A stretch of DNA of 64,000 nucleotides, taken from positions 1 to 64,000 of the forward strand of contig NZ_AULM01000002.1 of assembly GCF_000422285.1 (NCBI RefSeq), given 5' to 3'. The notes under the pieces are model-generated. The model had not been told where the DNA came from and searched no databases. It saw only the letters and a program-made list of their open reading frames with translations. Source of the DNA: Desulfatiglans anilini DSM 4660. Lineage in GTDB: Bacteria; Desulfobacterota; DSM-4660; Desulfatiglandales; Desulfatiglandaceae. The translations under genes were made by a program, and so were the position numbers. This document shows, one piece after another, positions 1-64,000 of this stretch; positions within the stretch are counted from its first letter, which is position 1, and each line of letters opens with the position of its first letter.

Positions 1-110
1 CAGCGCGCGCCGAATGGAAACTAAGCGTTGATCGGGCGGCTGGGTGTGGTTAAAATAGCTTCATACGGGAGTGGAGAAAAGGCTGTTCCCGGCTGGGAGC
101 ATAATAAGAT

Positions 111-336
111 CCATCCGGGAATGATTTCCCGGAAAAACCCGGTTTCCAACCCGGAAATGAGGATTTTCTCGCCACACCCTTCAGGTGCTCAGTCCCAACG
201 CTTTGGCGTGAGGCTGGTCCCGGTTTTTTTCAATATCAAGGAAATCAAGCGTTTGCGCGGAGGCGACCTGCAGGTCGCCGCACAAGCAAACGTGCAGATT
301 GACGCCGAGATTGGCCAAAAAGACCATTTCCGGATG
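111..336 (+). repeat. Dispersed palindromic repeat, copy 1 (with nested cassette)
   Basis: This copy starts with CCATCCGGGAATGATTTCCC and ends with CCATTTCCGGATG, so the outer ends are inverted repeats. The perfect 18-bp palindrome GGCGACCTGCAGGTCGCC lies at 262-279, flanked by GTTTGCG and GCAAACG arms. A nested cassette of about 50 bp (around 170-225, with CACCCTTCAGGTGCTCAGTC) interrupts the left half. It sits upstream of hdrA. Reading frames through it are not genes, because they cross the repeat and have no plausible ribosome binding site. Confidence 0.85.
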
Positions 337-457
337 AAAACAAAATAGCATCGGGGTAAGGTTGATTCAAGCCGTTTTTGGAAGAGGAATGGGGATCAAA
401 GCGGCGTTTTTGCGTGTAAAGACGAGCGGTTCAGCCCGTAGCCGAACCATATTTTGG

Positions 458-487
458 TTGACAATTTTCGGCGCTCCGGAGTAAGGT
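458..487 (+). promoter_or_regulatory. Possible sigma-70 promoter for the hdrA-flx genes
   Basis: A perfect TTGACA -35 box lies at 458-463. The best -10 candidate, TAAGGT at 482-487, is weak (18-bp spacing). The site is about 70 bases upstream of the hdrA start. The -35 box is convincing but the -10 is not, so this is tentative. Confidence 0.4.
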
Positions 488-553
488 GCGCTGTGGCAAC
501 TGGGGAGACCTGAGAAGGTCGCTTTTCTGACAGATTGCTTTGAGGAGAATGAG

Positions 554-3500
554 ATGCCCGAGAACGTGGTAGGTTCCGTCATGGTAGTAGGCGGTGGGAT
601 CGCGGGGATGCAGGCGGCGCTGGATCTCGCGGATTCCGGATATTTTGTTCATCTGGTCGAGAAGTCCTCCGCCATCGGCGGTGTGATGAGTGAACTCGAC
701 AAGACATTTCCCACCAATGACTGCGCCATGTGAATTATCTCTCCTAAACTGGTCGAGGTCGGCCGGCACCTGAATATCAATTTAATCACCTGCGCTGAAA
801 TCGTGGACGTCGCAGGAGAGCAAGGTTCCTTCACCATTACCCTGAACAAGACCCCTCGATATATCGATCCTTTGAAATGTACGGCCTGCGGAGATTGCGC
901 CACAGTCTGTCCCGTCAACCTGCCGAGCGAGTATGACCAGGGCCTTGCCGAGAGAAAGGCGACCTTCAAGAAATATGCCCAGGCGATTCCCGGCGCATTC
1001 TCCATTCAGAAGGCCGACAAGGCGCCCTGCCGGTTGGCCTGCCCTGCCGGCCTGAATGTTCAGGGCTACGTGCAGATGGTCAAGCAGGGGAAGTACCAAG
1101 AGGCCTTGCGAATCATCATGGAGGATCTGCCGCTTCCCGGCGTCTTGGGGCGTATTTGCCCCCATGGATGCGAGGATGCCTGCCGCCGCTGCGAGGTGGA
1201 CGATCCGGTGGCCATCCGGGACCTCAAACGATTGGCGGCGGACCGGTTCGACCCGAGGGAGATCACGGTTTCCTGTCTTCCGAAGCGGGGAGAAAAGGTG
1301 GCGATCATCGGCTCGGGCCCGGCAGGCCTGAGTGCGGCTTACCACCTCGCCAGGAAGGGCATCCAATCGACGATTTTCGAGGCGCTTCCCGCTGTGGGCG
1401 GAATGCTCCGCGTGGGGATTCCCGGTCACAGGCTGCCCCGCGAAGTTCTCGATCGGGAAATAGAGGTTGTTACGCGCCTGGGGGTCGAGATCAGGACCGG
1501 TACGGCGCTTGGCCGGGATATCACGTTCGAAGGCCTTTTTGAGGAAGGCTACGGCGCAGTCTTCCTGGCGATGGGGGCTCACAAGGGCATCCAGCTGGGG
1601 ATACCGGGGGAGAAGGCCCAGGGTGTTCGCCAGGGCGTCGACTTCCTGCGGGAAGTCAACCTGAAGGGAACTGCGCCCGTCGGTCGAAAGGTCGCTATCA
1701 TCGGCGGCGGAAATGTTGCGATCGACGTGGCCCGTTCGGCGGTTCGGCTGGGGGCCGAGGAGGTCCACATCATCTACCGGCGTACGCGGGCGGAGATGCC
1801 TGCCTGGGAAGAGGAAATCCGGGCGGCCGAAGATGAAGGGGCCAAGATCACCTATCTTGCCGCTCCGCAGGAGGCCCTGGTGGAGGATGGCCGTGTGGTG
1901 GCGTTGCGCTGCATCCGAATGGAACTCGGCGAGCCGGATTCCTCGGGCCGTCGCCGTCCTGTTCCCCTGCCGGGCAGCGAGTTCGAGATCGAGATCGATC
2001 AGCTGGTACCCGCGATCGGGCAGCGTCCGGATCTGTCACCGGTGGAGGACACGGAAGACCTGGTGCTGACGCGCTGGGGGACCGTCGAGGCCGATCCGGT
2101 CACCTTCGCAACAGGGAAAAAAGGGGTCTTTGCGGGCGGGGACGTTCAGACCGGTCCCTGGGTGGCCATTGGTGCCATCGCTGCCGGAAGGGAGGCCGCC
2201 GAGTCCATTGTACGGTACCTGGATGGTGTCGATATGGCAGCGGGCAGGGAATTCGCTGCCAATCCCGAGCCGGTCTATCGACCGATTCCTCCGGATGCGG
2301 CGGTGCGCCGTCGCGCCCGGATGCCCGAGCTCGATCTCGAGGCCAGGAAAGGCAGTTTCAAGGAGGTCGAACTTGGCTACGACGAAGAGGCGGGCCTCGA
2401 AGAGGCCGCGAGGTGCCTGAACTGCGGGTATTGCTGTGAATGCTACCAGTGCGTGGAGGCGTGCGGCGCCGGGGCAGTCACCCTCGAAACGCACCAGCAG
2501 AAGCCCGAGGCCGCTCAGCTGAATGTGGGCTCCATCATTCTCGCCCCCGGATTCCGCCCCTTTGACCCCAGCCGGTACGATACCTACAGTTACAGCAAAT
2601 TCCGCAATGTGCTCACTTCGATGGAATTCGAGCGCATCCTCTCGGCGTCCGGTCCGACGATGGGTCACCTGGTGAGATTGTCCGACCACAAGGAGCCCCG
2701 GAAGATCGCCTGGCTGCAGTGCGTCGGATCACGCGACATCAACCGGTGCGATCATGGATACTGCTCCTCGGTCTGCTGCATGTACGCCATCAAAGAGGCC
2801 GTCATCGCCAAGGAACATGCTGGGAACGCTTTGGAGTGCGCCGTCTTTTTCATGGATATGCGCACGCACGGCAAGGATTTCGAGCGTTATTACGATGATG
2901 CGCGGGGCAAGCACGGCATCCGCTTCATCCGTTCCCGGGTCCACACGATCGATGAGTTGGAGGAAAGCGGGGATCTGATTCTCAAGTATGCGAACGAACA
3001 GGGGGAATTTATCGAGGAGCCCTTCGACATGGTCGTCTTGTCCATCGGGCTCGAGACGGATCCCGCGGCTGTGCGGCTGGCCGGAGAATTGGGCGTTGAG
3101 CTGACAGAGGGTTCGTTCTGCAGGACGACCTCTTTCGATCCTGTCGCTACGTCGAGGAAGGGCGTCTATGTCTGCGGCGCCTTCCAGGGGCCGAAGGACA
3201 TTCCACAGTCCGTGATCGAGGCCAGTTCTGCTGCCGCGGACGCCGGTGCCCTGTTGAGGGAGGGGCGCAATACCCTCACGAGGGAAAAGGAGACACCCAC
3301 CGAACGGAACGTCCTCGGCGAGCGGCCGCGGATCGGCGTGTTCGTCTGCCAGTGCGGGATCAACATCGGAAGTGTGGTGGACGTCCCGGCTGTCCGGGCC
3401 TACGCGGAAGGGTTGCCCTACGTCGAATATGTGGCGGACAACCTTTACACCTGCTCTCAGGATACGCAGGACATCATGAGCCAGGTCATCAAGGAGAAGA

Positions 3501-4990
3501 ACCTGAACCGGATCGTGGTGGCCGCCTGTACACCGAAGACCCACGAGCCGCTGTTCCAGGAAACCTTGATCAGCGCCGGTCTGAACAAGTACCTCTTCGA
3601 GATGACCAATATCCGCAACCAGGACTCCTGGGTGCACAAGGAAAACCCCCAGGCTGCAACGGAAAAGGCGAAAGACCTGGTCCGGATGGCTGTGTCCAAA
3701 GTGGCTCTGATGGAGCCGCTTGCAGAAACCAGCCTGGAAGTCAATCAGAAGGCGCTGGTGATCGGAGGCGGCATCTCTGGCATGGTTGCGGCCAGGACCC
3801 TGTCGGAGCAGGGCTATCAGGTTTGCCTGGTGGAGCGGGCCGGCGCCCTGGGAGGGCAGGCGAGAAACCTTTTCCGCACCTGGAAGGGGGAGGATGTCCA
3901 GTCCCATCTCGGGAACCTGGTCCGGTCGCTCGAAACGGATTCCAACGTCGATGTCCGCCTCAATACCACGCTCGAAAATGTCGAGGGGTTTGTCGGAAAT
4001 TTCAAGACCACCCTGAGTTGCGGGGATTCGCGGGAAGAGGTGCTGCACGGGGTAGCGATTGTCGCCACGGGTGCCCATGAGTGGCGGCCCGATGTTTATG
4101 AATACGGCAAGGATCCCAGGGTTTTGACACACCTCGAACTGGACCGCCGGTTCATCGAAAACGACGGGGAACTCAAAAAGCTGGAAAGCGCCGTTTTCAT
4201 CCAGTGTGTGGGCAGCCGAGAACCGGAGCGGCCCTACTGCTCCCGGGTGTGTTGCACCCATTCGATGGAAAGCGCCCTGCACTTGAAGGAACTCAATCCC
4301 GACATGGAAGTGTACATTCTGTACCGGGACATGCGAACCTACGGGGAGCGAGAGTATCTCTATCGGAAGGCGCGGCAGGCCGGCGTCATCTTCGTCCGGT
4401 ATTCCCATGAGAAGAAGCCTGCAGTACGGGTTGGAGCGGATGCCCTCGAGATTGTGGTGGATGACCACATCCTGGGACGACCGGTCCTGATCCGCTCGGA
4501 TTTGTTAGTGCTGGCGTCCGCCATTATCCCTGAGAAGGATGAGGCATTCGCGCAGCTGTTCAAGATCCCGATGAACGCCGATGGGTTTTTCGTGGAGGCC
4601 CATGCCAAACTGGGTCCTTCGGAGTTTGCGACCGACGGGGTGTTCCTGTGCGGCACTGCGCATTATCCGAAGCCGATCGACGAAACGGTGGCCCAGGCTA
4701 AGGCTGCCTGCTCGCGGGCTGTGACCCTGCTGGCCAGGAAAACCGTGCAGGTCAGCGGCACGGTGGCCCAGGTCATCCCGGCATACTGCAGCAGTTGTGG
4801 TGTATGCGTGAGCGTCTGTCCTTATTCGGCTCCGTCGTTCATAGAAAAGGGGCCTTTTGCGGGGAGGGCGGAAATCAATCCGGTGCTTTGTAAAGGGTGC
4901 GGGTTGTGCGTTGCTTCCTGCCGTTCGGGAGCGATCAACCTGAAAGGCTTCGGGACGGATCAGATCATGGCGATGATCGATGAGATCTGA
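554..4990 (+). CDS. hdrA: Selenoprotein HdrA with inserted GltD/NfnB-like module and second HdrA unit
   Basis: Predicted FAD iron-sulfur subunit of a heterodisulfide-reductase-type complex that splits or relays electrons in the cytoplasm. The ATG at 554 follows AGGAG at 543-547. A TGA at 731 (residue 60) lies in frame in the motif NDCAM[13 protein letters not shown], where HdrA proteins carry Cys or selenocysteine, so I read it as Sec and the protein as 1478 residues. Domain order: FAD fold (residues 9-60), a ferredoxin-type cluster (Cys109/112/115/119), then an inserted GltD/NfnB-like module with a cysteine-rich domain (159-213), FAD motif GSGPAG (253) and nucleotide motif GGGNVA (384). A Cys-rich segment (621-637) leads back into HdrA sequence. 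A second HdrA-like unit has CQCG near 931 and GGGISG near 1071, and two 4Fe-4S clusters lie near 1417 and 1447. The start at 803 that an ordinary gene finder would pick removes the FAD-binding N-terminus. Family and architecture are clear; Sec insertion is inferred. Confidence 0.9.
731..766 (+). promoter_or_regulatory. In-frame UGA (Sec60) and candidate bacterial SECIS hairpin of hdrA
   Basis: TGA at 731-733 is in frame. Fifteen bases further on, CTGGTC (749-754) can pair with GGCCGG (761-766), with two wobbles, around the loop GAGGTC. That loop contains GGUC, the apical motif known from the fdhF SECIS. Position and loop suit a bacterial SECIS element. The pairing was worked out by eye. Confidence 0.65.
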
Positions 4991-5115
4991 TTCGTGCTCA
5001 TCGCGATGATTGTCCGGTACGAGCGAGCCTTCCATCCGGAAATGCCATCTCCGGCCTTCCGGTGGTCTGAGATGGGGGCAGCGGCAAAGGGCTGCAAAGA
5101 CGCCGGCTATTTGGC

Positions 5116-5220
5116 GTAACCCAGTTTCCAATCTTGAGACAGGGGCTTTTTGCTCCTATCCAGGAAATCAGGTGTTTGCGCTGAGGCGGCTTCAGGTTGC
5201 CGCACAAACAACCGCGTAGA
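5116..5220 (+). repeat. Dispersed palindromic repeat, degenerate copy 2a
   Basis: This partial copy has recognisable CCAGTTTCCAAT, TCCAGGAAATCAGGTGTTTGCG and GGCGGCTTCAGGTTGCCGC (central stem kept through wobble pairs). It lies directly in front of copy 2b, and the two together separate hdrA from the flxD gene. The left end is unclear; an isolated end motif TCCATCCGGAAATG occurs at 5031-5044. Confidence 0.6.
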
Positions 5221-5228
5221 TGGGTGCA

Positions 5229-5394
5229 CATCCGGAAAGATTTCCCGGGACAACCCGGTTTCCAATCCGGAAATGAGGGGTTTTTGTCAATATCTAAGGA
5301 AATCAGCCACCTGCTTCGAGGCGGCCTTTAGGTCTCCTCACAAGCAGACGTGCAGATTGACGCCGAGATTGGCAAGAAAGACCATTTCCGGATG
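5229..5394 (+). repeat. Dispersed palindromic repeat, copy 2b
   Basis: A nearly complete copy running from CATCCGGAAAGATTTCCCGG to CCATTTCCGGATG, in the same orientation as copy 1. The central stem is partly decayed (GGCGGCC-TTTA-GGTCTCC). Nothing else is visible in the 582-base gap between hdrA and flxD. Confidence 0.8.
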
Positions 5395-5572
5395 AAAAAA
5401 GGATTGACGCCGAGACCGGAAAAGGCCTTTAACGGGAGGGATGGAACCATTGGGTGGGTGCCCGGCTCCCGGTTTCGGCGGGAACGGGGTGCCTTGCCTG
5501 CCATACCAGATCCGATGTTCGCATGGAATATCGTCAACGTATTTACGAATACAGGACCAGGAGAATGCAACA

Positions 5573-6004
5573 ATGAGCGAATGGGAACCCAAGATCACGA
5601 CATTTCTTTGTCATTGGTGCAGCTATGGCGCAGCCGATCTGGCGGGCGTCAGCCGGCTCCAATATCCGCCCAACTTCAGGGTCATCCGTGTTCCCTGTTC
5701 AGGACGGGTGAGCCCCAAGTTCATCTTGGCTGCCTTCCGGCACGGTGCCGACGGCGTCTGGGTCTCCGGGTGACACCCGGGAGACTGCCATTACCTGGAA
5801 GGTAATTACTACGCGCGGAGAAAGTTCGCCCTTCTGAAAGGGCTGCTGGAACACATCGGTATCGAACCGGGGAGGCTCAATTTTTCCTGGATCTCATCCG
5901 CTGAGGCCACCAAATTCGTTGAAGTGGCCAACAAAGTGGCGGACGAAGTGCGGGCCTTGGGGCCTGCAAAGTACTTGATCAAACAAAGAGCCGAGGTGGC
6001 ATGA
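5573..6004 (+). CDS. flxD: Selenoprotein FlxD/MvhD-type electron transfer subunit
   Basis: Small 2Fe-2S/thiol electron carrier that in MvhD-, FlxD- and BamF-type complexes docks on HdrA. The ATG at 5573 has AGGAG at 5560-5564 in front of it. The frame contains a TGA at 5771 (residue 67), exactly where MvhD has the first Cys of G-C-HPGDCHY, and it continues with a good MvhD C-terminus to a TGA at 6002. Read through, the protein has 143 residues, normal for the family. N-terminal motif: [15 protein letters not shown]; mid motif: VPCSGRV. The stop overlaps the flxC start (ATGA), which indicates translational coupling. MvhD-like subunits with Sec are known from methanogens and from benzoyl-CoA reductase clusters (BamF). 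Without readthrough the gene would look like a 66-residue fragment. Confidence 0.9.
5771..5806 (+). promoter_or_regulatory. In-frame UGA (Sec67) and candidate SECIS hairpin of flxD
   Basis: The TGA at 5771-5773 is followed 16 bases later by a perfect 7-bp hairpin: ATTACCT (5790-5796), loop GGA, AGGTAAT (5800-5806). Distance and size fit a bacterial SECIS element. The loop lacks an obvious GGUC, so the assignment rests mostly on position and the protein motif. Confidence 0.65.
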
Positions 6005-6954
6005 TGTTGGAATATGCTGGCAAGATCAGAGAAGCAGCCAAGAAGCTGCTTGCCGATGGAAAGGTGGACGTATTCATCGGTTACCAAAAGGGGTCGGTCC
6101 CGATGATGAACGAGCCTGTCCTGGTGAAGGATCCGGAGCAGACGGAGATTCTGCACTGGGACAGTCACTGCGGTCTGAACCTCTGCAATTACCTGACCAA
6201 ACGCACGGACAAGATCGGCATCGTCGCAAACGGATGCAATTCCCGGAATATTGTGACGCACATCATCGAAAACCAGATCGCACGGGATCAACTCTATATC
6301 GTCGGCATTCCGTGCGAGGGCATGATCGATCACCGCGCCGTGGTGAGGGCCGTCAAGTATCGTGAGATTACTTCCGTCGAGGAAGAAGGCGACCGGTTCA
6401 CCGTGAAAGGCCCGGGATTCGAGGAGACATTTGCCAAGAAGGATTTCCTCCGCAGCAACTGTGTCATCTGCCGCCATCGCAATCCCGTTATTTATGACGA
6501 AATGCTGGGGGATCCCGTTCCGGAACAGACAGATGTCGATGCCTATGAGGATGTGAAAAAGATCGAGGGGATGTCCTCGGAGCAGAAATGGGAGTTCTTC
6601 AATCGGATGATCTCAAGATGCATCCGGTGTTATGCTTGCCGCAACGCCTGCCCTCTGTGCTACTGTCCGACATGCTTCGTCGACGAAAGCCGGCCGCAGT
6701 GGGTGGGAAAGAGCATCGATCCCACCGATACCATGACGTTTCACTTCCTGCGGGCCTATCACTGTGCCGGACGCTGCACCGATTGCGGTGCCTGTGAGCG
6801 GGTTTGCCCGGTCGGTATCCCTGTCAGGCAGTTCACCAAGAAACTCAACAAAGACGCTGAGGAACTTTTTTCCTGGGAAGCTGGTCTGACGCTGGATCAA
6901 AGGCCGCCCTTGGATGTCTATAAACCGGATGACTACAATGCGTTTATCCGGTAG
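6001..6954 (+). CDS. flxC: FlxC-like iron-sulfur subunit (F420-hydrogenase beta-like)
   Basis: Predicted cytoplasmic iron-sulfur protein of the Hdr-Flx complex, 317 residues. The N-terminal two thirds resemble the FrhB/FdhB-type hydrogenase/dehydrogenase beta family (IGYQKGSVPMMNEPVLV, GIPCEGMID). The C-terminus has two ferredoxin-like Cys groups: CIRCYACRNACPLCYCPTC from residue 207 and CTDCGACERVCPVG from residue 259. The gene overlaps flxD by ATGA and is followed 74 bases later by flxB, so the genes almost certainly form one operon. The family assignment is by motif and context; the exact letter in the Flx naming is inferred. Confidence 0.8.
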   Translation: MMLEYAGKIREAAKKLLADGKVDVFIGYQKGSVPMMNEPVLVKDPEQTEILHWDSHCGLNLCNYLTKRTDKIGIVANGCNSRNIVTHIIENQIARDQLYIVGIPCEGMIDHRAVVRAVKYREITSVEEEGDRFTVKGPGFEETFAKKDFLRSNCVICRHRNPVIYDEMLGDPVPEQTDVDAYEDVKKIEGMSSEQKWEFFNRMISRCIRCYACRNACPLCYCPTCFVDESRPQWVGKSIDPTDTMTFHFLRAYHCAGRCTDCGACERVCPVGIPVRQFTKKLNKDAEELFSWEAGLTLDQRPPLDVYKPDDYNAFIR

Positions 6955-7028
6955 ACGGCGTTATCCACTGTCCGGATTCCGCCTGAGGGGTCATAAACCG
7001 CACAGCGAATAGACAAAAGGTAAATTCC

Positions 7029-8072
7029 ATGACAGACAAGATATTCACTAAAGATGAGTGGTTGGAACGTCTTGGGGGCGTTAAAGGAGATTACAAGGTA
7101 TTCGTACCGGTCAAGGATGGTGATTTTCACATGTTCGCCCCGATCGACAGCGGGAAAAAACCGGATTTCAGCTATCAGAATACGCGGCTTTCCCCCAAAG
7201 GCCTGGTCTATCCTCAGTCCGAGCGCATATTCGAATATTCCCTGGACAAGCAGGATGAGGATGCCTTTATCGTCAAAGAAGCCCCGAAAGACTACGCCCC
7301 TCAGGCCGTCGTCGGCATCCGGCCGTGCGATGCCCAGGCGTTTCAAATCGTGAAGATCAATTTCGACAATAAGGAATTCCGGGATCCCTGGTGGGTGCAA
7401 CGTTTCGAGTCTTCGGTCCTGATCGGGCTTGGCTGCAACGAGCCCTGCGATACCTGTTTCTGCAACTCGGTCGGAGGTGGCCCTTTCTCCGAAAAAGGCC
7501 TCGATGCGTTGCTCTTCGATCTGGGCGATGCTTTCCTGGTCCGGGTCATCACAGAAAAAGGACAGGCATTTGTGGATAAAGTGGGTGGTGGGGCCGAAGC
7601 CGCCCAGGACGCAGTCGACAAGGCCAAGCGGCTTGCATTGGAGGCCGAAGGCCGGATGACGTCGAAAGTCCCTACCGACAAACTGAAGGACAAGGTGGTT
7701 CTGGATCTGTTCAATGCTCCGTTCTGGGATGAGGTGGCGTTTGCCTGCATCAACTGCGGAACCTGCACCTATCTGTGCCCCACCTGCTGGTGCTTCGACA
7801 TCCAGGACGAGGCATACGGCAAACAGGGTGACCGCCTCCGAAACTGGGATTCCTGCATGTATCCGCTTTTCACCTTGCACGGGTCGGGCCACAATCCGAG
7901 AGACAAGAAATTTCAGCGTGTCCGGCAGCGTTTCATGCACAAGCTGAAATACTATGTCGATAAATACGGTGACGGCGTGCAGTGCTCCGGGTGTGGCCGT
8001 TGTGTACGCTATTGTCCGGTCAATATCGACATCAGAAAAGTTTGCGCCCGGATGAATGCATACGAAGGATAG
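7029..8072 (+). CDS. flxB: FlxB-like dicluster ferredoxin subunit
   Basis: A 347-residue protein of the sulfhydrogenase-beta/AsrA family with two 4Fe-4S motifs: CINCGTCTYLCPTC from residue 240 and CSGCGRCVRYCPV from residue 319. The middle contains GIRPCDAQ and GCNEPCDTCFC, typical for this family. It should pass electrons between the flavin subunit FlxA and the FlxC/FlxD/HdrA part. The ATG at 7029 is preceded by AAAAGGTAAATTCC. It lies between flxC and flxA in the same direction. Confidence 0.85.
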   Translation: MTDKIFTKDEWLERLGGVKGDYKVFVPVKDGDFHMFAPIDSGKKPDFSYQNTRLSPKGLVYPQSERIFEYSLDKQDEDAFIVKEAPKDYAPQAVVGIRPCDAQAFQIVKINFDNKEFRDPWWVQRFESSVLIGLGCNEPCDTCFCNSVGGGPFSEKGLDALLFDLGDAFLVRVITEKGQAFVDKVGGGAEAAQDAVDKAKRLALEAEGRMTSKVPTDKLKDKVVLDLFNAPFWDEVAFACINCGTCTYLCPTCWCFDIQDEAYGKQGDRLRNWDSCMYPLFTLHGSGHNPRDKKFQRVRQRFMHKLKYYVDKYGDGVQCSGCGRCVRYCPVNIDIRKVCARMNAYEG

Positions 8073-8186
8073 CCTTTTTTACGTTCAGACGGCTGTAAGG
8101 TTTTATGCGCCGATGCTTCTGTGAGGTCTTTTCCTGGCCGTCTTCGATGAACGGGTGGGTCAGAGAGGTCAAAAGGCGTTGGAAGG

Positions 8187-9062
8187 ATGTCAAGAACGCT
8201 TGAGACAGGGGGTGTTTCATTGAGAAATCCATATTTACCCTATCCGGTTCGGATTGATAAAATAACGACAGAGACCGTTGATCGGAACCTCAAGACCTTC
8301 AGATTTGTTTTTTTGAATCCGGAAGATGAGGAAAAATTCGCTTATACACCCGGTCAATTTGCCGAATTGTCGATTCCGGGCAAAGGGGAGATCCCCATCG
8401 GGATCGCATCTTCTCCTACGGAAAAAGGCTTTGTAGCCTTTACCGTCAACAAGGTCGGACTCGTTTCCTCTTATCTGCACAATATGCAGGAAGGGGAGGT
8501 CATGGGTATTCGAGGGCCGCTCGGCAACTGGTACCCATGGGACGAGATGGAAGGGCAGAACGTCATCATCGTGGGCGGCGGCTTTGCGTTTACGACCCTG
8601 CGGTCGAGCATCATTTATATGCTGGACCCCCAGAACAGGCCGAAGTTCAAGGATATCATCGTTGTCTATGGGGCCCGTAATCCCGGCATGCTTCTGTATC
8701 GGGATGAGCTGGCCGCCTGGGAGCAGAGGGACGACATCCACATGCACATCACCGTAGATGGAACGGATGACCCCGACTGGAAATACAATGTGGGGTTCGT
8801 GCCGGCCATCACGGAGAAGAAGATCACCAGTGCCGAGGATGCGATCGCCATCGTTTGCGGCCCTCCCATTATGATTAAATTTACCCAGCCGGTGCTGGAA
8901 AAACTTGGATTCCCGCCGGAGAAGATCATCCTTTCCCTCGAGATGAGGATGAAATGCGGCATCGGCATCTGTGGACGCTGCAATATAGGTGACCAGTACG
9001 TGTGCAAAGACGGTCCGGTGTTTTCTCTGGCGAAACTCAAGAAGATGCCGCCGGAATACTGA
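8187..9062 (+). CDS. flxA: FlxA-like FAD/NAD(P)-binding subunit
   Basis: A ferredoxin-reductase-fold protein (up to 291 residues) similar to sulfhydrogenase gamma, AsrB and dihydroorotate dehydrogenase electron-transfer subunits. It is expected to oxidise or reduce NAD(P)H through FAD. Motifs: YTPGQFAELSIPG and IGIASSP (flavin site), VGGGFAFTTLRS (nucleotide site) and a C-terminal 2Fe-2S Cys set, CGIGICGRCNIGDQYVCKDG. The ATG at 8187 has a short AAGG upstream. A TTG at 8220 with GGGGG in front would give the more usual start near RNPYLPYPVRI, so the first 11 residues are uncertain. Last gene of the hdrA-flx series; no hdrB or hdrC is present. Confidence 0.87.
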   Translation: MSRTLETGGVSLRNPYLPYPVRIDKITTETVDRNLKTFRFVFLNPEDEEKFAYTPGQFAELSIPGKGEIPIGIASSPTEKGFVAFTVNKVGLVSSYLHNMQEGEVMGIRGPLGNWYPWDEMEGQNVIIVGGGFAFTTLRSSIIYMLDPQNRPKFKDIIVVYGARNPGMLLYRDELAAWEQRDDIHMHITVDGTDDPDWKYNVGFVPAITEKKITSAEDAIAIVCGPPIMIKFTQPVLEKLGFPPEKIILSLEMRMKCGIGICGRCNIGDQYVCKDGPVFSLAKLKKMPPEY

Positions 9063-9315
9063 TCCGTTTCTATGTGCAGGTGCGCGCAGGGCGCTTTCCA
9101 GGGAAGCGTCCGGAAGGGCCTTTGAGGCGGGGTCTGAATCCGGGTGGTTGAAGGCATGGTGACCAATGGTTTAGGCCGTGCCGAATCATCGAGGGGTCTC
9201 ATCCGGCGCCGCGGATCGGTGGCGCTGCAGTGGCCTCAGTGAAAGGTGCTTCTTTGTTCTTCTGGCCCGTTGCAGAAACGTTCTTGAGAAGGGCCCTGGG
9301 GACCGCGAAAGGATG
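9063..9315. other. Gene-free stretch after flxA
   Basis: Together with the terminator at 9316-9350 this fills the 407-base gap before the next gene. I see no coding signal, repeat element or RNA gene here. Confidence 0.5.
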
Positions 9316-9350
9316 AAAGTGGGGTGGGTAGCAATCCTATCCCACTTTTT
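9316..9350 (+). terminator. Rho-independent terminator after the hdrA-flx operon
   Basis: AAAGTGGG (9316-9323) pairs with CCCACTTT (9341-9348), and the stem extends partly inward. The descending arm runs into a short T tract. It lies downstream of flxA and before the next gene in the same direction. Confidence 0.75.
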
Positions 9351-9469
9351 GTTGCGCCCTCGAAAAGAAGGTGTTTTCAGACCGTGCGTCGATCCCCGTG
9401 CCCTGCTCCACGAAAAGACCCTTCCCCTTTATTCCTGAAGCGATATCCAACGAGGAGCGAGTACAAGAA

Positions 9470-9898
9470 ATGGCCGACGAAAACCCTATCGTCTCTCTCA
9501 TCGGAAAAGAATCCTTTCGGTGGCTTTCCGGATCCTTCAATCAGGCGACCCTCCTCGCGGAGGTGCCTTATGAAATCCTGACGGCCGTGGCCGCGATCGA
9601 TGTTTCGACCCGCGATTTCGGGGCGGATCGAAATGCCGTGACTGCCATTGCGCTTGTCACGTTTGCCTACCGTTTGGCTGGGCGCAGGCAGCAGGCGCAT
9701 CTCGGACCGAGAGACCTTCTGCTCGTCAAGGTCTTGGCCAAAGAGGAACTGAAGCGCAGAGACGGTCGAAGCGCTTTCCTTCGAGTACCGGAAGCGTTGC
9801 CACTGTTCGAGATTGTAACAGGCGAGGTAGGGGACCGCATTCGTTCGATGGCGACGATCAACAGCCCTTTCTGCGCCGGGGTGCATAGGGTTTCTTGA
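9470..9898 (+). CDS. Hypothetical protein, 142 residues
   Basis: The start is the ATG at 9470, preceded by GAGGAGCGAG. Longer starts upstream lie in low-quality sequence. The protein is soluble, alternating Ala/Leu-rich helices and charged stretches (LGPRDLLLVKVLAKEELKRRDG), with no signal peptide, membrane segment or metal motif. I do not recognise the family. It lies 40 bases upstream of the CDP-alcohol phosphotransferase gene and probably shares its transcript. Confidence 0.65.
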   Translation: MADENPIVSLIGKESFRWLSGSFNQATLLAEVPYEILTAVAAIDVSTRDFGADRNAVTAIALVTFAYRLAGRRQQAHLGPRDLLLVKVLAKEELKRRDGRSAFLRVPEALPLFEIVTGEVGDRIRSMATINSPFCAGVHRVS

Positions 9899-9938
9899 GC
9901 CCTTCAACATCCGTTCCCGGCGCTCCAGGAGGCCGTTT

Positions 9939-10622
9939 GTGAAAACATTCGACATGAGGGAAATCGGCGGAAAGATTCGCGTCCGCTACTATGCCCTTCT
10001 GGGCCCGCTCGAGTCGGTGTTGACCAGGTTGAACATCCATCCGGATGCGCTGACCTTTGCGGGGCTGATTCTGAGTGCTGTTGCCGGGCTTCTGGTCGGG
10101 GGAGGGTCTTTTTTCTGGGGCGCCTGGGTCATTGCCCTGGCCGGGGTATTGGACACGCTTGACGGTAGCCTTGCCAGAAGCACGGGGCGGGCCTCGAAGT
10201 TCGGGGCCTTTTTTGACAGCACGCTCGACCGCTATGGCGAGGCTTTCATCCTGATCGGATTTGCATGGTTTTTCGTGGGCGGGGGTGCTTCGGTGTCGGG
10301 GGTTGATACACCGGCCGGTTCAACCGTTGCTCCCTGGACGATCCTGTGGATCCTGCTGGCAATGGTGGGGTCTTTTATGGTAAGCTACACCCGCGCGAGG
10401 GCTGAAGGGCTTGGATTAGAGTGCAAAGAGGGATGGTTCCAACGGCCTCAGCGTATGGTTTTGCTGGTGATCGGAGGGCTTTTGGGGGCGTTGCCGGTCG
10501 CCGGACCTTATCTTCTCAAGTGCATCCTTTTTCTCCTTGCCTGTCTGTCGAATGTGACGGCTGCCCAGCGAATCCTGCTGGTGCGGAAGGCCCTCTCCTC
10601 GAAAGAGCCTCTGGTTCCATGA
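9939..10622 (+). CDS. CDP-alcohol phosphatidyltransferase family protein
   Basis: Integral membrane enzyme that transfers a phosphoryl-alcohol from a CDP-lipid. The family signature D-G-x2-A-R-x8-G-x3-D-x3-D is visible as [28 protein letters not shown], and several hydrophobic helices surround it. Length is 227 residues, typical for the PgsA/archaetidylinositol-phosphate synthase group. The start is GTG at 9939 after CCAGGAGG. The acceptor alcohol (glycerol phosphate, inositol phosphate or other) cannot be told from sequence. Its TGA overlaps the ATG of the Nudix gene (ATGA). Confidence 0.85.
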
Positions 10623-11062
10623 AAACCGACCTGATCTGCCCCCATTGCGGAGGCAAAGTGACCGCCTATCGCAATCCTTTTCCAACGGTGGATGCCATCA
10701 TCGAATTGGAAGACGGTGGGATTGTGTTGATTCGCAGAAAGAATCCTCCCTATGGCTGGGCGCTGCCCGGTGGATTCGTCGATTACGGTGAATCGCTCGA
10801 GGCGGCGGTGAAGCGGGAGGCTTTGGAAGAAACCGGTCTGCGGATAACGCTTCGATACCAGCTTGGCGCCTATTCCGACCCGACACGGGATCCGCGTTGG
10901 CACACCATCAGCGTGGTATTTGTGGCACAGGGCGAGGGGGAGCCGAAGGCGTCGGATGATGCGGCCGAGGTCGGTATCTTTTATCGAGGAGGGCTTCCTG
11001 AGCATCTTGCCTTCGATCACAAAACGATTCTGAGAGACTACTTCACGCGATGCGGCGAATGA
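10619..11062 (+). CDS. Nudix hydrolase with N-terminal zinc-ribbon motif
   Basis: Hydrolase of nucleoside diphosphates linked to another moiety, 147 residues. The Nudix box [24 protein letters not shown] fits GX5EX7REUXEEXGU fully, so an active enzyme is likely. A short CPHCGG motif precedes the fold. The substrate is not evident; ADP-ribose or NADH pyrophosphatases share this layout. The start ATG at 10619 overlaps the stop of the preceding gene, and longer frames starting at 10421 run inside that gene and are not credible. Confidence 0.85.
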
Positions 11063-14000
11063 TCCTGAAGGTGCTCATCCCCCCTCTAATGTTGATCGTA
11101 TTGGGGGGGCTCCTGATGCTGTTGTCGGACCGCCTGGTTCAGGACCCTGCGGTTCAGACCTATTTCCTCAAGCAAATCGGTGGAAAAATCGGATTCGACC
11201 TTGCTGCAGAAGAAATCGCCGTCAACTGGCTGCACGGGATAGGTATCCGGGCTAACATGGCCGAGGCTGTTTCCCATTCAGGCAATATGCGGATGGAGGC
11301 TGCGGACCTCAGGATCGTATTGTCCCCAATCGGGTTGCTTCAGGGGGAGATCTCACCGACTCGCATCGATGTATATCAGCCTATTGTCCACCTGCGGTCC
11401 CTCCCGGGGGAGCCGGCGGGAGCGGCCGTTGGTTGGGCCGACGGGGTCTTTCCGGTGTTGCTGCGTCAGTTCGGAGAGCTTGTTTCTTTGCATCTGGAGG
11501 ACGGCCGCTTGGATTTGAACGGCGGGTCGGTCCGATTGAAGGACTTCGATCTCATTGCAGAGCAGCGGGTGAACGCGCCTTTAACGGTCGATTTCAGGAC
11601 CCGTGGACGCCTCATCCATGACCGGCGCGAGTCGATCCTTTCTCTGGAGGGCGAGGTGAAGGAGGACGCGGTTCATCCAGAGGCGCCGCTCTGCCGGATG
11701 CGTCTTGAAGGCCGTTCGTTCCCGATCCGGTGGTTGCCTTGGCCTTCTTTCATTCCCTGGCAGGGCGGAAGGATGGACATGGACATCTCGCTGAGCGGCA
11801 GCCGGGCTCTGGGTTTTAGTGCGGATGCCCGGCTGAAGGGAAGACAGTGCGCCTTCGAGATTCGAAACGCGGAGCGGAGCAAGTCATACCGTTTCAGCGA
11901 GTTGGTATTGAACACAACGGCTGCTTATGCTGATCGGCGCATCGACCTGACTTCTTTCACACTGCAGGGCCCCGGTTTTCATTTTACCGGTTCCTCCGGA
12001 TTCGATCTGAAGAATCCCAAAGATCCGGAGATCCTTATCCTGGCCAGTAGTGATGCAATCGCGTTGAAGGATTTTATGCCCTTGATCCCGGATTCGATTC
12101 TGCCTGCCTGGTTAGAGAAAGACCTGTTTCCGCTTCTGCAGGATGGAGAGGCGGTCTTGGACGGAATTCGCGTGGCTGGGTCCGTGAGCCGCATCGGATC
12201 CCTGGGTGACAGGAGAAACGCCGACACGCTCTCTCTCTCGATAGGCTGGAAGGGGTTGACCGCCGATACGCCTTGGGCCCCGGTTCCTTTTCGGGAGATT
12301 CCGGGATCGCTGGATATCGCGAATGGGGAGTTGAGGATCTCGGGTATCAGGGCGCTTTTCGGGCAATCGGAACTCCAGGAAGGGTCGATGATCATCTTCG
12401 ATCTCTATGAGGATCCCCCCGTTTTCGATTTTTCCCTGAAGGGACGATTGGACGCTTCCGACCTTGCAGCCATCGCCGGGAGGGTGCCGCTGCCGCCCGG
12501 CTTGACGGGATGGGTCGAGCGCACGAAGCCCGAATCGGTCGGCGGCCGCATCGAGGCCGATGTCCGGGTCGCCTACGTGTCAGGAGCGGCCTGGCCGGTC
12601 CTGCAGAGCGGCGTTTTCGAGGTGGTCGATGGGAGATGGTCCCCGGATGATGCGACGGGGGTCCTGCACGTTGAGCAAGGGACCCTGCAACTCGATCTCG
12701 CCGGGGAAAGCCGCTTTTCCAGCCGTTTTGACTGGGAAGGCTCATCGTTAGAGATGGAGGGCGCCTTCGGCCCGGGCTGGGAAGACGGATGGAGTCTGAG
12801 CGGTCAAGGCGGGATCGATTTCTTGAGGCTGATGCAGTATACCGGGATCGTGTCGCCGTGGCTGCCGGCCTTTCCCCAAGACGTTCCATGCCGGTTTTCC
12901 CTGAAGGCCGTGGACGCGGGATGGCAGATTGTGGCTGAAGCGGACATTTCCGGCATGACATGGGATGCGCCTACCTTCTCGATGAAACTGCCGGATCAGG
13001 GTTGCCGGGTGGCGTTCGACGGCACGTACCTCCCCGAAAGGAATAAACGGATTTCCGGCAAGGCCTTGTTTTCTTTGCAGAACGCAACCGCCGAGGTCAC
13101 GGGATTCGGCGATGTCGACAGGCTGCAGGTGTCGGTTGCCTCATCTTCCTTGCCGTTGAAGACGCTTCATTTTCGCCCCACGCTGGCTGGGCGGGTCCCC
13201 CTTGAAGGGGTCCTGAAGGGAGATCTCGATCTGGTCATCCCGACGCACTCTCCGGAGGACTTCTCGGCCGAGGGCTTCTTGTCAGGTCAGGACATGGCGT
13301 GGACCCTGCCGATGACTTCCATGTCGATTCGCGAGGGGATGTTCGCGTTGGCCTTGGACGGCGAGTCGTGCGAGCTCACTGAGCTTTCGCTTCTGCTGGA
13401 CGAGGGCCATGTATCCGGGCGCGGCACGTTCGACTCGCTCTGGAGGGCCCCGAGCGGTGATGTGCACCTGGAGGTCGAGCGTGTCGATTTCTCTCGTCTT
13501 CTGGAGTCGTTGAAGAAGGTGGGCGCAGGGGAATCCGGACGGAAAGACTGGGATTTCCCCCAGAAGGCCGATTTGGGGTTTTCGGTGGCGATCGATCAGG
13601 CCGAGTGGAACGGGCGCGGATGCGGGAAGTTGAAAGGCGAGTTGACCCTGGCCGGCGGAGCCCTCTCTGTGGAAGATGTCCTGCTGCAGCTGCAGCAGAC
13701 GCGCATGACCCTGAAAGGCTCGGTGCGCCGGGGTGGATCCCCTTCGATCGAGGTTTCGGCCCATGTCCTGTCGGAGGAGCAGCCGATCAGTGAAATTGCG
13801 GGTCTTTGCGGGTGGAAGCCCACCGAGATCGAAGGGCGTCTGAGTATGGAAGGTTTTTTTTTCACACGCGGGAAGCGATTTTCGGATCTGACAAAGAACA
13901 TGGATGGCCGGGCAAGGGTGAAGCTCGAAGACGGGATCATCAGACGATCCAACCTGATTGTCAAGATATTGGAATTTCTCAGTCTGCAGAGGATCGTCGA

Positions 14001-14463
14001 CCGGCGGCCGGATGATATCTCCCGTGAAGGATTCTACTTTCAGAGCATCGAGGGGCAGATAGCGGCCGAAAAAGGGGTTCTCGAAAGCGACGACCTTCTG
14101 ATCAGGAGCCCGGCCTTCAATGCCGCAGTCGAGGGGTCTCTCGATCTCCGGACGCAAACGGTCGCAATGGATATGGGTGTCCAGCCCTTGGGGACCATCG
14201 ACAGCCTTGTGAGCCGAATTCCGGTGGTGGGTTATATATTGAGTGGTGAAGACAAGACCGTTCTGGTGTATCGTTTCAAAATCCACGGACCGGTTGACCA
14301 GCCGGAAATCGACTACGTTCCCCTGAAGGACATCGGAGACAGCATGAAGGGTTACATGGAGCGATTGATCGGTACACCGTGGCGGCTTCTCAAAAAGATA
14401 GGCAGAATCAGCAGAGAGATCGAACAGACCGAACCCTTGGAGCCTGCGGAAGAAGGGCTCTAG
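11050..14463 (+). CDS. AsmA-like large envelope protein
   Basis: A 1137-residue protein with one N-terminal membrane anchor (residues 5-27, [18 protein letters not shown]) and a long beta-rich periplasmic part of the AsmA/DUF3971/TamB type, including the C-terminal AsmA-like region (residues 930-1110: [42 protein letters not shown]). Relatives form bridge-like lipid-transfer or outer-membrane homeostasis proteins. A second start at 11059 overlaps the Nudix stop as ATGA and may be the true one. The operon with a phospholipid-type phosphotransferase supports an envelope lipid role, but this is inference. Confidence 0.8.
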
Positions 14464-14490
14464 ACGCCGGTTTTCGAAAGGAACGTCCAG

Positions 14491-16353
14491 ATGGCCAAAA
14501 TTGACCTGGTTGATATCTTCAAGCGCCGCACCCGGCATCCCTATAGACCCCGAGCTTCTCACCTGGTGGAGCATCTTTTTCCGGATTTCAGCCTGATTTC
14601 ACCGCCAGGAGGCTCTTTGCTGGCGGGTGTCACCTCTTTTGCGAACCATCAGCTCTATGTCGTCGCCCAGCAAAAACCCACGCCGGATGACCTGCGCAGC
14701 AGCGAGGATCTCAAGAAGCTCAACTATGGCATGCTGACCTCGGATGATCACGCCCGGATCCTGAGGATCCTGCGCGAGGCGGCAGCTTCGGATACCGACA
14801 AGACGGTCCTTTTCAGCGTCATTGATACTTATGGTGCTGATATTTCAATGTATTCCGCTCAAAGGTTTCAGGCTTTCTTCATCGCCCACCTCATCCGTGC
14901 CTTCCTGACCATCCCGGTCAGAACCGTGTCCCTTATCCTGGGGGAGGGGGGGAGCGGGGGGGCGCTGGCGATTCAGGTGACGGACGTCCGCGGGCAAATG
15001 GAAGACGCCCTTTATGCCACAGCGCCTCCGGAGAGTATGGCTTCGATTGTTTTCCGGGATGCCACCCGGATTCAGGATGCCCTGACGGTTCTGAAGCCTG
15101 CGGCGAAGGAATTGAAGGCCTTGGATGTGATCGACCGGATTGTTCCTTCTCCCGAGGATGTAACGGATGTCGAGGGGTTTGCCGCGAACGTGAAGGATTT
15201 CCTGTCCAAGGCGGTCAAAGACCTTTCGCGCAATCATATCAGCAAGCTGATCAAGCGCAGGGAGATGCGCGCCAAATCATATGGGGTGTCGAAAGGAAGC
15301 GGCCCTCTTTATGACATCAAGCGCTACATCGAAAAACCGATCAAGATGGCATTCCGCAGACCCGCACCCGACATCAAGATCGTCAACTACTCGAGTCTGA
15401 CAGAGGTGGGGGATGATTACGGTCACATGGATGGCAGAGCGGAGGATACGGAGTTTATCGAATGCGGGTCTGGAAAGAGCGGGGAGGGCAAGCATCGGGG
15501 CTGCGGCAAACTGATCCCTCTCAAGGATTTCCTGGACAATTTCCAGGTTTGCCCCGAGTGCGGCTATGCCTACATCCTGAGCGCGACTGGATGGATAGAC
15601 TGCCTTGCGGATACCGGGAGTTTTCATGAACTCTACAGAAACCTGAGTGTAGAGGATCTCCTCGAAGAAGACGCCATGACCAGTTATTACCGTGATTTCC
15701 TGGCGAAGCAGGAGGGCCGGTCCCATTTCAAGGAATCCCTCGTGGTCGGCAGCGCGGAAATCCATCATTTCAAAGTCGTCATGGCCATCAGCGAATTTTA
15801 CTACTGCGGCGGGTCGATGGGAGTGGTTTTCGGCGAGAAGTTTCGGAGGGCGGTCGACTATGCGATCCAGGAGAATATCCCCCTCGTGAGTCTGTGTTGT
15901 TCGGGTGGGGCGCGCCTTTATGAGGGTATTTCGGCCCTGATGCAGATGGTTAAAACAGTGGAGTCGGTCAACCGCCTCAAACGGGCCGGGCTGCCGTTCA
16001 TCTCGGTCCTGGCGGACCCCTCGACGGGCGGCGCGATTGCGAGTTATGCGGCTCTGGGGGATGTCGTCATTGCTGAGCCCGGGGCCCTGGTGATCTTCGC
16101 CGGCCCGCGAGTGATGAAATCACGCGGGTTTCAGGTCGAGGAAAAACTGGTCCGGTCGCATTTTCTGCACCAGATCTCAGGGGAAATCTATGATCGGCTC
16201 GATTACTACCACGATATACGCGGTATCCAGGAGATCTGTGAGCGGAAACACATGAAATACACCCTTGCGAAGTACCTGGAATTTTACCGACGAACGGGTC
16301 TACGTCTCCCGCGCAAGACCCGCAGGAAGAAGGGTCGTTCAACCGCCGTCTGA
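14491..16353 (+). CDS. accA-accD: Fused acetyl-CoA carboxyltransferase, alpha-beta order
   Basis: Carboxyltransferase component of acetyl-CoA carboxylase, making malonyl-CoA for fatty acid synthesis, 620 residues. The N-terminal half is AccA-like (LGEGGSGGALAI near residue 149). The C-terminal half is AccD-like (FYYCGGSMGVVFGEKFRRAV near 434, LADPSTGGAIASYA near 507). Between them lies a zinc-ribbon-like segment with Cys325, Cys338 and CPEC (354-357). The first pair is spaced 12 residues apart instead of the usual CxxC. In most bacteria accA and accD are separate, and known fusions usually have the beta part first, so this order is notable. ATG at 14491 follows GAAAGGAACG. Confidence 0.85.
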   Translation: MAKIDLVDIFKRRTRHPYRPRASHLVEHLFPDFSLISPPGGSLLAGVTSFANHQLYVVAQQKPTPDDLRSSEDLKKLNYGMLTSDDHARILRILREAAASDTDKTVLFSVIDTYGADISMYSAQRFQAFFIAHLIRAFLTIPVRTVSLILGEGGSGGALAIQVTDVRGQMEDALYATAPPESMASIVFRDATRIQDALTVLKPAAKELKALDVIDRIVPSPEDVTDVEGFAANVKDFLSKAVKDLSRNHISKLIKRREMRAKSYGVSKGSGPLYDIKRYIEKPIKMAFRRPAPDIKIVNYSSLTEVGDDYGHMDGRAEDTEFIECGSGKSGEGKHRGCGKLIPLKDFLDNFQVCPECGYAYILSATGWIDCLADTGSFHELYRNLSVEDLLEEDAMTSYYRDFLAKQEGRSHFKESLVVGSAEIHHFKVVMAISEFYYCGGSMGVVFGEKFRRAVDYAIQENIPLVSLCCSGGARLYEGISALMQMVKTVESVNRLKRAGLPFISVLADPSTGGAIASYAALGDVVIAEPGALVIFAGPRVMKSRGFQVEEKLVRSHFLHQISGEIYDRLDYYHDIRGIQEICERKHMKYTLAKYLEFYRRTGLRLPRKTRRKKGRSTAV

Positions 16354-16356
16354 TGA

Positions 16357-16614
16357 TCATTCGAGCAGTTCCCGGATGGCAGGCACTACATAGACGCCGC
16401 TCAGGTCGAAGCGCCTCAAGGATTGGAGGAGAAGGTCTTTTTTCTCTTCGAGGCAGGCCCGTTTATCGACAATGATAACGGGCCTGCCTCGTATGCGGCA
16501 CAGGCCTCCCTTGCTGGCAGCGATTTTTCCATGTGAGAGGTTCTCGTAGCGGATCCCGATCTCCAAGGCCGCTGCCAGGGATTCGAGAGTCTCGATCATT
16601 TCCTCGTTTGTCAC
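16357..16614 (-). CDS. Hypothetical protein, 85 residues
   Basis: The start is GTG at 16614 with a strong GGAGGAGAAGG upstream. The product is small, charged and soluble (NEEMIETLESLAAALEIGIRY, GRPVIIVDKRACLEEKKDLLLQ) and has no known motif that I recognise. It is convergent with the carboxyltransferase gene (3-base gap) and lies 52 bases downstream of mdh, possibly in the same transcript. The gene contains a very strong palindrome at 16450-16490. Confidence 0.65.
   Translation of the reverse strand: MTNEEMIETLESLAAALEIGIRYENLSHGKIAASKGGLCRIRGRPVIIVDKRACLEEKKDLLLQSLRRFDLSGVYVVPAIRELLE
16450..16490. repeat. Strong palindrome inside the 85-residue gene
   Basis: The left arm (16450-16467) and right arm (16474-16490) form a 17-bp stem with a single bulged T and a 6-base loop GACAAT. 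The arms begin GAGGCAGGCCCGTT and end GGGCCTGCCTC. No T tract follows on the minus strand. On the plus strand it could end transcripts arriving from accA-accD, but the T stretch lies on the wrong side. Confidence 0.7.
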
Positions 16615-16666
16615 CCTTCTCCTCCGATTCCCGGACGGCGCTCCGAAGAAAGGCTCGCGATACCCT

Positions 16667-17605
16667 TCAGCCCTTCAACCGTGCCATATCTTGCACCAAG
16701 GCCCTGACCGCATCCGCGGAATGCTGCAGTGCCTCGGCTTCAGCACCTGTCAGGTTGATTTCGATGATCTCCTCTATCCCTGCTGCACCCAGTTTCGTCG
16801 GGACGCCGATGAAAAGGTCTTTGATGCCGTATTCCCCTTCCAGATAGGCCGCACAGGGAAGGACCTTGTGTTTGTCTTTGAGGATCGCCTCAGCCATTTC
16901 GACGGCTGCCGATGCCGGCGCATAATAGGCGCTGCCGGTCTTGAGGAGTCCGACGATCTCGGCACCGCCGTTCCGTGTCCGTTGTACAATGGCCTCGATC
17001 TTGGCCGGCGACAGGAGTTCCGTAATAGGAATGCCCGCTACGGTGGAGTAGCGCGGAAGGGGGACCATGGTGTCTCCGTGACCACCGAGCACGAAGGCAT
17101 GGGTATTTTCGACGGACACGTTCAATTCCATGGCGATAAAGGCGCGGAAACGAGCCGAGTCGAGCACCCCGGCCATGCCTATGACCCGGTTCTTGGGAAA
17201 GCCGCTCGCTTCGAAGGCGGCATGGCACATGGCATCCAGCGGGTTGCTGACGATGATCAGGATCGATTCGGGCGCCACCTCTGCAATGGATTTGGCCACC
17301 CCCGATACGATGCCCATGTTCGTTGCAAGGAGGTCGTCACGACTCATGCCCGGTTTGCGGGCAATGCCAGCGGTGATGATGACGATATCCGCATCGGCTG
17401 CGGCGCTGTAGTCCCCCGTAACACCCGTGATTTTGGCGTCATGCTTTTCGATGGGCGCGGCTTCAGTGAGGTCGAGGGCCTTCCCTGCAGGGACCCCTTC
17501 GAGGATGTCGATAATGACCACGTCGCCCAACTCCTTTTCCGCCAGTCGCATGGCTGCGGTTGCCCCTACGTTTCCGGCTCCGACTACAGCGATCTTGTGC
17601 TTCAT
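16667..17605 (-). CDS. mdh: Malate dehydrogenase (LDH-like type)
   Basis: NAD-dependent interconversion of malate and oxaloacetate, 312 residues. Motifs: [10 protein letters not shown] nucleotide site (residue 8), [12 protein letters not shown] with the substrate Arg, [10 protein letters not shown] and the catalytic His in [12 protein letters not shown]. The LDH-like family is common in anaerobic bacteria. I chose the ATG at 17605, with AGGAGG 6 bases upstream, over an earlier start that adds 60 unrelated residues. It serves the citric-acid-cycle type reactions of a complete or split oxidative pathway. Confidence 0.95.
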
Positions 17606-18289
17606 GTGGTTCCTCCTTGGTTGTTCTGTTGAATGATGTGTCAATTCGGTGTTGGCGCTTTTACCTCCTCGGTATTTGAGGCCCAACTCCGCCGATTCGA
17701 GGCGGGACCCACCTTCCATGAATCTCATGAAACCATAAACGTGTGCTGGGGCGAACGGTGCATCTTTGTGCTGGCAACCGCGCAAATGGACGCAGAGACG
17801 GGCAAAAAGACTCTGTCCGGGTGGAAACCATCGGATGTCGCCGACATAAACGAGCCCTATGAGAGAGAGCTTTGTTTGATCATCCCAGTGGTTCAGGGAA
17901 CGGGTTCCGCAGGTTCACAAGGACGATTCCCTCAGGCCGGAAGGGCGGCGGTTTTGTTTGGCCGGCTTTCCGGCTGTTTCCAGACGATCTTCTGGCCTAG
18001 CCGGGTTCGGCGGCGGCGCGTCCGGGCATAATGACCGCGCACCAAGGTCGAATACCGTCTCGCGAATGGATAAACGGCGCAATTGCCCCGCAAAAGCGCG
18101 GGCTGGATTCGAACACTCGAAAAGCGGGAGCCTTGGTCCAGCGGGTTCCCCTCTGGTTCATGACCGGCCGTTGCTGCTGCGAGTTGCCAGCCGGAAAAGC
18201 AGTCGGCAAAATTATAGAACAATTGAAATTTTAAGGTCAAGCAGTCAGCGTTGTTGAAGGGGTAAGTATTGATTTTGAATAGGAATTGA
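17606..18289. other. Intergenic region between mdh and pyrR
   Basis: The 744-base gap between two divergent genes holds the mdh upstream region, one repeat fragment (17779-17826) and, at the right end, the pyrR promoter. Open frames here lack codon bias and start signals. I see no further feature. Confidence 0.5.
17779..17826 (+). repeat. Fragment of the dispersed palindromic repeat
   Basis: GCGCAAATGGACGCAGAGAC, GGCAAAAAGACTCTGTCCGGGTGGAA matches the right end of the repeat (GCAGATTGACGCCGAGATTG, GCCAAAAAGACCATTTCCGGATGGAA) with several changes. Only about 50 bases are left. Confidence 0.5.
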
Positions 18290-18318
18290 TTGACTTCGAG
18301 GTTTTTGGTGGGTAATAA
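18290..18318 (+). promoter_or_regulatory. Sigma-70 promoter for pyrR
   Basis: TTGACT (18290-18295), 17-bp spacer, TAATAA (18313-18318), followed by an AT-rich start region 30 bases before the pyrR ATG at 18350. The short leader leaves no room for a PyrR-binding attenuator of the Gram-positive type. Confidence 0.75.
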
Positions 18319-18349
18319 TAAAAATATTAATGACATAGGCGGGTAAAGC

Positions 18350-18898
18350 ATGGAAAAGACAGTGGTGCTCAGGGAGCGGGATATTGCGGAATGTCTACAG
18401 ACCATCGCTGACGCGATCCTCCGGCGGAATAATATCTTGAAGGATGTCGCTTTGGTGGGTATCAGGACAGGAGGAGCTTTTCTCGCCGCCCGGCTGCAGG
18501 ATGCCATCAGGGAGAAAAGCGGGAAGGTTTTACCTATGGGGGTACTGGATATCACCTTGTACCGCGACGACTGGACGAGGATTGGTCCGGCGCCGGTGGT
18601 GGGAAAGACGGAGCTGCCTTTTTCCGTCGATGACAAGACCGTGGTGCTGGTTGACGATGTCCTGTTTACCGGGAGGACGGTGCGGGCGGCGATGGATGCC
18701 CTTATGGATTACGGTCGGCCGCGCCGGATTGAACTGGCGGTTCTGGTGGACCGTGGTGAGAGGAATCGTGAACTGCCGATCTTCGCCAATTACGTCGGCT
18801 CTGTCTATGAAAGCTCCGTCGACACGACCGTGAATGTCTACCTCAAGGAAGAGGGCTATTTCGATCACGTTGCGATAGAAGAAAAGAGGACTGTTTGA
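18350..18898 (+). CDS. pyrR: PyrR: pyrimidine regulator / uracil phosphoribosyltransferase
   Basis: A 182-residue phosphoribosyltransferase-fold protein. The PRPP motif VVLVDDVLFTGRTVRAAMD lies near residue 98 and the IRTGGAFLAARLQ loop near 39. PyrR proteins have uracil phosphoribosyltransferase activity and, in some bacteria, regulate pyr mRNA. No pyr operon and no PyrR-binding leader are visible nearby, so a regulatory role here is unsupported. ATG at 18350. The stop overlaps the TTG start of the next gene. Confidence 0.93.
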   Translation: MEKTVVLRERDIAECLQTIADAILRRNNILKDVALVGIRTGGAFLAARLQDAIREKSGKVLPMGVLDITLYRDDWTRIGPAPVVGKTELPFSVDDKTVVLVDDVLFTGRTVRAAMDALMDYGRPRRIELAVLVDRGERNRELPIFANYVGSVYESSVDTTVNVYLKEEGYFDHVAIEEKRTV

Positions 18899-20106
18899 AG
18901 TCAGGTTCAAAAAAGAAGAGCAAAAAGAAGGCGAAGGATGGCAGGCGCCTTTCGAGTGCAGAGGATGCCCGTTTGAAAGAATTGCTGGACATGGCTCAAA
19001 TGGCTCCCCCTGATTCTCTGGCGGCCGAGGCGGGTGGACCGGAGATGGCCCAAGCCTTGATCGAAAGGTTGGCGCAGGACGACTCCCCTCGTTTGGAGAC
19101 GATTGCCGCGCTCGCGGAGGCCTATCCTGAAAAAACCGTGCGCAAAGCGCTCAGACGAGCGGTTTTCCAGATGGAGCGGCGCGGTATCCCCTTGGATTTC
19201 CTGCAGGAAAATGCAGCGCTACGGCCCGAACCGGCGCTGAAGGGCCGTGTGGGAAATGAACTATATGCGCGGATAGGACCAGTCATGGATCTGAGCGGGG
19301 CGCGGTTGGTCATGGTTACGGCGACTCATCCGCTCAGGGGCCATGAGGTCTTGATTGCGGTTGTCTCACCTGAGAAAGGTTTCCTCGATGTCTTCGCGGG
19401 CAGAGTGAACAGGAAGCAACTCACGAGGCTCGAAAAAGACATGGAGGCCGAGGGGCAGCCGCTGGTGGACACCTCACTCGTGCACTCGGCGGATGTGCTT
19501 GAAAAGGCTTACCAGCAGCATATCCGGATGAACGCCGGTGCACCCGATGGATACCTGGCAATCCGTCCAGACTTGCTCGCACGTGCGGCCCGCCCGAAAT
19601 CACCCGCAGTCGAAGAAGTGTCTGCGGCCTCAACCGAGACACTCCAGCCTCCGACCCAGGCCCAGTGCGCTCTCTTATTCAGGGAGGCGTGCATGGAAAG
19701 ATGGCTGATCGATGTCGACCTGCTCCAGCCATATTTAGAGGAGATGCGGTCCGCGGCCGAAAGCCGCCTCGTGCTATCGGCGATGTCTCAGGCCGATCGC
19801 CTGGACGATATCAGAGGCCGTGCCCTGTCCGGCATCTTCACCGGAGCGAAGATGGATTTCCTGAGGGATTGCTTGACCGAGAATGCCTTCGTTTTCCGAG
19901 GGATCGGGAGAGACGATACTGCTGGAATAAGTCTCCAGGCCGCTCAGGAATGCGTCAGATTCAGGGATGCTCCTGACGGGAGCGCGTTCCTCCGATATCT
20001 TTTGGACCGCAGCCTTGCCCAGGCGGGAGGTGTCGACGTCGGAAAACCTCCTGAGGAGGATCTTATGGAGGAAAACCGGACGGAAAAGCCACTGATCCTT
20101 GCGTGA
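18895..20106 (+). CDS. Hypothetical protein, 403 residues, lysine-rich N-terminus
   Basis: The start is TTG at 18895, overlapping the pyrR stop (TTGA), so the two are translationally coupled. The first 17 residues are strongly basic ([17 protein letters not shown]). The rest is helical and acidic/Ala-rich without recognised motifs. A nucleic-acid or ribosome contact through the basic tail is conceivable but not shown. It overlaps the following yjbQ frame by four bases if GTG at 20103 were used. Codon use matches the neighbours, so it is a real gene of unknown role. Confidence 0.75.
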
Positions 20107-20129
20107 AGAGGGAAAGGAGACCGTTTCAG

Positions 20130-20522
20130 ATGCCTGTATCGATTTCTGTCAAAAGCGGCGCCAGGGCCGAAATGATCGACATCACAGGGCGGGTGCAGGA
20201 GACGCTGCGGCAGGTCGGCGTCAAAGACGGCCAGTGTCTGGTTTATGTCCCCCATACGACGGCCGGCGTAACCATCAACGAGGGTGCCGATCCGGACGTG
20301 TGCGGGGATATCCTTGCCAGGCTTGAATTCCTCGTGCCCAGGAATGCCGGGTACCGCCACGCAGAGGGCAATGCGGACAGCCATATCAAGACGTCTTTGA
20401 TGGGGAATTCCGTCTCCGTCCTGGTGGAAGAAGGAAGCCTGGTTCTGGGGACGTGGCAGAGGATCTTTCTGTGCGAGTTCGACGGGCCGAGAACACGGCG
20501 GGTCTTCGTTGCCTGCAAGTAG
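20130..20522 (+). CDS. yjbQ: YjbQ/UPF0047 family protein
   Basis: Small single-domain protein (130 residues from ATG 20130, AAGGAG at 20114-20119). Family motifs are [14 protein letters not shown] and [17 protein letters not shown], with the conserved His residues, and [15 protein letters not shown] near the end. Members show weak thiamine-phosphate-synthase activity, but the true role is unsettled. A GTG at 20103 overlapping the previous stop is an alternative start giving 9 more residues. Confidence 0.9.
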
Positions 20523-20681
20523 GGGGGACGTTCTTCCTTCAAAAGATCTGCTGCCGCTGTTCGTGCAATTTATCCCTCGAGTGACTGGAAGAACAGCGCC
20601 TTCCAGGTCCCCGAGTTCAGAAAAAAGGGCCTCCATTCTGGACATGACTCCCTTGAAGCGAATTCCTGCTGCGACGAGTCC

Positions 20682-21587
20682 TCAATAAAGACATATTCCC
20701 GAAGGGTCGAGGCCGATCTTTTCGACCCATTTTTTCACCTCTCTGTGCAGGATTCTGTAAAACCGTTCACCTCCGCCCAGCCCCCGTCTGCCGAAAAAAT
20801 AATTGATCTCGAGAAAAAGAGGCTCGGGATCGACCTCGGCGAGGTTGAAAACGATGTCGACGGCCGCCAGATTGAGGGGGGCGGAACGGGCAAAGCCTCT
20901 TACAGCCGCCACCGCTTTGCGCTGAAGGTTTTGATTCCAGGAGTGGTCGACCACCGCCCCGCGGGCGATGGTCGTGATGATCTGGTTTGGAACGGCAGGA
21001 CGCTTCCAGAAACTGATCGCGGTTCCACCGATTAGAACGACTCTCAGGACATTGCCTTCCGTATCGATCAGATCCTGGCTGACGAATCCGCTTGCGCCAC
21101 CTTCCTCGCATTGCCGCAAATGCTGAAGCGTACGGCTCAGCTCCCGCTGGCTGCGGATGAGGAAGACGCCTTCGGCTTCGTGATGGTCGTCCTGCTTGAT
21201 GAGGAATGGAAACGCATGTGGTTGATGGCCGCAGTCCCAGGTGTGCTTGAAATCTTCTGTCGACGCCCACAAAGAGGTGCGAGGATGGGGGCAGTTGTAC
21301 CGTGCAAAGAGTTCAGCCTGCCCGCACTTGCCTGGATAGCGGAACCGCAGGGAGTAATCGGGAAAGACGGGTACGCCTGATGCGGCGCAGACCTCGAAAA
21401 GCTCTCCGGAGCATCCCTGTGGCAGTAGGATGGCACGGGCCTTCCCTATGAGCCCCTTTTCAGAAGCGCCGAGCGGACGCGATCCCAGGATGATCTGGAC
21501 ATCCCCCCCGAGGCATGGATGAAAAGAAAGGATCATGAGCGGTCCGATGAACTGTATGCACCGTTTGACAATTCTCTGTTCAAGCAT
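20682..21587 (-). CDS. RimK-like ATP-grasp enzyme
   Basis: A 301-residue ATP-dependent ligase-fold protein. Motifs of the fold: FPFLIKQDDHHEAEGVFLI (ATP-binding lysine region), SQDLIDTEGNVLRVVLIG, and AVDIVFNL...EPLFLEINYFFGRRGLGG, with the metal-binding Glu/Asn and glycine loop. It likely ligates an amino acid or amine to a carboxylate; the substrate is unknown. It is transcribed alone and divergently from the FmdB-type gene, 33 bases from it. ATG at 21587. Confidence 0.75.
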   Translation of the reverse strand: MLEQRIVKRCIQFIGPLMILSFHPCLGGDVQIILGSRPLGASEKGLIGKARAILLPQGCSGELFEVCAASGVPVFPDYSLRFRYPGKCGQAELFARYNCPHPRTSLWASTEDFKHTWDCGHQPHAFPFLIKQDDHHEAEGVFLIRSQRELSRTLQHLRQCEEGGASGFVSQDLIDTEGNVLRVVLIGGTAISFWKRPAVPNQIITTIARGAVVDHSWNQNLQRKAVAAVRGFARSAPLNLAAVDIVFNLAEVDPEPLFLEINYFFGRRGLGGGERFYRILHREVKKWVEKIGLDPSGICLY

Positions 21588-21629
21588 TAGGATGATATCA
21601 AAAACTTGTCTGTGTAAGGAATGATAAAA

Positions 21630-21875
21630 ATGCCTATCTACGAGTTTCGCTGCCTGCAGTGCGGGGCGTTTGTCGAGAAACTGTTGACGCGCTCGGAGGA
21701 GCCGGTCGAGCTGGTTTGTCCTGAGTGCCGGTCCGAATCCTTCGAGCGGGTGGTTAGCCGGACCAATTATGTCATGGGGGTCGGACCCGGGGGTAAATCA
21801 CCAAAAATTACTGCGAAGTCATGTGGTTCAGGCAACCAGTGTATGACTCTGGATCTTCCCGGTCCGGGAAAATAG
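21630..21875 (+). CDS. FmdB-family zinc-ribbon protein
   Basis: An 81-residue protein starting MPIYEFRCLQCG with a second CPEC at about residue 30, so a four-Cys zinc ribbon, followed by a flexible Gly/Ser tail with two more Cys. FmdB-type proteins are described as putative regulatory proteins; their actual role is unclear. The ATG at 21630 gives the conserved MPxYEF start, and an ATG at 21621 adds three residues. Confidence 0.85.
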   Translation: MPIYEFRCLQCGAFVEKLLTRSEEPVELVCPECRSESFERVVSRTNYVMGVGPGGKSPKITAKSCGSGNQCMTLDLPGPGK

Positions 21876-21885
21876 CCTCGGTTAA

Positions 21886-22018
21886 AATCCGGAAAGGGCC
21901 TTTTTTGCCGATCTCGGTGTCAAAGTGCAGGTTTACTCTTGCGGCGACCCGGAGGTCGCATCCTTAACAAACGCTTGATTCCCGCTGCATTGGCAGGAAA
22001 ACCTCGTTTCCGGGCCTT
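21886..22018 (-). repeat. Dispersed palindromic repeat, degenerate copy 3
   Basis: Inverse orientation to copy 1. AATCCGGAAAGGGCCTTTTT, GATCTCGGTGTCAA, the hairpin GCGACC-CGGA-GGTCGC (21944-21959) and AACAAACGCTTGATT are recognisable, ending near CCTCGTTTCCGGGCC. The central loop differs from the main version while the stem is kept. The rest of the 21876-22237 gap shows nothing. Confidence 0.7.
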
Positions 22019-22237
22019 CCAGACGGCCTTCCACCCTCCTTCGGCGAGACGGCCGGGGTGCTGCGTTTGATGATCGTTCCCGCGTCTGTTCGAATCACTG
22101 GTGCCGCCCATATCTTGTTGCCGCAGGGGGCCTTTTGACTCCCAGGGATTTTTGCCCCCAGCCGCTCAAGGGCTTTGTATGCTGGGGCGGTCAAGCAGCG
22201 CGGGAGGTGCGGTGACCTGTGCGACGGGGTCGAGACA

Positions 22238-22495
22238 ATGGCAGAGAATGAGCTGAAGGCTGAAGCATTGCTGGAATTGAACGCGGATGACGAGGCGCTT
22301 ATCATGCAGCTCTTTTACGAGCGGATGGTACCGCTGCTCGAGCGGGCCGACGCCAGGATAGGAACCCTGAATTGCCGATTTGCCGGAGATGCTTACAGGC
22401 ATTGGAATCTCCATTTTTGCTCGGCCGGTTCTTCCTTTCAGATTACGGGCTTGGAGTACGACGAGACGAGTGATGAACTGAGCCTCGACCTCTGA
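22238..22495 (+). CDS. Hypothetical protein, 85 residues
   Basis: Acidic small protein starting MAENELKAEALLELNADDEA, with one probable helix pair and a C-terminal beta part (NLHFCSAGSSFQITGLEYDE). There is no recognised motif. I prefer the ATG at 22238, because the 21 residues before it look non-coding; an earlier start at 22175 is possible. It lies alone between two repeat copies. Confidence 0.55.
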   Translation: MAENELKAEALLELNADDEALIMQLFYERMVPLLERADARIGTLNCRFAGDAYRHWNLHFCSAGSSFQITGLEYDETSDELSLDL

Positions 22496-22554
22496 CCCGG
22501 ATGAGGGAGGCGGGGATAAAGGCCGCCTCTTGGCTCATCTGCGCGAATTCGTTT

Positions 22555-22720
22555 CCATCCGGAAAGGGTCCTTTTTGCCAATCTCGGCGTCAATCTGTAC
22601 GTTTGTTTGTGCGGCGATATAGGTCGCCTCCGCGCAGACGTTTGATTTTCTTGATATGGTCAAAAAATCCTCATTTCCGGATTGGAAACTGGGTAGTACC
22701 GGGAAATCATTTCCGGATGG
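22555..22720 (-). repeat. Dispersed palindromic repeat, copy 4
   Basis: A complete copy from CCATCCGGAAAGGGTCC to CATTTCCGGATGG, inverse orientation. The central hairpin is GGCGA-TATAGG-TCGCC (22613-22628). The right terminal CGGATGG contains the ATG (22717) that is the best start for the next gene. Confidence 0.85.
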
Positions 22721-23871
22721 ACACGAATTCAGTTCACAAGCCTCCGTCGAGGCAGAGGATATTGGACATGCTCTTGGATCAACAGCTTCAGGGAAGAGAT
22801 TTTATCAAACGGCCCACCTGCCCCTTTTGCGGGCTTATGATTGAGCCGCCTAAGGAACTCAGGACCTGCAGGCCTGGTGAAATGCCTGTTGGAACCTGCA
22901 GTTGCGGGGCGGTTTATGCCTGTGATGTCACAGGTCGCCACAGCGGGGAGGCTTTGATCGAGTCTCTGGTTTTCTCCTGTGACATGGACTGGGATTTGGC
23001 CTGGAATCTGCTGCCGGAAGAGGACTACCTGTACGAGATCGTGGACCATTACGACCTCGCAAATCACGTGATCGTTCCGGGGGGTTTCTTCGAGGGGCGG
23101 CGTATTTCCGGGGTTCTTTTTTTCGTTCGGCTGCACAAAGATGTCCTGGAGGTGAGCGCAGACGGCGTCAGGCGAAAAATGGAGGATGCCGTTCCTACCT
23201 TTTACGAGCGCAAGATGCGCAGACGCCCGGTGAAGCGCAGGGTCTCCAAGACGGAACTGGAGCAGCTGGTCCGGGATTTTAACGCCGATGCCCTGATCGA
23301 ACTCGCCCGCGAGGACCCGAAGATCATCCGCATGGTGCAGAGGTTCCTCTACTCGGGGGATCGGCTTTTCAGACAGCGTGCAGCCGATTTGCTGGGTCGT
23401 ATTGCGGCTGTGGTAGGGGAATCTGAGCCAAAGGCGGTTTCGAATCTTCTGCAAAATCTGTTTTACGCGGTTTCGGACACAGCGGCATCGACATGGGGCG
23501 CCTTCGAGGCGATCGGCGAGATCATTGCCCGTAAACCCGACCTTTTTGCCGGTTATATGCCACAGCTCTATCCCTTTCTCACGGATGCGACGCGCCGATC
23601 CCAGACGGTGCAGGCGCTGGCGAGAATAGCAGCCTCCGTCCCTCAGTTGCTGCGCAAGATCACCTTCCACTTCATTCCGCTTTTGAAAGACCCGGACCCG
23701 GAGGTCCGTGGACAGACGGTCAGACTGCTCGGATATCTGCAGGCCAGTGAACTGAAGGACGATATGGTCGAGCTTCTGCCGGATGAACACGAACTCATCC
23801 TTTATGATTCCGGGCGTCTCGAAAGGACGTCTGTCGGAGCGATCGCTGCGGAGGCTCTACGGCGTCTATGA
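22717..23871 (+). CDS. HEAT-repeat protein with N-terminal zinc-binding region (DVU0298-like)
   Basis: A 384-residue protein. The N-terminus has CPFCG...CSCG (four Cys, likely zinc) at about residues 36-68, followed by a region with FSCDMDWDLAWNLLPEEDYLYEIVDHYD. The second half is a chain of alpha-helical HEAT-type repeats (residues 195-380). It resembles proteins annotated as DVU0298 family in sulfate reducers; I am moderately sure of that match, and the function is unknown. The frame remains open back to 22501, but that part lies in the repeat element, so I use ATG 22717 (or the ATG in ILDML at 22768). The stop overlaps the next start (ATGA). Confidence 0.75.
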   Translation: MDTNSVHKPPSRQRILDMLLDQQLQGRDFIKRPTCPFCGLMIEPPKELRTCRPGEMPVGTCSCGAVYACDVTGRHSGEALIESLVFSCDMDWDLAWNLLPEEDYLYEIVDHYDLANHVIVPGGFFEGRRISGVLFFVRLHKDVLEVSADGVRRKMEDAVPTFYERKMRRRPVKRRVSKTELEQLVRDFNADALIELAREDPKIIRMVQRFLYSGDRLFRQRAADLLGRIAAVVGESEPKAVSNLLQNLFYAVSDTAASTWGAFEAIGEIIARKPDLFAGYMPQLYPFLTDATRRSQTVQALARIAASVPQLLRKITFHFIPLLKDPDPEVRGQTVRLLGYLQASELKDDMVELLPDEHELILYDSGRLERTSVGAIAAEALRRL

Positions 23872-25073
23872 AGATCCGTTGTTGTATCCCCGGTCCCGAC
23901 GGTGACTGGGAACTGCGCGCCGCCGATCTTGACACCCCGTTTATGCTTGGGCCAGGAGCAGCGCATCCTCAGATGACTGTTGGGGATTTTTTTGAAGCCG
24001 TTAAGAGCTTTTTGACCGCCGATGAGGTCATTCGTGAGCCGCTTTCGGCGGCCTACGGGGAAGAGATGCTGCTTCCCTTGCAGGACGCGGGAGAGCGATG
24101 GCTGATCCGGATGGAAAAGCATGGGGCCTTTTATCATGTCGCTTGTGTCGAAGGAGGGTGTTTAGGACCTAGACGCAGGCTTGCGGTGGTCTCCGCCCTT
24201 GAAGAGACCGGGAAGCGCTTTCTCAAGGACGATGTTCGGAATATTGGCCGCCTTCTGGAGAAAAGGGGTGGGGGAGATCTCCCTGTTGCATACTGCATGG
24301 CTGAGATCCATTCTTCCTGTGGCGAGGGGAAGCCCGGCTGGCTCATGGTGCTGTCGGAATGGCTCGAGGACTGTCATGAATGGCATCACACGTTGGGCGA
24401 GGGAACATCACACATCCTGATCTGGGATCGAGCCGGGGGGGGACGCCGTGCCGATGAAGCGGAATACGCCGCCATTTATCGCGGGGTATCCCGGCTCCTG
24501 GCCCTGCATTACAACCCCGTGACCTTTGAGCGGATCGATCTCTGGCACCATGCGGCGGGGGATTTCGTTGTCTCTCGGTTCGGAGACGATCTCCGGGTCA
24601 GGTTGACTACGGTCAGGCGCTATGAGTCTATGCCCTTTTTCGCAGGAGAGAGCGGTGTAGATCCCAGGATTCCGCTGGTCTATCTTTTCCTCGAATCAGC
24701 GCTCAAGACCAGATGCGACCGACGCGACGGCACCGGCGAGGTCGTTTGGGCAGAAGACGATGTGCTGGGCCCCACGCTGGACGGTTTTTGCCTTGGCTTG
24801 AGAGAAAAAGAAGCGGATCGAGATGCGCTCCCTGAAAACGCAGGCCATCTTCTGGAACTCCTCAAGCCGTTTTCAGCGGAGGAACTGTTGCAGGTCTATT
24901 CTTCCCTGCTTCCGCTTTATGAAAGGGAGGACCCGGAGGAACTTCGGATGATGCAAATCCGGTTGCCGGAGCACTGCCGCGCCCTGTTCAGGACCATCCA
25001 AAGTGCGTCTTTACGAGCCTTTCAAGCGGCTGACCGAGCACAGCCGGCAGGGAGACCAGCAGGTCGGCCTTGA
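23868..25073 (+). CDS. Hypothetical protein, 401 residues
   Basis: It starts at ATG 23868, overlapping the stop of the HEAT-repeat gene, so both are co-translated. No membrane segment or known motif is visible. An H-Y-N-P-V-TFERIDLWHHAAGDFVV segment and several Cys/His are present but no clear metal site. The C-terminus ends in a short Ala/Gly/Pro repeat (AGRPAGRP) that overlaps the convergent YkgJ-type gene by 86 bases. Likely a functional partner of the HEAT-repeat protein; the role is unknown. Confidence 0.7.
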   Translation: MKIRCCIPGPDGDWELRAADLDTPFMLGPGAAHPQMTVGDFFEAVKSFLTADEVIREPLSAAYGEEMLLPLQDAGERWLIRMEKHGAFYHVACVEGGCLGPRRRLAVVSALEETGKRFLKDDVRNIGRLLEKRGGGDLPVAYCMAEIHSSCGEGKPGWLMVLSEWLEDCHEWHHTLGEGTSHILIWDRAGGGRRADEAEYAAIYRGVSRLLALHYNPVTFERIDLWHHAAGDFVVSRFGDDLRVRLTTVRRYESMPFFAGESGVDPRIPLVYLFLESALKTRCDRRDGTGEVVWAEDDVLGPTLDGFCLGLREKEADRDALPENAGHLLELLKPFSAEELLQVYSSLLPLYEREDPEELRMMQIRLPEHCRALFRTIQSASLRAFQAADRAQPAGRPAGRP

Positions 25074-25647
25074 GGGGATCGCCTTGTTCCAGCCCTGCCA
25101 GCAGGGATCTGGAAAGCTGATACAGTTCGCGGAAAACGGTATCCAGAGAGAATGCGGGATAGGCCTCATCAGGCCCGAAACCTGACTTCGGGCAGTAACG
25201 GATGCGCCCTTGGATAACGGTCGGGATCCCATAGATACGGCAGGTGATGGGCCGCCAAGGGTAGATGAGGCACAGGCCCGTGGGGAGGAGCATTGGACAC
25301 CGGACCCGCTCCTGGGCCATCAGACGGTTGGATCGGAAGGGGTCGTCTGCAAACGGCAGGATCCGCGTTCGAAGTCTTTCGATCTCTTTGCGGCTCTTTT
25401 CACAGCGAAGCAGCGCCGGACGCCGGTCTTTGCGGGAAAGATCCTCGAAATGCGAGTGGATCCATACAGCTTCGATCAGGAAGAGCCCGAACACGGCATG
25501 GCAGCAATCCCGGCAGCCAGGTTGGCAGAGGACGCGATCGCTGTAATCGGACTGGAATCTCCGAAAGGCACCGTCGGCTGCAGCGGCCAGCTCTCGATAG
25601 CGCTCGAAAAGGTCGTGCTGAAGGCTTGGGGTGTCGAGAGAGATCAC
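24988..25647 (-). CDS. YkgJ-family cysteine cluster protein
   Basis: A 219-residue protein with the family pattern of conserved Cys: CQPGCRDCCHAVF near residue 41, CPMLLPTGLCLIYPWRPITCRIYG (CxxxxxxxxCxxYxxRPxxCR) in the middle, and CPKSG after it. The family is thought to bind zinc or an iron-sulfur cluster. Start GTG at 25647. It follows the TPR gene by 20 bases in the same direction. Its 3' end overlaps the convergent gene on the other strand (24988-25073). Confidence 0.85.
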   Translation of the reverse strand: MISLDTPSLQHDLFERYRELAAAADGAFRRFQSDYSDRVLCQPGCRDCCHAVFGLFLIEAVWIHSHFEDLSRKDRRPALLRCEKSRKEIERLRTRILPFADDPFRSNRLMAQERVRCPMLLPTGLCLIYPWRPITCRIYGIPTVIQGRIRYCPKSGFGPDEAYPAFSLDTVFRELYQLSRSLLAGLEQGDPLKADLLVSLPAVLGQPLERLVKTHFGWS

Positions 25648-25667
25648 GATGACATCGGGCCGTCCCG

Positions 25668-26294
25668 TTAAGGTTTCCGGTAGGGGAGCAGCCGTTTGAT
25701 AAATTCAGGGTGAGCCTCGAACCCGAGAGCGATCGCTCGGTCCAGGTGTTCGATCGCCTTGGCGTAGTTTTCGGCTGCATAGTAGGCGAAGGCGAGGTTG
25801 TTGTGCCCCAGTGCGAAATCCGGTGCAAGCGCGACGAGCTCCTGACCGGTTTCGATCGCCTTCTCGACCTCCTCTTTCTGCAGGTAGGCATTCACCAGGT
25901 TGTTCCAGGCCTGGGCGATCTTCGGGTTGAGTTCGATGGCCTTTTTCAGGGCCTCGATCGCCTCATCCGTTCGGCTCATCTGCAGGTAGGCGAATCCCAG
26001 ATTGGCGTAGCCCCTTGCATAACGTGGCTCCAGTTCGATGGCCTTCAGGTTGACCTCGGCGACCCGTTCGAGATCGCCTTTCTTGAAATAGATATACCCG
26101 AGGTTTACATACGCCTCGAACATCCTGACGCTGTTCCCGATGGCGTCGTTGAAGACCTTGATGGCTTCGTCCAGGTGGCCTCCCTCCATCAGGGAGACCC
26201 CCAGGTTGTAACTGGTATTGGCGCATTCGGGATTGGACTTCAGAATCTCTTTTTGCTCCGCGATAAACGCTTCGGAATCCTGCGGTACTTTCAT
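25668..26294 (-). CDS. TPR-repeat protein
   Basis: A 208-residue soluble protein built almost entirely of tetratricopeptide repeats (about five, e.g. AYVNLGYIYFKKGDLERVAE, GYANLGFAYLQMSRTDEAIE, AHNNLAFAYYAAENYAKAIE-like units). It has no signal peptide, so it is likely a cytoplasmic protein-binding scaffold. It lies downstream of dsrABD, separated by a terminator. Whether it acts in sulfite reduction is not known. Confidence 0.88.
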   Translation of the reverse strand: MKVPQDSEAFIAEQKEILKSNPECANTSYNLGVSLMEGGHLDEAIKVFNDAIGNSVRMFEAYVNLGYIYFKKGDLERVAEVNLKAIELEPRYARGYANLGFAYLQMSRTDEAIEALKKAIELNPKIAQAWNNLVNAYLQKEEVEKAIETGQELVALAPDFALGHNNLAFAYYAAENYAKAIEHLDRAIALGFEAHPEFIKRLLPYRKP

Positions 26295-26426
26295 TTCTTC
26301 ACCTTGGATCGATCGGCTCGGTGTGGCGGTTCATGAGTCGGCGGATCTTCCTGAGGACGCCCGCCCGTAATCTGATGCTTCAAGTGGACCGCTTCACGCC
26401 GTCTTCTATTCGAATCGAGATACAAA

Positions 26427-26457
26427 GAGGTCGTCGGCCACATGAGCCGACGACCTC
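26427..26457 (-). terminator. Terminator hairpin after dsrD
   Basis: Perfect 12-bp stem GAGGTCGTCGGC / GCCGACGACCTC with a 7-base loop. On the minus strand it is followed by TTTGTATCT. It lies 48 bases beyond the dsrD stop, so it probably ends the dsrABD transcript. Confidence 0.8.
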
Positions 26458-26504
26458 GAATCATGCTCCGGCATTCTTTTCAGAACACCGGGTGGACAGA
26501 CCGG

Positions 26505-26735
26505 CTAGTGGTCTTCCGTCTGACCCCTGCCTTTCAGGCCGTACATCGTGCTGCTTCCGGTCGAAAAATAGATCAGCTTCTCTTCGTTGATCAGCGCCGT
26601 CGCCGCCTTCTTGATCTCGCGGGACTTTGCTTCCGGCATGGATTCCTGAACGGCCTTTTCCATATCTTTGAAATAGAATTTGGACTTTTTGCTTGATGTA
26701 GCAAAGTCCATGATGGCCTTTTTGATATCTTCCAT
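26505..26735 (-). CDS. dsrD: DsrD, small protein of the sulfite reductase operon
   Basis: A 76-residue winged-helix-like protein (EDIKKAIMDFATSSKKSKFY, REIKKAATALINEEKLIYFS). DsrD is found in sulfate-reducing organisms next to dsrAB and is an allosteric activator of DsrAB-catalysed sulfite reduction. Its presence argues for reductive rather than oxidative sulfur metabolism. ATG at 26735 has AGGAGAGC upstream, 37 bases after dsrB. Confidence 0.96.
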   Translation of the reverse strand: MEDIKKAIMDFATSSKKSKFYFKDMEKAVQESMPEAKSREIKKAATALINEEKLIYFSTGSSTMYGLKGRGQTEDH

Positions 26736-26772
26736 TTCAGCTCTCCTTTATTGAGACGCGAACGGGCGGGAA

Positions 26773-27963
26773 TTAGTCCTCGATCCCGCCGGCGGCCCTC
26801 GAAACCTCCCAAGCAGCCTCGGTGTATTTGAACTGCGTGGAGGTTCTGTAGGTATCGTACTGCAAGCGGTAATCATCGATGAGGTGCTCGGTGAAGGGGA
26901 TGTTCGTCTTTTCGAAGAACTTTTCCCAGCCGATCCGCTCGGCCCAGTCGCCGACCCGCTCGTATTTTTTGGCGTCGGAGGCATAGGCTTCGATGATCTG
27001 CTTGACGGTTTCACATACCTCAGGATACCTGGGGAAGTTGTTGGGCAGGAAGGGCACCACGACCTTGGAAAATTTGGGAGGCGAGATCCGGTTGGAGATC
27101 TTGCCGCCGGCCAGGATGGTCACGCCGTCGCCCTCTTTGTCCGAAAGCGGCAAGGCCATGCACATGGTGTAGCAATTGCCGCAGAACATGCAGCGTTCTT
27201 CCTTGATCTTGACCGCCTTTTTCCCGGATTCCGTCTTGGCCGGGGAGATGGCGCCGGTCGGACAGGCCGCGATGACCAGCGGGATCTCGCAGACCGATTC
27301 CAGGACCTCCGCATCGACGATCGGCGGCTTGCGGTGATACCCGAGCAGGGCGATATCGGAGCAGTGCACGGCGCCGCACATATTCAGGCAGCAGGCCATG
27401 GAAACGCGGACCTGCGCCGGCAGGGTCATGCCCTGGAAATAGTCGAAAAGATCGTCCATCACGGCTTTGACCATGGAGGAGGCATCCGTTGCCGGGGTAT
27501 GGCAGTGGATGTAACCCTGCGTGTGAACAATGTTGGTCAGGCCGGCGCCGGTCCCGCCGATGGGGAACTTGTAGCTGCCGGAGACGTGCTTGCGGCTCAT
27601 GAGGTCCTTTTTCAAGGCCTCGAGCTTGTCGGAGCTGTCCACCAGGAATTCGATGTTGTTCCGGGTGGTGAAACGCATGTGCCCTTCGCAGTACTTGTCG
27701 GCGATATCGCAGATCTCGCGGACGTGTTCGACGGTCATAAAACGGCAGCCGCCGCAGCGCACGGTGAAGACCTTGTCTCCGGTCTCGGAGAAGTGGACCA
27801 GGATGCCGGGTTCGAGGATTTCGTGGTGGGTCCACTTGCCGTAGTTGTTCCGGATGATCGGGGGAAAGTACTGCCAGAAATGCCGCGGACCGAGGTCGGT
27901 AATGCGGTTTTCCATGGGTTTTTCAGGGTTATAGAGTCCGAGTCTTTCGGTTGATAGAGCCAT
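26773..27963 (-). CDS. dsrB: Dissimilatory sulfite reductase beta subunit
   Basis: Catalytic partner of DsrA in the siroheme enzyme that reduces sulfite, passing sulfur to DsrC. 396 residues. Visible motifs: start [37 protein letters not shown] near the siroheme/4Fe-4S site, and the ferredoxin cluster [11 protein letters not shown]. The gene follows dsrA by 12 bases with a good AGGAGG. Cytoplasmic alpha2-beta2 complex. Confidence 0.98.
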
Positions 27964-27975
27964 GAGTCATACCTC

Positions 27976-29394
27976 CTATCTCTTGTGTCTGGATCGGTAG
28001 TCGTTGATGTCGCGCTGCCAGCCGCCGGGAACGTCTTCCTCTTTCCAGAAGATATAGGGGTTGCTGCGCGGCTCTTTGACCATTTGGGGCATCGGAGGAA
28101 TCTCCAGGACCTCGAGAAACTTGGGAATGCCGTAACGCTGGATCAGTTCGCCCAGTCGCTCGCGGTTTTTCCCCTCTTCCATCCACCAATCCCAGACCTT
28201 TTCGACGATTTCTTTGATATTGTCGTACGGGGGCTCCGCCTTCATAAAGGGAATGGTCAGCACGGACATCTGGGCGCCTTCGAGAATAGGGGCCTTGGCG
28301 CCGAAAAGGAGGCTCACGCCCGTATCCAGGCCCGGCCGGAGGGCCTTGGGCATAACGTTGATGCAATGCATGCAGCGAGTGCATTCCTTGTCGTCGATCT
28401 TGAGCTTGCCGTCTTCCATCCACATGCACTGGGTCGGGCAGAGGTCGATGACTTCCTTCTGGATGTCGAATTTACCCCAGTCCCTGCCCTTGTGGGCACC
28501 GGCGTTGGGCGGAATCTCGCCGCCGATGTAGGCCTTGACCGCTTCCTGGTCGATCCGGATGTTGTCGCGCCAGGTGCCGATGAAGGACATATCGGAGCGG
28601 GCGATGGAGGCGACGCAGCCGTTGGGGCAGCCGTCGAACTTGAATTTGAACTTGTACGGGAACGCCGGTCTGTGAAGTTCATCCTGATAGTGATGGGTCA
28701 ACTCGTAGCACATATCCTGCGTGTCGATGCAGGACCATTCACAGCGGGCCTTGCCGATGCAGCAGGATGGGGTCCGGAGGTTCGAGCCCGATCCGCCCAA
28801 GTCCTGCTGGAGGATATGGGTCAGTTCGTAAAAAATGGGCTCGAGCTGTTCGGTGAAGGTCCCGAGGAAGATGATGTCGCCGGTCGAACCGTGCATGTTC
28901 ATCAACCCGCTGCCGCGATATTCCCAGAGGTCGCAAAGGGAGCGGAGATAATCGGTGTTGTAGAACTTGCTGGCGGGCTGGTTGACACGCATCGTGTGGA
29001 AATGGGCGATCGAGGGGTACTTCTCGGGCATGTCGGAGTAACGGCCGATGACGCCGCCGCCGTATCCGAAGACGCCCACGATGCCGCCGTGCTTCCAGTG
29101 GGTCTCGCCGTCGTTGAAAGAGTCTTCCAACTGACCGAGCATGTCTTCCACGACGTCTCTTTCGATCAGCATCCGGTCGGTGGAGAGTTTGCGGCGATGA
29201 AGGGCCTGGCGTTTGGCATCGGCGACGAAGCTCGGCCACGGACCTTTCTCGAGGTCGTCCAGCAGCGGGGTGGGGTGTTTGACCTTGAAGCTCTTCAGCT
29301 CTTCCTCGGTGTAGTTTTTGAGTTCGTCATCCTTGTAGATGCGAAGCTCTTGATATTTTAGTTCTTTTTGCTCTTCTTTTGGTTCGAAAGCCAT
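27976..29394 (-). CDS. dsrA: Dissimilatory sulfite reductase alpha subunit
   Basis: Catalytic subunit of dissimilatory sulfite reductase, 472 residues, slightly longer than usual. It has an N-terminal charged extension (AFEPKEEQKELKYQELRIYK). Motifs: SCCIGKARCEWSCIDTQ and FDGCPNGCVASIARSD (siroheme-4Fe-4S ligands) and CTRCMHCINVMP (ferredoxin domain). The start ATG at 29394 has GGAGG at spacing 8. First gene of dsrABD, with a strong promoter about 220 bases upstream. Confidence 0.98.
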   Translation of the reverse strand: MAFEPKEEQKELKYQELRIYKDDELKNYTEEELKSFKVKHPTPLLDDLEKGPWPSFVADAKRQALHRRKLSTDRMLIERDVVEDMLGQLEDSFNDGETHWKHGGIVGVFGYGGGVIGRYSDMPEKYPSIAHFHTMRVNQPASKFYNTDYLRSLCDLWEYRGSGLMNMHGSTGDIIFLGTFTEQLEPIFYELTHILQQDLGGSGSNLRTPSCCIGKARCEWSCIDTQDMCYELTHHYQDELHRPAFPYKFKFKFDGCPNGCVASIARSDMSFIGTWRDNIRIDQEAVKAYIGGEIPPNAGAHKGRDWGKFDIQKEVIDLCPTQCMWMEDGKLKIDDKECTRCMHCINVMPKALRPGLDTGVSLLFGAKAPILEGAQMSVLTIPFMKAEPPYDNIKEIVEKVWDWWMEEGKNRERLGELIQRYGIPKFLEVLEIPPMPQMVKEPRSNPYIFWKEEDVPGGWQRDINDYRSRHKR

Positions 29395-29616
29395 TATGAA
29401 TGCCTCCTTCTACGTGGGAAAATAGATATTCTTGCAGGAGCAACCGTCCAAGAAAATAGGGTTTACTTCACCTCCTCCCTCCAGATTTGACCTGACCTAA
29501 TTCGCTGCCAAGGGATGTCGACCGTGTGTGAGATCCCACAAAAACAAGGGGTTAAACGAGCGCTAACTCCTTGTGAATATTGTAATTAGTTCAATTTTCA
29601 AATACTTAAGATTGCT
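29395..29616 (-). other. Long 5' leader of dsrAB
   Basis: Some 210 bases separate the -10 box from the dsrA start. The leader is AT-rich and contains small inverted repeats (TGTG-GGATCT-CACA around 29533 and a GGAGTTA/TAACCCC pairing around 29550-29573). No leader peptide or known riboswitch is recognisable. Confidence 0.4.
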
Positions 29617-29646
29617 TTTATAGTAGATATAACGTCGTATTGTCAA
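29617..29646 (-). promoter_or_regulatory. Sigma-70 promoter of dsrABD
   Basis: On the minus strand: TTGACA (29641-29646), 18-bp spacer, TATAAA (29617-29622), in an AT-rich block. This nearly consensus promoter fits the high expression of dsrAB. Confidence 0.8.
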
Positions 29647-29852
29647 TAGAAAAAGACCAGATTTTTGTTGACAAGACAGGGGTTGCCGAGGCGTAATCGG
29701 TCCGGCTCCGCCGAATCAAACCCATCAGCCGTCCCTAGGATTCTGAGTGCCGGGTCGTCCCAGCTCGAACCGGAGAATGGCGTGTGCGGGCGGTGGGTGA
29801 CCCGGGTGGATGGGGCACGACGAGATCCGAATATCCGAATAGGGGTGGTTTT

Positions 29853-30155
29853 CATCCGGGAGGGGTCTTTTTGGCGAATCTCGGTGTCGAACTGCAAGGT
29901 TTTTTGGGCGGCGGCTTGCAGGGAGCTTTAGCACAAGCACCCGATTTTACTGAATGGACGAACGGAGATCCGCCGCGAGGCGATGGGACCGAACACCCGA
30001 AGGGTGCGGAGAAACCGGCACCCGCTCCGCAGGGGTGGGACGGAGCACCCGAAGGGTGTGAATAAAAATCCTCATTTCCAGATTGGAACTTGGGTTTCAG
30101 CGGGAAGTCATTTTCAGATTGGAAAATGGTTTCTAGCGGGAAACCGTTTCCGTGC
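29853..30155 (-). repeat. Dispersed palindromic repeat, copy 5, with nested cassette
   Basis: Inverse orientation. The left end TTCATCCGGGAGGGGTCTTTTTGG and right end CTCATTTCCAGATTGGAA...CGGGAAGTCATTTTCAGATTGG flank a decayed centre. A cassette with GGGACCGAACACCCGAAGGG and GGGACGGAGCACCCGAAGGG is present twice. An extra partial right end (30120-30155) follows directly. It fills most of the dsrA-dsrN intergenic region. Confidence 0.75.
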
Positions 30156-30206
30156 AGAGACGAGGTAGCCGGCAAAGGCCGTTTCAGGATAAAAATCGGA
30201 AGCAAG

Positions 30207-31619
30207 ATGTACTTGATACCCCCCAGAATCTCGATCAGTGCGCTGCGCGGAGGGAGCGGCAAAACGCTACTTTCCCTCGGACTGGCATCGGCGTGGGAGG
30301 CGCGGGGGTTGTCGGTCGCACCCTTCAAGAAGGGGCCGGATTTCATCGATGCCGGATGGATGTCTTTCGCTGCCGGTCGGCCATGCCGGAATCTGGATCC
30401 TTTCTTGATGACGCGGGAACAGGTCATCCGTTCGTTTGCGCTTCATGCAAGCGGGTTGGATTGCGCTCTGGTGGAGGGGAACAGGGGCCTTTTCGATGGT
30501 CTGGATGTGACGGGTTGTTGCAGCACCGCTGAACTGGCCAAATGGCTTCGAAGCCCGGTCATTCTGGTGGTGGATGTGACCATGAGCACCCGGACCGTGG
30601 CCGCTGTCGTCAAGGGCTGTCAGGTCTTCGACCCCGATCTGCGGGTCTGCGGTGTCATCTTGAACCGGGTCGCCGGGCCGAGACAGGAAAACCTGGTCCG
30701 TGAGGCTGTTGCAACCTACTGCGGCATCCCGGTGGTGGGAAGCGTTCCCAAACTCGGGAAAAACCTTTTTCCAGAGAGGCACATGGGCCTGGTTCCTCAT
30801 CAGGAAAGGGAAGAGGGGCGCAGGGCTGTCGCATGGACGAAAGAGGTGGTCGAGACCCATGTCGATCTGGCGGCCATTGAGGAGATTATGGCCAGGCAAG
30901 GCTCCGGGGATCTGCAAGTCCCCGAAGAGGAGGCCTCGTCCGCGATTCTGCCTCTTTCAAAGGTCCGCATCGGCTACATCCTCGACCGGTCATTCTGGTT
31001 CTATTATCCAGAGAACCTGGAGGCCCTCGAGCGGCTGGGCGCCCGTCTCATCAGACTCGATGCCATGGAAGACCCTGCTCTGCCGCCGCTCGACGGCCTT
31101 TACATCGGCGGCGGGTTTCCGGAGACACAGGCCGCCGCGCTCGCGGCCAATGCGGGGTTTCGCACGTCCCTAAGGTCGGCGGTTGAAAAAGGGTTGCCGG
31201 TTTATGCCGAGTGTGGCGGGCTCATGTATCTTGGAGAGGCGCTCGAGATTGAACAGGCGGTCTATCCGATGGTCGGAGCGCTTCCGGTGGCATTCGAACT
31301 GATGAAACGGCCGCAGGGGCACGGATATACCGTGCTGCGGGCCGACGCGCCCAACCCGTTTTTCAAGGAAGGTACCGTTATCCGGGGACACGAGTTTCAC
31401 TATTCGCGGCCTCGGTTGACTCGTCCTCTGGAGGCGCGTTTCGCCTTCAAGGTCGAGCGCGGCCACGGGATCGACGGCGTGCGGGACGGACTCTGGGTCA
31501 AAAATCTCTTGGGGGTTTACACGCACGTACACGCTGCGGGGGACGACCTCTGGGCCCGGAGGCTCGTTGAAATGGCTAGGGAATTCGGAGGGACAGATAG
31601 GGAATTTTTTCACGAATAG
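30207..31619 (+). CDS. dsrN: DsrN / CbiA-type siroheme amidase
   Basis: ATP- and glutamine-dependent amidase of the cobyrinate a,c-diamide synthase family, 470 residues. In dsr loci the protein (DsrN) amidates siroheme for DsrAB. Motifs: P-loop-like GGSGKTLLSLGL near the N-terminus, FKKGPDFIDAGW, VEGNRGLFDGLD, and the glutamine-amidotransferase part GFPETQ and YAECGGLMYL (catalytic Cys). The ATG at 30207 is chosen; the frame extends back into a repeat copy. It is divergent from dsrAB and close to dsrC, which supports DsrN, although a cobalamin role cannot be excluded. Confidence 0.88.
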   Translation: MYLIPPRISISALRGGSGKTLLSLGLASAWEARGLSVAPFKKGPDFIDAGWMSFAAGRPCRNLDPFLMTREQVIRSFALHASGLDCALVEGNRGLFDGLDVTGCCSTAELAKWLRSPVILVVDVTMSTRTVAAVVKGCQVFDPDLRVCGVILNRVAGPRQENLVREAVATYCGIPVVGSVPKLGKNLFPERHMGLVPHQEREEGRRAVAWTKEVVETHVDLAAIEEIMARQGSGDLQVPEEEASSAILPLSKVRIGYILDRSFWFYYPENLEALERLGARLIRLDAMEDPALPPLDGLYIGGGFPETQAAALAANAGFRTSLRSAVEKGLPVYAECGGLMYLGEALEIEQAVYPMVGALPVAFELMKRPQGHGYTVLRADAPNPFFKEGTVIRGHEFHYSRPRLTRPLEARFAFKVERGHGIDGVRDGLWVKNLLGVYTHVHAAGDDLWARRLVEMAREFGGTDREFFHE

Positions 31620-31631
31620 GCAAAAGAACCG

Positions 31632-31660
31632 TTGACAAGGCTGAAAATTCAAATTATATT
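31632..31660 (+). promoter_or_regulatory. Sigma-70 promoter of dsrC
   Basis: TTGACA (31632-31637), 17-bp spacer, TATATT (31655-31660), about 75 bases before dsrC. It is almost consensus, in keeping with DsrC being highly abundant in sulfate reducers. Confidence 0.85.
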
Positions 31661-31735
31661 TTTTCACTTAGATTTGAAACATACGCTCAAATCGGTTCAA
31701 ACGGGGACAATATCACTAGAAGGAGGTTCGTTGTT

Positions 31736-32053
31736 ATGCCCACGGTAGAATTTGAAGGTAACACCTTCCAGGTCGATGAAGATGGGTTCATCGATGACTT
31801 CAATAACTGGAACGAAACTTGGGTGCAATACGTAAAGGGCACGGAAGGGATCGAGGAACTGACCGACGAGCACTGGAAGGTCATCAATGTGCTTCAGGAG
31901 TACTACAAGAAAAACGGCATCGCTCCGATGGTGCGGATTCTTTCCAAGGTCACGGGCTACAAGCTGAAATATATCTATGAGCTTTTTCCATCGGGCCCGG
32001 GCAAAGGCGCCTGTAAAATGGCCGGTTTGCCCAAACCGACTGGATGCGTTTAG
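31736..32053 (+). CDS. dsrC: DsrC, sulfur carrier of sulfite reductase
   Basis: A 105-residue protein whose flexible C-terminal arm carries two conserved Cys, in KGACKMAGLPKPTGCV (residues 92 and 104). DsrC receives sulfur from DsrAB as a trisulfide that is reduced by membrane or Hdr-type complexes. A typical start MPTVEFEGNTFQVDEDGFI and a strong AGAAGGAGG before ATG 31736. It has its own promoter and is not in the dsrAB transcript. Confidence 0.97.
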   Translation: MPTVEFEGNTFQVDEDGFIDDFNNWNETWVQYVKGTEGIEELTDEHWKVINVLQEYYKKNGIAPMVRILSKVTGYKLKYIYELFPSGPGKGACKMAGLPKPTGCV

Positions 32054-32242
32054 CCGCTTGAGCGGTTCGCCGCGGCATTTCTCGCAGCATCTGCGCATGG
32101 CATGGAATGGTGGATCAAGAAGCCGTTCCGTGCCTTTTTGCGTTGAGGGTCAAGGCCTTAGCTTGGGGGCCTTCCGATTCTCCGGTGGCGAGGTCTCGAA
32201 GGCGATCCGGGTCCTGGACGGGTATGGCCGGAGCCGCCCGCT

Positions 32243-33070
32243 TCAACGGGGTTTTCTCGAGATGCTCCCGTAGAGATCCGGCCGGCGGTTGGGGAGGAAG
32301 TACCTCATCCGGTGGGAGCGGATGGCTTGCAGGTGGCTGGCCTTCAGGTCCGCGATGAGGACCTGCTCCTGCCGGCCGGCGTACTCCGCCAAAACATGCC
32401 CGTCCGGACCGAGGATCAGTGCAACGCCGGGGAAGGACAGTCCGTCCCCTGTACTGCCCACCTGATTGCATGCAACGGCGAAGACGCCGTTGTCGAAAGC
32501 CCGTGCCTGGAGGTGCCGCATCCAGCTGTTGCGCTTTTCCTCGGGGGTGCCCCGCGGGGAGGCATGAGGCATGAAGAGAATCTCCGCGCCTTGCAGCGCC
32601 AATGCCGTCGAGATCTCCGGGAAATGGGTTTCGTAGCAGATCTGGATGCCGAACGAGCTGTTTTTGAAGGAAAAAACCGGAAGTTCGGCCCCGGGATGAT
32701 AGGTTGCCTTTTCGGGCGGCGAGAGGTGGGTTTTCCGATACAACCCGAGGATGCCTGCCGGGGCGATCACCGCCTGGGTGATGCAAGGGGAACGCCCCTG
32801 GGCCCCCTCGACGAGCCCGGCCAGGATAACTGCCCCGGTGTCTTGAGCGATCGCTGAAAGCCGCGCAACCGCCTTTTCCCAGTCTTCTCCTTCCAGCGCG
32901 GGCACGGGCGGCTTTGCCTTGTATCCGGTTACGGCCAACTCAGGGAAGCAGATCACCTCAGCCATGCGTGCGGCCGCCTCGCGGGCGAGCCGCTCCATAC
33001 GATCCAGATTTCGCTCGATGGCCTGCGGAATGGCATGCATGCAAACCGCAGCGACGCGCAGGTTTTCCAT
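32243..33070 (-). CDS. Carbon-nitrogen hydrolase (nitrilase superfamily)
   Basis: Amidase or nitrilase of 275 residues with the Glu-Lys-Cys catalytic triad: FPELAVTGY (Glu), YRKTHL (Lys) and QICYETHFPE (Cys). The likely start is ATG 33070 (ENLRVAAVCMHAI); the frame continues upstream for 55 residues through a repeat-like region, so those are left out. The substrate is unknown; omega-amidases and N-carbamoylputrescine amidases belong to this family. No operon partner. Confidence 0.85.
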   Translation of the reverse strand: MENLRVAAVCMHAIPQAIERNLDRMERLAREAAARMAEVICFPELAVTGYKAKPPVPALEGEDWEKAVARLSAIAQDTGAVILAGLVEGAQGRSPCITQAVIAPAGILGLYRKTHLSPPEKATYHPGAELPVFSFKNSSFGIQICYETHFPEISTALALQGAEILFMPHASPRGTPEEKRNSWMRHLQARAFDNGVFAVACNQVGSTGDGLSFPGVALILGPDGHVLAEYAGRQEQVLIADLKASHLQAIRSHRMRYFLPNRRPDLYGSISRKPR

Positions 33071-33192
33071 AGCAGCAAGCGCCTGCTGAAATAAGCCCTG
33101 TAAGAAAGGCAGTAAATTTGTCGGCCGCAGCCGCGCAAAGCATCCAGGCGTGGTCAGCGGATCCCTGATCAGCGTGTTGAAAAATCCGTTGT

Positions 33193-33325
33193 GCGCAGGC
33201 TGTTGAAAAACGTCCGGCTGCTGCGTAGTGTTCATCCCGTGTCACTGGGGCGCACGGACAGGTGCGGCCCCCATTCCATGGTAGCCCGCAGATCTTGCAT
33301 CCGGCCGTTTTTCAACAGCCTGCGC
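33193..33325. repeat. Inverted repeat, 25-bp arms, 133-bp unit
   Basis: Left arm 33193-33217 (GCGCAGGCTGTTGAAAAACG then TCCGG) and right arm 33301-33325 (its reverse complement with one mismatch) enclose 83 bases. A third TGTTGAAAAATCCG lies just outside at about 33175-33188. It resembles the ends of a small non-autonomous element, and no coding capacity is seen inside. It sits between the nitrilase-type gene and leuB. Confidence 0.8.
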
Positions 33326-33371
33326 TATGATTATAAAGGCCCGGTCGAAGGTGTCCGGATCGGGTCGGGCA

Positions 33372-34436
33372 TCAGGCCATGATATAGCGGGCGACGAGAT
33401 CGCCCACCTCGCTGGTGGTATAGCCCATCCGGCCGGCTTCGAGGCTCTTCAGGTCCTGGGAAAGAACCTTGCGGATGGCCTGAAAGATATCGGCGGCCGC
33501 CTTGTCTTTGCCCAGGTATTCCAGAAGCATCTGTGCGGAGCCGATCGCCGCCATGGGGTTGATCTTGTTCTGTCCCGTGTATTTGGGTGCCGATCCGCCG
33601 ATCGGTTCGAACATGGCGGATTGGCCTGGGTGAATGTTGCCGCCGGCCGCGATGCCCAACCCGCCCTGAATGATGGCCCCGATGTCCGTGATGATATCTC
33701 CGAAAAGGTTCCCGGTCACGATCACGTCGAACTGCTCCGGGTTCTTGATCATCCACATGCAGAGGGCATCCACGTGCTGGTACCCTGTGCCGATGTCGGG
33801 GAAATCCTTGGCCACGTCCTGGAAGACCCTGAACCACAGATCCGATTCGAAGATGAGGACGTTGGTTTTGGCGCAGAGGGTCACGTGTTTGCCCTTGTTC
33901 CTCTTGCGGGCATACTCGAAGGCGTAGCGGATGCATCGCTCGACCCCTTTGCGGGTGTTGACCGACTCCTGGATGGCCACTTCGTCCGCCGTGCCCTTTT
34001 TGAAAAACCCGCCGCCCCCTGCATACATCCCTTCGCTGTTTTCGCGCACCACCACGAAGTCGATGTCCTCCGGCTGCTTTCCCATGAGTGGGGTGTCCAC
34101 CCCGGGGTGCAGGACGACCGGCCTCAGGTTGATGTAGAGATCGAGTTCGAACCGGAGTTTGAGCAGGACCTCCCTTTCGAGTATTCCGGGCTTGACGCCG
34201 GGGTGTCCGATGGCGCCGAGAAAGATGGCGTCCATCCCGCGAAGTTCATGGATGACGCTGTCCGGGAGGAGGGTTCCGTCCCTCAGGTAGGCTTCGCCGC
34301 CCAGATCGTATCGTTTGAAATCGAAGGTGAGGTCATGCTTCCGCCCCGCCGCTTCGAGGGCCTTGAGCCCTTCGGCCACGACCTCCGGGCCGGTGCCGTC
34401 GCCGGGGATTACGCCGATCGTATAGTGCTTTGACAT
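33372..34436 (-). CDS. leuB: 3-isopropylmalate dehydrogenase
   Basis: NAD-dependent oxidative decarboxylation of 3-isopropylmalate in leucine synthesis, and of the methylmalate analogue in the citramalate isoleucine route. 354 residues. Motifs: GVIPGDGTGPEVV at the N-terminus, VVRENSEGMYAG (substrate-loop Glu/Tyr) and NLFGDIITDIGA with the metal-binding Asp residues. The ATG at 34436 is used; 67 residues upstream in frame run through a repeat-like region. Last gene of the branched-chain cluster, 363 bases from ilvC. Confidence 0.93.
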   Translation of the reverse strand: MSKHYTIGVIPGDGTGPEVVAEGLKALEAAGRKHDLTFDFKRYDLGGEAYLRDGTLLPDSVIHELRGMDAIFLGAIGHPGVKPGILEREVLLKLRFELDLYINLRPVVLHPGVDTPLMGKQPEDIDFVVVRENSEGMYAGGGGFFKKGTADEVAIQESVNTRKGVERCIRYAFEYARKRNKGKHVTLCAKTNVLIFESDLWFRVFQDVAKDFPDIGTGYQHVDALCMWMIKNPEQFDVIVTGNLFGDIITDIGAIIQGGLGIAAGGNIHPGQSAMFEPIGGSAPKYTGQNKINPMAAIGSAQMLLEYLGKDKAAADIFQAIRKVLSQDLKSLEAGRMGYTTSEVGDLVARYIMA

Positions 34437-34580
34437 GTCATTCCTTTCATAGAGATCGAGGCGACCGGTTGGGGCAGCCCTCGATCGTGCTGCGGACTTC
34501 ATGCCGCAAACGCCCGGATGCCCGGCGGGAACCAAGCTCCCCAAGCAAACACGATCCGATCCGGGAAATGTGGAATTTTC

Positions 34581-34674
34581 TTCACACCCTCCGGGTGCTC
34601 GGTCCCACCCCTTCGGGGCGGGTCCCGGTTTCTTCACACCCTCCGGGTGCTCAGTCCCAGCCCTTCAGGGCGGA
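34581..34674. repeat. Two tandem copies of the nested cassette
   Basis: The motif CACACCCTCCGGGTGCTC, followed by GTCCCACCCCTTCGGGGCGGG (first copy) or GTCCCAGCCCTTCAGGGCGG (second copy), occurs twice in direct order, 34581-34632 and 34633-34674. Each contains two small hairpins (CACCCTCCGGGTG and CCCTTCGGGG). It is the same cassette that interrupts palindromic repeat copies 1 and 5. The rest of the 34437-34799 gap shows nothing. Confidence 0.8.
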
Positions 34675-34799
34675 TTATCATCCTGTTGCGCCGAGAAGAA
34701 GCGGAATCCTGCGCATGGGGAACTCGACCCATCCGGTGCGGAGGCGCGCCGAACGGTGCGAACCGGTTCGAAGGGTATACCCCATTTACGGGATGCGAC

Positions 34800-35858
34800 T
34801 TACTTTTGGCGCCTGTTTTCGGGCCTGAGGGCACGGACAGCCGCGCCGGCCTGCCACATTTCGGAATGGCGCATCTCAGCCAACTCCTTGTCGAGCTTTT
34901 CCTTGTAGTCCGGCGCGCTGTTGGCCTCGAGGACGATGCGGGTCTCCTCACCCTCTACGACACTCTGGTAAAGGTCTTCGAAGACGGGCGCCACCGCCTC
35001 GCGAAACCGCTTGCGCCAGTCGAGGGCCCCGCGCTGGGCCGTGGTGCTGCAGTTGGCGTACATCCAGTCCATCCCGTTCTGCCCCACCAGCCGGATGAGG
35101 CTCTGGGTGAGTTCCTCCACGGTTTCGTTGAAGGCCTCGCTCGGGCTGTGGCCCTTGCGGCGCAGGATGTCGTACTGGGCCTCCATGACGCCTGCCAGGG
35201 CGCCCATGAGGACCCCGCGCTCGCCGACCAGGTCGCTGTGCACCTCCTTTTCGAAGGTGGTCGGGAAGAGGTACCCGGACCCGATCGCGATACCGACGGC
35301 CTTGGTCCGCTCCTCGGCGTTCCCCGTGGCGTCCTGGAAGACGGCGTAACTCGAGTTGATGCCGCTGCCCTCGAGAAAATTGGTCCGCACGGTGGTGCCG
35401 GACCCCTTGGGCGCGACGAGGATCACGTCCACATCGCCCGGGGGAATGACACCGGTTTGCTCCTTATAAACAATGGAAAAACCGTGGGAAAAGTAGAGCG
35501 CGTCGCCCGGGCTGAGGCACTGTTGGATGAGCGGCCAGATGGCCTTCTGTCCGGCGTCGGAGACCAGCATCATGATGATGGTTCCCTTCCGGGCGGCCTC
35601 CTCGATATCGAAGAGGGTCTTCCCCGGCACCCAGCCGTCTTTCACGGCATGGTCCCAGTCTGCCGGAAACTTGGGGGACTGGCCAACGATTACGTTGAAG
35701 CCGTTGTCGCGCAGGTTCATGGACTGCCCCGGGCCTTGCACGCCGTAGCCGATGACGGCGATGACCTCGTTTTTCAGGACCTCACGCGCTTTTTCCAGGG
35801 TGAATTCCTCTGCCGTGACGACGTCTTCCATCACGCCGCCGAAATTGATCTGTGTCAT
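34800..35858 (-). CDS. ilvC: Ketol-acid reductoisomerase
   Basis: Converts acetolactate or acetohydroxybutyrate to the dihydroxy acid with NAD(P)H and Mg, 352 residues (class I length). Nucleotide-binding motif VIGYGVQGPGQSMNLRDNG near residue 36, VLVAPKGSGTTVR-type region (DVILVAPKGSGTTV) and a C-terminal helical domain (YDILRRKGHSPSEAFNETVEEL). ATG 35858 with GGAGACG upstream, 12 bases after ilvN. Confidence 0.95.
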   Translation of the reverse strand: MTQINFGGVMEDVVTAEEFTLEKAREVLKNEVIAVIGYGVQGPGQSMNLRDNGFNVIVGQSPKFPADWDHAVKDGWVPGKTLFDIEEAARKGTIIMMLVSDAGQKAIWPLIQQCLSPGDALYFSHGFSIVYKEQTGVIPPGDVDVILVAPKGSGTTVRTNFLEGSGINSSYAVFQDATGNAEERTKAVGIAIGSGYLFPTTFEKEVHSDLVGERGVLMGALAGVMEAQYDILRRKGHSPSEAFNETVEELTQSLIRLVGQNGMDWMYANCSTTAQRGALDWRKRFREAVAPVFEDLYQSVVEGEETRIVLEANSAPDYKEKLDKELAEMRHSEMWQAGAAVRALRPENRRQK

Positions 35859-35870
35859 TGAACGTCTCCT

Positions 35871-36368
35871 TTATTGTTTTTCGCGCGGGAGGGCGATCAG
35901 GCCGGTCCGCGCGATTTCCTTGATGCCCATTGGTTCCAGAAGATCCAGAAAGGCCTTGATTTTCCCCTGATCGCCGGTGACTTCCACCATATAATAATCG
36001 GTTCCCACATCGACCACGCGGCTGCGGAAGATATCGACCAGGCGCAGGATCTCCGCCCGGTATTCCGGTTTGGCCCGGATCTTCAGGAGAACCAGTTCGC
36101 GCTCCACGTGGCTGACGCCTGTGAAGTCGAACACCTTCAGTACGTTGATGAGCTTGTTGAGCTGCTTCTTGATCTGCTCCACAATGTTCATATCGCCGGT
36201 GGTCACCAGGGTGACGCGGGAGATGTTCGGTTCCGTCGTCTCGGCGACGCACAGGCTTTCAATGTTGAATCCCCGCCCGCTGAAAAGCCCGGCGATGCGG
36301 GAAAGGACTCCTGGCTGGTTTTCGACCATCAGCGAAAGGATATGGTTTTCTCGATGTTCATCATCCAT
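35871..36368 (-). CDS. ilvN: Acetolactate synthase small (regulatory) subunit
   Basis: Regulatory subunit with an N-terminal ACT domain (HILSLMVENQPGVLSRIAGLFSGRGFNIESL), which binds valine for feedback control, and a C-terminal ALS-small domain, 165 residues. It pairs with the IlvB product upstream, but 178 bases separate the two genes, more than usual for this pair. Confidence 0.95.
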   Translation of the reverse strand: MDDEHRENHILSLMVENQPGVLSRIAGLFSGRGFNIESLCVAETTEPNISRVTLVTTGDMNIVEQIKKQLNKLINVLKVFDFTGVSHVERELVLLKIRAKPEYRAEILRLVDIFRSRVVDVGTDYYMVEVTGDQGKIKAFLDLLEPMGIKEIARTGLIALPREKQ

Positions 36369-36546
36369 CGGTATTTCTCCAGGTTGAGTGAGTTTGGGAT
36401 TCCTCGGGATCCGCCCGGTCTTCGCCCAGCAGAGCGCGTTGGCGCAGGCCGGACCATTCTGCGTCCGGGAATGTTTATCCAGTAGGGACAGGCTTCCAAG
36501 CCGGGATGGGGGTTTTTTCGCCGAAAAGCCCCTGTCCGGACGGAAG

Positions 36547-38232
36547 CTAGACCAGCAACATGTCGGTGATCGGGGCGCCTGCAGGCACCATCGGGTACAC
36601 CTTTTCCTCCCGCTCCACCACGAATTCCATGATGACCGTTCTGGGCAGGGCGAGCCCCTGCTTGAGGGTCTCCTCGACCTCTTCGGGTTTGGTGGCGCGC
36701 AGGCCGACCGCCCCGTAAGCCTCCGCCAGTTTGACGAAGTCCGGGGCGTGCTCCATCCCCGTGCAGGCGTAGCACCGGTTGTAGAACAGCTCCTGCCATT
36801 GGCGCACCATGCCGAGGTACTGGTTGTTCAGGATGATGATCTTGACCGGCAGCCCATACTGCACGGCGGTGGCCATCTCCTGGATGTTCATCTGGATGCT
36901 GCCGTCCCCGGCGATGTCCACGACCAGCTTGTCCGGTCTGGCGACCTGTGCCCCGATGGCCGCCGGCAGGCCGAAGCCCATGCAGCCGAGGCCGCCCGAG
37001 GTGATGAAGCTGTTCGGCTGGTCGAAGTGGTAATACTGGGCGGTCCACATCTGATTCTGCCCCACCTCCGTCGTCACCAGGGCCTTGCCGGCCGTCAGTT
37101 CGTAGAGCTTTTCGATGACGAACTGCGGTTTGATGGTGTCGGACTGGGTGTAGGCAAGCCGTTTCGTGCTCTTCCACTCCTCGATCTGGTTGATCCAGGC
37201 CGTTCGCGGTTTCTGGACGCCGCTGAAATCCTCTTTCTCGAGCAGCTCGTTCAGCATCTGGAGGGTCTGCCGGCAGTCCCCCACCACCGGAATGGTCACC
37301 GGGATGTTTTTGCGGATAGAGGTCGGGTCGATATCGATGTGGACGATCTTGGCCTGATGGGCGAAGGCGTCGGTCTTTCCCGTGACCCGGTCGCTGAACC
37401 GCACGCCGATCGCGATCATGAGGTCGCAGGCCGCGGTCGACATGTTGGCCCGGTAGGTCCCGTGCATGCCGATCATGCCGAGCCAGAGCGGTGTCTGGGT
37501 GGGGAAGGCCCCCAGTCCCATCAGGGTCGTGCTCACCGGCGATTGGATCTTTTCAGCGAACTTCCTCAGTTCCTCGGAGCCCTTCGAGAGGACGACGCCG
37601 CCTCCGGCCACGATCATCGGCCGCTTGGCCTCCTTGATCAGCTTCACCACCTTGTGAAGCTGCTTCGTGTTGGGGCGGTAAGTCGGCTGATAGGACTTCA
37701 GATTGACATCCTTCGGCGGCCGGTATTCGCATTTCTTGCTCATGAGGTCTTTCGGGAGGTCGATGAGGACCGGGCCGGGCCTTCCTGATTTCGCGATGTG
37801 GAAGGCCTCCCTGACGACGCGCGCCAGGTCTTCCACCCGCGTGACCAGGTAGTTGTGCTTGGTGCAGGGCCGGGTGATCCCGACGATGTCGACCTCCTGG
37901 AAGGCGTCGTTTCCGATCAGCTGGGTCGGGACCTGTCCCGTGAGGACGACGATCGGGATGGAGTCGAAGTAGGCCGAGGCGATCCCCGAGACGGTGTTGG
38001 TCGCCCCCGGGCCGGAGGTCACCAGGCAGACCCCGACGCGCCCGGATGCGCGCGCGTAGCCGTCGGCGGCATGCACCGCACCCTGTTCGTGGCGGACAAG
38101 GATATGCCGGATGTCGGTTTGCACCAGTTCATGGTAAATATCGATCACGGCACCCCCGGGGTACCCGAAAATGGTATCCACCCCTTCTTCCTTCAGGGAT
38201 TGCATCAGTATCTTGGCTCCAGTCAGTTTCAT
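36547..38232 (-). CDS. ilvB: Acetolactate synthase large subunit
   Basis: Thiamine-diphosphate enzyme making acetolactate and acetohydroxybutyrate, 561 residues. Motifs: FGYPGGAVIDIYHEL (catalytic Glu region: LVRHEQGAVHAADGYARA), FAD-type middle domain, and the ThDP motif GDGSIQMNIQEMATAVQYGLPVKIIILNN. Complete length, normal start MKLTGAKIL. Cluster neighbours leuD and ilvN are in the same direction. Confidence 0.96.
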   Translation of the reverse strand: MKLTGAKILMQSLKEEGVDTIFGYPGGAVIDIYHELVQTDIRHILVRHEQGAVHAADGYARASGRVGVCLVTSGPGATNTVSGIASAYFDSIPIVVLTGQVPTQLIGNDAFQEVDIVGITRPCTKHNYLVTRVEDLARVVREAFHIAKSGRPGPVLIDLPKDLMSKKCEYRPPKDVNLKSYQPTYRPNTKQLHKVVKLIKEAKRPMIVAGGGVVLSKGSEELRKFAEKIQSPVSTTLMGLGAFPTQTPLWLGMIGMHGTYRANMSTAACDLMIAIGVRFSDRVTGKTDAFAHQAKIVHIDIDPTSIRKNIPVTIPVVGDCRQTLQMLNELLEKEDFSGVQKPRTAWINQIEEWKSTKRLAYTQSDTIKPQFVIEKLYELTAGKALVTTEVGQNQMWTAQYYHFDQPNSFITSGGLGCMGFGLPAAIGAQVARPDKLVVDIAGDGSIQMNIQEMATAVQYGLPVKIIILNNQYLGMVRQWQELFYNRCYACTGMEHAPDFVKLAEAYGAVGLRATKPEEVEETLKQGLALPRTVIMEFVVEREEKVYPMVPAGAPITDMLLV

Positions 38233-38397
38233 CCTGTCTTAACCTTTCATTCCGTTTGAATCCATGCCGCATCGCTTTCGGTGCGGATATTTCCGGCGGC
38301 ACAGGCCGCCCATGCAGCCGCCTCCGCCGCGGCCGGTCTCACACGTTCGGCGGAGCGGCCCTGCGGGTTCTCGAATGCCTGTATTTGAGGGACTGAA

Positions 38398-38892
38398 TCA
38401 GGCACGGGCCTTCTGTTTGACGTAGTCTACAAGCCCCCCGGCCAGGATGATCTGGCGCATGAAGTCCGGAACGGGTTTGGCTTGGAAAACCCGGTCCCGT
38501 CCCACCACGCCGATACGGCCGGTGGTCAGATCCACATCCAGCCGGTCCCCTTCCTCGACGGCGTCGGCCGCCTCCTCCGATTCCAGGATGGGCAACCCGA
38601 TATTGAAGGCGTTGCGGTAAAAGATCCGTGCGAAACTTTTGGCGATGATGACATCGATCCCGGCCGCCTTGATGGCCCACGGGGCATGTTCGCGGGACGA
38701 GCCGCAGCCGAAGTTGACGCCGGCGACGAGGATGTCCCCTTTCCGGACATCCCCCGCGAACTCGGGGCGCAGGTCCGCAAAGCAGTTCTTCGCCAGGATG
38801 TCTTTGTCGGATACATTCAGGAACCGCGCGGGAATGATGAGGTCCGTGTCGATGTGATCACCCAGTTTCCAAACCTTGCCTTGAAAATGCAT
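38398..38892 (-). CDS. leuD: 3-isopropylmalate dehydratase small subunit
   Basis: Swivelling domain partner of LeuC in isomerising 2- to 3-isopropylmalate (and citramalate), 164 residues. Short archaeal-type LeuD with [14 protein letters not shown] near the start and the motif [13 protein letters not shown]. The gene lies 258 bases downstream of leuC with two strong hairpins in between. Confidence 0.95.
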
Positions 38893-39011
38893 AGTGCTTA
38901 TGTCCTCCAGGGTACCGGTCTGTACCGTTCTGCTTTGCGGGATCGCGCCGATCCAGCCGTTGGTCCTGATGAGGAAGCGGCAGTCGAGGTGCTGCGCCTC
39001 CGTGGGATGTT

Positions 39012-39068
39012 GGGGCCCCCATCTGTGGCCGGGGGCCCCCGTCTAAACCCCTTCCGGTTGGGAAGGGG
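39012..39068. other. Two consecutive strong hairpins between leuC and leuD
   Basis: GGGGCCCCC (39012-39020) pairs with GGGGGCCCC (39031-39039) around a 10-base loop. CCCCTTCC (39048-39055) pairs with GGAAGGGG (39061-39068) around GGTTG. No T tract follows either on the minus strand, so a processing or stability element is as likely as a terminator. Confidence 0.7.
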
Positions 39069-39150
39069 GGTGCTTTCCTCCCTTGTTGAGGGAGATGTCC
39101 GGGCATTGCCGCGCTGATAAGCCGGAACGCCCATTCGGCACCCGCTCCCC

Positions 39151-40413
39151 TTACAGTGTGTCGGGAGCGGTGATATGCCCGGTTACGGCGGATGCGGCTG
39201 CAACGGTGGGATTGGCCAGGTAGACCTCGCTTTTCGGGTGACCCATCCGGCCGATGAAATTGCGGTTGCTGGTCGAAAGGGCCTTCTCGCCTTCCGCCAG
39301 GATGCCCATGTGGCCTCCGAGACAGGGCCCGCAGCAGGGCGGACCGATGACGGCGCCGGCCTCTAGGAGCGTTTCGATGATGCCCTCCCGGATCGCGTCC
39401 CGATAGATGGTCGGGGAGCCGGGGATGACGATCAGCCGGGTCCCGCGGGCGACCGTCCGCCCTTTCAGAATGGCCGCGGCCTTCCGCAGATCGCTCAGCC
39501 GCCCGTTGGTGCAGGATCCGATGAAGACCTGGTCCAGCTTGACGGCGCCGGCCTCCGCAACGGGACGGACATTCTCCGGCGAGTGGGGGAAGGCGACTTG
39601 CGGTTCGAGGGTCTCCAGGTCGATCTCGACCACCTCTTCGAAAACGGCGTCCGGGTCGTCCGCCAAATACAGGCCTTCCCGCCGGCTTCGCCCGGCCATA
39701 TACTCGCGCGTGGTCTCGTCGGGGGCGAAGATGCCGTTCTTGGCACCGGCCTCGACGGCCATGTTGGCCATAGTGAAACGGTCGTCCATCCCGAGCTGTC
39801 CGATCCCTTCTCCGCTGAAGGCGAGGGTCTTGTACCCGGCGCCTTCCACCCCGAGGAGCCCGATCGTTTTCAGGATCAGATCCTTCCCGCCGACCCAGGG
39901 TTGCAACCGGCCGTGATAGACCACCTTTATGCCGGCGGGCACCTTCAGCCAGATGCGCCCCGTGGCCATGATGACGCCCAAGTCCGTGCTGCCGACACCG
40001 GCTGAGAAGGCCCCGAGTGCGCCGTAGGTGCAGGTGTGGCTGTCGGCCCCGATCACCAGGTCGCCCGGCACCACCAGGCCCTTTTCCGGCAGGATCACGT
40101 GCTCGATGCCGGATTCGGACAGTTCGAAATAGTGCTCGATGTCGTATCGGGCCGCGAAGTTTGCCATCAGCTTGGCCTGCTGCGCCGAGGGAATGTCCTT
40201 GTTGGGCACGAAGTGATCCGGGACCAGGGCGACCTTTTCGCGGTCGAAGACCCGGTCCAGGCCGAAGCCCTCGAATACCCCGATCGCCAGCGGCGCCGTG
40301 ATATCGTTGGCGAGCGCCAGGTCGACCTCGACGTCGATGAGGTCGCCCGGTTGGACGGCATCCCGGCCCGCGTGCCGGGCCAGGATCTTTTCAGTCAGTG
40401 TCATGGGGGTCAT
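39151..40413 (-). CDS. leuC: 3-isopropylmalate dehydratase large subunit
   Basis: Aconitase-type 4Fe-4S enzyme subunit, 420 residues, of the HacA/LeuC type. Motifs: [35 protein letters not shown] (first cluster Cys) and [16 protein letters not shown] (other two Cys). The ATG at 40413 starts [15 protein letters not shown]; 36 residues upstream in frame are ignored. Paired with the short LeuD, as in archaeal-type isopropylmalate and citramalate isomerases. Confidence 0.95.
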
Positions 40414-40548
40414 GCGTTTATCCCTTTCTGGTTTCCGTTTCCGGGTCTTGGGGCCCGCCGCTCCAAGGCGCCTGGACCGCCCTGGGGCGGCAGAGGCCCG
40501 GCGGTTCGAAAGTCCTGCCACCCGGGCCGCCGGGGTCGACCCGGGAAT

Positions 40549-42090
<1,542 letters not shown>

Positions 42091-42157
42091 AACGCGTCAG
42101 CCTCCCTGATTCAAGAAAATAGCGATGATTGAAGACAGTCTGGTCTTTCCCGGGATG

Positions 42158-43822
42158 CTAACGCCCAAGGGCCCGCCGCAGACTTCCACTGGGGGAAGGA
42201 TCTGCGGCGGTTGCCTCCATGTGAGCGGGTTTTGTATCGTTGCCGGGGTTTTCCTCGACGGGGCCTTTGGACAGCTTGTACTGCACACTGTCCACCAGGG
42301 CCTGCCAGCTGGCCTCGATGATGTTTTCGGAAACCCCGACAGTGGTCCAGATCTCCCGGCTGTCGCGGGACTCGATTTGTACACGCACCTTGGCGCCGGT
42401 GCCTTCGCTGCCGTCGATGACACGCACCTTGAAATCGACCAGCCCCATTTCCTCGACCTCGGGGAAGAACTTCCCAAGCGCCTTCCGCAGGGCATGGTCG
42501 AGTGCGTTGACGGGTCCGTCGCCTTCGGCCGCCGTGATTTCGACCTCGTCTCCGACCGAGATCTTGATGGTGGCCTGGGCGGTGTCCTCGCCGTCCCGGT
42601 TCTTCTCGATCGTGACGCGGAAGGACTCCAGCACGAAGGGATCCTGATACTGACCGGTGACCTTCTTGATCAGCAATTCGAGCGACCCTTCGGCGGCCTC
42701 GAACTGAAAGCCCTGGTCCTCGAGTTCCTTCACCCTCTGGACGACCTTCTGGCTGTCGTAGCCGTTTCCGCCGAGCTTGATCCCCAGTTCCTGGGTCTTG
42801 AACTCGATATTGCTCTTCCCCGACAGGTCGGAGACCAGGACGCGGCGGCGGTTTCCGACCTGCTCGGGTTCGATGTGCTCGTAGGCCGCAGGGTTCTTGA
42901 GGATGGCGCTCACGTGGACACCGCCCTTGTGCGCGAAGGCGCTATGTCCGACAAACGGGCGCTGGTTGACGGGCGGGACGTTGGCCACCTCACTGACGAA
43001 GCGCGAGAGCTCGGTCAAGTGCCGGATCTTTTCGGGTGGAATGCAGTCATAGCCCATCTTGAGCTGCAGGTTGCCGATGACGGCGATCAGATCGACGTTG
43101 CCGCACCGTTCACCATAGCCGTTGATGGTCCCCTGCACCATGACGGCGCCGTTCTGCACCGCGGTGAGGGAATTGGCCAGGGCCAGGCCGCAGTCGTTGT
43201 GGGCATGGATCCCGAGCGGCGTATGGACGCGCGGGGCCACCTGCTGCAGAGTGCTCTGGACTTCTCCGGGCAGGGTGCCGCCGTTCGTGTCGCAGAGGAC
43301 CAGGAAATCCGCTCCGCCCTTCTCGGCGGCGGCGAGGGTTTGCAGGGCATAATCCCGGTTGCGTTTGAAACCGTCAAAAAAGTGCTCTGCGTCGTAGATG
43401 ACTTCCAGGCCCTTTTCCTTCAGATATCGGACGGTGTTTTCTATCAGATCCGCGTTCTGTTCCAGGGAGATGCCGAGGATTTCCTCCGCGTGGAGATCCC
43501 AGCTCTTGCCGAAGACGGTCACGGTCTGGACCCCCGAGTTCAGCAGGGCTTGAATACTGGGGTCGTCCTCGGGCTGCATCTGCGCTCTGTGGGTGCTTCC
43601 GAAGGCGGTCAAACGGGAATGCTTGAAGTCGTTCCGTGCAGCCATTTCGAAGAATCGGGCGTCTTTCGGGTTCGAGCCCGGCCACCCGCCTTCTATGTAA
43701 TGGATGCAAAAGCCATCGAGCTTGCGGGCGATCCGCAGTTTGTCCTCGGCTGAGAGGTTGACTTGCTCACCCTGAGTTCCATCCCTGAGTGTTGTGTCGT
43801 AGATGATGATCTGTACCGCCAT
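42158..43822 (-). CDS. cimA: (R)-citramalate synthase
   Basis: Condenses acetyl-CoA with pyruvate to citramalate, the threonine-independent entry to isoleucine. 554 residues: IYDTTLRDGTQGEQVNLSAEDK at the start, FIYDGGWPGSNPKD-type motif (YIEGGWPGSNPKDARFF), HAHNDCGLALANS metal site, and a C-terminal allosteric domain. It is the CimA-type rather than LeuA-type branch by the GGWPGSNPKD motif. First structural gene behind the attenuator. Confidence 0.92.
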   Translation of the reverse strand: MAVQIIIYDTTLRDGTQGEQVNLSAEDKLRIARKLDGFCIHYIEGGWPGSNPKDARFFEMAARNDFKHSRLTAFGSTHRAQMQPEDDPSIQALLNSGVQTVTVFGKSWDLHAEEILGISLEQNADLIENTVRYLKEKGLEVIYDAEHFFDGFKRNRDYALQTLAAAEKGGADFLVLCDTNGGTLPGEVQSTLQQVAPRVHTPLGIHAHNDCGLALANSLTAVQNGAVMVQGTINGYGERCGNVDLIAVIGNLQLKMGYDCIPPEKIRHLTELSRFVSEVANVPPVNQRPFVGHSAFAHKGGVHVSAILKNPAAYEHIEPEQVGNRRRVLVSDLSGKSNIEFKTQELGIKLGGNGYDSQKVVQRVKELEDQGFQFEAAEGSLELLIKKVTGQYQDPFVLESFRVTIEKNRDGEDTAQATIKISVGDEVEITAAEGDGPVNALDHALRKALGKFFPEVEEMGLVDFKVRVIDGSEGTGAKVRVQIESRDSREIWTTVGVSENIIEASWQALVDSVQYKLSKGPVEENPGNDTKPAHMEATAADPSPSGSLRRALGR

Positions 43823-43849
43823 GACGTTGCTCCCTTGATGCGAAAGGCC

Positions 43850-43889
43850 AAAAAAAAATCCGTTATCAGGCGGACCTGATAACGGATTT
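43850..43889 (-). terminator. Attenuator terminator of the branched-chain operon
   Basis: On the minus strand: a perfect 15-bp stem AAATCCGTTATCAGG / CCTGATAACGGATTT (43875-43889 and 43856-43870) with loop TCCG, followed by nine Ts (43850-43858, overlapping the stem end). The stem arm can pair instead with an upstream segment (43913-43926), giving an antiterminator. Confidence 0.93.
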
Positions 43890-43904
43890 GGGGAAACTCT
43901 CTTG

Positions 43905-44024
43905 CTACTTAGCCATTATCAGGTCCGGGGACTTGAGTCGTACGACCAAAAGGAGAAGCAACAAGGATACCAGGATCCCTGTTGCGCTGATAATGGCGAT
44001 AATGTTAAAGTCCAAGTAGCTCAT
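43905..44024 (-). CDS. Leader peptide of the ilv-leu attenuator
   Basis: An ORF of 39 codons on the minus strand, too short for the usual length cut-off. The start is ATG at 44024-44022, the stop TAG at 43907-43905. Nineteen of 39 residues are Ile, Leu or Val, including SATGILVSLLLLLLVVRLK and IIAII. The stop lies 15 bases before the terminator stem. Ribosome stalling at Ile/Leu/Val codons would cover segment 1 (43987-43996) and free segment 2 (43913-43926) to pair with segment 3 (43872-43885). Confidence 0.88.
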   Translation of the reverse strand: MSYLDFNIIAIISATGILVSLLLLLLVVRLKSPDLIMAK

Positions 44025-44058
44025 ACCGGCTATTTTCTCGTCAAAAGATTATTTTTCC

Positions 44059-44087
44059 ACTTTAGGGAGACCTCGGAAACTTGTCAA
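44059..44087 (-). promoter_or_regulatory. Sigma-70 promoter of the branched-chain operon
   Basis: On the minus strand: TTGACA (44082-44087), 17-bp spacer, TAAAGT (44059-44064). It lies about 35 bases before the leader-peptide start and 240 before cimA. Confidence 0.75.
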
Positions 44088-44159
44088 GCTTTTTTTGTAA
44101 AAATCCTTCTCCGCTTGGGACCTGGAGATATTCCGGTGGGCGGCCGGCATGGTAATAGT

Positions 44160-45914
44160 ATGAAAGAGATCTTGTTGATCTACCCGCACTGCCTCGAGGA
44201 GCGGCTGGACGACGAAGACGCGTCGGTGGTCCCCATTGGATTGTTCTATATCGGTGCTGCGCTGGAGGCCGACGGGCGAAAGGTCGAGATCCTGAACACC
44301 CATCCGATGAGGGGCCGGCCGGAGGTCATTGAAAAGATGATCGCTGATCGAAAACCCGATGTCATCGGGTTTTCGATTCTGCATGCCAATCGATGGCCCG
44401 GGCTCGAGATGGCGCGTCTGGCCAAGAAGATTCATCCCGGCGTCCCGGTGGTGTTTGGGGGAGTCGGGCCCACCTTTTTGTGGGAGCATTTCCTGCGGCA
44501 TTTTCCAGAGGTCGATTTCGCTGTCGTGGGCGAAGGGGAGCGGGCGTTCCTGGAGCTCCTGCGTTGTCTCGAGAGGGATGACAGGGAGGCCGTCCGCCGA
44601 ATTCCCGGGATCGCGTGTCGGGATGGGGATCGGATCGTCTTCAACGGGCCTGGCTCTCCTGTCGAGCAGCTTGACCGGCTGCCGGACCCGGCGCGCTACT
44701 TCGATTTCCAGCATCTGACATCGAGCCGTGGATGCCCGGGCCGGTGCACCTTTTGCGGTTCGCCGGCCTTTTGGGGCCACAAGGTGAGGTTCCATTCGCC
44801 CTCCTATTTCGTCAACCAGATCGAGCGGTTGTATCGTCGCGGTCAGCGCTTTTTCTATGTGTCGGACGATACCTTCACGCTCCAGCCCGACCGGGTGATC
44901 GCGATCTGCAAGGCCATTCTGGCCAGGGGACTCGATATATCCTGGGCAGCGATCTGCCGTGTCAAGGATGTCCACGAGGAGCTTCTCTACTGGATGCGCA
45001 AGGCGGGTTGTGTCCAGATCAGTTACGGCGTTGAAAGCGGTTCGCCGGAAATAAGGGAGAGGCTTGGGAAGAGGATCAGCGAGGCTGAAATTCGGAAGGC
45101 GTTCCGGTTGACGCAGGCCTACGGCATCCTGGCCCGGGCCTATTTCATCTATGGATGCCCGGGGGAAAACGCCGACACGATCCAGACGACGCTCGATCTG
45201 ATGGACGACATCCAACCGCTCAGCGTCATCTTCTATATCCTCGATCTGTTTCCCGGCACGGCTCTGTATGCCGATTATATCCGGCGCTCGGGGGTTACAG
45301 ATGATATCTGGCTGAAGCGAGTCGAAGACGTCATGTATTTCGAAACCGATACGGAGCTGGGTCCCGAAAAGATTCTCGAATACGGCCGGAGCTTGCGCAC
45401 CGGTTTCCACCGTAGATTGGAAAGCTACATTCGCTCGCTGCAACTGGTTGATCTACCGGAGCTTTATCCTCTGCACGCTGATTTTCTTTCCCGGCTGGGC
45501 ATGACTCTTAGTCATGGCGATTATGCCCAAATCGAAGAAATCCGTGACAAGGCGGAACTCGCAGAGTGGCTTTACCGAAGGTCGCTCGGGTACCATGGCG
45601 ATCACCGGGCTTTTCTGGGGCTTGGGGTCCTTCTTCAGAAGCGGGGCGCCCATGCCGAAGCGGTGGAGGTTCTCGATCAGGGTCTAGGGTTTTTCCCCCA
45701 AAGTGAACCGCTGTGTGTCTGCATGGGGATCAGTCTGATCAACATGGGCCGATACCGGGAGGCGCTGGCTCTGTTCTCGAGATTCCCAGAGTCTGTGCAG
45801 GGGCTTCAGTACGCGGCCCTGTGCTACGGGGCACTTGGAGATAGCTCCAAAGCGTCCGCCGTCCGCAGGCGGGCAGCGGAGCTGCAATCCGGGTCTTTTT
45901 CATCAAAACATTGA
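44160..45914 (+). CDS. B12-binding radical SAM protein with C-terminal TPR region
   Basis: A 584-residue enzyme: an N-terminal cobalamin-binding domain (about residues 1-150, VIGFSILHANRW, PVVFGGVGPTF), a radical SAM core with the cluster motif CPGRCTFC (residue 191 onward) and a GVESGSPEIRERLGK strand, then helical TPR-like repeats in the last 110 residues. Relatives act in methyl transfer or other radical chemistry on unknown substrates. Start ATG 44160; the frame runs farther upstream across the branched-chain leader but this is not coding. No biosynthetic partners nearby. Confidence 0.85.
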   Translation: MKEILLIYPHCLEERLDDEDASVVPIGLFYIGAALEADGRKVEILNTHPMRGRPEVIEKMIADRKPDVIGFSILHANRWPGLEMARLAKKIHPGVPVVFGGVGPTFLWEHFLRHFPEVDFAVVGEGERAFLELLRCLERDDREAVRRIPGIACRDGDRIVFNGPGSPVEQLDRLPDPARYFDFQHLTSSRGCPGRCTFCGSPAFWGHKVRFHSPSYFVNQIERLYRRGQRFFYVSDDTFTLQPDRVIAICKAILARGLDISWAAICRVKDVHEELLYWMRKAGCVQISYGVESGSPEIRERLGKRISEAEIRKAFRLTQAYGILARAYFIYGCPGENADTIQTTLDLMDDIQPLSVIFYILDLFPGTALYADYIRRSGVTDDIWLKRVEDVMYFETDTELGPEKILEYGRSLRTGFHRRLESYIRSLQLVDLPELYPLHADFLSRLGMTLSHGDYAQIEEIRDKAELAEWLYRRSLGYHGDHRAFLGLGVLLQKRGAHAEAVEVLDQGLGFFPQSEPLCVCMGISLINMGRYREALALFSRFPESVQGLQYAALCYGALGDSSKASAVRRRAAELQSGSFSSKH

Positions 45915-46062
45915 ATTTTTAGTTGTTTTGAGATAGCGTCAGGTCGTGCGGACTGGATGCCCTCCCTCGCCGAGGGGTGGCGCAAGGTCCGGTACTCCGC
46001 ACCGAAAACGTCCATAGAACCGTTTGCCGGACGAGAAATCATTCCGTTCCCGAAAGGCTGTC

Positions 46063-47445
46063 GTGTCCGAAAAACTGCAGATACTGGCAATCGATCCAGA
46101 CAGACAGAATCAGGGTCAATACACCCAGGTCCTCAACCCGCCTCACCAGGTTGTTTTTTGTTGGGACAGAGAGGAAATCCCTTCGGTCCTCAAACAGACG
46201 GAGTTCGATGTCGTCATTGTAGGTCTCAACGGGGTGGACGAGGGGGGGCTCGGCATCCTTGGCAAGGTCGCCGAGTGGTCTTCGCATACCCCGGTTCTGG
46301 CTGCCGGTGATTCGGACGAGCCAAGCCTGATCGTCAAGGCGATCAAAGGCGGCGCTTTCGATTTTGTTTCCCGGCCTTTCTCCAAGGAAAAACTGTTTGT
46401 CGCCATCGAGCGGGCTATCGAGAACCGGAGTCTGCGGAACGAAATTGACTATCTCAGAAGATCGCAGGACGTGATCTATGACTTCTGCCAGATCATCGCA
46501 TTCAGCCCCGTGATGAAGAGGTTGATCGAGACGCTCAAGAAGTTTTCACGGACGGATTCGACCATCCTGGTGACGGGGGAGACGGGAACGGGCAAGAGTT
46601 TTCTCTCCGGTGCGGTTCACTTCAACAGCATGAGGAGGAGCAAGCCTTTTATCAAGATCAACTGCGCCAACATCCCTGATAACCTTCTTGAAAGCGAGCT
46701 TTTCGGCCACGAGAAGGGCGCCTTCACGGGGGCATCGAAGACCCGTATCGGACGCCTCGAGCAGGGAAAAGGAGGCACGGTCTTTCTGGATGAGATCGGT
46801 GAGATGGCTTTGGGGCTGCAGGCCAAGCTTCTGCGCTTTCTCGAGGAGAAATCATTCGAACGTCTGGGCGGCAACCGGACGATCCAATCCGATGTACGCT
46901 TGATCGCCGCGACCAATCGAGACGCTGAAGAGCAGGTACGGGAGGGTAAGTTCCGGGAGGATCTTTATTACCGATTGAATGTTCTACGGGTGCATCTCCC
47001 GCCGCTGCGGGAAAGAAGGGAATGTATTCCGAGTCTGGCAAAGCATCTGCTGAATCGTAGCTGCCGGCAGTTGGGCAAATCTATCGAAGGATTCGCTCCG
47101 CATGTCCTGGACCGGTTCATCGATTACCGTTGGCCCGGCAATATCCGCCAGCTGGCGAATACCATCGAAAGGGCGGTCATCCTCGAAGATTCCGAGGTGA
47201 TCCAGCCCGACAGCATCCATCTTCCCGACGCCGTCATTGTGCCGCAACCCCCTCCCGAGTGCGAAGCTCAGACGGCCTTACGCTCGCTTGACGGCCACGA
47301 GAGGCAGATGATTCTGAACGCGCTCGAAGATTGTCTTTGGGTCCAGAAGGATGCCGCAGCCCTTCTGGGGATTAGTCCACGGGCCCTCAATTATAAGATA
47401 AAAAAATTTCACATCACGCATGCCAGATGGCGCCGAAATCGATGA
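46063..47445 (+). CDS. Sigma-54 dependent activator with degenerate receiver domain
   Basis: A 460-residue transcription activator: N-terminal receiver-like domain (residues 5-120), sigma-54 AAA+ domain with Walker A GETGTGKS near 172 and GAFTGA at 219, and a Fis-type helix-turn-helix at the C-terminus (AAALLGISPRALNYKIKKF). The expected phospho-acceptor Asp is replaced: VVIVGLNG instead of VVIVDxxM. Regulation by phosphorylation is therefore doubtful. The start is GTG 46063 with AAAGG upstream. No histidine kinase is adjacent. Confidence 0.87.
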   Translation: MSEKLQILAIDPDRQNQGQYTQVLNPPHQVVFCWDREEIPSVLKQTEFDVVIVGLNGVDEGGLGILGKVAEWSSHTPVLAAGDSDEPSLIVKAIKGGAFDFVSRPFSKEKLFVAIERAIENRSLRNEIDYLRRSQDVIYDFCQIIAFSPVMKRLIETLKKFSRTDSTILVTGETGTGKSFLSGAVHFNSMRRSKPFIKINCANIPDNLLESELFGHEKGAFTGASKTRIGRLEQGKGGTVFLDEIGEMALGLQAKLLRFLEEKSFERLGGNRTIQSDVRLIAATNRDAEEQVREGKFREDLYYRLNVLRVHLPPLRERRECIPSLAKHLLNRSCRQLGKSIEGFAPHVLDRFIDYRWPGNIRQLANTIERAVILEDSEVIQPDSIHLPDAVIVPQPPPECEAQTALRSLDGHERQMILNALEDCLWVQKDAAALLGISPRALNYKIKKFHITHARWRRNR

Positions 47446-47470
47446 TGAGGTGCAAGCCGGTCGGTAAGGC

Positions 47471-47857
47471 TCAGGTTCGGTCGGGGCAAGGCGGGGGTGG
47501 GTCCGGCGGCTTAGGCGTAAGGCGGACGTTGCTTTTTTTGAGCTCGACAACCAGGGGAATCCCCTCTCGCACCCCTTGCTCAGCGAGTTCCCCCTCTACG
47601 AGGCTGTAAACGAGGTCGAGAAGGGTTTTCCTGAACTCGGCAACGGCAAGATCGTACATCAGCCATTCTTCGACCGCTCCGCTGACGATTACGGTAACGC
47701 TTTTTTCTTTCGGACCGCGGGATCCTATCTTTCTGAGTGTGATGTCCAAGGGTCCGAAGGGGGTCAGGAAGCGTCTTTCCGTCTCCCCTTTGCGGCCGGT
47801 CTTCGTTGAAATGAGCATGACCGGCACGGTCAGGTCCACTTTGTCCATGGTGTTCAC
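47471..47857 (-). CDS. Hypothetical protein, 128 residues
   Basis: A soluble protein with a beta-rich N-terminal part (MDKVDLTVPVMLISTKTGRKG) and a proline-rich C-terminus (PKPPDPPPPCPDR). I do not recognise it. The start is GTG 47857 or ATG 47848; the second gives 125 residues. It is convergent with the sigma-54 activator (25 bases apart). Confidence 0.6.
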   Translation of the reverse strand: MNTMDKVDLTVPVMLISTKTGRKGETERRFLTPFGPLDITLRKIGSRGPKEKSVTVIVSGAVEEWLMYDLAVAEFRKTLLDLVYSLVEGELAEQGVREGIPLVVELKKSNVRLTPKPPDPPPPCPDRT

Positions 47858-48327
47858 CCTGCATCCTCCGGCTCTTGCCGCCAGGCGTGCAAACGCTGAT
47901 CTTCGCTATAGGTCATCATGCGCATCCTCCATGCTTTTTGCCCGTTTGGAATGACAGGTTTGAACCGTCTCTCGATGAAAAGGTTCACCCGTCGGCCTGT
48001 GTTCGGGAAGCCCGAGCATCGTTTGGCATCCACCTGACGGCTGCCCATGTCGGCGTAGCCGCCGATGCAGCCTGTTTCAAGGATCGAAACAAAGCAACCC
48101 ACAAGGATTCCCTGCATGCTTGATGCCATATCCGGTTCGTCTGAGGATGGGCATGGTGTCAATACGATGCCGGCTGATCGTGCCTGCCTGATCGCAGAGG
48201 GTTTTCCCCGCAACGACGGGTGCAGGGCAAATGCCCGCTTCCAAGAAGGCCTTTCAATCGTCATCTGCCGGGGTTCTGCGTGCCTGATTCCGGGGGGCGT
48301 TTCCCGTTACTGAAATGTAACTCGATT
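47858..48327. other. Gene-poor stretch before repeat copies 6 and 7
   Basis: The only long frame (minus strand, 47854-48264) has unusual composition and no good start, so I do not call it. I see no RNA gene, promoter or terminator here. Confidence 0.4.
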
Positions 48328-48495
48328 CCATCCGGAAATGGTCTTTTTGGCCAATCTCGGCGTCAATCTGCACGTTTGCTTGTGCGGCGACCTGCAGGTC
48401 GCCTCCGCGCAAACGCTTGATTTCATTGATATTGGCCAAAAGTCTTCATTTCCGGATCGGAAACCGGGTTCTACCGGGAAATCATTTCCGGATGG
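48328..48495 (-). repeat. Dispersed palindromic repeat, copy 6 (best preserved)
   Basis: It runs from CCATCCGGAAATGGTCTTTT to CATTTCCGGATGG, so the ends form an inverted repeat. Inward follow TTGGCCAA (48347-48354) and a second TTGGCCAA (about 48432-48439), GTTTGC and GCAAAC arms, and the perfect central palindrome GGCGACCTGCAGGTCGCC (48386-48403). Confidence 0.9.
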
Positions 48496-48732
48496 AATGT
48501 AACTCGTATGCCCATGTGGTATCTTTCCGATTGGATGGGTGGACAGCGGTTCCGGAGACAGGAAGACCGTCTCCGGCTATGGAGCGTGTGCAGAATGGTC
48601 ATCGGCCGAAAGACGTTTCTTTGAAAACAAGGGGGTGACAGGGCCCTGGAATTCTGGCATATTGCAGACACATTGAGCCGGGCCGGGGGTTATGGAAGGT
48701 CGTTGTCACCCGGCCCGGTTCTCACGATCTTT

Positions 48733-48901
48733 CCCTCCGGAAATGGTCTTTTTGCCCAATCTCTGCGTCAATCTGCGCGCTTGCTTGTGCGGCGTACTAT
48801 CCGTACGCCTCCGCGCGACCGCTCGATTTCCTTGATCTTGGCCAAGAATCCCCATTTCCGGATTGGAAACCGGGTTCTACCGGGAAATCATTTCCGGATG
48901 G
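48733..48901 (-). repeat. Dispersed palindromic repeat, copy 7
   Basis: Same orientation as copy 6, about 240 bases downstream of it. The central stem is GGCGTAC-TATCC-GTACGCC (48791-48809), i.e. both arms changed together compared with GGCGACC/GGTCGCC. The right end CATTTCCGGATGG lies 40 bases before a small gene. Confidence 0.9.
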
Positions 48902-48940
48902 ATACGCAATAAACAACCGAATCAGGAGGTTGATGAAACC

Positions 48941-49102
48941 ATGGCTGGACCAAAAGACCCCGATCCTCAGAAACTGGAGGTGCTCAGGCAATTGCCGGTC
49001 GAGATCCTTCGCCAACTGACACGTGAAGAGGTCGCCGCATTCCTGGGCGACGATCCTTGGCCGGATTCTTTACAGGAGAAATTGAAAGACTATCTGATTT
49101 AG
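48941..49102 (+). CDS. Small hypothetical protein, 53 residues
   Basis: The start is ATG 48941 with AGGAGG at 48924-48929. The acidic protein begins MAGPKDPDPQKLEVLRQLPV and ends in EKLKDYLI. It is helical and without Cys or a membrane segment. The good ribosome binding site and the position 66 bases before folE2 favour a real gene, possibly in the same transcript. Family unknown. Confidence 0.6.
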   Translation: MAGPKDPDPQKLEVLRQLPVEILRQLTREEVAAFLGDDPWPDSLQEKLKDYLI

Positions 49103-49168
49103 ACCAATGGGCGTATCCGCTTTGCTGCCATGCCCGCCTTGCGGCTTCGATCAGTTCGGGTGAGATCA

Positions 49169-49951
49169 ATGCAGGATATTCAGAGTCATATGGATTACAG
49201 AAACATCGACATCGATCAGGTCGGTGTGAAAGGGATTCGTTACCCCATTACAGTGTTGGACAAGGACATGGGGAGTCAGCAGACTGTAGCGCAGATCAAT
49301 ATGTACGTGGATCTTCCACGCTATTACAAAGGCACGCATATGAGCCGGTTCGTGGAGATACTGAATGAACATAGCCGAAGGATATCGCTACAGAATTTTT
49401 CCCAGATTCTTCAGGAGATGAAAGACCGCTTAAACGCCGAGAGCGCCCACATGGAGATCACGTTTCCATATTTTGTAAAGAAAGCAGCGCCTGTCACCGG
49501 CTCGGAAGGTTTGATGGAGTACAAATGCACTTTCAAAGGTTCACTGCGGCGCCGTTCGGATCTTGTCATTATGCTCCACGTGCCGATCTGCACGCTTTGC
49601 CCCTGTTCCAGAGAGATCAGTGATTATGGCGCACACAACCAACGGGGCGAGGTTCGGCTTCAGGTGCGTTTCAAGAAGTTTGTATGGATCGAAGATTTGA
49701 TCAGGCTGGTCGAGGAATCGGCCTCCTGCGATGTCTATTCGGTCCTGAAGAGGGAAGACGAAAAATATGTGACGGAGAGGGCTTACAATCACCCGATGTT
49801 CGTCGAGGACATCGTCAGGGAGATAGCCGTCAAACTGAACCAGGATAACAATATCACCTGGTTTGCTGTGGAGTCGGAGAACTTTGAATCTATCCACAAT
49901 CATAATGCCTATGCCTATGTCGAAAAGCGTAAGAACGAACCAGGCGCCTGA
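49169..49951 (+). CDS. folE2: GTP cyclohydrolase FolE2 (type IB)
   Basis: Makes dihydroneopterin triphosphate from GTP for folate, and possibly queuosine. 260 residues. The active-site region CTLCPCSREISDYGAHNQRG, with catalytic Cys and the His/Arg loop, is intact. FolE2 can use other metals when zinc is short. The start ATG 49169 has GGGTGAG upstream; 13 residues upstream in frame are possible. It is followed at 17 bases by the AICAR transformylase gene, probably one operon for purine/one-carbon metabolism. Confidence 0.95.
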   Translation: MQDIQSHMDYRNIDIDQVGVKGIRYPITVLDKDMGSQQTVAQINMYVDLPRYYKGTHMSRFVEILNEHSRRISLQNFSQILQEMKDRLNAESAHMEITFPYFVKKAAPVTGSEGLMEYKCTFKGSLRRRSDLVIMLHVPICTLCPCSREISDYGAHNQRGEVRLQVRFKKFVWIEDLIRLVEESASCDVYSVLKREDEKYVTERAYNHPMFVEDIVREIAVKLNQDNNITWFAVESENFESIHNHNAYAYVEKRKNEPGA

Positions 49952-49967
49952 TGGGGAGGAAGAACGG

Positions 49968-51263
49968 ATGGGGCAGGATTTGAAGCAGATGTACCGTACG
50001 GTTATGGATGACCATTTTCCCGATGATTTGACGATTTCGTTCGGTGGGCAGACCCTCGTTTACCGGAAACGGACATGGCGCATGCCGGATGAAAAGGCCG
50101 GAGGGCTGGTCGAGAAAGGATTGCGCTACGGGGAGAACCCGGGGCAGGAGGCGGCTTTATATGAGTTGACGAACGGGAACTTGGTCCTTGGGGGCTGTGA
50201 ATGTATTCGTCCCGGGCTGGGGCTTGTCTCCGCGATATCTGAAGAGGACATGCTCCAGAGCGGGAAGCATCCTGGCAAGATCAATTTGACGGATCTGGAT
50301 AATGCTCTGAACATATTGAAATACTTGAAATCCCGCCCTGCAGCGGTCATTGTGAAACACAACAATCCTTGCGGCGTCGCCTACGGAGAGACCTGCGCCG
50401 ATGCGTATCTGAAGGCCGACATGGCGGATCGGATCGCCGCCTTCGGCGGGTGTGCCGTTTTCAACCGTCCGGTCGACCGCATTGCTGCTGCCGAAATCGC
50501 GAAGAATTATCTGGAAGTGGTCGGAGCTCCCGATTTCGAGGAAGGGGCGCTGGAGATCCTGAAAAAACGGTCGAATCTGCGTGTCATTCGCGTTCCGGGG
50601 ATGGAGCGACTGGAGGCCTACGCCGCCCTGCGCTTCGTCGATTTCAAGAGCCTCATCGACGGTGGACTGATATTGCAGCAGTCTCCGTTGAATGCGGTCC
50701 GCTCTGCAGCCGATTTGAAGCCGGCCAGCGCCATCCACGACGGGCGCTCCTATCGCATTGAGCGGGCGCCGACAACGCAGGAGGTGGAAGACCTCCTTTT
50801 CGGTTGGCAGGTCGAGCAGGGGGTGACCTCGAATTCGGTCCTGTATGTCAAGGACGGTGTGACGGTCGGGATCGGCACGGGCGAACAGGATCGAGTAGGG
50901 GTCGCTGAAATCGCGGTCTTCAAAGCCTATACGAAGTATGCCGACGCCTGGTGCTTCCGGCGGCACGGGCAATCCTACAAGGATCTGGAACTACAGGTCA
51001 GAAAGGGTGAAAAAGCCAAGGATTTGCTGGAGGAGATCAAAGCGGAGACTGCAGAGGCCAAGGGCGGGTTGATCGGTGCTTCCATGGTATCCGATGCCTT
51101 TTTCCCGTTCCGTGATGGCGTCGATGTGGGGATCAGAGAGGGAATCGGAGCGGTGATTCAACCCGGGGGGTCTCTCCGGGATTTCGAGGTGATCGAGGCA
51201 TGCAACGAGGCCCGTCCACAGGTGACCATGGTGTTCACCGGACAAAGGGCCTTCAGGCACTGA
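49968..51263 (+). CDS. Stand-alone AICAR transformylase (PurH C-terminal type)
   Basis: A 431-residue protein matching the AICAR formyltransferase part of PurH: LRYGENPGQEAALYE, KHNNPCGVAYG (with catalytic Lys-His), AFGGCAVFN and a C-terminal VIQPGGSLRDFEVIEACNE. The IMP cyclohydrolase domain is absent, so the last step of purine synthesis needs another enzyme (PurO or a separate PurH). The ATG at 49968 has GGGGAGGAAG upstream. Confidence 0.87.
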   Translation: MGQDLKQMYRTVMDDHFPDDLTISFGGQTLVYRKRTWRMPDEKAGGLVEKGLRYGENPGQEAALYELTNGNLVLGGCECIRPGLGLVSAISEEDMLQSGKHPGKINLTDLDNALNILKYLKSRPAAVIVKHNNPCGVAYGETCADAYLKADMADRIAAFGGCAVFNRPVDRIAAAEIAKNYLEVVGAPDFEEGALEILKKRSNLRVIRVPGMERLEAYAALRFVDFKSLIDGGLILQQSPLNAVRSAADLKPASAIHDGRSYRIERAPTTQEVEDLLFGWQVEQGVTSNSVLYVKDGVTVGIGTGEQDRVGVAEIAVFKAYTKYADAWCFRRHGQSYKDLELQVRKGEKAKDLLEEIKAETAEAKGGLIGASMVSDAFFPFRDGVDVGIREGIGAVIQPGGSLRDFEVIEACNEARPQVTMVFTGQRAFRH

Positions 51264-51349
51264 TGCCGATTGACACCATAGAGGGGGTGCGGCCGCCGCC
51301 ACGTGCAAGGGGCGGGCACCACCTCCAGACGTTCCGGAAAATCGCCCCG

Positions 51350-51676
51350 TTATAAAGGAAAAAGCTCGTAGATCCTTTGGGCCAGCAGGATATTCCCCTT
51401 GACGCGCAGTTTTCCGGTCATGAAGGCCTGCATGCCGTTGAGTTCCCGGTTGACCATTGCGATCCAGGTTTGATCCGACATGGTCAGGACCACCGAGGGC
51501 TCGCTAGGCAGGTTTTCCTCGATGGTGCAGGTGTTTTCTCTGATGACGGCGGACCACTGGCCTCCGTCGCTGCCCGTGATGTCGAAACGGATCGTCGCAT
51601 CCAGACCCTTCGCGGCGTTTGGGTCGAATGCTTCCGGCATTTTCGCGAAGATCTCTCTGACATGTTTGAAAGCCAT
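51350..51676 (-). CDS. SCP2 sterol-binding-domain protein
   Basis: A 108-residue single SCP2-fold domain (AVIRENTCTIEENLPSEPSVVLTMSDQTWIAMVNRELNGMQAFMTGKLRVKG). This is the typical lipid-binding pattern with the D-x-x-W and M-x-G-K-L-x-x-x-G motifs. Such small proteins bind acyl chains or other hydrophobic ligands in bacteria; the specific ligand is unknown. It stands alone and is convergent with the AICAR transformylase. Confidence 0.85.
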   Translation of the reverse strand: MAFKHVREIFAKMPEAFDPNAAKGLDATIRFDITGSDGGQWSAVIRENTCTIEENLPSEPSVVLTMSDQTWIAMVNRELNGMQAFMTGKLRVKGNILLAQRIYELFPL

Positions 51677-51860
51677 GCTCCTGCTCCTTGGTGAATGAAA
51701 ATAGTCGGTTTGGACGGCACCCGGCCGCCGATGCCCTATCTGGGATGAAACCTTCTCCGATGCGCGGCATTTTGGGGCGGCTGACGGAAAAAGTCAATGG
51801 AATCGGCTTTCCATGGGACGGGTTCCTCCAACGCCGAAATATTCACTGCGCGCCGTGAAC

Positions 51861-52070
51861 TGATTTTCGGGTAGAATCGAGTTTCCAGTCCGGAACTGAG
51901 GATTTTTGCTTCGAACGCTGCGCGGGCTAAGTCCCCCCGCCTCAAGGCGGGTCACGGTTTGTTTTCATGTTCAGAAAATCAATCGCTTGCGTGAAGGCGA
52001 CCTGCAGGTCGCCAAACAAGCAAACGTGCAGGTTGACGTTGAGAGTGGCAAAAAAGCCGTTTCGGGTGGA
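51861..52070 (+). repeat. Dispersed palindromic repeat, copy 8, with nested cassette
   Basis: Same orientation as copy 1. GTTTCCAGTCCGGAACTGAGG, then a cassette with GTCCCCCCGCCTCAAGGCGGG, then the intact central GGCGACCTGCAGGTCGCC (51996-52013) and GCAAACGTGCAGGTTGACG. The left end is decayed. It is followed by copy 9 within 100 bases. Together with copy 9 it fills the 811-base gap before the atp operon. Confidence 0.8.
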
Positions 52071-52156
52071 GAACTATTTCCCCTTGCAAATACCATGGCT
52101 TTGTGTTATGCAGCCCGGCTGAAGGGGTTCAAGCTCCCACCTGATTAGAGACGTAT

Positions 52157-52330
52157 CCATCCGGAAACGGAAATGATTTACCGGTAGAACCCGGTTTCCA
52201 ATCCGGAAAGGAAAGTTTTTGGCCAATATCAAGGAAATCAATCGCTTGCGTGGAGGCGATCTACAGGTCACCGCATAAGCAAACGTGCAGATTGATGCCG
52301 AGATTGGCCAAAAAGCCCCTTTCCGGATGG
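52157..52330 (+). repeat. Dispersed palindromic repeat, copy 9
   Basis: A complete copy from CCATCCGGAAACGG to CCTTTCCGGATGG, same orientation as copy 1. The central stem is GGCGATC-TACA-GGTCACC with one mismatch, and the outer arms GGCCAA are present. It ends 78 bases before the atp promoter. Confidence 0.85.
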
Positions 52331-52407
52331 AAACTTGAGATATTCAGCCGGCCTGGATTGGGCTTCAGGTGGAGCTGGAAATCGGTGACCGCAGGCCAAA
52401 AAATGTT

Positions 52408-52436
52408 TTGACAACATGCGCTTTTTTTTGTAAAAG
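52408..52436 (+). promoter_or_regulatory. Sigma-70 promoter of the atp operon
   Basis: TTGACA (52408-52413), 17-bp spacer with a T8 run, TAAAAG (52431-52436). It is 52 bases upstream of atpF'. The only promoter-like site seen in front of the seven atp genes. Confidence 0.7.
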
Positions 52437-52487
52437 GCCTTACCCCGTGAATTAACTTAATCAAAATGAAGGAAGGGTGAGTTATTT

Positions 52488-52913
52488 ATGCTTTCGGCAA
52501 ATCACACTCTGTTCATTCAAATTGCCAATTTCCTGATCCTCCTCTTTGTATTGAACCTGATCTTGTACAAACCGATCCGGCGAATCATTGCGGAGCGGAG
52601 ACAGAGGATGGGGAGTCTGGAGCAGGCAGTTGCGGACCTCAGGGAGCATTCTCAGAAGAGCGAGGCTGCCATTCAACAAAGCATCGTTCAGGCGCGTAAG
52701 GAAGGTTTCGCCCAAAAGGAAGAGCTTAAAGGGGATGCGCATAAGGAGGAGGTCGGCATCCTTCAGGAGGCTTCGAGCGCTGTAGCGCAGCGCATGACCG
52801 AGGCTAAAACCGAACTGGATGCGAGAATGGAGGCCGTGCGGAAGGAACTGGAAGCGCAAGTGGCTGCTTTTTCGAAAGATCTGGCCGAAAAGGTTTTGGG
52901 GAGGGCTTTCTGA
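52488..52913 (+). CDS. atpF': ATP synthase b' subunit
   Basis: A 141-residue peripheral-stalk subunit: one N-terminal membrane helix (IQIANFLILLFVLNLILY) and a long coiled coil. Having two b-type genes (b' and b) in a row, without a and c genes, is typical of Desulfobacterota, where atpB/atpE lie elsewhere. ATG 52488 with GGAAGGGTGAG upstream. Confidence 0.92.
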   Translation: MLSANHTLFIQIANFLILLFVLNLILYKPIRRIIAERRQRMGSLEQAVADLREHSQKSEAAIQQSIVQARKEGFAQKEELKGDAHKEEVGILQEASSAVAQRMTEAKTELDARMEAVRKELEAQVAAFSKDLAEKVLGRAF

Positions 52914-52915
52914 TT

Positions 52916-53527
52916 ATGAGGAAAGGTGGAACCGGTAAAGGTCTGCGATGGATGTCAGCCGGGCTGATCACCACCCTGTTGTGCACCACGGCTGTGATTG
53001 CCTATGCGGCGAGCGGCGGTGGTGAACATGCCGCCGATGACAGCGGCAGGCTGATGGATCTGCTGTATCGCTGTATCAATTTTGCTCTGCTCGTTATCAT
53101 TCTGGTTGTTGTGATCAAGAAGACTTCTCTGAAAGACTACTTTGCGCAGCGCAGAGAGGATATCAAGCGGCGCATGGAGGAACTGCAGAAGGAGAAAGCT
53201 GCGGCTGAGGCGCGATACCAGGAACTCGAGCAGAAGTTCAAGGATTTCGAGATCAAGAAGAAGGAGATTGTCGAGCAGTTCAAGGCTGAAGGTCTTGTAG
53301 AGAAAGACAAGATCATTGCCCAGGCGAAGGAAAGGGCCCAACAGATCATGGCCCAGGCTGAGTCGACGATTCAGCGTGAGATCCAGGGTGCCAAAGACCG
53401 TTTGCGCGAGGAGATTGTCAACGTAGCGGCCCAGAAGGCTCAGGATCTCATCGTCAAACAGATCAAGGCGAGTGATCAGGAACATTTGGTTGATGAATTC
53501 ATAGAAAGGGTGGGGAAGCTACATTGA
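52916..53527 (+). CDS. atpF: ATP synthase b subunit
   Basis: A 203-residue stalk subunit. A signal-like hydrophobic segment (residues 12-33, SAGLITTLLCTTAVIAYAAS) precedes the usual membrane helix (CINFALLVIILVVVIKK, near 60) and the coiled coil. The additional N-terminal hydrophobic stretch is known for this group and may be a cleaved signal. ATG 52916, two bases after atpF'. The stop overlaps the TTG of atpH. Confidence 0.92.
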   Translation: MRKGGTGKGLRWMSAGLITTLLCTTAVIAYAASGGGEHAADDSGRLMDLLYRCINFALLVIILVVVIKKTSLKDYFAQRREDIKRRMEELQKEKAAAEARYQELEQKFKDFEIKKKEIVEQFKAEGLVEKDKIIAQAKERAQQIMAQAESTIQREIQGAKDRLREEIVNVAAQKAQDLIVKQIKASDQEHLVDEFIERVGKLH

Positions 53528-54075
53528 GCGGCTCAAAGGTTTCCAGACGATATGCAAAGGCGCTGCTGAGTTTGGGGCAGCAAGACGGTCAATATGAATC
53601 CTATGGGAAGGGATTGCAGGCATTCGTCGAATACTGCAAAGCCACCCCGGATTTTTTCGCAGTCATTTCAAACAAGATTTTCTCGGTGGAGGACCGGAAA
53701 AAGGTCCTTGATTTTGTACTAAAGAAGAGTGAATTTCCCTCGATGGTCAACAACTTCCTGAAACTCCTGCTCGAGAAGAATCGTATCGGCGCCATCCCGG
53801 ATATCACCGACTATTATGTAAAGCTCACCGATGCGCTTTCGAATGTCACCCGTGCGGACATCCTGACGGCCAAGCCTCTTAAGACTCAGGCCCTGGAAAA
53901 GCTGAAAAAGACTTTGTCCGATTTGACTTCGAAGGAAGTCAGGTTCGAGGTGAAGGTGGATGAGTCCCTGATCGGGGGGCTGGTCGTGAAGATAGGGGAT
54001 TTGGTATTGGATGGTAGTGTGAAAGCCCAGCTGGAAGGGTTAAAAGAATCATTGAAAAGGGGTGAATATAACTAA
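53524..54075 (+). CDS. atpH: ATP synthase delta subunit
   Basis: A 183-residue F1-to-stalk connector: [14 protein letters not shown] start of the OSCP/delta domain and a C-terminal [31 protein letters not shown]-type end (here [19 protein letters not shown]). It begins at TTG 53524 overlapping the atpF stop. The TAA overlaps the atpA ATG by one base (TAATG). Confidence 0.95.
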
Positions 54076-55589
54076 TGGAGATCAGAGCAGAAGAGATAAG
54101 CCAGGTAATCCGCGATCAGATCAAGGATTATGAGAAAAAGGTGGAAGTGAGCGAGACAGGCACGGTTCTGTCCGTTGGCGACGGAATCGCGCGTGTCTAT
54201 GGCGTGGAAAATGCCATGGCCATGGAGATGCTCGAATTTCCAGGTGGGATCTACGGCCTGTGCCTCAATCTCGAGGAGGACAACGTGGGTGTCGCCATCA
54301 TGGGCGACGACAGCCAGATCAAGGAAGGGGATACGGTGAAGCGGACCGGCCGCATCGCTGAAATCCCGGTCGGCGAGGCGGTTCTTGGCCGCGTTATCGA
54401 TGCCGTGGGTCAGCCGCTTGACGGCAAGGGACCGATCGAGGCGACGGAATTCCGGCGGATCGAAATGGTCGCACCCGGCGTCATCGCTCGTCAGCCGGTG
54501 GGTGAGCCGATGTATACCGGCATCAAGGCGATCGATGCCATGACGCCGATCGGCCGCGGACAGCGTGAATTGATCATTGGTGACCGCCAGATCGGAAAGA
54601 CCGCGATCTGTGTGGATGCCATCATCAATCAGAAGCGGACCGACATCTACTGTATTTACGTTGCCGTCGGGCAGAAGAAGTCGACCGTCGCCCAGGTGGT
54701 CGACGTGCTCGAGCGCCACGGTGCCATGGAATACACCACGGTCGTAGCGGCCTGCGCGAGCGACCCTGCGACACAGCAGTTCATCGCACCTTATTCGGGT
54801 TGCGCTATCGGCGAATACTACCGTGACAACGGGAAGCACGCGCTGATAGTGTATGATGATCTTTCCAAGCAGGCAACCGCCTACCGGCAGGTCTCACTGC
54901 TTCTCAGACGCCCCCCGGGACGCGAGGCCTTTCCCGGTGACATCTTTTACAACCACTCGCGATTGCTGGAGCGTGCGGCCAAGTTGAACGACGAACTCGG
55001 TGCCGGATCCCTGACCGCCCTTCCTATCATCGAGACCCAGGCCGGTGACGTTTCGGCCTATATTCCGACGAACGTCATTTCGATCACCGATGGGCAGGTC
55101 TACCTCGAACCGAACCTGTTCTTCTCCGGTGTCCGACCGGCGATCAACGTCGGGCTATCCGTTTCCCGTGTCGGCGGTGCCGCTCAGACCAAGGCTATGA
55201 AGAAGGTGGCGGGGACCCTGCGTCTCGACATGGCGCAGTACCGCGAGTTGGAGGCCTTCGCCCAGTTCGGCAGCGACTTGGACAAGTCAACCCAGAGACA
55301 GCTCAGTCGCGGCCAGCGGCTCGTGGAGGTTCTCAAGCAGCCCCAATATCAGCCGATTCCCGCGGAAAAGGAGATCGCTATCCTCTTTGCGGGTGCCAAT
55401 GGTTATCTGGATGAATGGCCGGCTTCTTCGGTTGCCGATTACGAGAAGCAGATGCTCGAGTTCATGGATAGCAAACATGCCGAACTGTTGAAGGAGATCC
55501 AGGAAAAGAACGACATCAGCGCGGACCTGTCAGAAAAGCTGAAGAAGGCGCTGGATGAGTTCAAGGGGATTTTTCAGCCCTCCGTTTAA
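54075..55589 (+). CDS. atpA: ATP synthase alpha subunit
   Basis: F1 alpha subunit, 504 residues. The non-catalytic nucleotide site Walker A motif GDRQIGKTA lies near residue 170, and [17 protein letters not shown] and the family end are present. Full family length. ATG 54075 overlaps the atpH stop. Codon use is strongly biased, as expected for a highly expressed gene. Confidence 0.98.
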
Positions 55590-55621
55590 TCCTTAACGAC
55601 CTGAAAGAAAGAGACGGATAG

Positions 55622-56503
55622 ATGGCAACCTTAAGGGATATCCTCCGGAAAATCGGCGCCGTCAAAAAGACACGCCAGATTACGCGTGCCATGAACATGG
55701 TGGCTGCCGCCAAGCTCCGGGGGGCGCAAATGAAGATGGAGAGCTTTGAGCCCTATGCGCGAAAGTTTTCCGACGTCCTGGGGAACCTGGCGAGCCGCAT
55801 CGAGCCTGACGTCCATCCATTGCTAGTGAAGAAAGAAGATGTGCGTCGGGTCGAATTACTGCATTTCAGTGCGGATAGAGGATTGTGCGGCAGCTTCAAT
55901 ATGAACGGCATCAATCGGGGCGAGAAGTGGATTCGCGAGCAGAAGGAGAAAGGGCTTGATGTGAGCCTGAACCTGGTTGGCAAGAAGGGCCGGGATTTCT
56001 TCACGAGGCGCGGATACCCGATCACCGCCGCTCAGATTCACTTATACGGGAGTGTCGATATCTCGTTCGTCAACAAGATGAGCGCCGGGTTTATCGAGCG
56101 GTTTTTGAACGACGAGATCGACGAAGTCTACATGATGTACAGCCGGTTCGTCAGCATGGCTCGGCAGGAGCCGACAGTGGTCAAGCTGATTCCGATCGAG
56201 CCGCCTCGGCAGAGTGAGGAAGAGGCGGGAAAGACTCAGGCGGAATACGTCTGCGAGCCTGACCCCGAGGATTTACTGATTGAACTTTTACCGAAGAATA
56301 TCAGCGTACAGATATTCAATGCGTTTTTGCAGAACGAAACCAGTGAGCATGCTGCCCGTATGGCCGCAATGGACAATGCTTCGAAAAACTGCAAGGAATT
56401 GATCGAGACGCTGACCTTGGTCTACAACAAGGCCAGGCAGGCCGCCATTACGGCTGAGCTGATGGATATCGTGGGTGGTGCCGAAGCCTTGAAGAAGGCT
56501 TAA
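55622..56503 (+). CDS. atpG: ATP synthase gamma subunit
   Basis: The central rotor stalk, 293 residues: N-terminal helix MATLRDILRKIGAVKKTRQITRAMNMVAAAKL and C-terminal helix ARMAAMDNASKNCKELIETLTLVYNKARQAAITAELMDIVGGAEAL pattern. ATG 55622 follows GAAAGAGACGG. 32 bases after atpA. Confidence 0.97.
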   Translation: MATLRDILRKIGAVKKTRQITRAMNMVAAAKLRGAQMKMESFEPYARKFSDVLGNLASRIEPDVHPLLVKKEDVRRVELLHFSADRGLCGSFNMNGINRGEKWIREQKEKGLDVSLNLVGKKGRDFFTRRGYPITAAQIHLYGSVDISFVNKMSAGFIERFLNDEIDEVYMMYSRFVSMARQEPTVVKLIPIEPPRQSEEEAGKTQAEYVCEPDPEDLLIELLPKNISVQIFNAFLQNETSEHAARMAAMDNASKNCKELIETLTLVYNKARQAAITAELMDIVGGAEALKKA

Positions 56504-56531
56504 TGGTTTCATATTTTAAGGAGGTCTTTAG

Positions 56532-57953
<1,422 letters not shown>

Positions 57954-57966
57954 GGGTGATTAGCTC

Positions 57967-58383
57967 ATGGGAGACTTATTTTTAGAGGTGGTGACGCCTG
58001 AAAAGGTGCAGGTGAGCCAAAAGGTCGACATGGTGGTCGCACCTGGCTCCCTCGGCGAATTCGGCGTTCTGGAGGGGCATGTCCCCTTTCTGACCGGCCT
58101 CATTCCTGGATCCCTGCGTTACACGGCGGGGGGGAAGCCCCATCTGTTGGCCGTTTCTTCCGGTTTTGTCGAGGTTTCCGAGAACAAGGTTACGGTCCTG
58201 GTCGACTCGGCGGAGCGAGCCGAGGAGATCGATCTCGAGAGGGCTCGGTTAGCGATGGAGAGGGCCAAGGAGCGGCTTTCGAAGGAAAGAGGCAGGAAAG
58301 ACATCGATTTTATGAGGGCCGAGTTGTCCCTCAGAAGAGCGATTGCGCGGATTAAGGTTGGGGAGGCTACCAAGGGGAAGTAA
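57967..58383 (+). CDS. atpC: ATP synthase epsilon subunit
   Basis: A 138-residue F1 subunit: beta-sandwich N-terminus ([40 protein letters not shown]) and a two-helix C-terminus ([18 protein letters not shown]) that can regulate rotation. ATG 57967 with GGGGTGATTAG upstream. Last gene of the operon, followed by a terminator at 31 bases. Confidence 0.95.
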
Positions 58384-58410
58384 CCAGCGATCTTCTTCTG
58401 CATTGACAGA

Positions 58411-58441
58411 AAAGGGCAAGCCGTGGCGCTTGCCTTTTTTA
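58411..58441 (+). terminator. Terminator of the atp operon
   Basis: GGCAAGC (58415-58421), loop CGTGGC, GCTTGCC (58428-58434), followed by six Ts. The A run before the stem extends the pairing. A typical Rho-independent terminator. Confidence 0.92.
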
Positions 58442-58600
58442 TTGACGTTTTGTTCGATTGTGGATAGGATTACAAATTACTTCAATAAAATAGGCGAATG
58501 CCCGACTGGCAGGCGGGGCGTCTGGACGACATCATTTTACCTCCGGTCGGCGATTGGTTCGATGATGATGAATATGTTTTTGTGAAAGGGTGTGCCCGTT

Positions 58601-58837
58601 ATGGATATCGGAATGGAAGTGGACCAATTCGAACTCTTGGAAGAAAAAATTGACCGCCTGATTGGGAGTATCCAGAGTCTAAAACGTGAAAATGAAACCC
58701 TGAATGAGAAATTGCAGATCCAGGAAGAGAAGCTTGCTGATATGAATGAGCAGGTGGAGAATCTGAGGGCTTCGAGAGACAATGCAAAGGCGCGGATCGT
58801 ATCCCTCTTGGATAAGATTGAGCAGATAGGGTTATAG
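58601..58837 (+). CDS. ZapB-like coiled-coil protein
   Basis: A 78-residue protein that is almost entirely one coiled coil (FELLEEKIDRLIGSIQSLKRENETLNEKLQIQEEKLADM). It ends in a family-like RIVSLLDKIEQI. With the zapA-type gene 19 bases downstream it fits a cell-division Z-ring-associated ZapB role; sequence conservation of coiled coils is low. The ATG at 58601 has AAAGGG upstream; GTG 58592 is too close to the ribosome binding site. Confidence 0.75.
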   Translation: MDIGMEVDQFELLEEKIDRLIGSIQSLKRENETLNEKLQIQEEKLADMNEQVENLRASRDNAKARIVSLLDKIEQIGL

Positions 58838-58856
58838 GACCGGTTGGGGGGGGCAG

Positions 58857-59168
58857 TTGAGCAGGCCCATCAAACTGAGCATTTTGGGGAACGATTATCT
58901 CATCCGGAGCGATGAGGATGAGCAGCACGTAAAAGAGATTGCCCAGTTTGTACGGGACAAGTTCGAGCAAATCAGCAGTCAGTCTGATGGAATTTCTGAA
59001 AGGAAGACGGCCATTCTCGCTGCATTTTATATTGCGAGTGACTATTTTCAGCTTCTTAAACAGCATGATGAAATGGTAAAGCGGTTTCAGGAACGTGAAG
59101 AGATTGTACAATCCATCAGGGAGCGTGCTCGCAAGCTCAATTATCAGATTGACGCTGTTGTAGATTAG
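58857..59168 (+). CDS. zapA: ZapA-like cell division protein
   Basis: A 103-residue protein: KLSILGNDYLIRSDEDEQHVKEIAQFVRDKFEQI is the ZapA domain, followed by a coiled coil. It cross-links FtsZ filaments. It begins at TTG 58857. In many proteobacteria zapA is followed by 6S RNA; here I could not recognise one in the following gap. Confidence 0.87.
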   Translation: MSRPIKLSILGNDYLIRSDEDEQHVKEIAQFVRDKFEQISSQSDGISERKTAILAAFYIASDYFQLLKQHDEMVKRFQEREEIVQSIRERARKLNYQIDAVVD

Positions 59169-59720
59169 GGTCACGGATTGTTTTTGTTTACTCAAGTTGC
59201 AGGAGCGATGATTTGAGGCAGGATTCTATCTGGGGCGGGGATTGTGATGCCTTTGTTGTGGATTTTTGGCGCATCAACCCTCCAGGTTGCGTAGAACCAG
59301 CCGGCTGCCTGTGCTTGAGGACTGGAATGGGTTGTCCGTTATGCTCCAATCTATGTTGATGATGTCATATTTCAGTTGCAGTGGCCGCCGGTCTTTATTA
59401 ACGTACTGATAAAGACGATCAAATGGTTCCTGCAGCACTCCCCCCTTTCGAAAACATGCCTGTCGTACTGTAAAACCCGCCTGCCCCGCACGGTTTACGG
59501 CTTTTGTAGAGAATGGATTCCCTCTTGTGCGCAGACGATTCCAGTGGTCTGGAAAACGTGAGCCAGTGGGCGTAAAAGAGATTTTATCGCCCAATTCTGG
59601 ACATCCCGTCAGGAACCTGTTTTTCGGGAGGCGGAGTTGGCCGCCTGCCCAGCTTGTTTCTCTCGCGATTTTGACACGCTGTGCCGATGCAATGCTTGAT
59701 TTGCTGGTTTAGTCGCCGTC
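59169..59720. other. Gene-free stretch after zapA
   Basis: No credible gene. A hairpin GTCTTTATTA-ACGTAC-TGATAAAGAC lies at 59391-59416. This is where a 6S RNA would be expected in related genomes, but neither its closing stem nor its central bubble is evident by eye. A minus-strand frame at 59274-59594 has poor codon use. Confidence 0.4.
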
Positions 59721-59885
59721 GAGAAATGATTTCCGGTAGAGCCAAGTGTTCAATCCGGAAAGGATTATTTTTAGCTTATTAGCAAGAAAGCAAGCGTTTG
59801 CGTGGAGGCGGCCTGTAGAGGTCGGCGCACAGGCAAGCCTGCAAATTGACGGGGAGATCGGCCAAAATGGCCATTTCCAGGATAG
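59721..59885 (+). repeat. Dispersed palindromic repeat, copy 10
   Basis: Same orientation as copy 1: GAGAAATGATTTCCGGTAGA at the left, GCGTTTGCGTGGAGGCGGCC in the middle and GGCCAAAATGGCCATTTCCAGGAT at the right. The central palindrome is decayed (GGCGGCCTGTAGAGGTCGGCGC). It lies between zapA and rny. Confidence 0.75.
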
Positions 59886-60010
59886 GAGCGGGTATCGTCG
59901 GGACCGGTAGGCATCGCAACTGGAATAGGGTGGACAGAGGGCCTCTTCGAAAAAACTGAGATCCGCAAGTCTGAAAAGCGGGGTCAGAGTGGGCGGGACC
60001 CACAAACGCA

Positions 60011-60066
60011 ATCCTCATTTCCGTGTTTGAAACGTGTCTGTGCTTGAATAGAATTTTTCCGGATAG
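60011..60066 (-). repeat. Fragment of the dispersed palindromic repeat
   Basis: CCTCATTTCCGTGTTTGAAACGTG and AATTTTTCCGGATAG match the right end of inverse-orientation copies. It lies 24 bases before the rny start. Confidence 0.5.
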
Positions 60067-60089
60067 ACACCAAGGAGAATGAACTCGGC

Positions 60090-61655
60090 ATGATCCCTAT
60101 ATATAGCATCATTATTACGGGTGTGATTTCCCTGATTCTGGGCCTCTTGCTGGGCTATTTGCTCTACAAGAAGGTGGTGCAGAATCGTGTGGATTCGGTA
60201 GAGAAGTATTCACAGAAGATTTTGGCCGATGCGGAAAAGGAAGCCAGCAATATTAAAAAGGACGCGGCTTTACAGGCCAAGGACATTCTGTATCAGACGA
60301 AGATCGAGTTTGAGAGGGAGAGCAAGGAAAAGAAGGAACAGCTGCTCATTCAGGAAAAGAGGCTGCTTCACAAAGAGGAGAATCTGGATCGAAAGATCGA
60401 GCAGATAGAAAAGCGTGAAGCGGCTCAGGCCGACCGCGACAAGGATATCGAAAAGCGGGAGAATGAGCTCAAACGAATGGAGAACGAATGTGAGCGGCTG
60501 ATCGCTGAACAGCGCATCCAGTTGGAGAAGCTTGCGGGCATCTCGAGCGAAGAGGCCAAACAGCAGTTGATCAGTTCGATGGAGATGGAGGCCAAGCACG
60601 AGGCGGCCAAGATCATGAGGCGGATAGAGAATGAGGCTCGGGCCGAGGCTGATAGAAAGGCGCAAGAGATCTTGTCTCTCGCTGTAAAGCGCTATGCAGG
60701 AGAATATGTGGCTGAAAAGACGGTCTCCGTGGTCAACCTGCCGAATGAGGAGATGAAAGGCCGCATCATTGGCCGAGAAGGCCGGAATATCCGTGCGATC
60801 GAGGCGGCGACCGGCATCGATCTGATTATTGACGATACCCCCGAGGCTGTCATTCTTTCTGGATTCAATCCAGTGAGGCGCGAAGTGGCCAAGATCGCCC
60901 TCGAGCGGTTGATAGACGATGGAAGGATCCACCCGGCCCGTATCGAAGAGGTCGTTGCCAAGGTCGACAAGGAGATCGAAGCCGCCATCAAGGATGCCGG
61001 AGAGCAGGCGGCTTTTGACGTAGGTGTGCACGGAATTCATCACGAGTTGATCAAACTCGTCGGGCGGTTGAAATACCGGTCGAGCTATGCTCAGAACGTG
61101 CTGCAGCATTCCCGAGAGGTGGCGTTTTTGTGCGGGATCATGGCGGCTGAGCTCGGGCTGAATGTCAAGCAGGCCAAACGTGCCGGTCTGCTGCACGATA
61201 TCGGCAAAGCCGTCGACCATGAGGTCGAGGGTCCGCATGCGATCATCGGAGCGGATCTGGCGAAAAAATACGGTGAATCGAATCAGGTTGTTCACGCCAT
61301 CGCTGCGCACCACGAAGAGGTGGCGCCGGAGACCGTTTTGGCGGTTCTGGTCCAGGCTGCGGATACCTTGTCGGGTGCCCGCCCGGGGGCCCGTCAGGAG
61401 ATGCTTGAATCCTACGTGAAGCGGCTTGAGGGACTCGAAAAGATTGCTATGAGCTTTCAGGGGGTTAACAAGTCCTACGCGATTCAAGCCGGACGGGAGA
61501 TCCGCATCATCGTCGAATCAAAGATCGTTGATGACAGCCAGGTGTTTATCGTGTGTAAAGATATTGCCAAAAAAATAGAAAAGGAGCTGTCTTATCCCGG
61601 ACAGATCAAGGTGACCGTGATTCGTGAGACACGGGCCGTCGAGTACGCCAAGTAG
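60090..61655 (+). CDS. rny: Ribonuclease Y
   Basis: Membrane-anchored endoribonuclease that starts mRNA decay, 521 residues. N-terminal membrane helix ([20 protein letters not shown]), long coiled coil (about residues 30-200), KH domain ([22 protein letters not shown]) and HD domain ([24 protein letters not shown], with the metal-binding His-Asp). Full family length. ATG 60090 with AAGGAG upstream. Confidence 0.97.
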
Positions 61656-62121
61656 AATTGATGTTCGATTGCGCTCTTTAACGAGACGCTGTTGTGCCAC
61701 TGATCGGATGTGACGTTTTCTTCCCTGCCTTTTTTCATTCGTGACCGAGGTTTTTTCCATGCTCGCTGCATGGTCGGCTGGCCCCTCTTTATGCGGCGTT
61801 TTCTTTCTTTGCGGATATTTTCAAAAACAAGGGTATGAACTGCAAGCGGAAACTCCATTGCAGATCTGCAAGTTTCGCAGATACCGGGTGGGTGATGTTT
61901 ACATGACCTGCCGGAGAGATGAGACCGGTTTTTACAGGATGTTGGACGGCTGGGGTTATGATTCGTGAGCGAGGTGTGCAGGTGGTCCAAAGCGGATCTT
62001 AGAGGCGATCCCTCCGGAAGAGCATGGCCACATTCTGTTTGCCGAGGCTCGATCCGGTGGAAATTCGAGGCATCTTTTTTTGCTTTTGTAATTTATCTCG
62101 TTTTTGGAGTATGGTAAAGGC
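61656..62121. other. Intergenic region between rny and polA
   Basis: Short frames on both strands (e.g. 61741-61968) lack good starts and codon bias. I see no repeat copy, terminator or RNA gene in these 466 bases. Confidence 0.45.
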
Positions 62122-64000
62122 ATGCCCGATCGTCTTGTCACCGTCTATCTCGTTGATGGCAGTTCCTATCTGCACAGAGCGTACCATGCCATAAGGAATC
62201 TGTCCAATTCGAAGGGATTTCCTACCAATGCCGTTTTCGGATTCACCAAGATGCTGCTCAAACTCTTGGCTGAAAGGAATCCAGAACGTCTGGCGGTTGT
62301 GTTCGACGCCAAAGGCCGCAATTTCAGACATGCCATCTACGCTGCATACAAGGAAAACCGCCCGCCGATGGCTGAGGATCTTGTCGTTCAGGTGCCGGTG
62401 CTGAAAGAGATCGTCAGTTTGCTGAGTGTGCAGATGGTTGAAAAGGAAGGATACGAGGCCGACGATCTGATCGGAACGTATGCCCGTCTTCTGGAGGAGA
62501 AGGGTTGCAGTGTTGTCATCGTCAGTGGAGACAAGGATTTCAGGCAGCTGATTTCGCCGCGCATCAGCCTTTGGGATCCGTCCAAGGATGTGGTTACGGA
62601 CTATGAAGGCCTCAAACGGACGTACGGGTTCGAACCGGTCCGTTTTGTCGATGTTATGGGGCTTTCCGGCGACAGCACCGACAATATCCCAGGCGTTCCC
62701 GGCATCGGGGAGAAGACGGCCGTCGAATTGATCAGGGCCTTTGGTTCTTTCGATGGCGTGTTTAAAAATCTTGGCCAAATCAAGAAGAAGAAGCTGCGCG
62801 AGAATCTCGAGAAATACCGGGAGCAGGCCTATTTGAGCAGGCGCCTGGTTGCCATCGAGCGGTTTGCGGATACAGGTGATGCCCCAATGGATTTGCGAAT
62901 CGGGGAACCGGACCGCGAACGTCTGGCCCAGGTTTTCAGGGAATTGGAGTTCCATGCTTTATGGGAGCAATTCATGCCCCGTCTTGCGGAGAAAGATGTG
63001 CCTCTGCGCCTCTGTCTGACAAAGTCGGGTTGGCAAATGTTGAAGGACTCGGTCCGCGCGGCGGAGTCAATGGTGATGGTGGTCTTGACATCCGAGAGTG
63101 ATCCTCTTCAGTCGCCGATTGCAGGAATCGCGCTTTTCACGCCTGATGAGGGCTTTTCCTATGTGCCGTTGAACCGTAAGGACCGTGGGGACTCGCCCGG
63201 GCTCAGCTGGGAGGAGATCGAAAAGGATCTGGCCCAACTGCTTGAAGGCGAAAAACTCGGGGTGACCGGGCACGATTTGAAAGTGACCGCTGAGGTGTTC
63301 GCCTTAAAGGGCCTGAAGCTGCGGCGGTTGGAATTCGACACGATGCTTGCGGCCTACGTCGTCAATCCAGGGCTCAAGCGTTACGATCTGCGGGCCCTGG
63401 CTCAGTACTACTTGAATTTGCCGATGACCGCCGAGGAGGAGCTTCTGGGTAAAGGCCGGAACGCCCTGTCCTTTTCCGAAATCCCTTTGGAAAAAGCCTC
63501 CCGCTATTCCTGCGAGAGGCTCCAGGTCATCCTGTCGCTTAAAGAAGATTTGTCGAAGAGACTCGCGGAACATCGGAACGAAGATTTATTCCGCGAAATC
63601 GAAATGAGGTTGATCCCCGTTCTGGTCGACATGGAACTGCGCGGGGTCAAGTTGGATCAAGCGGTTTTCCGGAACCTATCCAAGGATTACGCCGGCAGGA
63701 TGGCGCAGATCGAAAAGGAGATCTTTACCGAAGCCGGGATGGAGTTCAATATTCAATCTTCTCAGCAGCTTGGATTCGTCCTTTTCGAGAAGATGCAGCT
63801 GCCGGTTCAGCGAAAGACCAACAAGACGAAGCATTATTCCACGGATGTCCATGTGTTGAGGAGACTGGCGAATGGTGCTTCCCGGATTCCTGAACTGGTG
63901 TTGGAATACCGAACCCTGTCCAAGTTGAAATCGACCTATCTGGATGCCCTTTTGAAGATGGTGAATCCATCCACCGGAAGGATTCACACATCGTTCAATC
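62122..64000 (+). CDS. polA: DNA polymerase I (5' part, runs off the window)
   Basis: The start is ATG 62122 after GGTAAAGGC. The window holds the first 626 residues; there is no stop before the end. N-terminal 5'-nuclease: VYLVDGSSYLHRAYHA, VFDAKGRNFRH, EADDLIGTYARLLEE, SGDKDFRQLISP, VMGLSGDSTDNIPGVPGIGEKTA, all intact. The 3'-5' exonuclease region is present, but its acidic sites are changed: VVLTSES instead of DTE, GHDLKVTAEV instead of NLKYD, and RYSCERLQ where YxxxD is expected. Proofreading is probably absent. The start of the polymerase domain follows (MELRGVKLDQAVF). Confidence 0.95.
   Translation, partial: MPDRLVTVYLVDGSSYLHRAYHAIRNLSNSKGFPTNAVFGFTKMLLKLLAERNPERLAVVFDAKGRNFRHAIYAAYKENRPPMAEDLVVQVPVLKEIVSLLSVQMVEKEGYEADDLIGTYARLLEEKGCSVVIVSGDKDFRQLISPRISLWDPSKDVVTDYEGLKRTYGFEPVRFVDVMGLSGDSTDNIPGVPGIGEKTAVELIRAFGSFDGVFKNLGQIKKKKLRENLEKYREQAYLSRRLVAIERFADTGDAPMDLRIGEPDRERLAQVFRELEFHALWEQFMPRLAEKDVPLRLCLTKSGWQMLKDSVRAAESMVMVVLTSESDPLQSPIAGIALFTPDEGFSYVPLNRKDRGDSPGLSWEEIEKDLAQLLEGEKLGVTGHDLKVTAEVFALKGLKLRRLEFDTMLAAYVVNPGLKRYDLRALAQYYLNLPMTAEEELLGKGRNALSFSEIPLEKASRYSCERLQVILSLKEDLSKRLAEHRNEDLFREIEMRLIPVLVDMELRGVKLDQAVFRNLSKDYAGRMAQIEKEIFTEAGMEFNIQSSQQLGFVLFEKMQLPVQRKTNKTKHYSTDVHVLRRLANGASRIPELVLEYRTLSKLKSTYLDALLKMVNPSTGRIHTSFN

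Follow-up and report, generated by a model that had tools for sequence, protein, structure and literature searches.

The window, a stretch of 64,000 nucleotides, holds many copies of a palindromic repeat, two of them close together at 48,328-48,901, and the changed yet still pairing bases in their stems raise the question of whether the repeat is a folded RNA or cruciform selected for a host function or the trace of a mobile element. The comparisons set out below indicate that the repeat is very probably a high-copy type II MITE of about 172 bp, moved by an ISNCY-family DDE transposase at CTARYTAG-like sites with 6-bp target duplications.

Repeat finding, together with a profile search of the window, recovered all eleven copies named in an earlier note on this DNA and two weak pieces in addition, in keeping with its count of at least eleven copies and two fragments in 64 kb and with its statement that both orientations occur. 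The list of eleven stands, with the correction that 52-bp units have been inserted in some of them, which makes these long forms. The features are as follows:

110..339, minus strand: long-form MITE copy with one 52-bp unit (about 173-226)
5113..5225, minus strand: degenerate MITE copy, from the profile search
5229..5397, minus strand: older full-length MITE copy, also present in the sister genome
17722..17826, minus strand: degenerate weak MITE fragment, from the profile search (E=6e-5)
21886..22014, plus strand: older MITE copy with the CGGA-loop stem, also present in the sister genome
22545-22550 and 22725-22730: target duplication GAATTC of copy 22551
22551..22724, plus strand: young full-length MITE copy, 22553-22721 in the profile search, an empty site in the sister genome
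29850..30119, plus strand: degenerate long-form MITE copy with two 52-bp units
34581..34675, minus strand: two tandem 52-bp units adjoining a fragment of a MITE end
36462..36526, minus strand: weak fragment of the MITE right end, from the profile search (E=9e-4)
48318..48323, no strand: left 6-bp target duplication TAACTC of copy 48324
48324..48499, plus strand: MITE copy near the consensus (GATTCC...GGAATG), 48326-48497 in the profile search, absent at the matching sister-genome locus
48500..48505, no strand: right 6-bp target duplication TAACTC of copy 48324
48731..48903, plus strand: older MITE copy with the GGCGTAC/GTACGCC stem, also present in the sister genome
51856..52068, minus strand: older long-form MITE copy with a diverged inserted unit
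52156..52332, minus strand: full-length MITE copy, from the profile search
59716..59880, minus strand: older MITE copy

The consensus, oriented as 48326-48497, is TTTCCATCCGGAAATGGTCTTTTTGGCCAATCTCGGCGTCAATCTGCACGTTTGCTTGTGCGGCGACCTGCAGGTCGCCTCCGCGCAAACGCTTGATTTCCTTGATATTGGCCAAAAATCCTCATTTCCGGATTGGAAACCGGGTTCTACCGGGAAATCATTTCCGGATGGAAA. Its first 140 bp form a single long imperfect hairpin, its last ~32 bp repeat the right end, and the element is bounded by the terminal inverted repeats GTTTCCATCCGG / CCGGATGGAAAC. At about 172 bp (up to about 280 bp in the long forms), it is too short for a transposase. The long forms carry one or more tandem 52-bp units, each of which folds into two small hairpins (-26.9 kcal/mol), and such units are also found outside recognisable MITE copies. 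They occur singly and in tandem, mostly within long forms, at 34581-34675, 173-226, and 30012-30062 of the window and at loci in the sister genome; a similar 52-bp unit is present in locus L253 from another genus, and the unit may be a repeat family of its own.

The repeat is abundant well beyond the window. The end motif CATTTCCGGATGGAAA, with at most two mismatches, occurs 493 times in the window's own genome (4.67 Mb in 107 contigs) versus twice for a reversed control pattern, which excludes chance. There are 27 copy clusters on one 390-kb contig of this genome and 48 in 400 kb of the sister genome, the closed same-genus genome G001; extrapolated with degenerate copies included, these counts correspond to roughly 320 and 580 per genome, respectively. 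Copies from these and other genomes were sampled from search matches and chosen stretches. An exact 30-mer scan of a contig collection, which may omit records near the window's own genome, gave no match. As to the host, the FolE2 protein encoded in the window matches uncultured Desulfobacteraceae/Desulfobacterales and Deltaproteobacteria MAGs at 80-88% identity.

The copies lie between genes, as the earlier note had claimed for the window. On the host contig, which is 80.6% coding, 22 of the 25 scored copies have their midpoints outside genes (P about 3e-13), the genes being defined by open reading frame length and by third-codon-position substitutions relative to G001, with no gene caller used. 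The remaining three are the copy at 22553, the weak piece at 17722, which lies at a gene end, and a copy at 231927 in a doubtful 82-aa open reading frame; the first of these is upstream of the real gene start, because in G001 the reading frame is interrupted immediately upstream of where the copy inserted. A scan of positions 48200-49000 for promoters and terminators gave one promoter-like and one terminator-like site, neither of them notable against shuffled sequences. The intergenic location would reflect counter-selection of insertions in genes together with a TA-rich target.

The host contig is collinear with G001:2,340,001-2,740,000 at about 94% identity, and many copies are present in only one of the two genomes with clean junctions, giving pairs of empty and filled sites. 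The copy at 48324-48499 is flanked by two TAACTC hexamers and that at 22551-22724 by two GAATTC hexamers, and one G001 copy lies between two TAACTC hexamers where the window's own genome has the single sequence ATAACTCATTCC. At least 5 bp are shared at the flanks of 24 of 53 full copies (mean of 1.9 and maximum of 7 in shuffled data) and at least 6 bp in 16 of them (mean 0.94, maximum 5). In other genera, the corresponding counts are 18 of 22 copies (mean 2.5, maximum 8) and 14 of 22 (mean 1.4). From these flanks, the target is inferred to be a palindromic CTARYTAG-like sequence; insertion at such sites would duplicate the inner 6 bp. Empty sites and flank counts thus show that the element is mobile, that it duplicates 6 bp, and that it has a target preference, and the comparison of insertion sites proposed in the earlier note has yielded both target duplications and empty sites. 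Most young copies are not common to the two sister species. The fit to the consensus is closer for copies restricted to one genome (median of 127.5 bits) than for shared copies (34.2 bits; P=1.7e-4), the latter being counted once per genome; such a difference would be expected from transposition that went on after the separation of the two species.

The enzyme was sought by searching both genomes for PF01609 transposases and then looking for the ends of the element around them. G001 holds three 1.69-kb insertion sequences (L201, L204, and L205), which we take to belong to the ISDol1-like group of ISNCY, with the ends TTTCCATCCGGAAA and TTTCCGGAT(A/G)GAAA; 15 bp are identical between insertion sequence and MITE at both ends. 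Their 455-aa transposase scores 438.9 bits against the NCBIfam model NF033593 for ISNCY, with a curated cut-off of 325, and also matches Pfam DDE_Tnp_1 and DUF772. One of the three copies has a perfect TAAATA duplication, a second has related, non-identical flanking hexamers, and the third has none that can be recognised; the flanks tested for an empty-site comparison of these copies are absent from the window's own genome. A parallel case was found in another genus (G016), where a transposase 66% identical to that of G001 lies in an insertion sequence with the end GTGTCCATCCAGAAATGG and the duplication TAATTA, and MITE copies of the genus g5 begin with the same 18 bp as this end. Outside the ends, insertion sequence and repeat have nothing notable in common, and it is this confinement of the likeness to the ends that makes the repeat a type II MITE (PMC10969869).

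It is therefore no longer the case that no transposase is linked to the repeat, as the earlier note had it, since one with the same ends exists in the sister genome. The same note had set its own reading against a match to a known repeat family with an identified transposase, and such a match has largely been found, although the enzyme is a DDE transposase of ISNCY and not of the REP/RAYT kind. The MITE probably relies for its movement on the transposase of a larger mobile element whose ends match its own; on this evidence, an ISNCY-family DDE transposase would recognise GTTTCCATCCGG / CCGGATGGAAAC and move the element in trans. The assignment rests on the sister genome and G016, because the window's own draft genome holds only a 24-aa transposase remnant, a search for an intact copy of the insertion sequence there having found none. 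A close transposase was likewise not found in most relatives that carry the MITE, and MAGs lose multicopy insertion sequences. This lack of an intact copy in the window's own genome, together with the shortness of the common sequence (only about 15-18 bp per end), would suit a different, unseen transposase as the main enzyme and a coincidental likeness to the ISNCY ends. We consider this improbable, since both ends agree over fifteen bases, the duplications are of the same length and the targets of the same type, and there is a parallel match in another genus.

Because the repeats are palindromic, intergenic, and high in copy number, and because Y1_Tnp proteins are present in these genomes, REP/BIME elements moved by RAYT, a Y1 transposase, also come into consideration. 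REP/RAYT systems have a unit of 20-40 nt and a Y1 transposase and leave no target duplication; Y1 enzymes do not make 6-bp target duplications. The presence of such duplications is the reason for rejecting this reading, which is also hard to reconcile with a 172-bp unit whose inverted-repeat ends are shared with a DDE-type insertion sequence, and we find it scarcely credible.

Several other elements were encountered in this search. Pairs of ends 0.9-3.9 kb apart in the sampled stretches were considered as autonomous elements, and no transposase with matching ends was found in them. Two large insertions in G001 (stretch positions 209727-213508 and 286863-288837) carry transposases and have different ends. 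The first of these, a 3.8-kb insertion at about 2549728-2553508 of G001:C1 that is absent from the window's own genome, encodes a 468-aa integrase-like and a 323-aa ATPase-like protein, resembles a Tn7/Tn5053-type transposon, and has about 6 bp of its flank repeated. The left flank TTGACAAGAGCCCGTTTCATAACAG is common to L004 (G000 contig 53) and to L201/L231 of G001, where part of the L231 flank reads N, and the right flanks differ; this flank abuts the MITE in one genome and a full ISNCY element in the other, as if the two had replaced one another by recombination at the shared end. A relic with about 130 bp of the ISNCY left end (G001:C1:386029-386055, L235) is a possible first step from insertion sequence to MITE. 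In another genus, G007 gave about 200 first-look candidates and one significant match, and a related insertion-sequence end, TGTCCATCCGGAAAAGG, is present in L234; this is perhaps another high-copy MITE family of the same group of insertion sequences.

Among 58 same-genus copies, 28 double changes keep pairing, compared with 8.3 in shuffled data, and 217 single changes break it; a single subfamily change at pair 25-113 accounts for eight of the 28. In a set of 32 copies that spans about 12 genera, 96.8% of cells are paired (90.6% when shuffled), 16 pairs are changed on both sides (8.3 when shuffled and 2-6 for slid structures), and the covariation score is 0.202 versus 0.088, all counts of this kind being inflated by relatedness among copies. 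The covariation between element lineages is real, and covariation over copies, the check named in the earlier note, rises above that of shuffled data among these genera. The claim of compensatory changes thus holds across element lineages; it fails for the GGCGTAC/GTACGCC stem of the copy at 48731, which is the usual stem in other genera and so marks an older subfamily and no local compensatory event. In the sister genome, its ortholog reads GGCGTGC/GTATGCC. The CGGA-loop stem, which had been attributed to the copy at 5229, belongs to that at 21886, and the 5229 copy has a broken stem.

Lineage covariation, the excess of pair-keeping double changes within the genus, and the intergenic location are what one would expect if the repeats were structured RNAs or cruciforms that serve the host and whose folding is selected at each site, which is how the earlier note had read the kept pairing. 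The copies that have stayed in place speak otherwise. In the 11 copies common to both species, divergence amounts to 14.8% in stems and 13.9% in loops, and of 15 double-changed pairs a single one is paired in both species; once a copy has been inserted, then, its stems are no better conserved than its loops, and double changes disrupt the pairing. It follows that transposing lineages maintain the palindrome whereas inserted copies lose it over time, a pattern that speaks against an RNA under selection by the host. GU departures are about as frequent as AC ones (97:79, P=0.2; and 38:30), which lends no weight to an RNA made from one fixed strand and is compatible with RNA from either strand. 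An Rfam search at gathering thresholds gave no match, and the restriction of most young copies to one of the two species also counts against a host function, which we judge very improbable. We read the palindrome as part of how the mobile element itself works and not as the sign of a function for the host at individual sites.

Within the MITE reading, the palindrome would be renewed only in copies that are still transposing: either transposition would benefit from folding or from the symmetry of the arms, or one arm would serve as the template for repair of the other. Arm-to-arm templated repair (quasipalindrome correction or gene conversion) would keep the palindrome of the same MITE with no selection on folding, and it agrees with the pair-keeping double changes seen within single copies and with the lack of strand bias expected of a process at the DNA level. 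Such repair should, however, act on fixed copies too, and these show pair-breaking single changes and almost no pair-keeping double ones; the missing correction speaks mildly against pure arm-to-arm repair. Moreover, the double changes within a copy mostly affect scattered pairs and not consecutive ones. We therefore hold repair by itself to be possible but rather unlikely. An equally tentative suggestion is that transposition itself requires the full-length palindrome, and that the hairpin, acting as DNA, may have an active role in the handling of the MITE by this DDE transposase or by host replication: in element lineages from about 12 genera, both partners of base pairs have been substituted and the fold preserved, whereas inserted copies show no such constraint.

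With these results, an abundant repeat of uncultured relatives of sulfate reducers (Desulfobacterales-like MAGs) can be identified and given a likely enzyme, a rule for its targets, and a structure of copy ages. They also provide an example in which compensatory changes between the copies of a repeat are no proof of a functional RNA: a transposing lineage can acquire covariation that fixed copies lack, and a test on orthologs separates the two. With many copies and presence/absence differences between sister species, the role of MITE palindromes in transposition becomes testable. The points of note are how many copies there are, how cleanly empty sites date them, and the contrast between covariation at the level of lineages and decay at that of copies.

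A literature search of partial coverage found no description of this repeat family, and the known systems nearest to it resemble it in different respects. Like the type II MITEs of bacteria, which have been reviewed (PMC10969869), it is short, gene-free, and intergenic, has inverted-repeat ends and a stem-loop fold, shows target duplications in young copies, and is similar to an insertion sequence at its ends only; its sequence family is new, its G+C content moderate, and its copy number unusually high, only ERIC in Photorhabdus, with 711 copies, being quoted as higher (PMC10969869). ERIC/IRU elements are likewise long intergenic palindromes of 100-200 bp in hundreds of copies, although they belong to a different host group and are likened by description, not by sequence. 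The Chunjie MITE of Geobacter uraniireducens (PMC10969869) shares a host from the former deltaproteobacteria, size variation, and dozens of copies and relics, but measures 235 bp as against about 172 bp and is set apart, by description, from the several hundred copies seen here. BrickBuilt, a MITE of Porphyromonas gingivalis (PMC4596501), contains an internal tandem array as do the long forms, although with a 23-nt unit, whereas here a 52-nt double-hairpin unit occurs in some copies only. REP/BIME-RAYT systems are similarly palindromic, intergenic, and high in copy number, but differ in unit size, target duplication, and enzyme class. With ISNCY insertion sequences (NF033593), of which ISDol1 has been named as a subgroup (PMC8147514), the repeat shares the terminal 15-18 bp, 6-bp duplications, and a CTARYTAG-like target, the insertion sequences coming from the same family of bacteria, and it differs in having neither a transposase nor internal similarity to them. 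The repeat is thus a new sequence family of a known type of element, the type II MITE, and not a conserved functional RNA.
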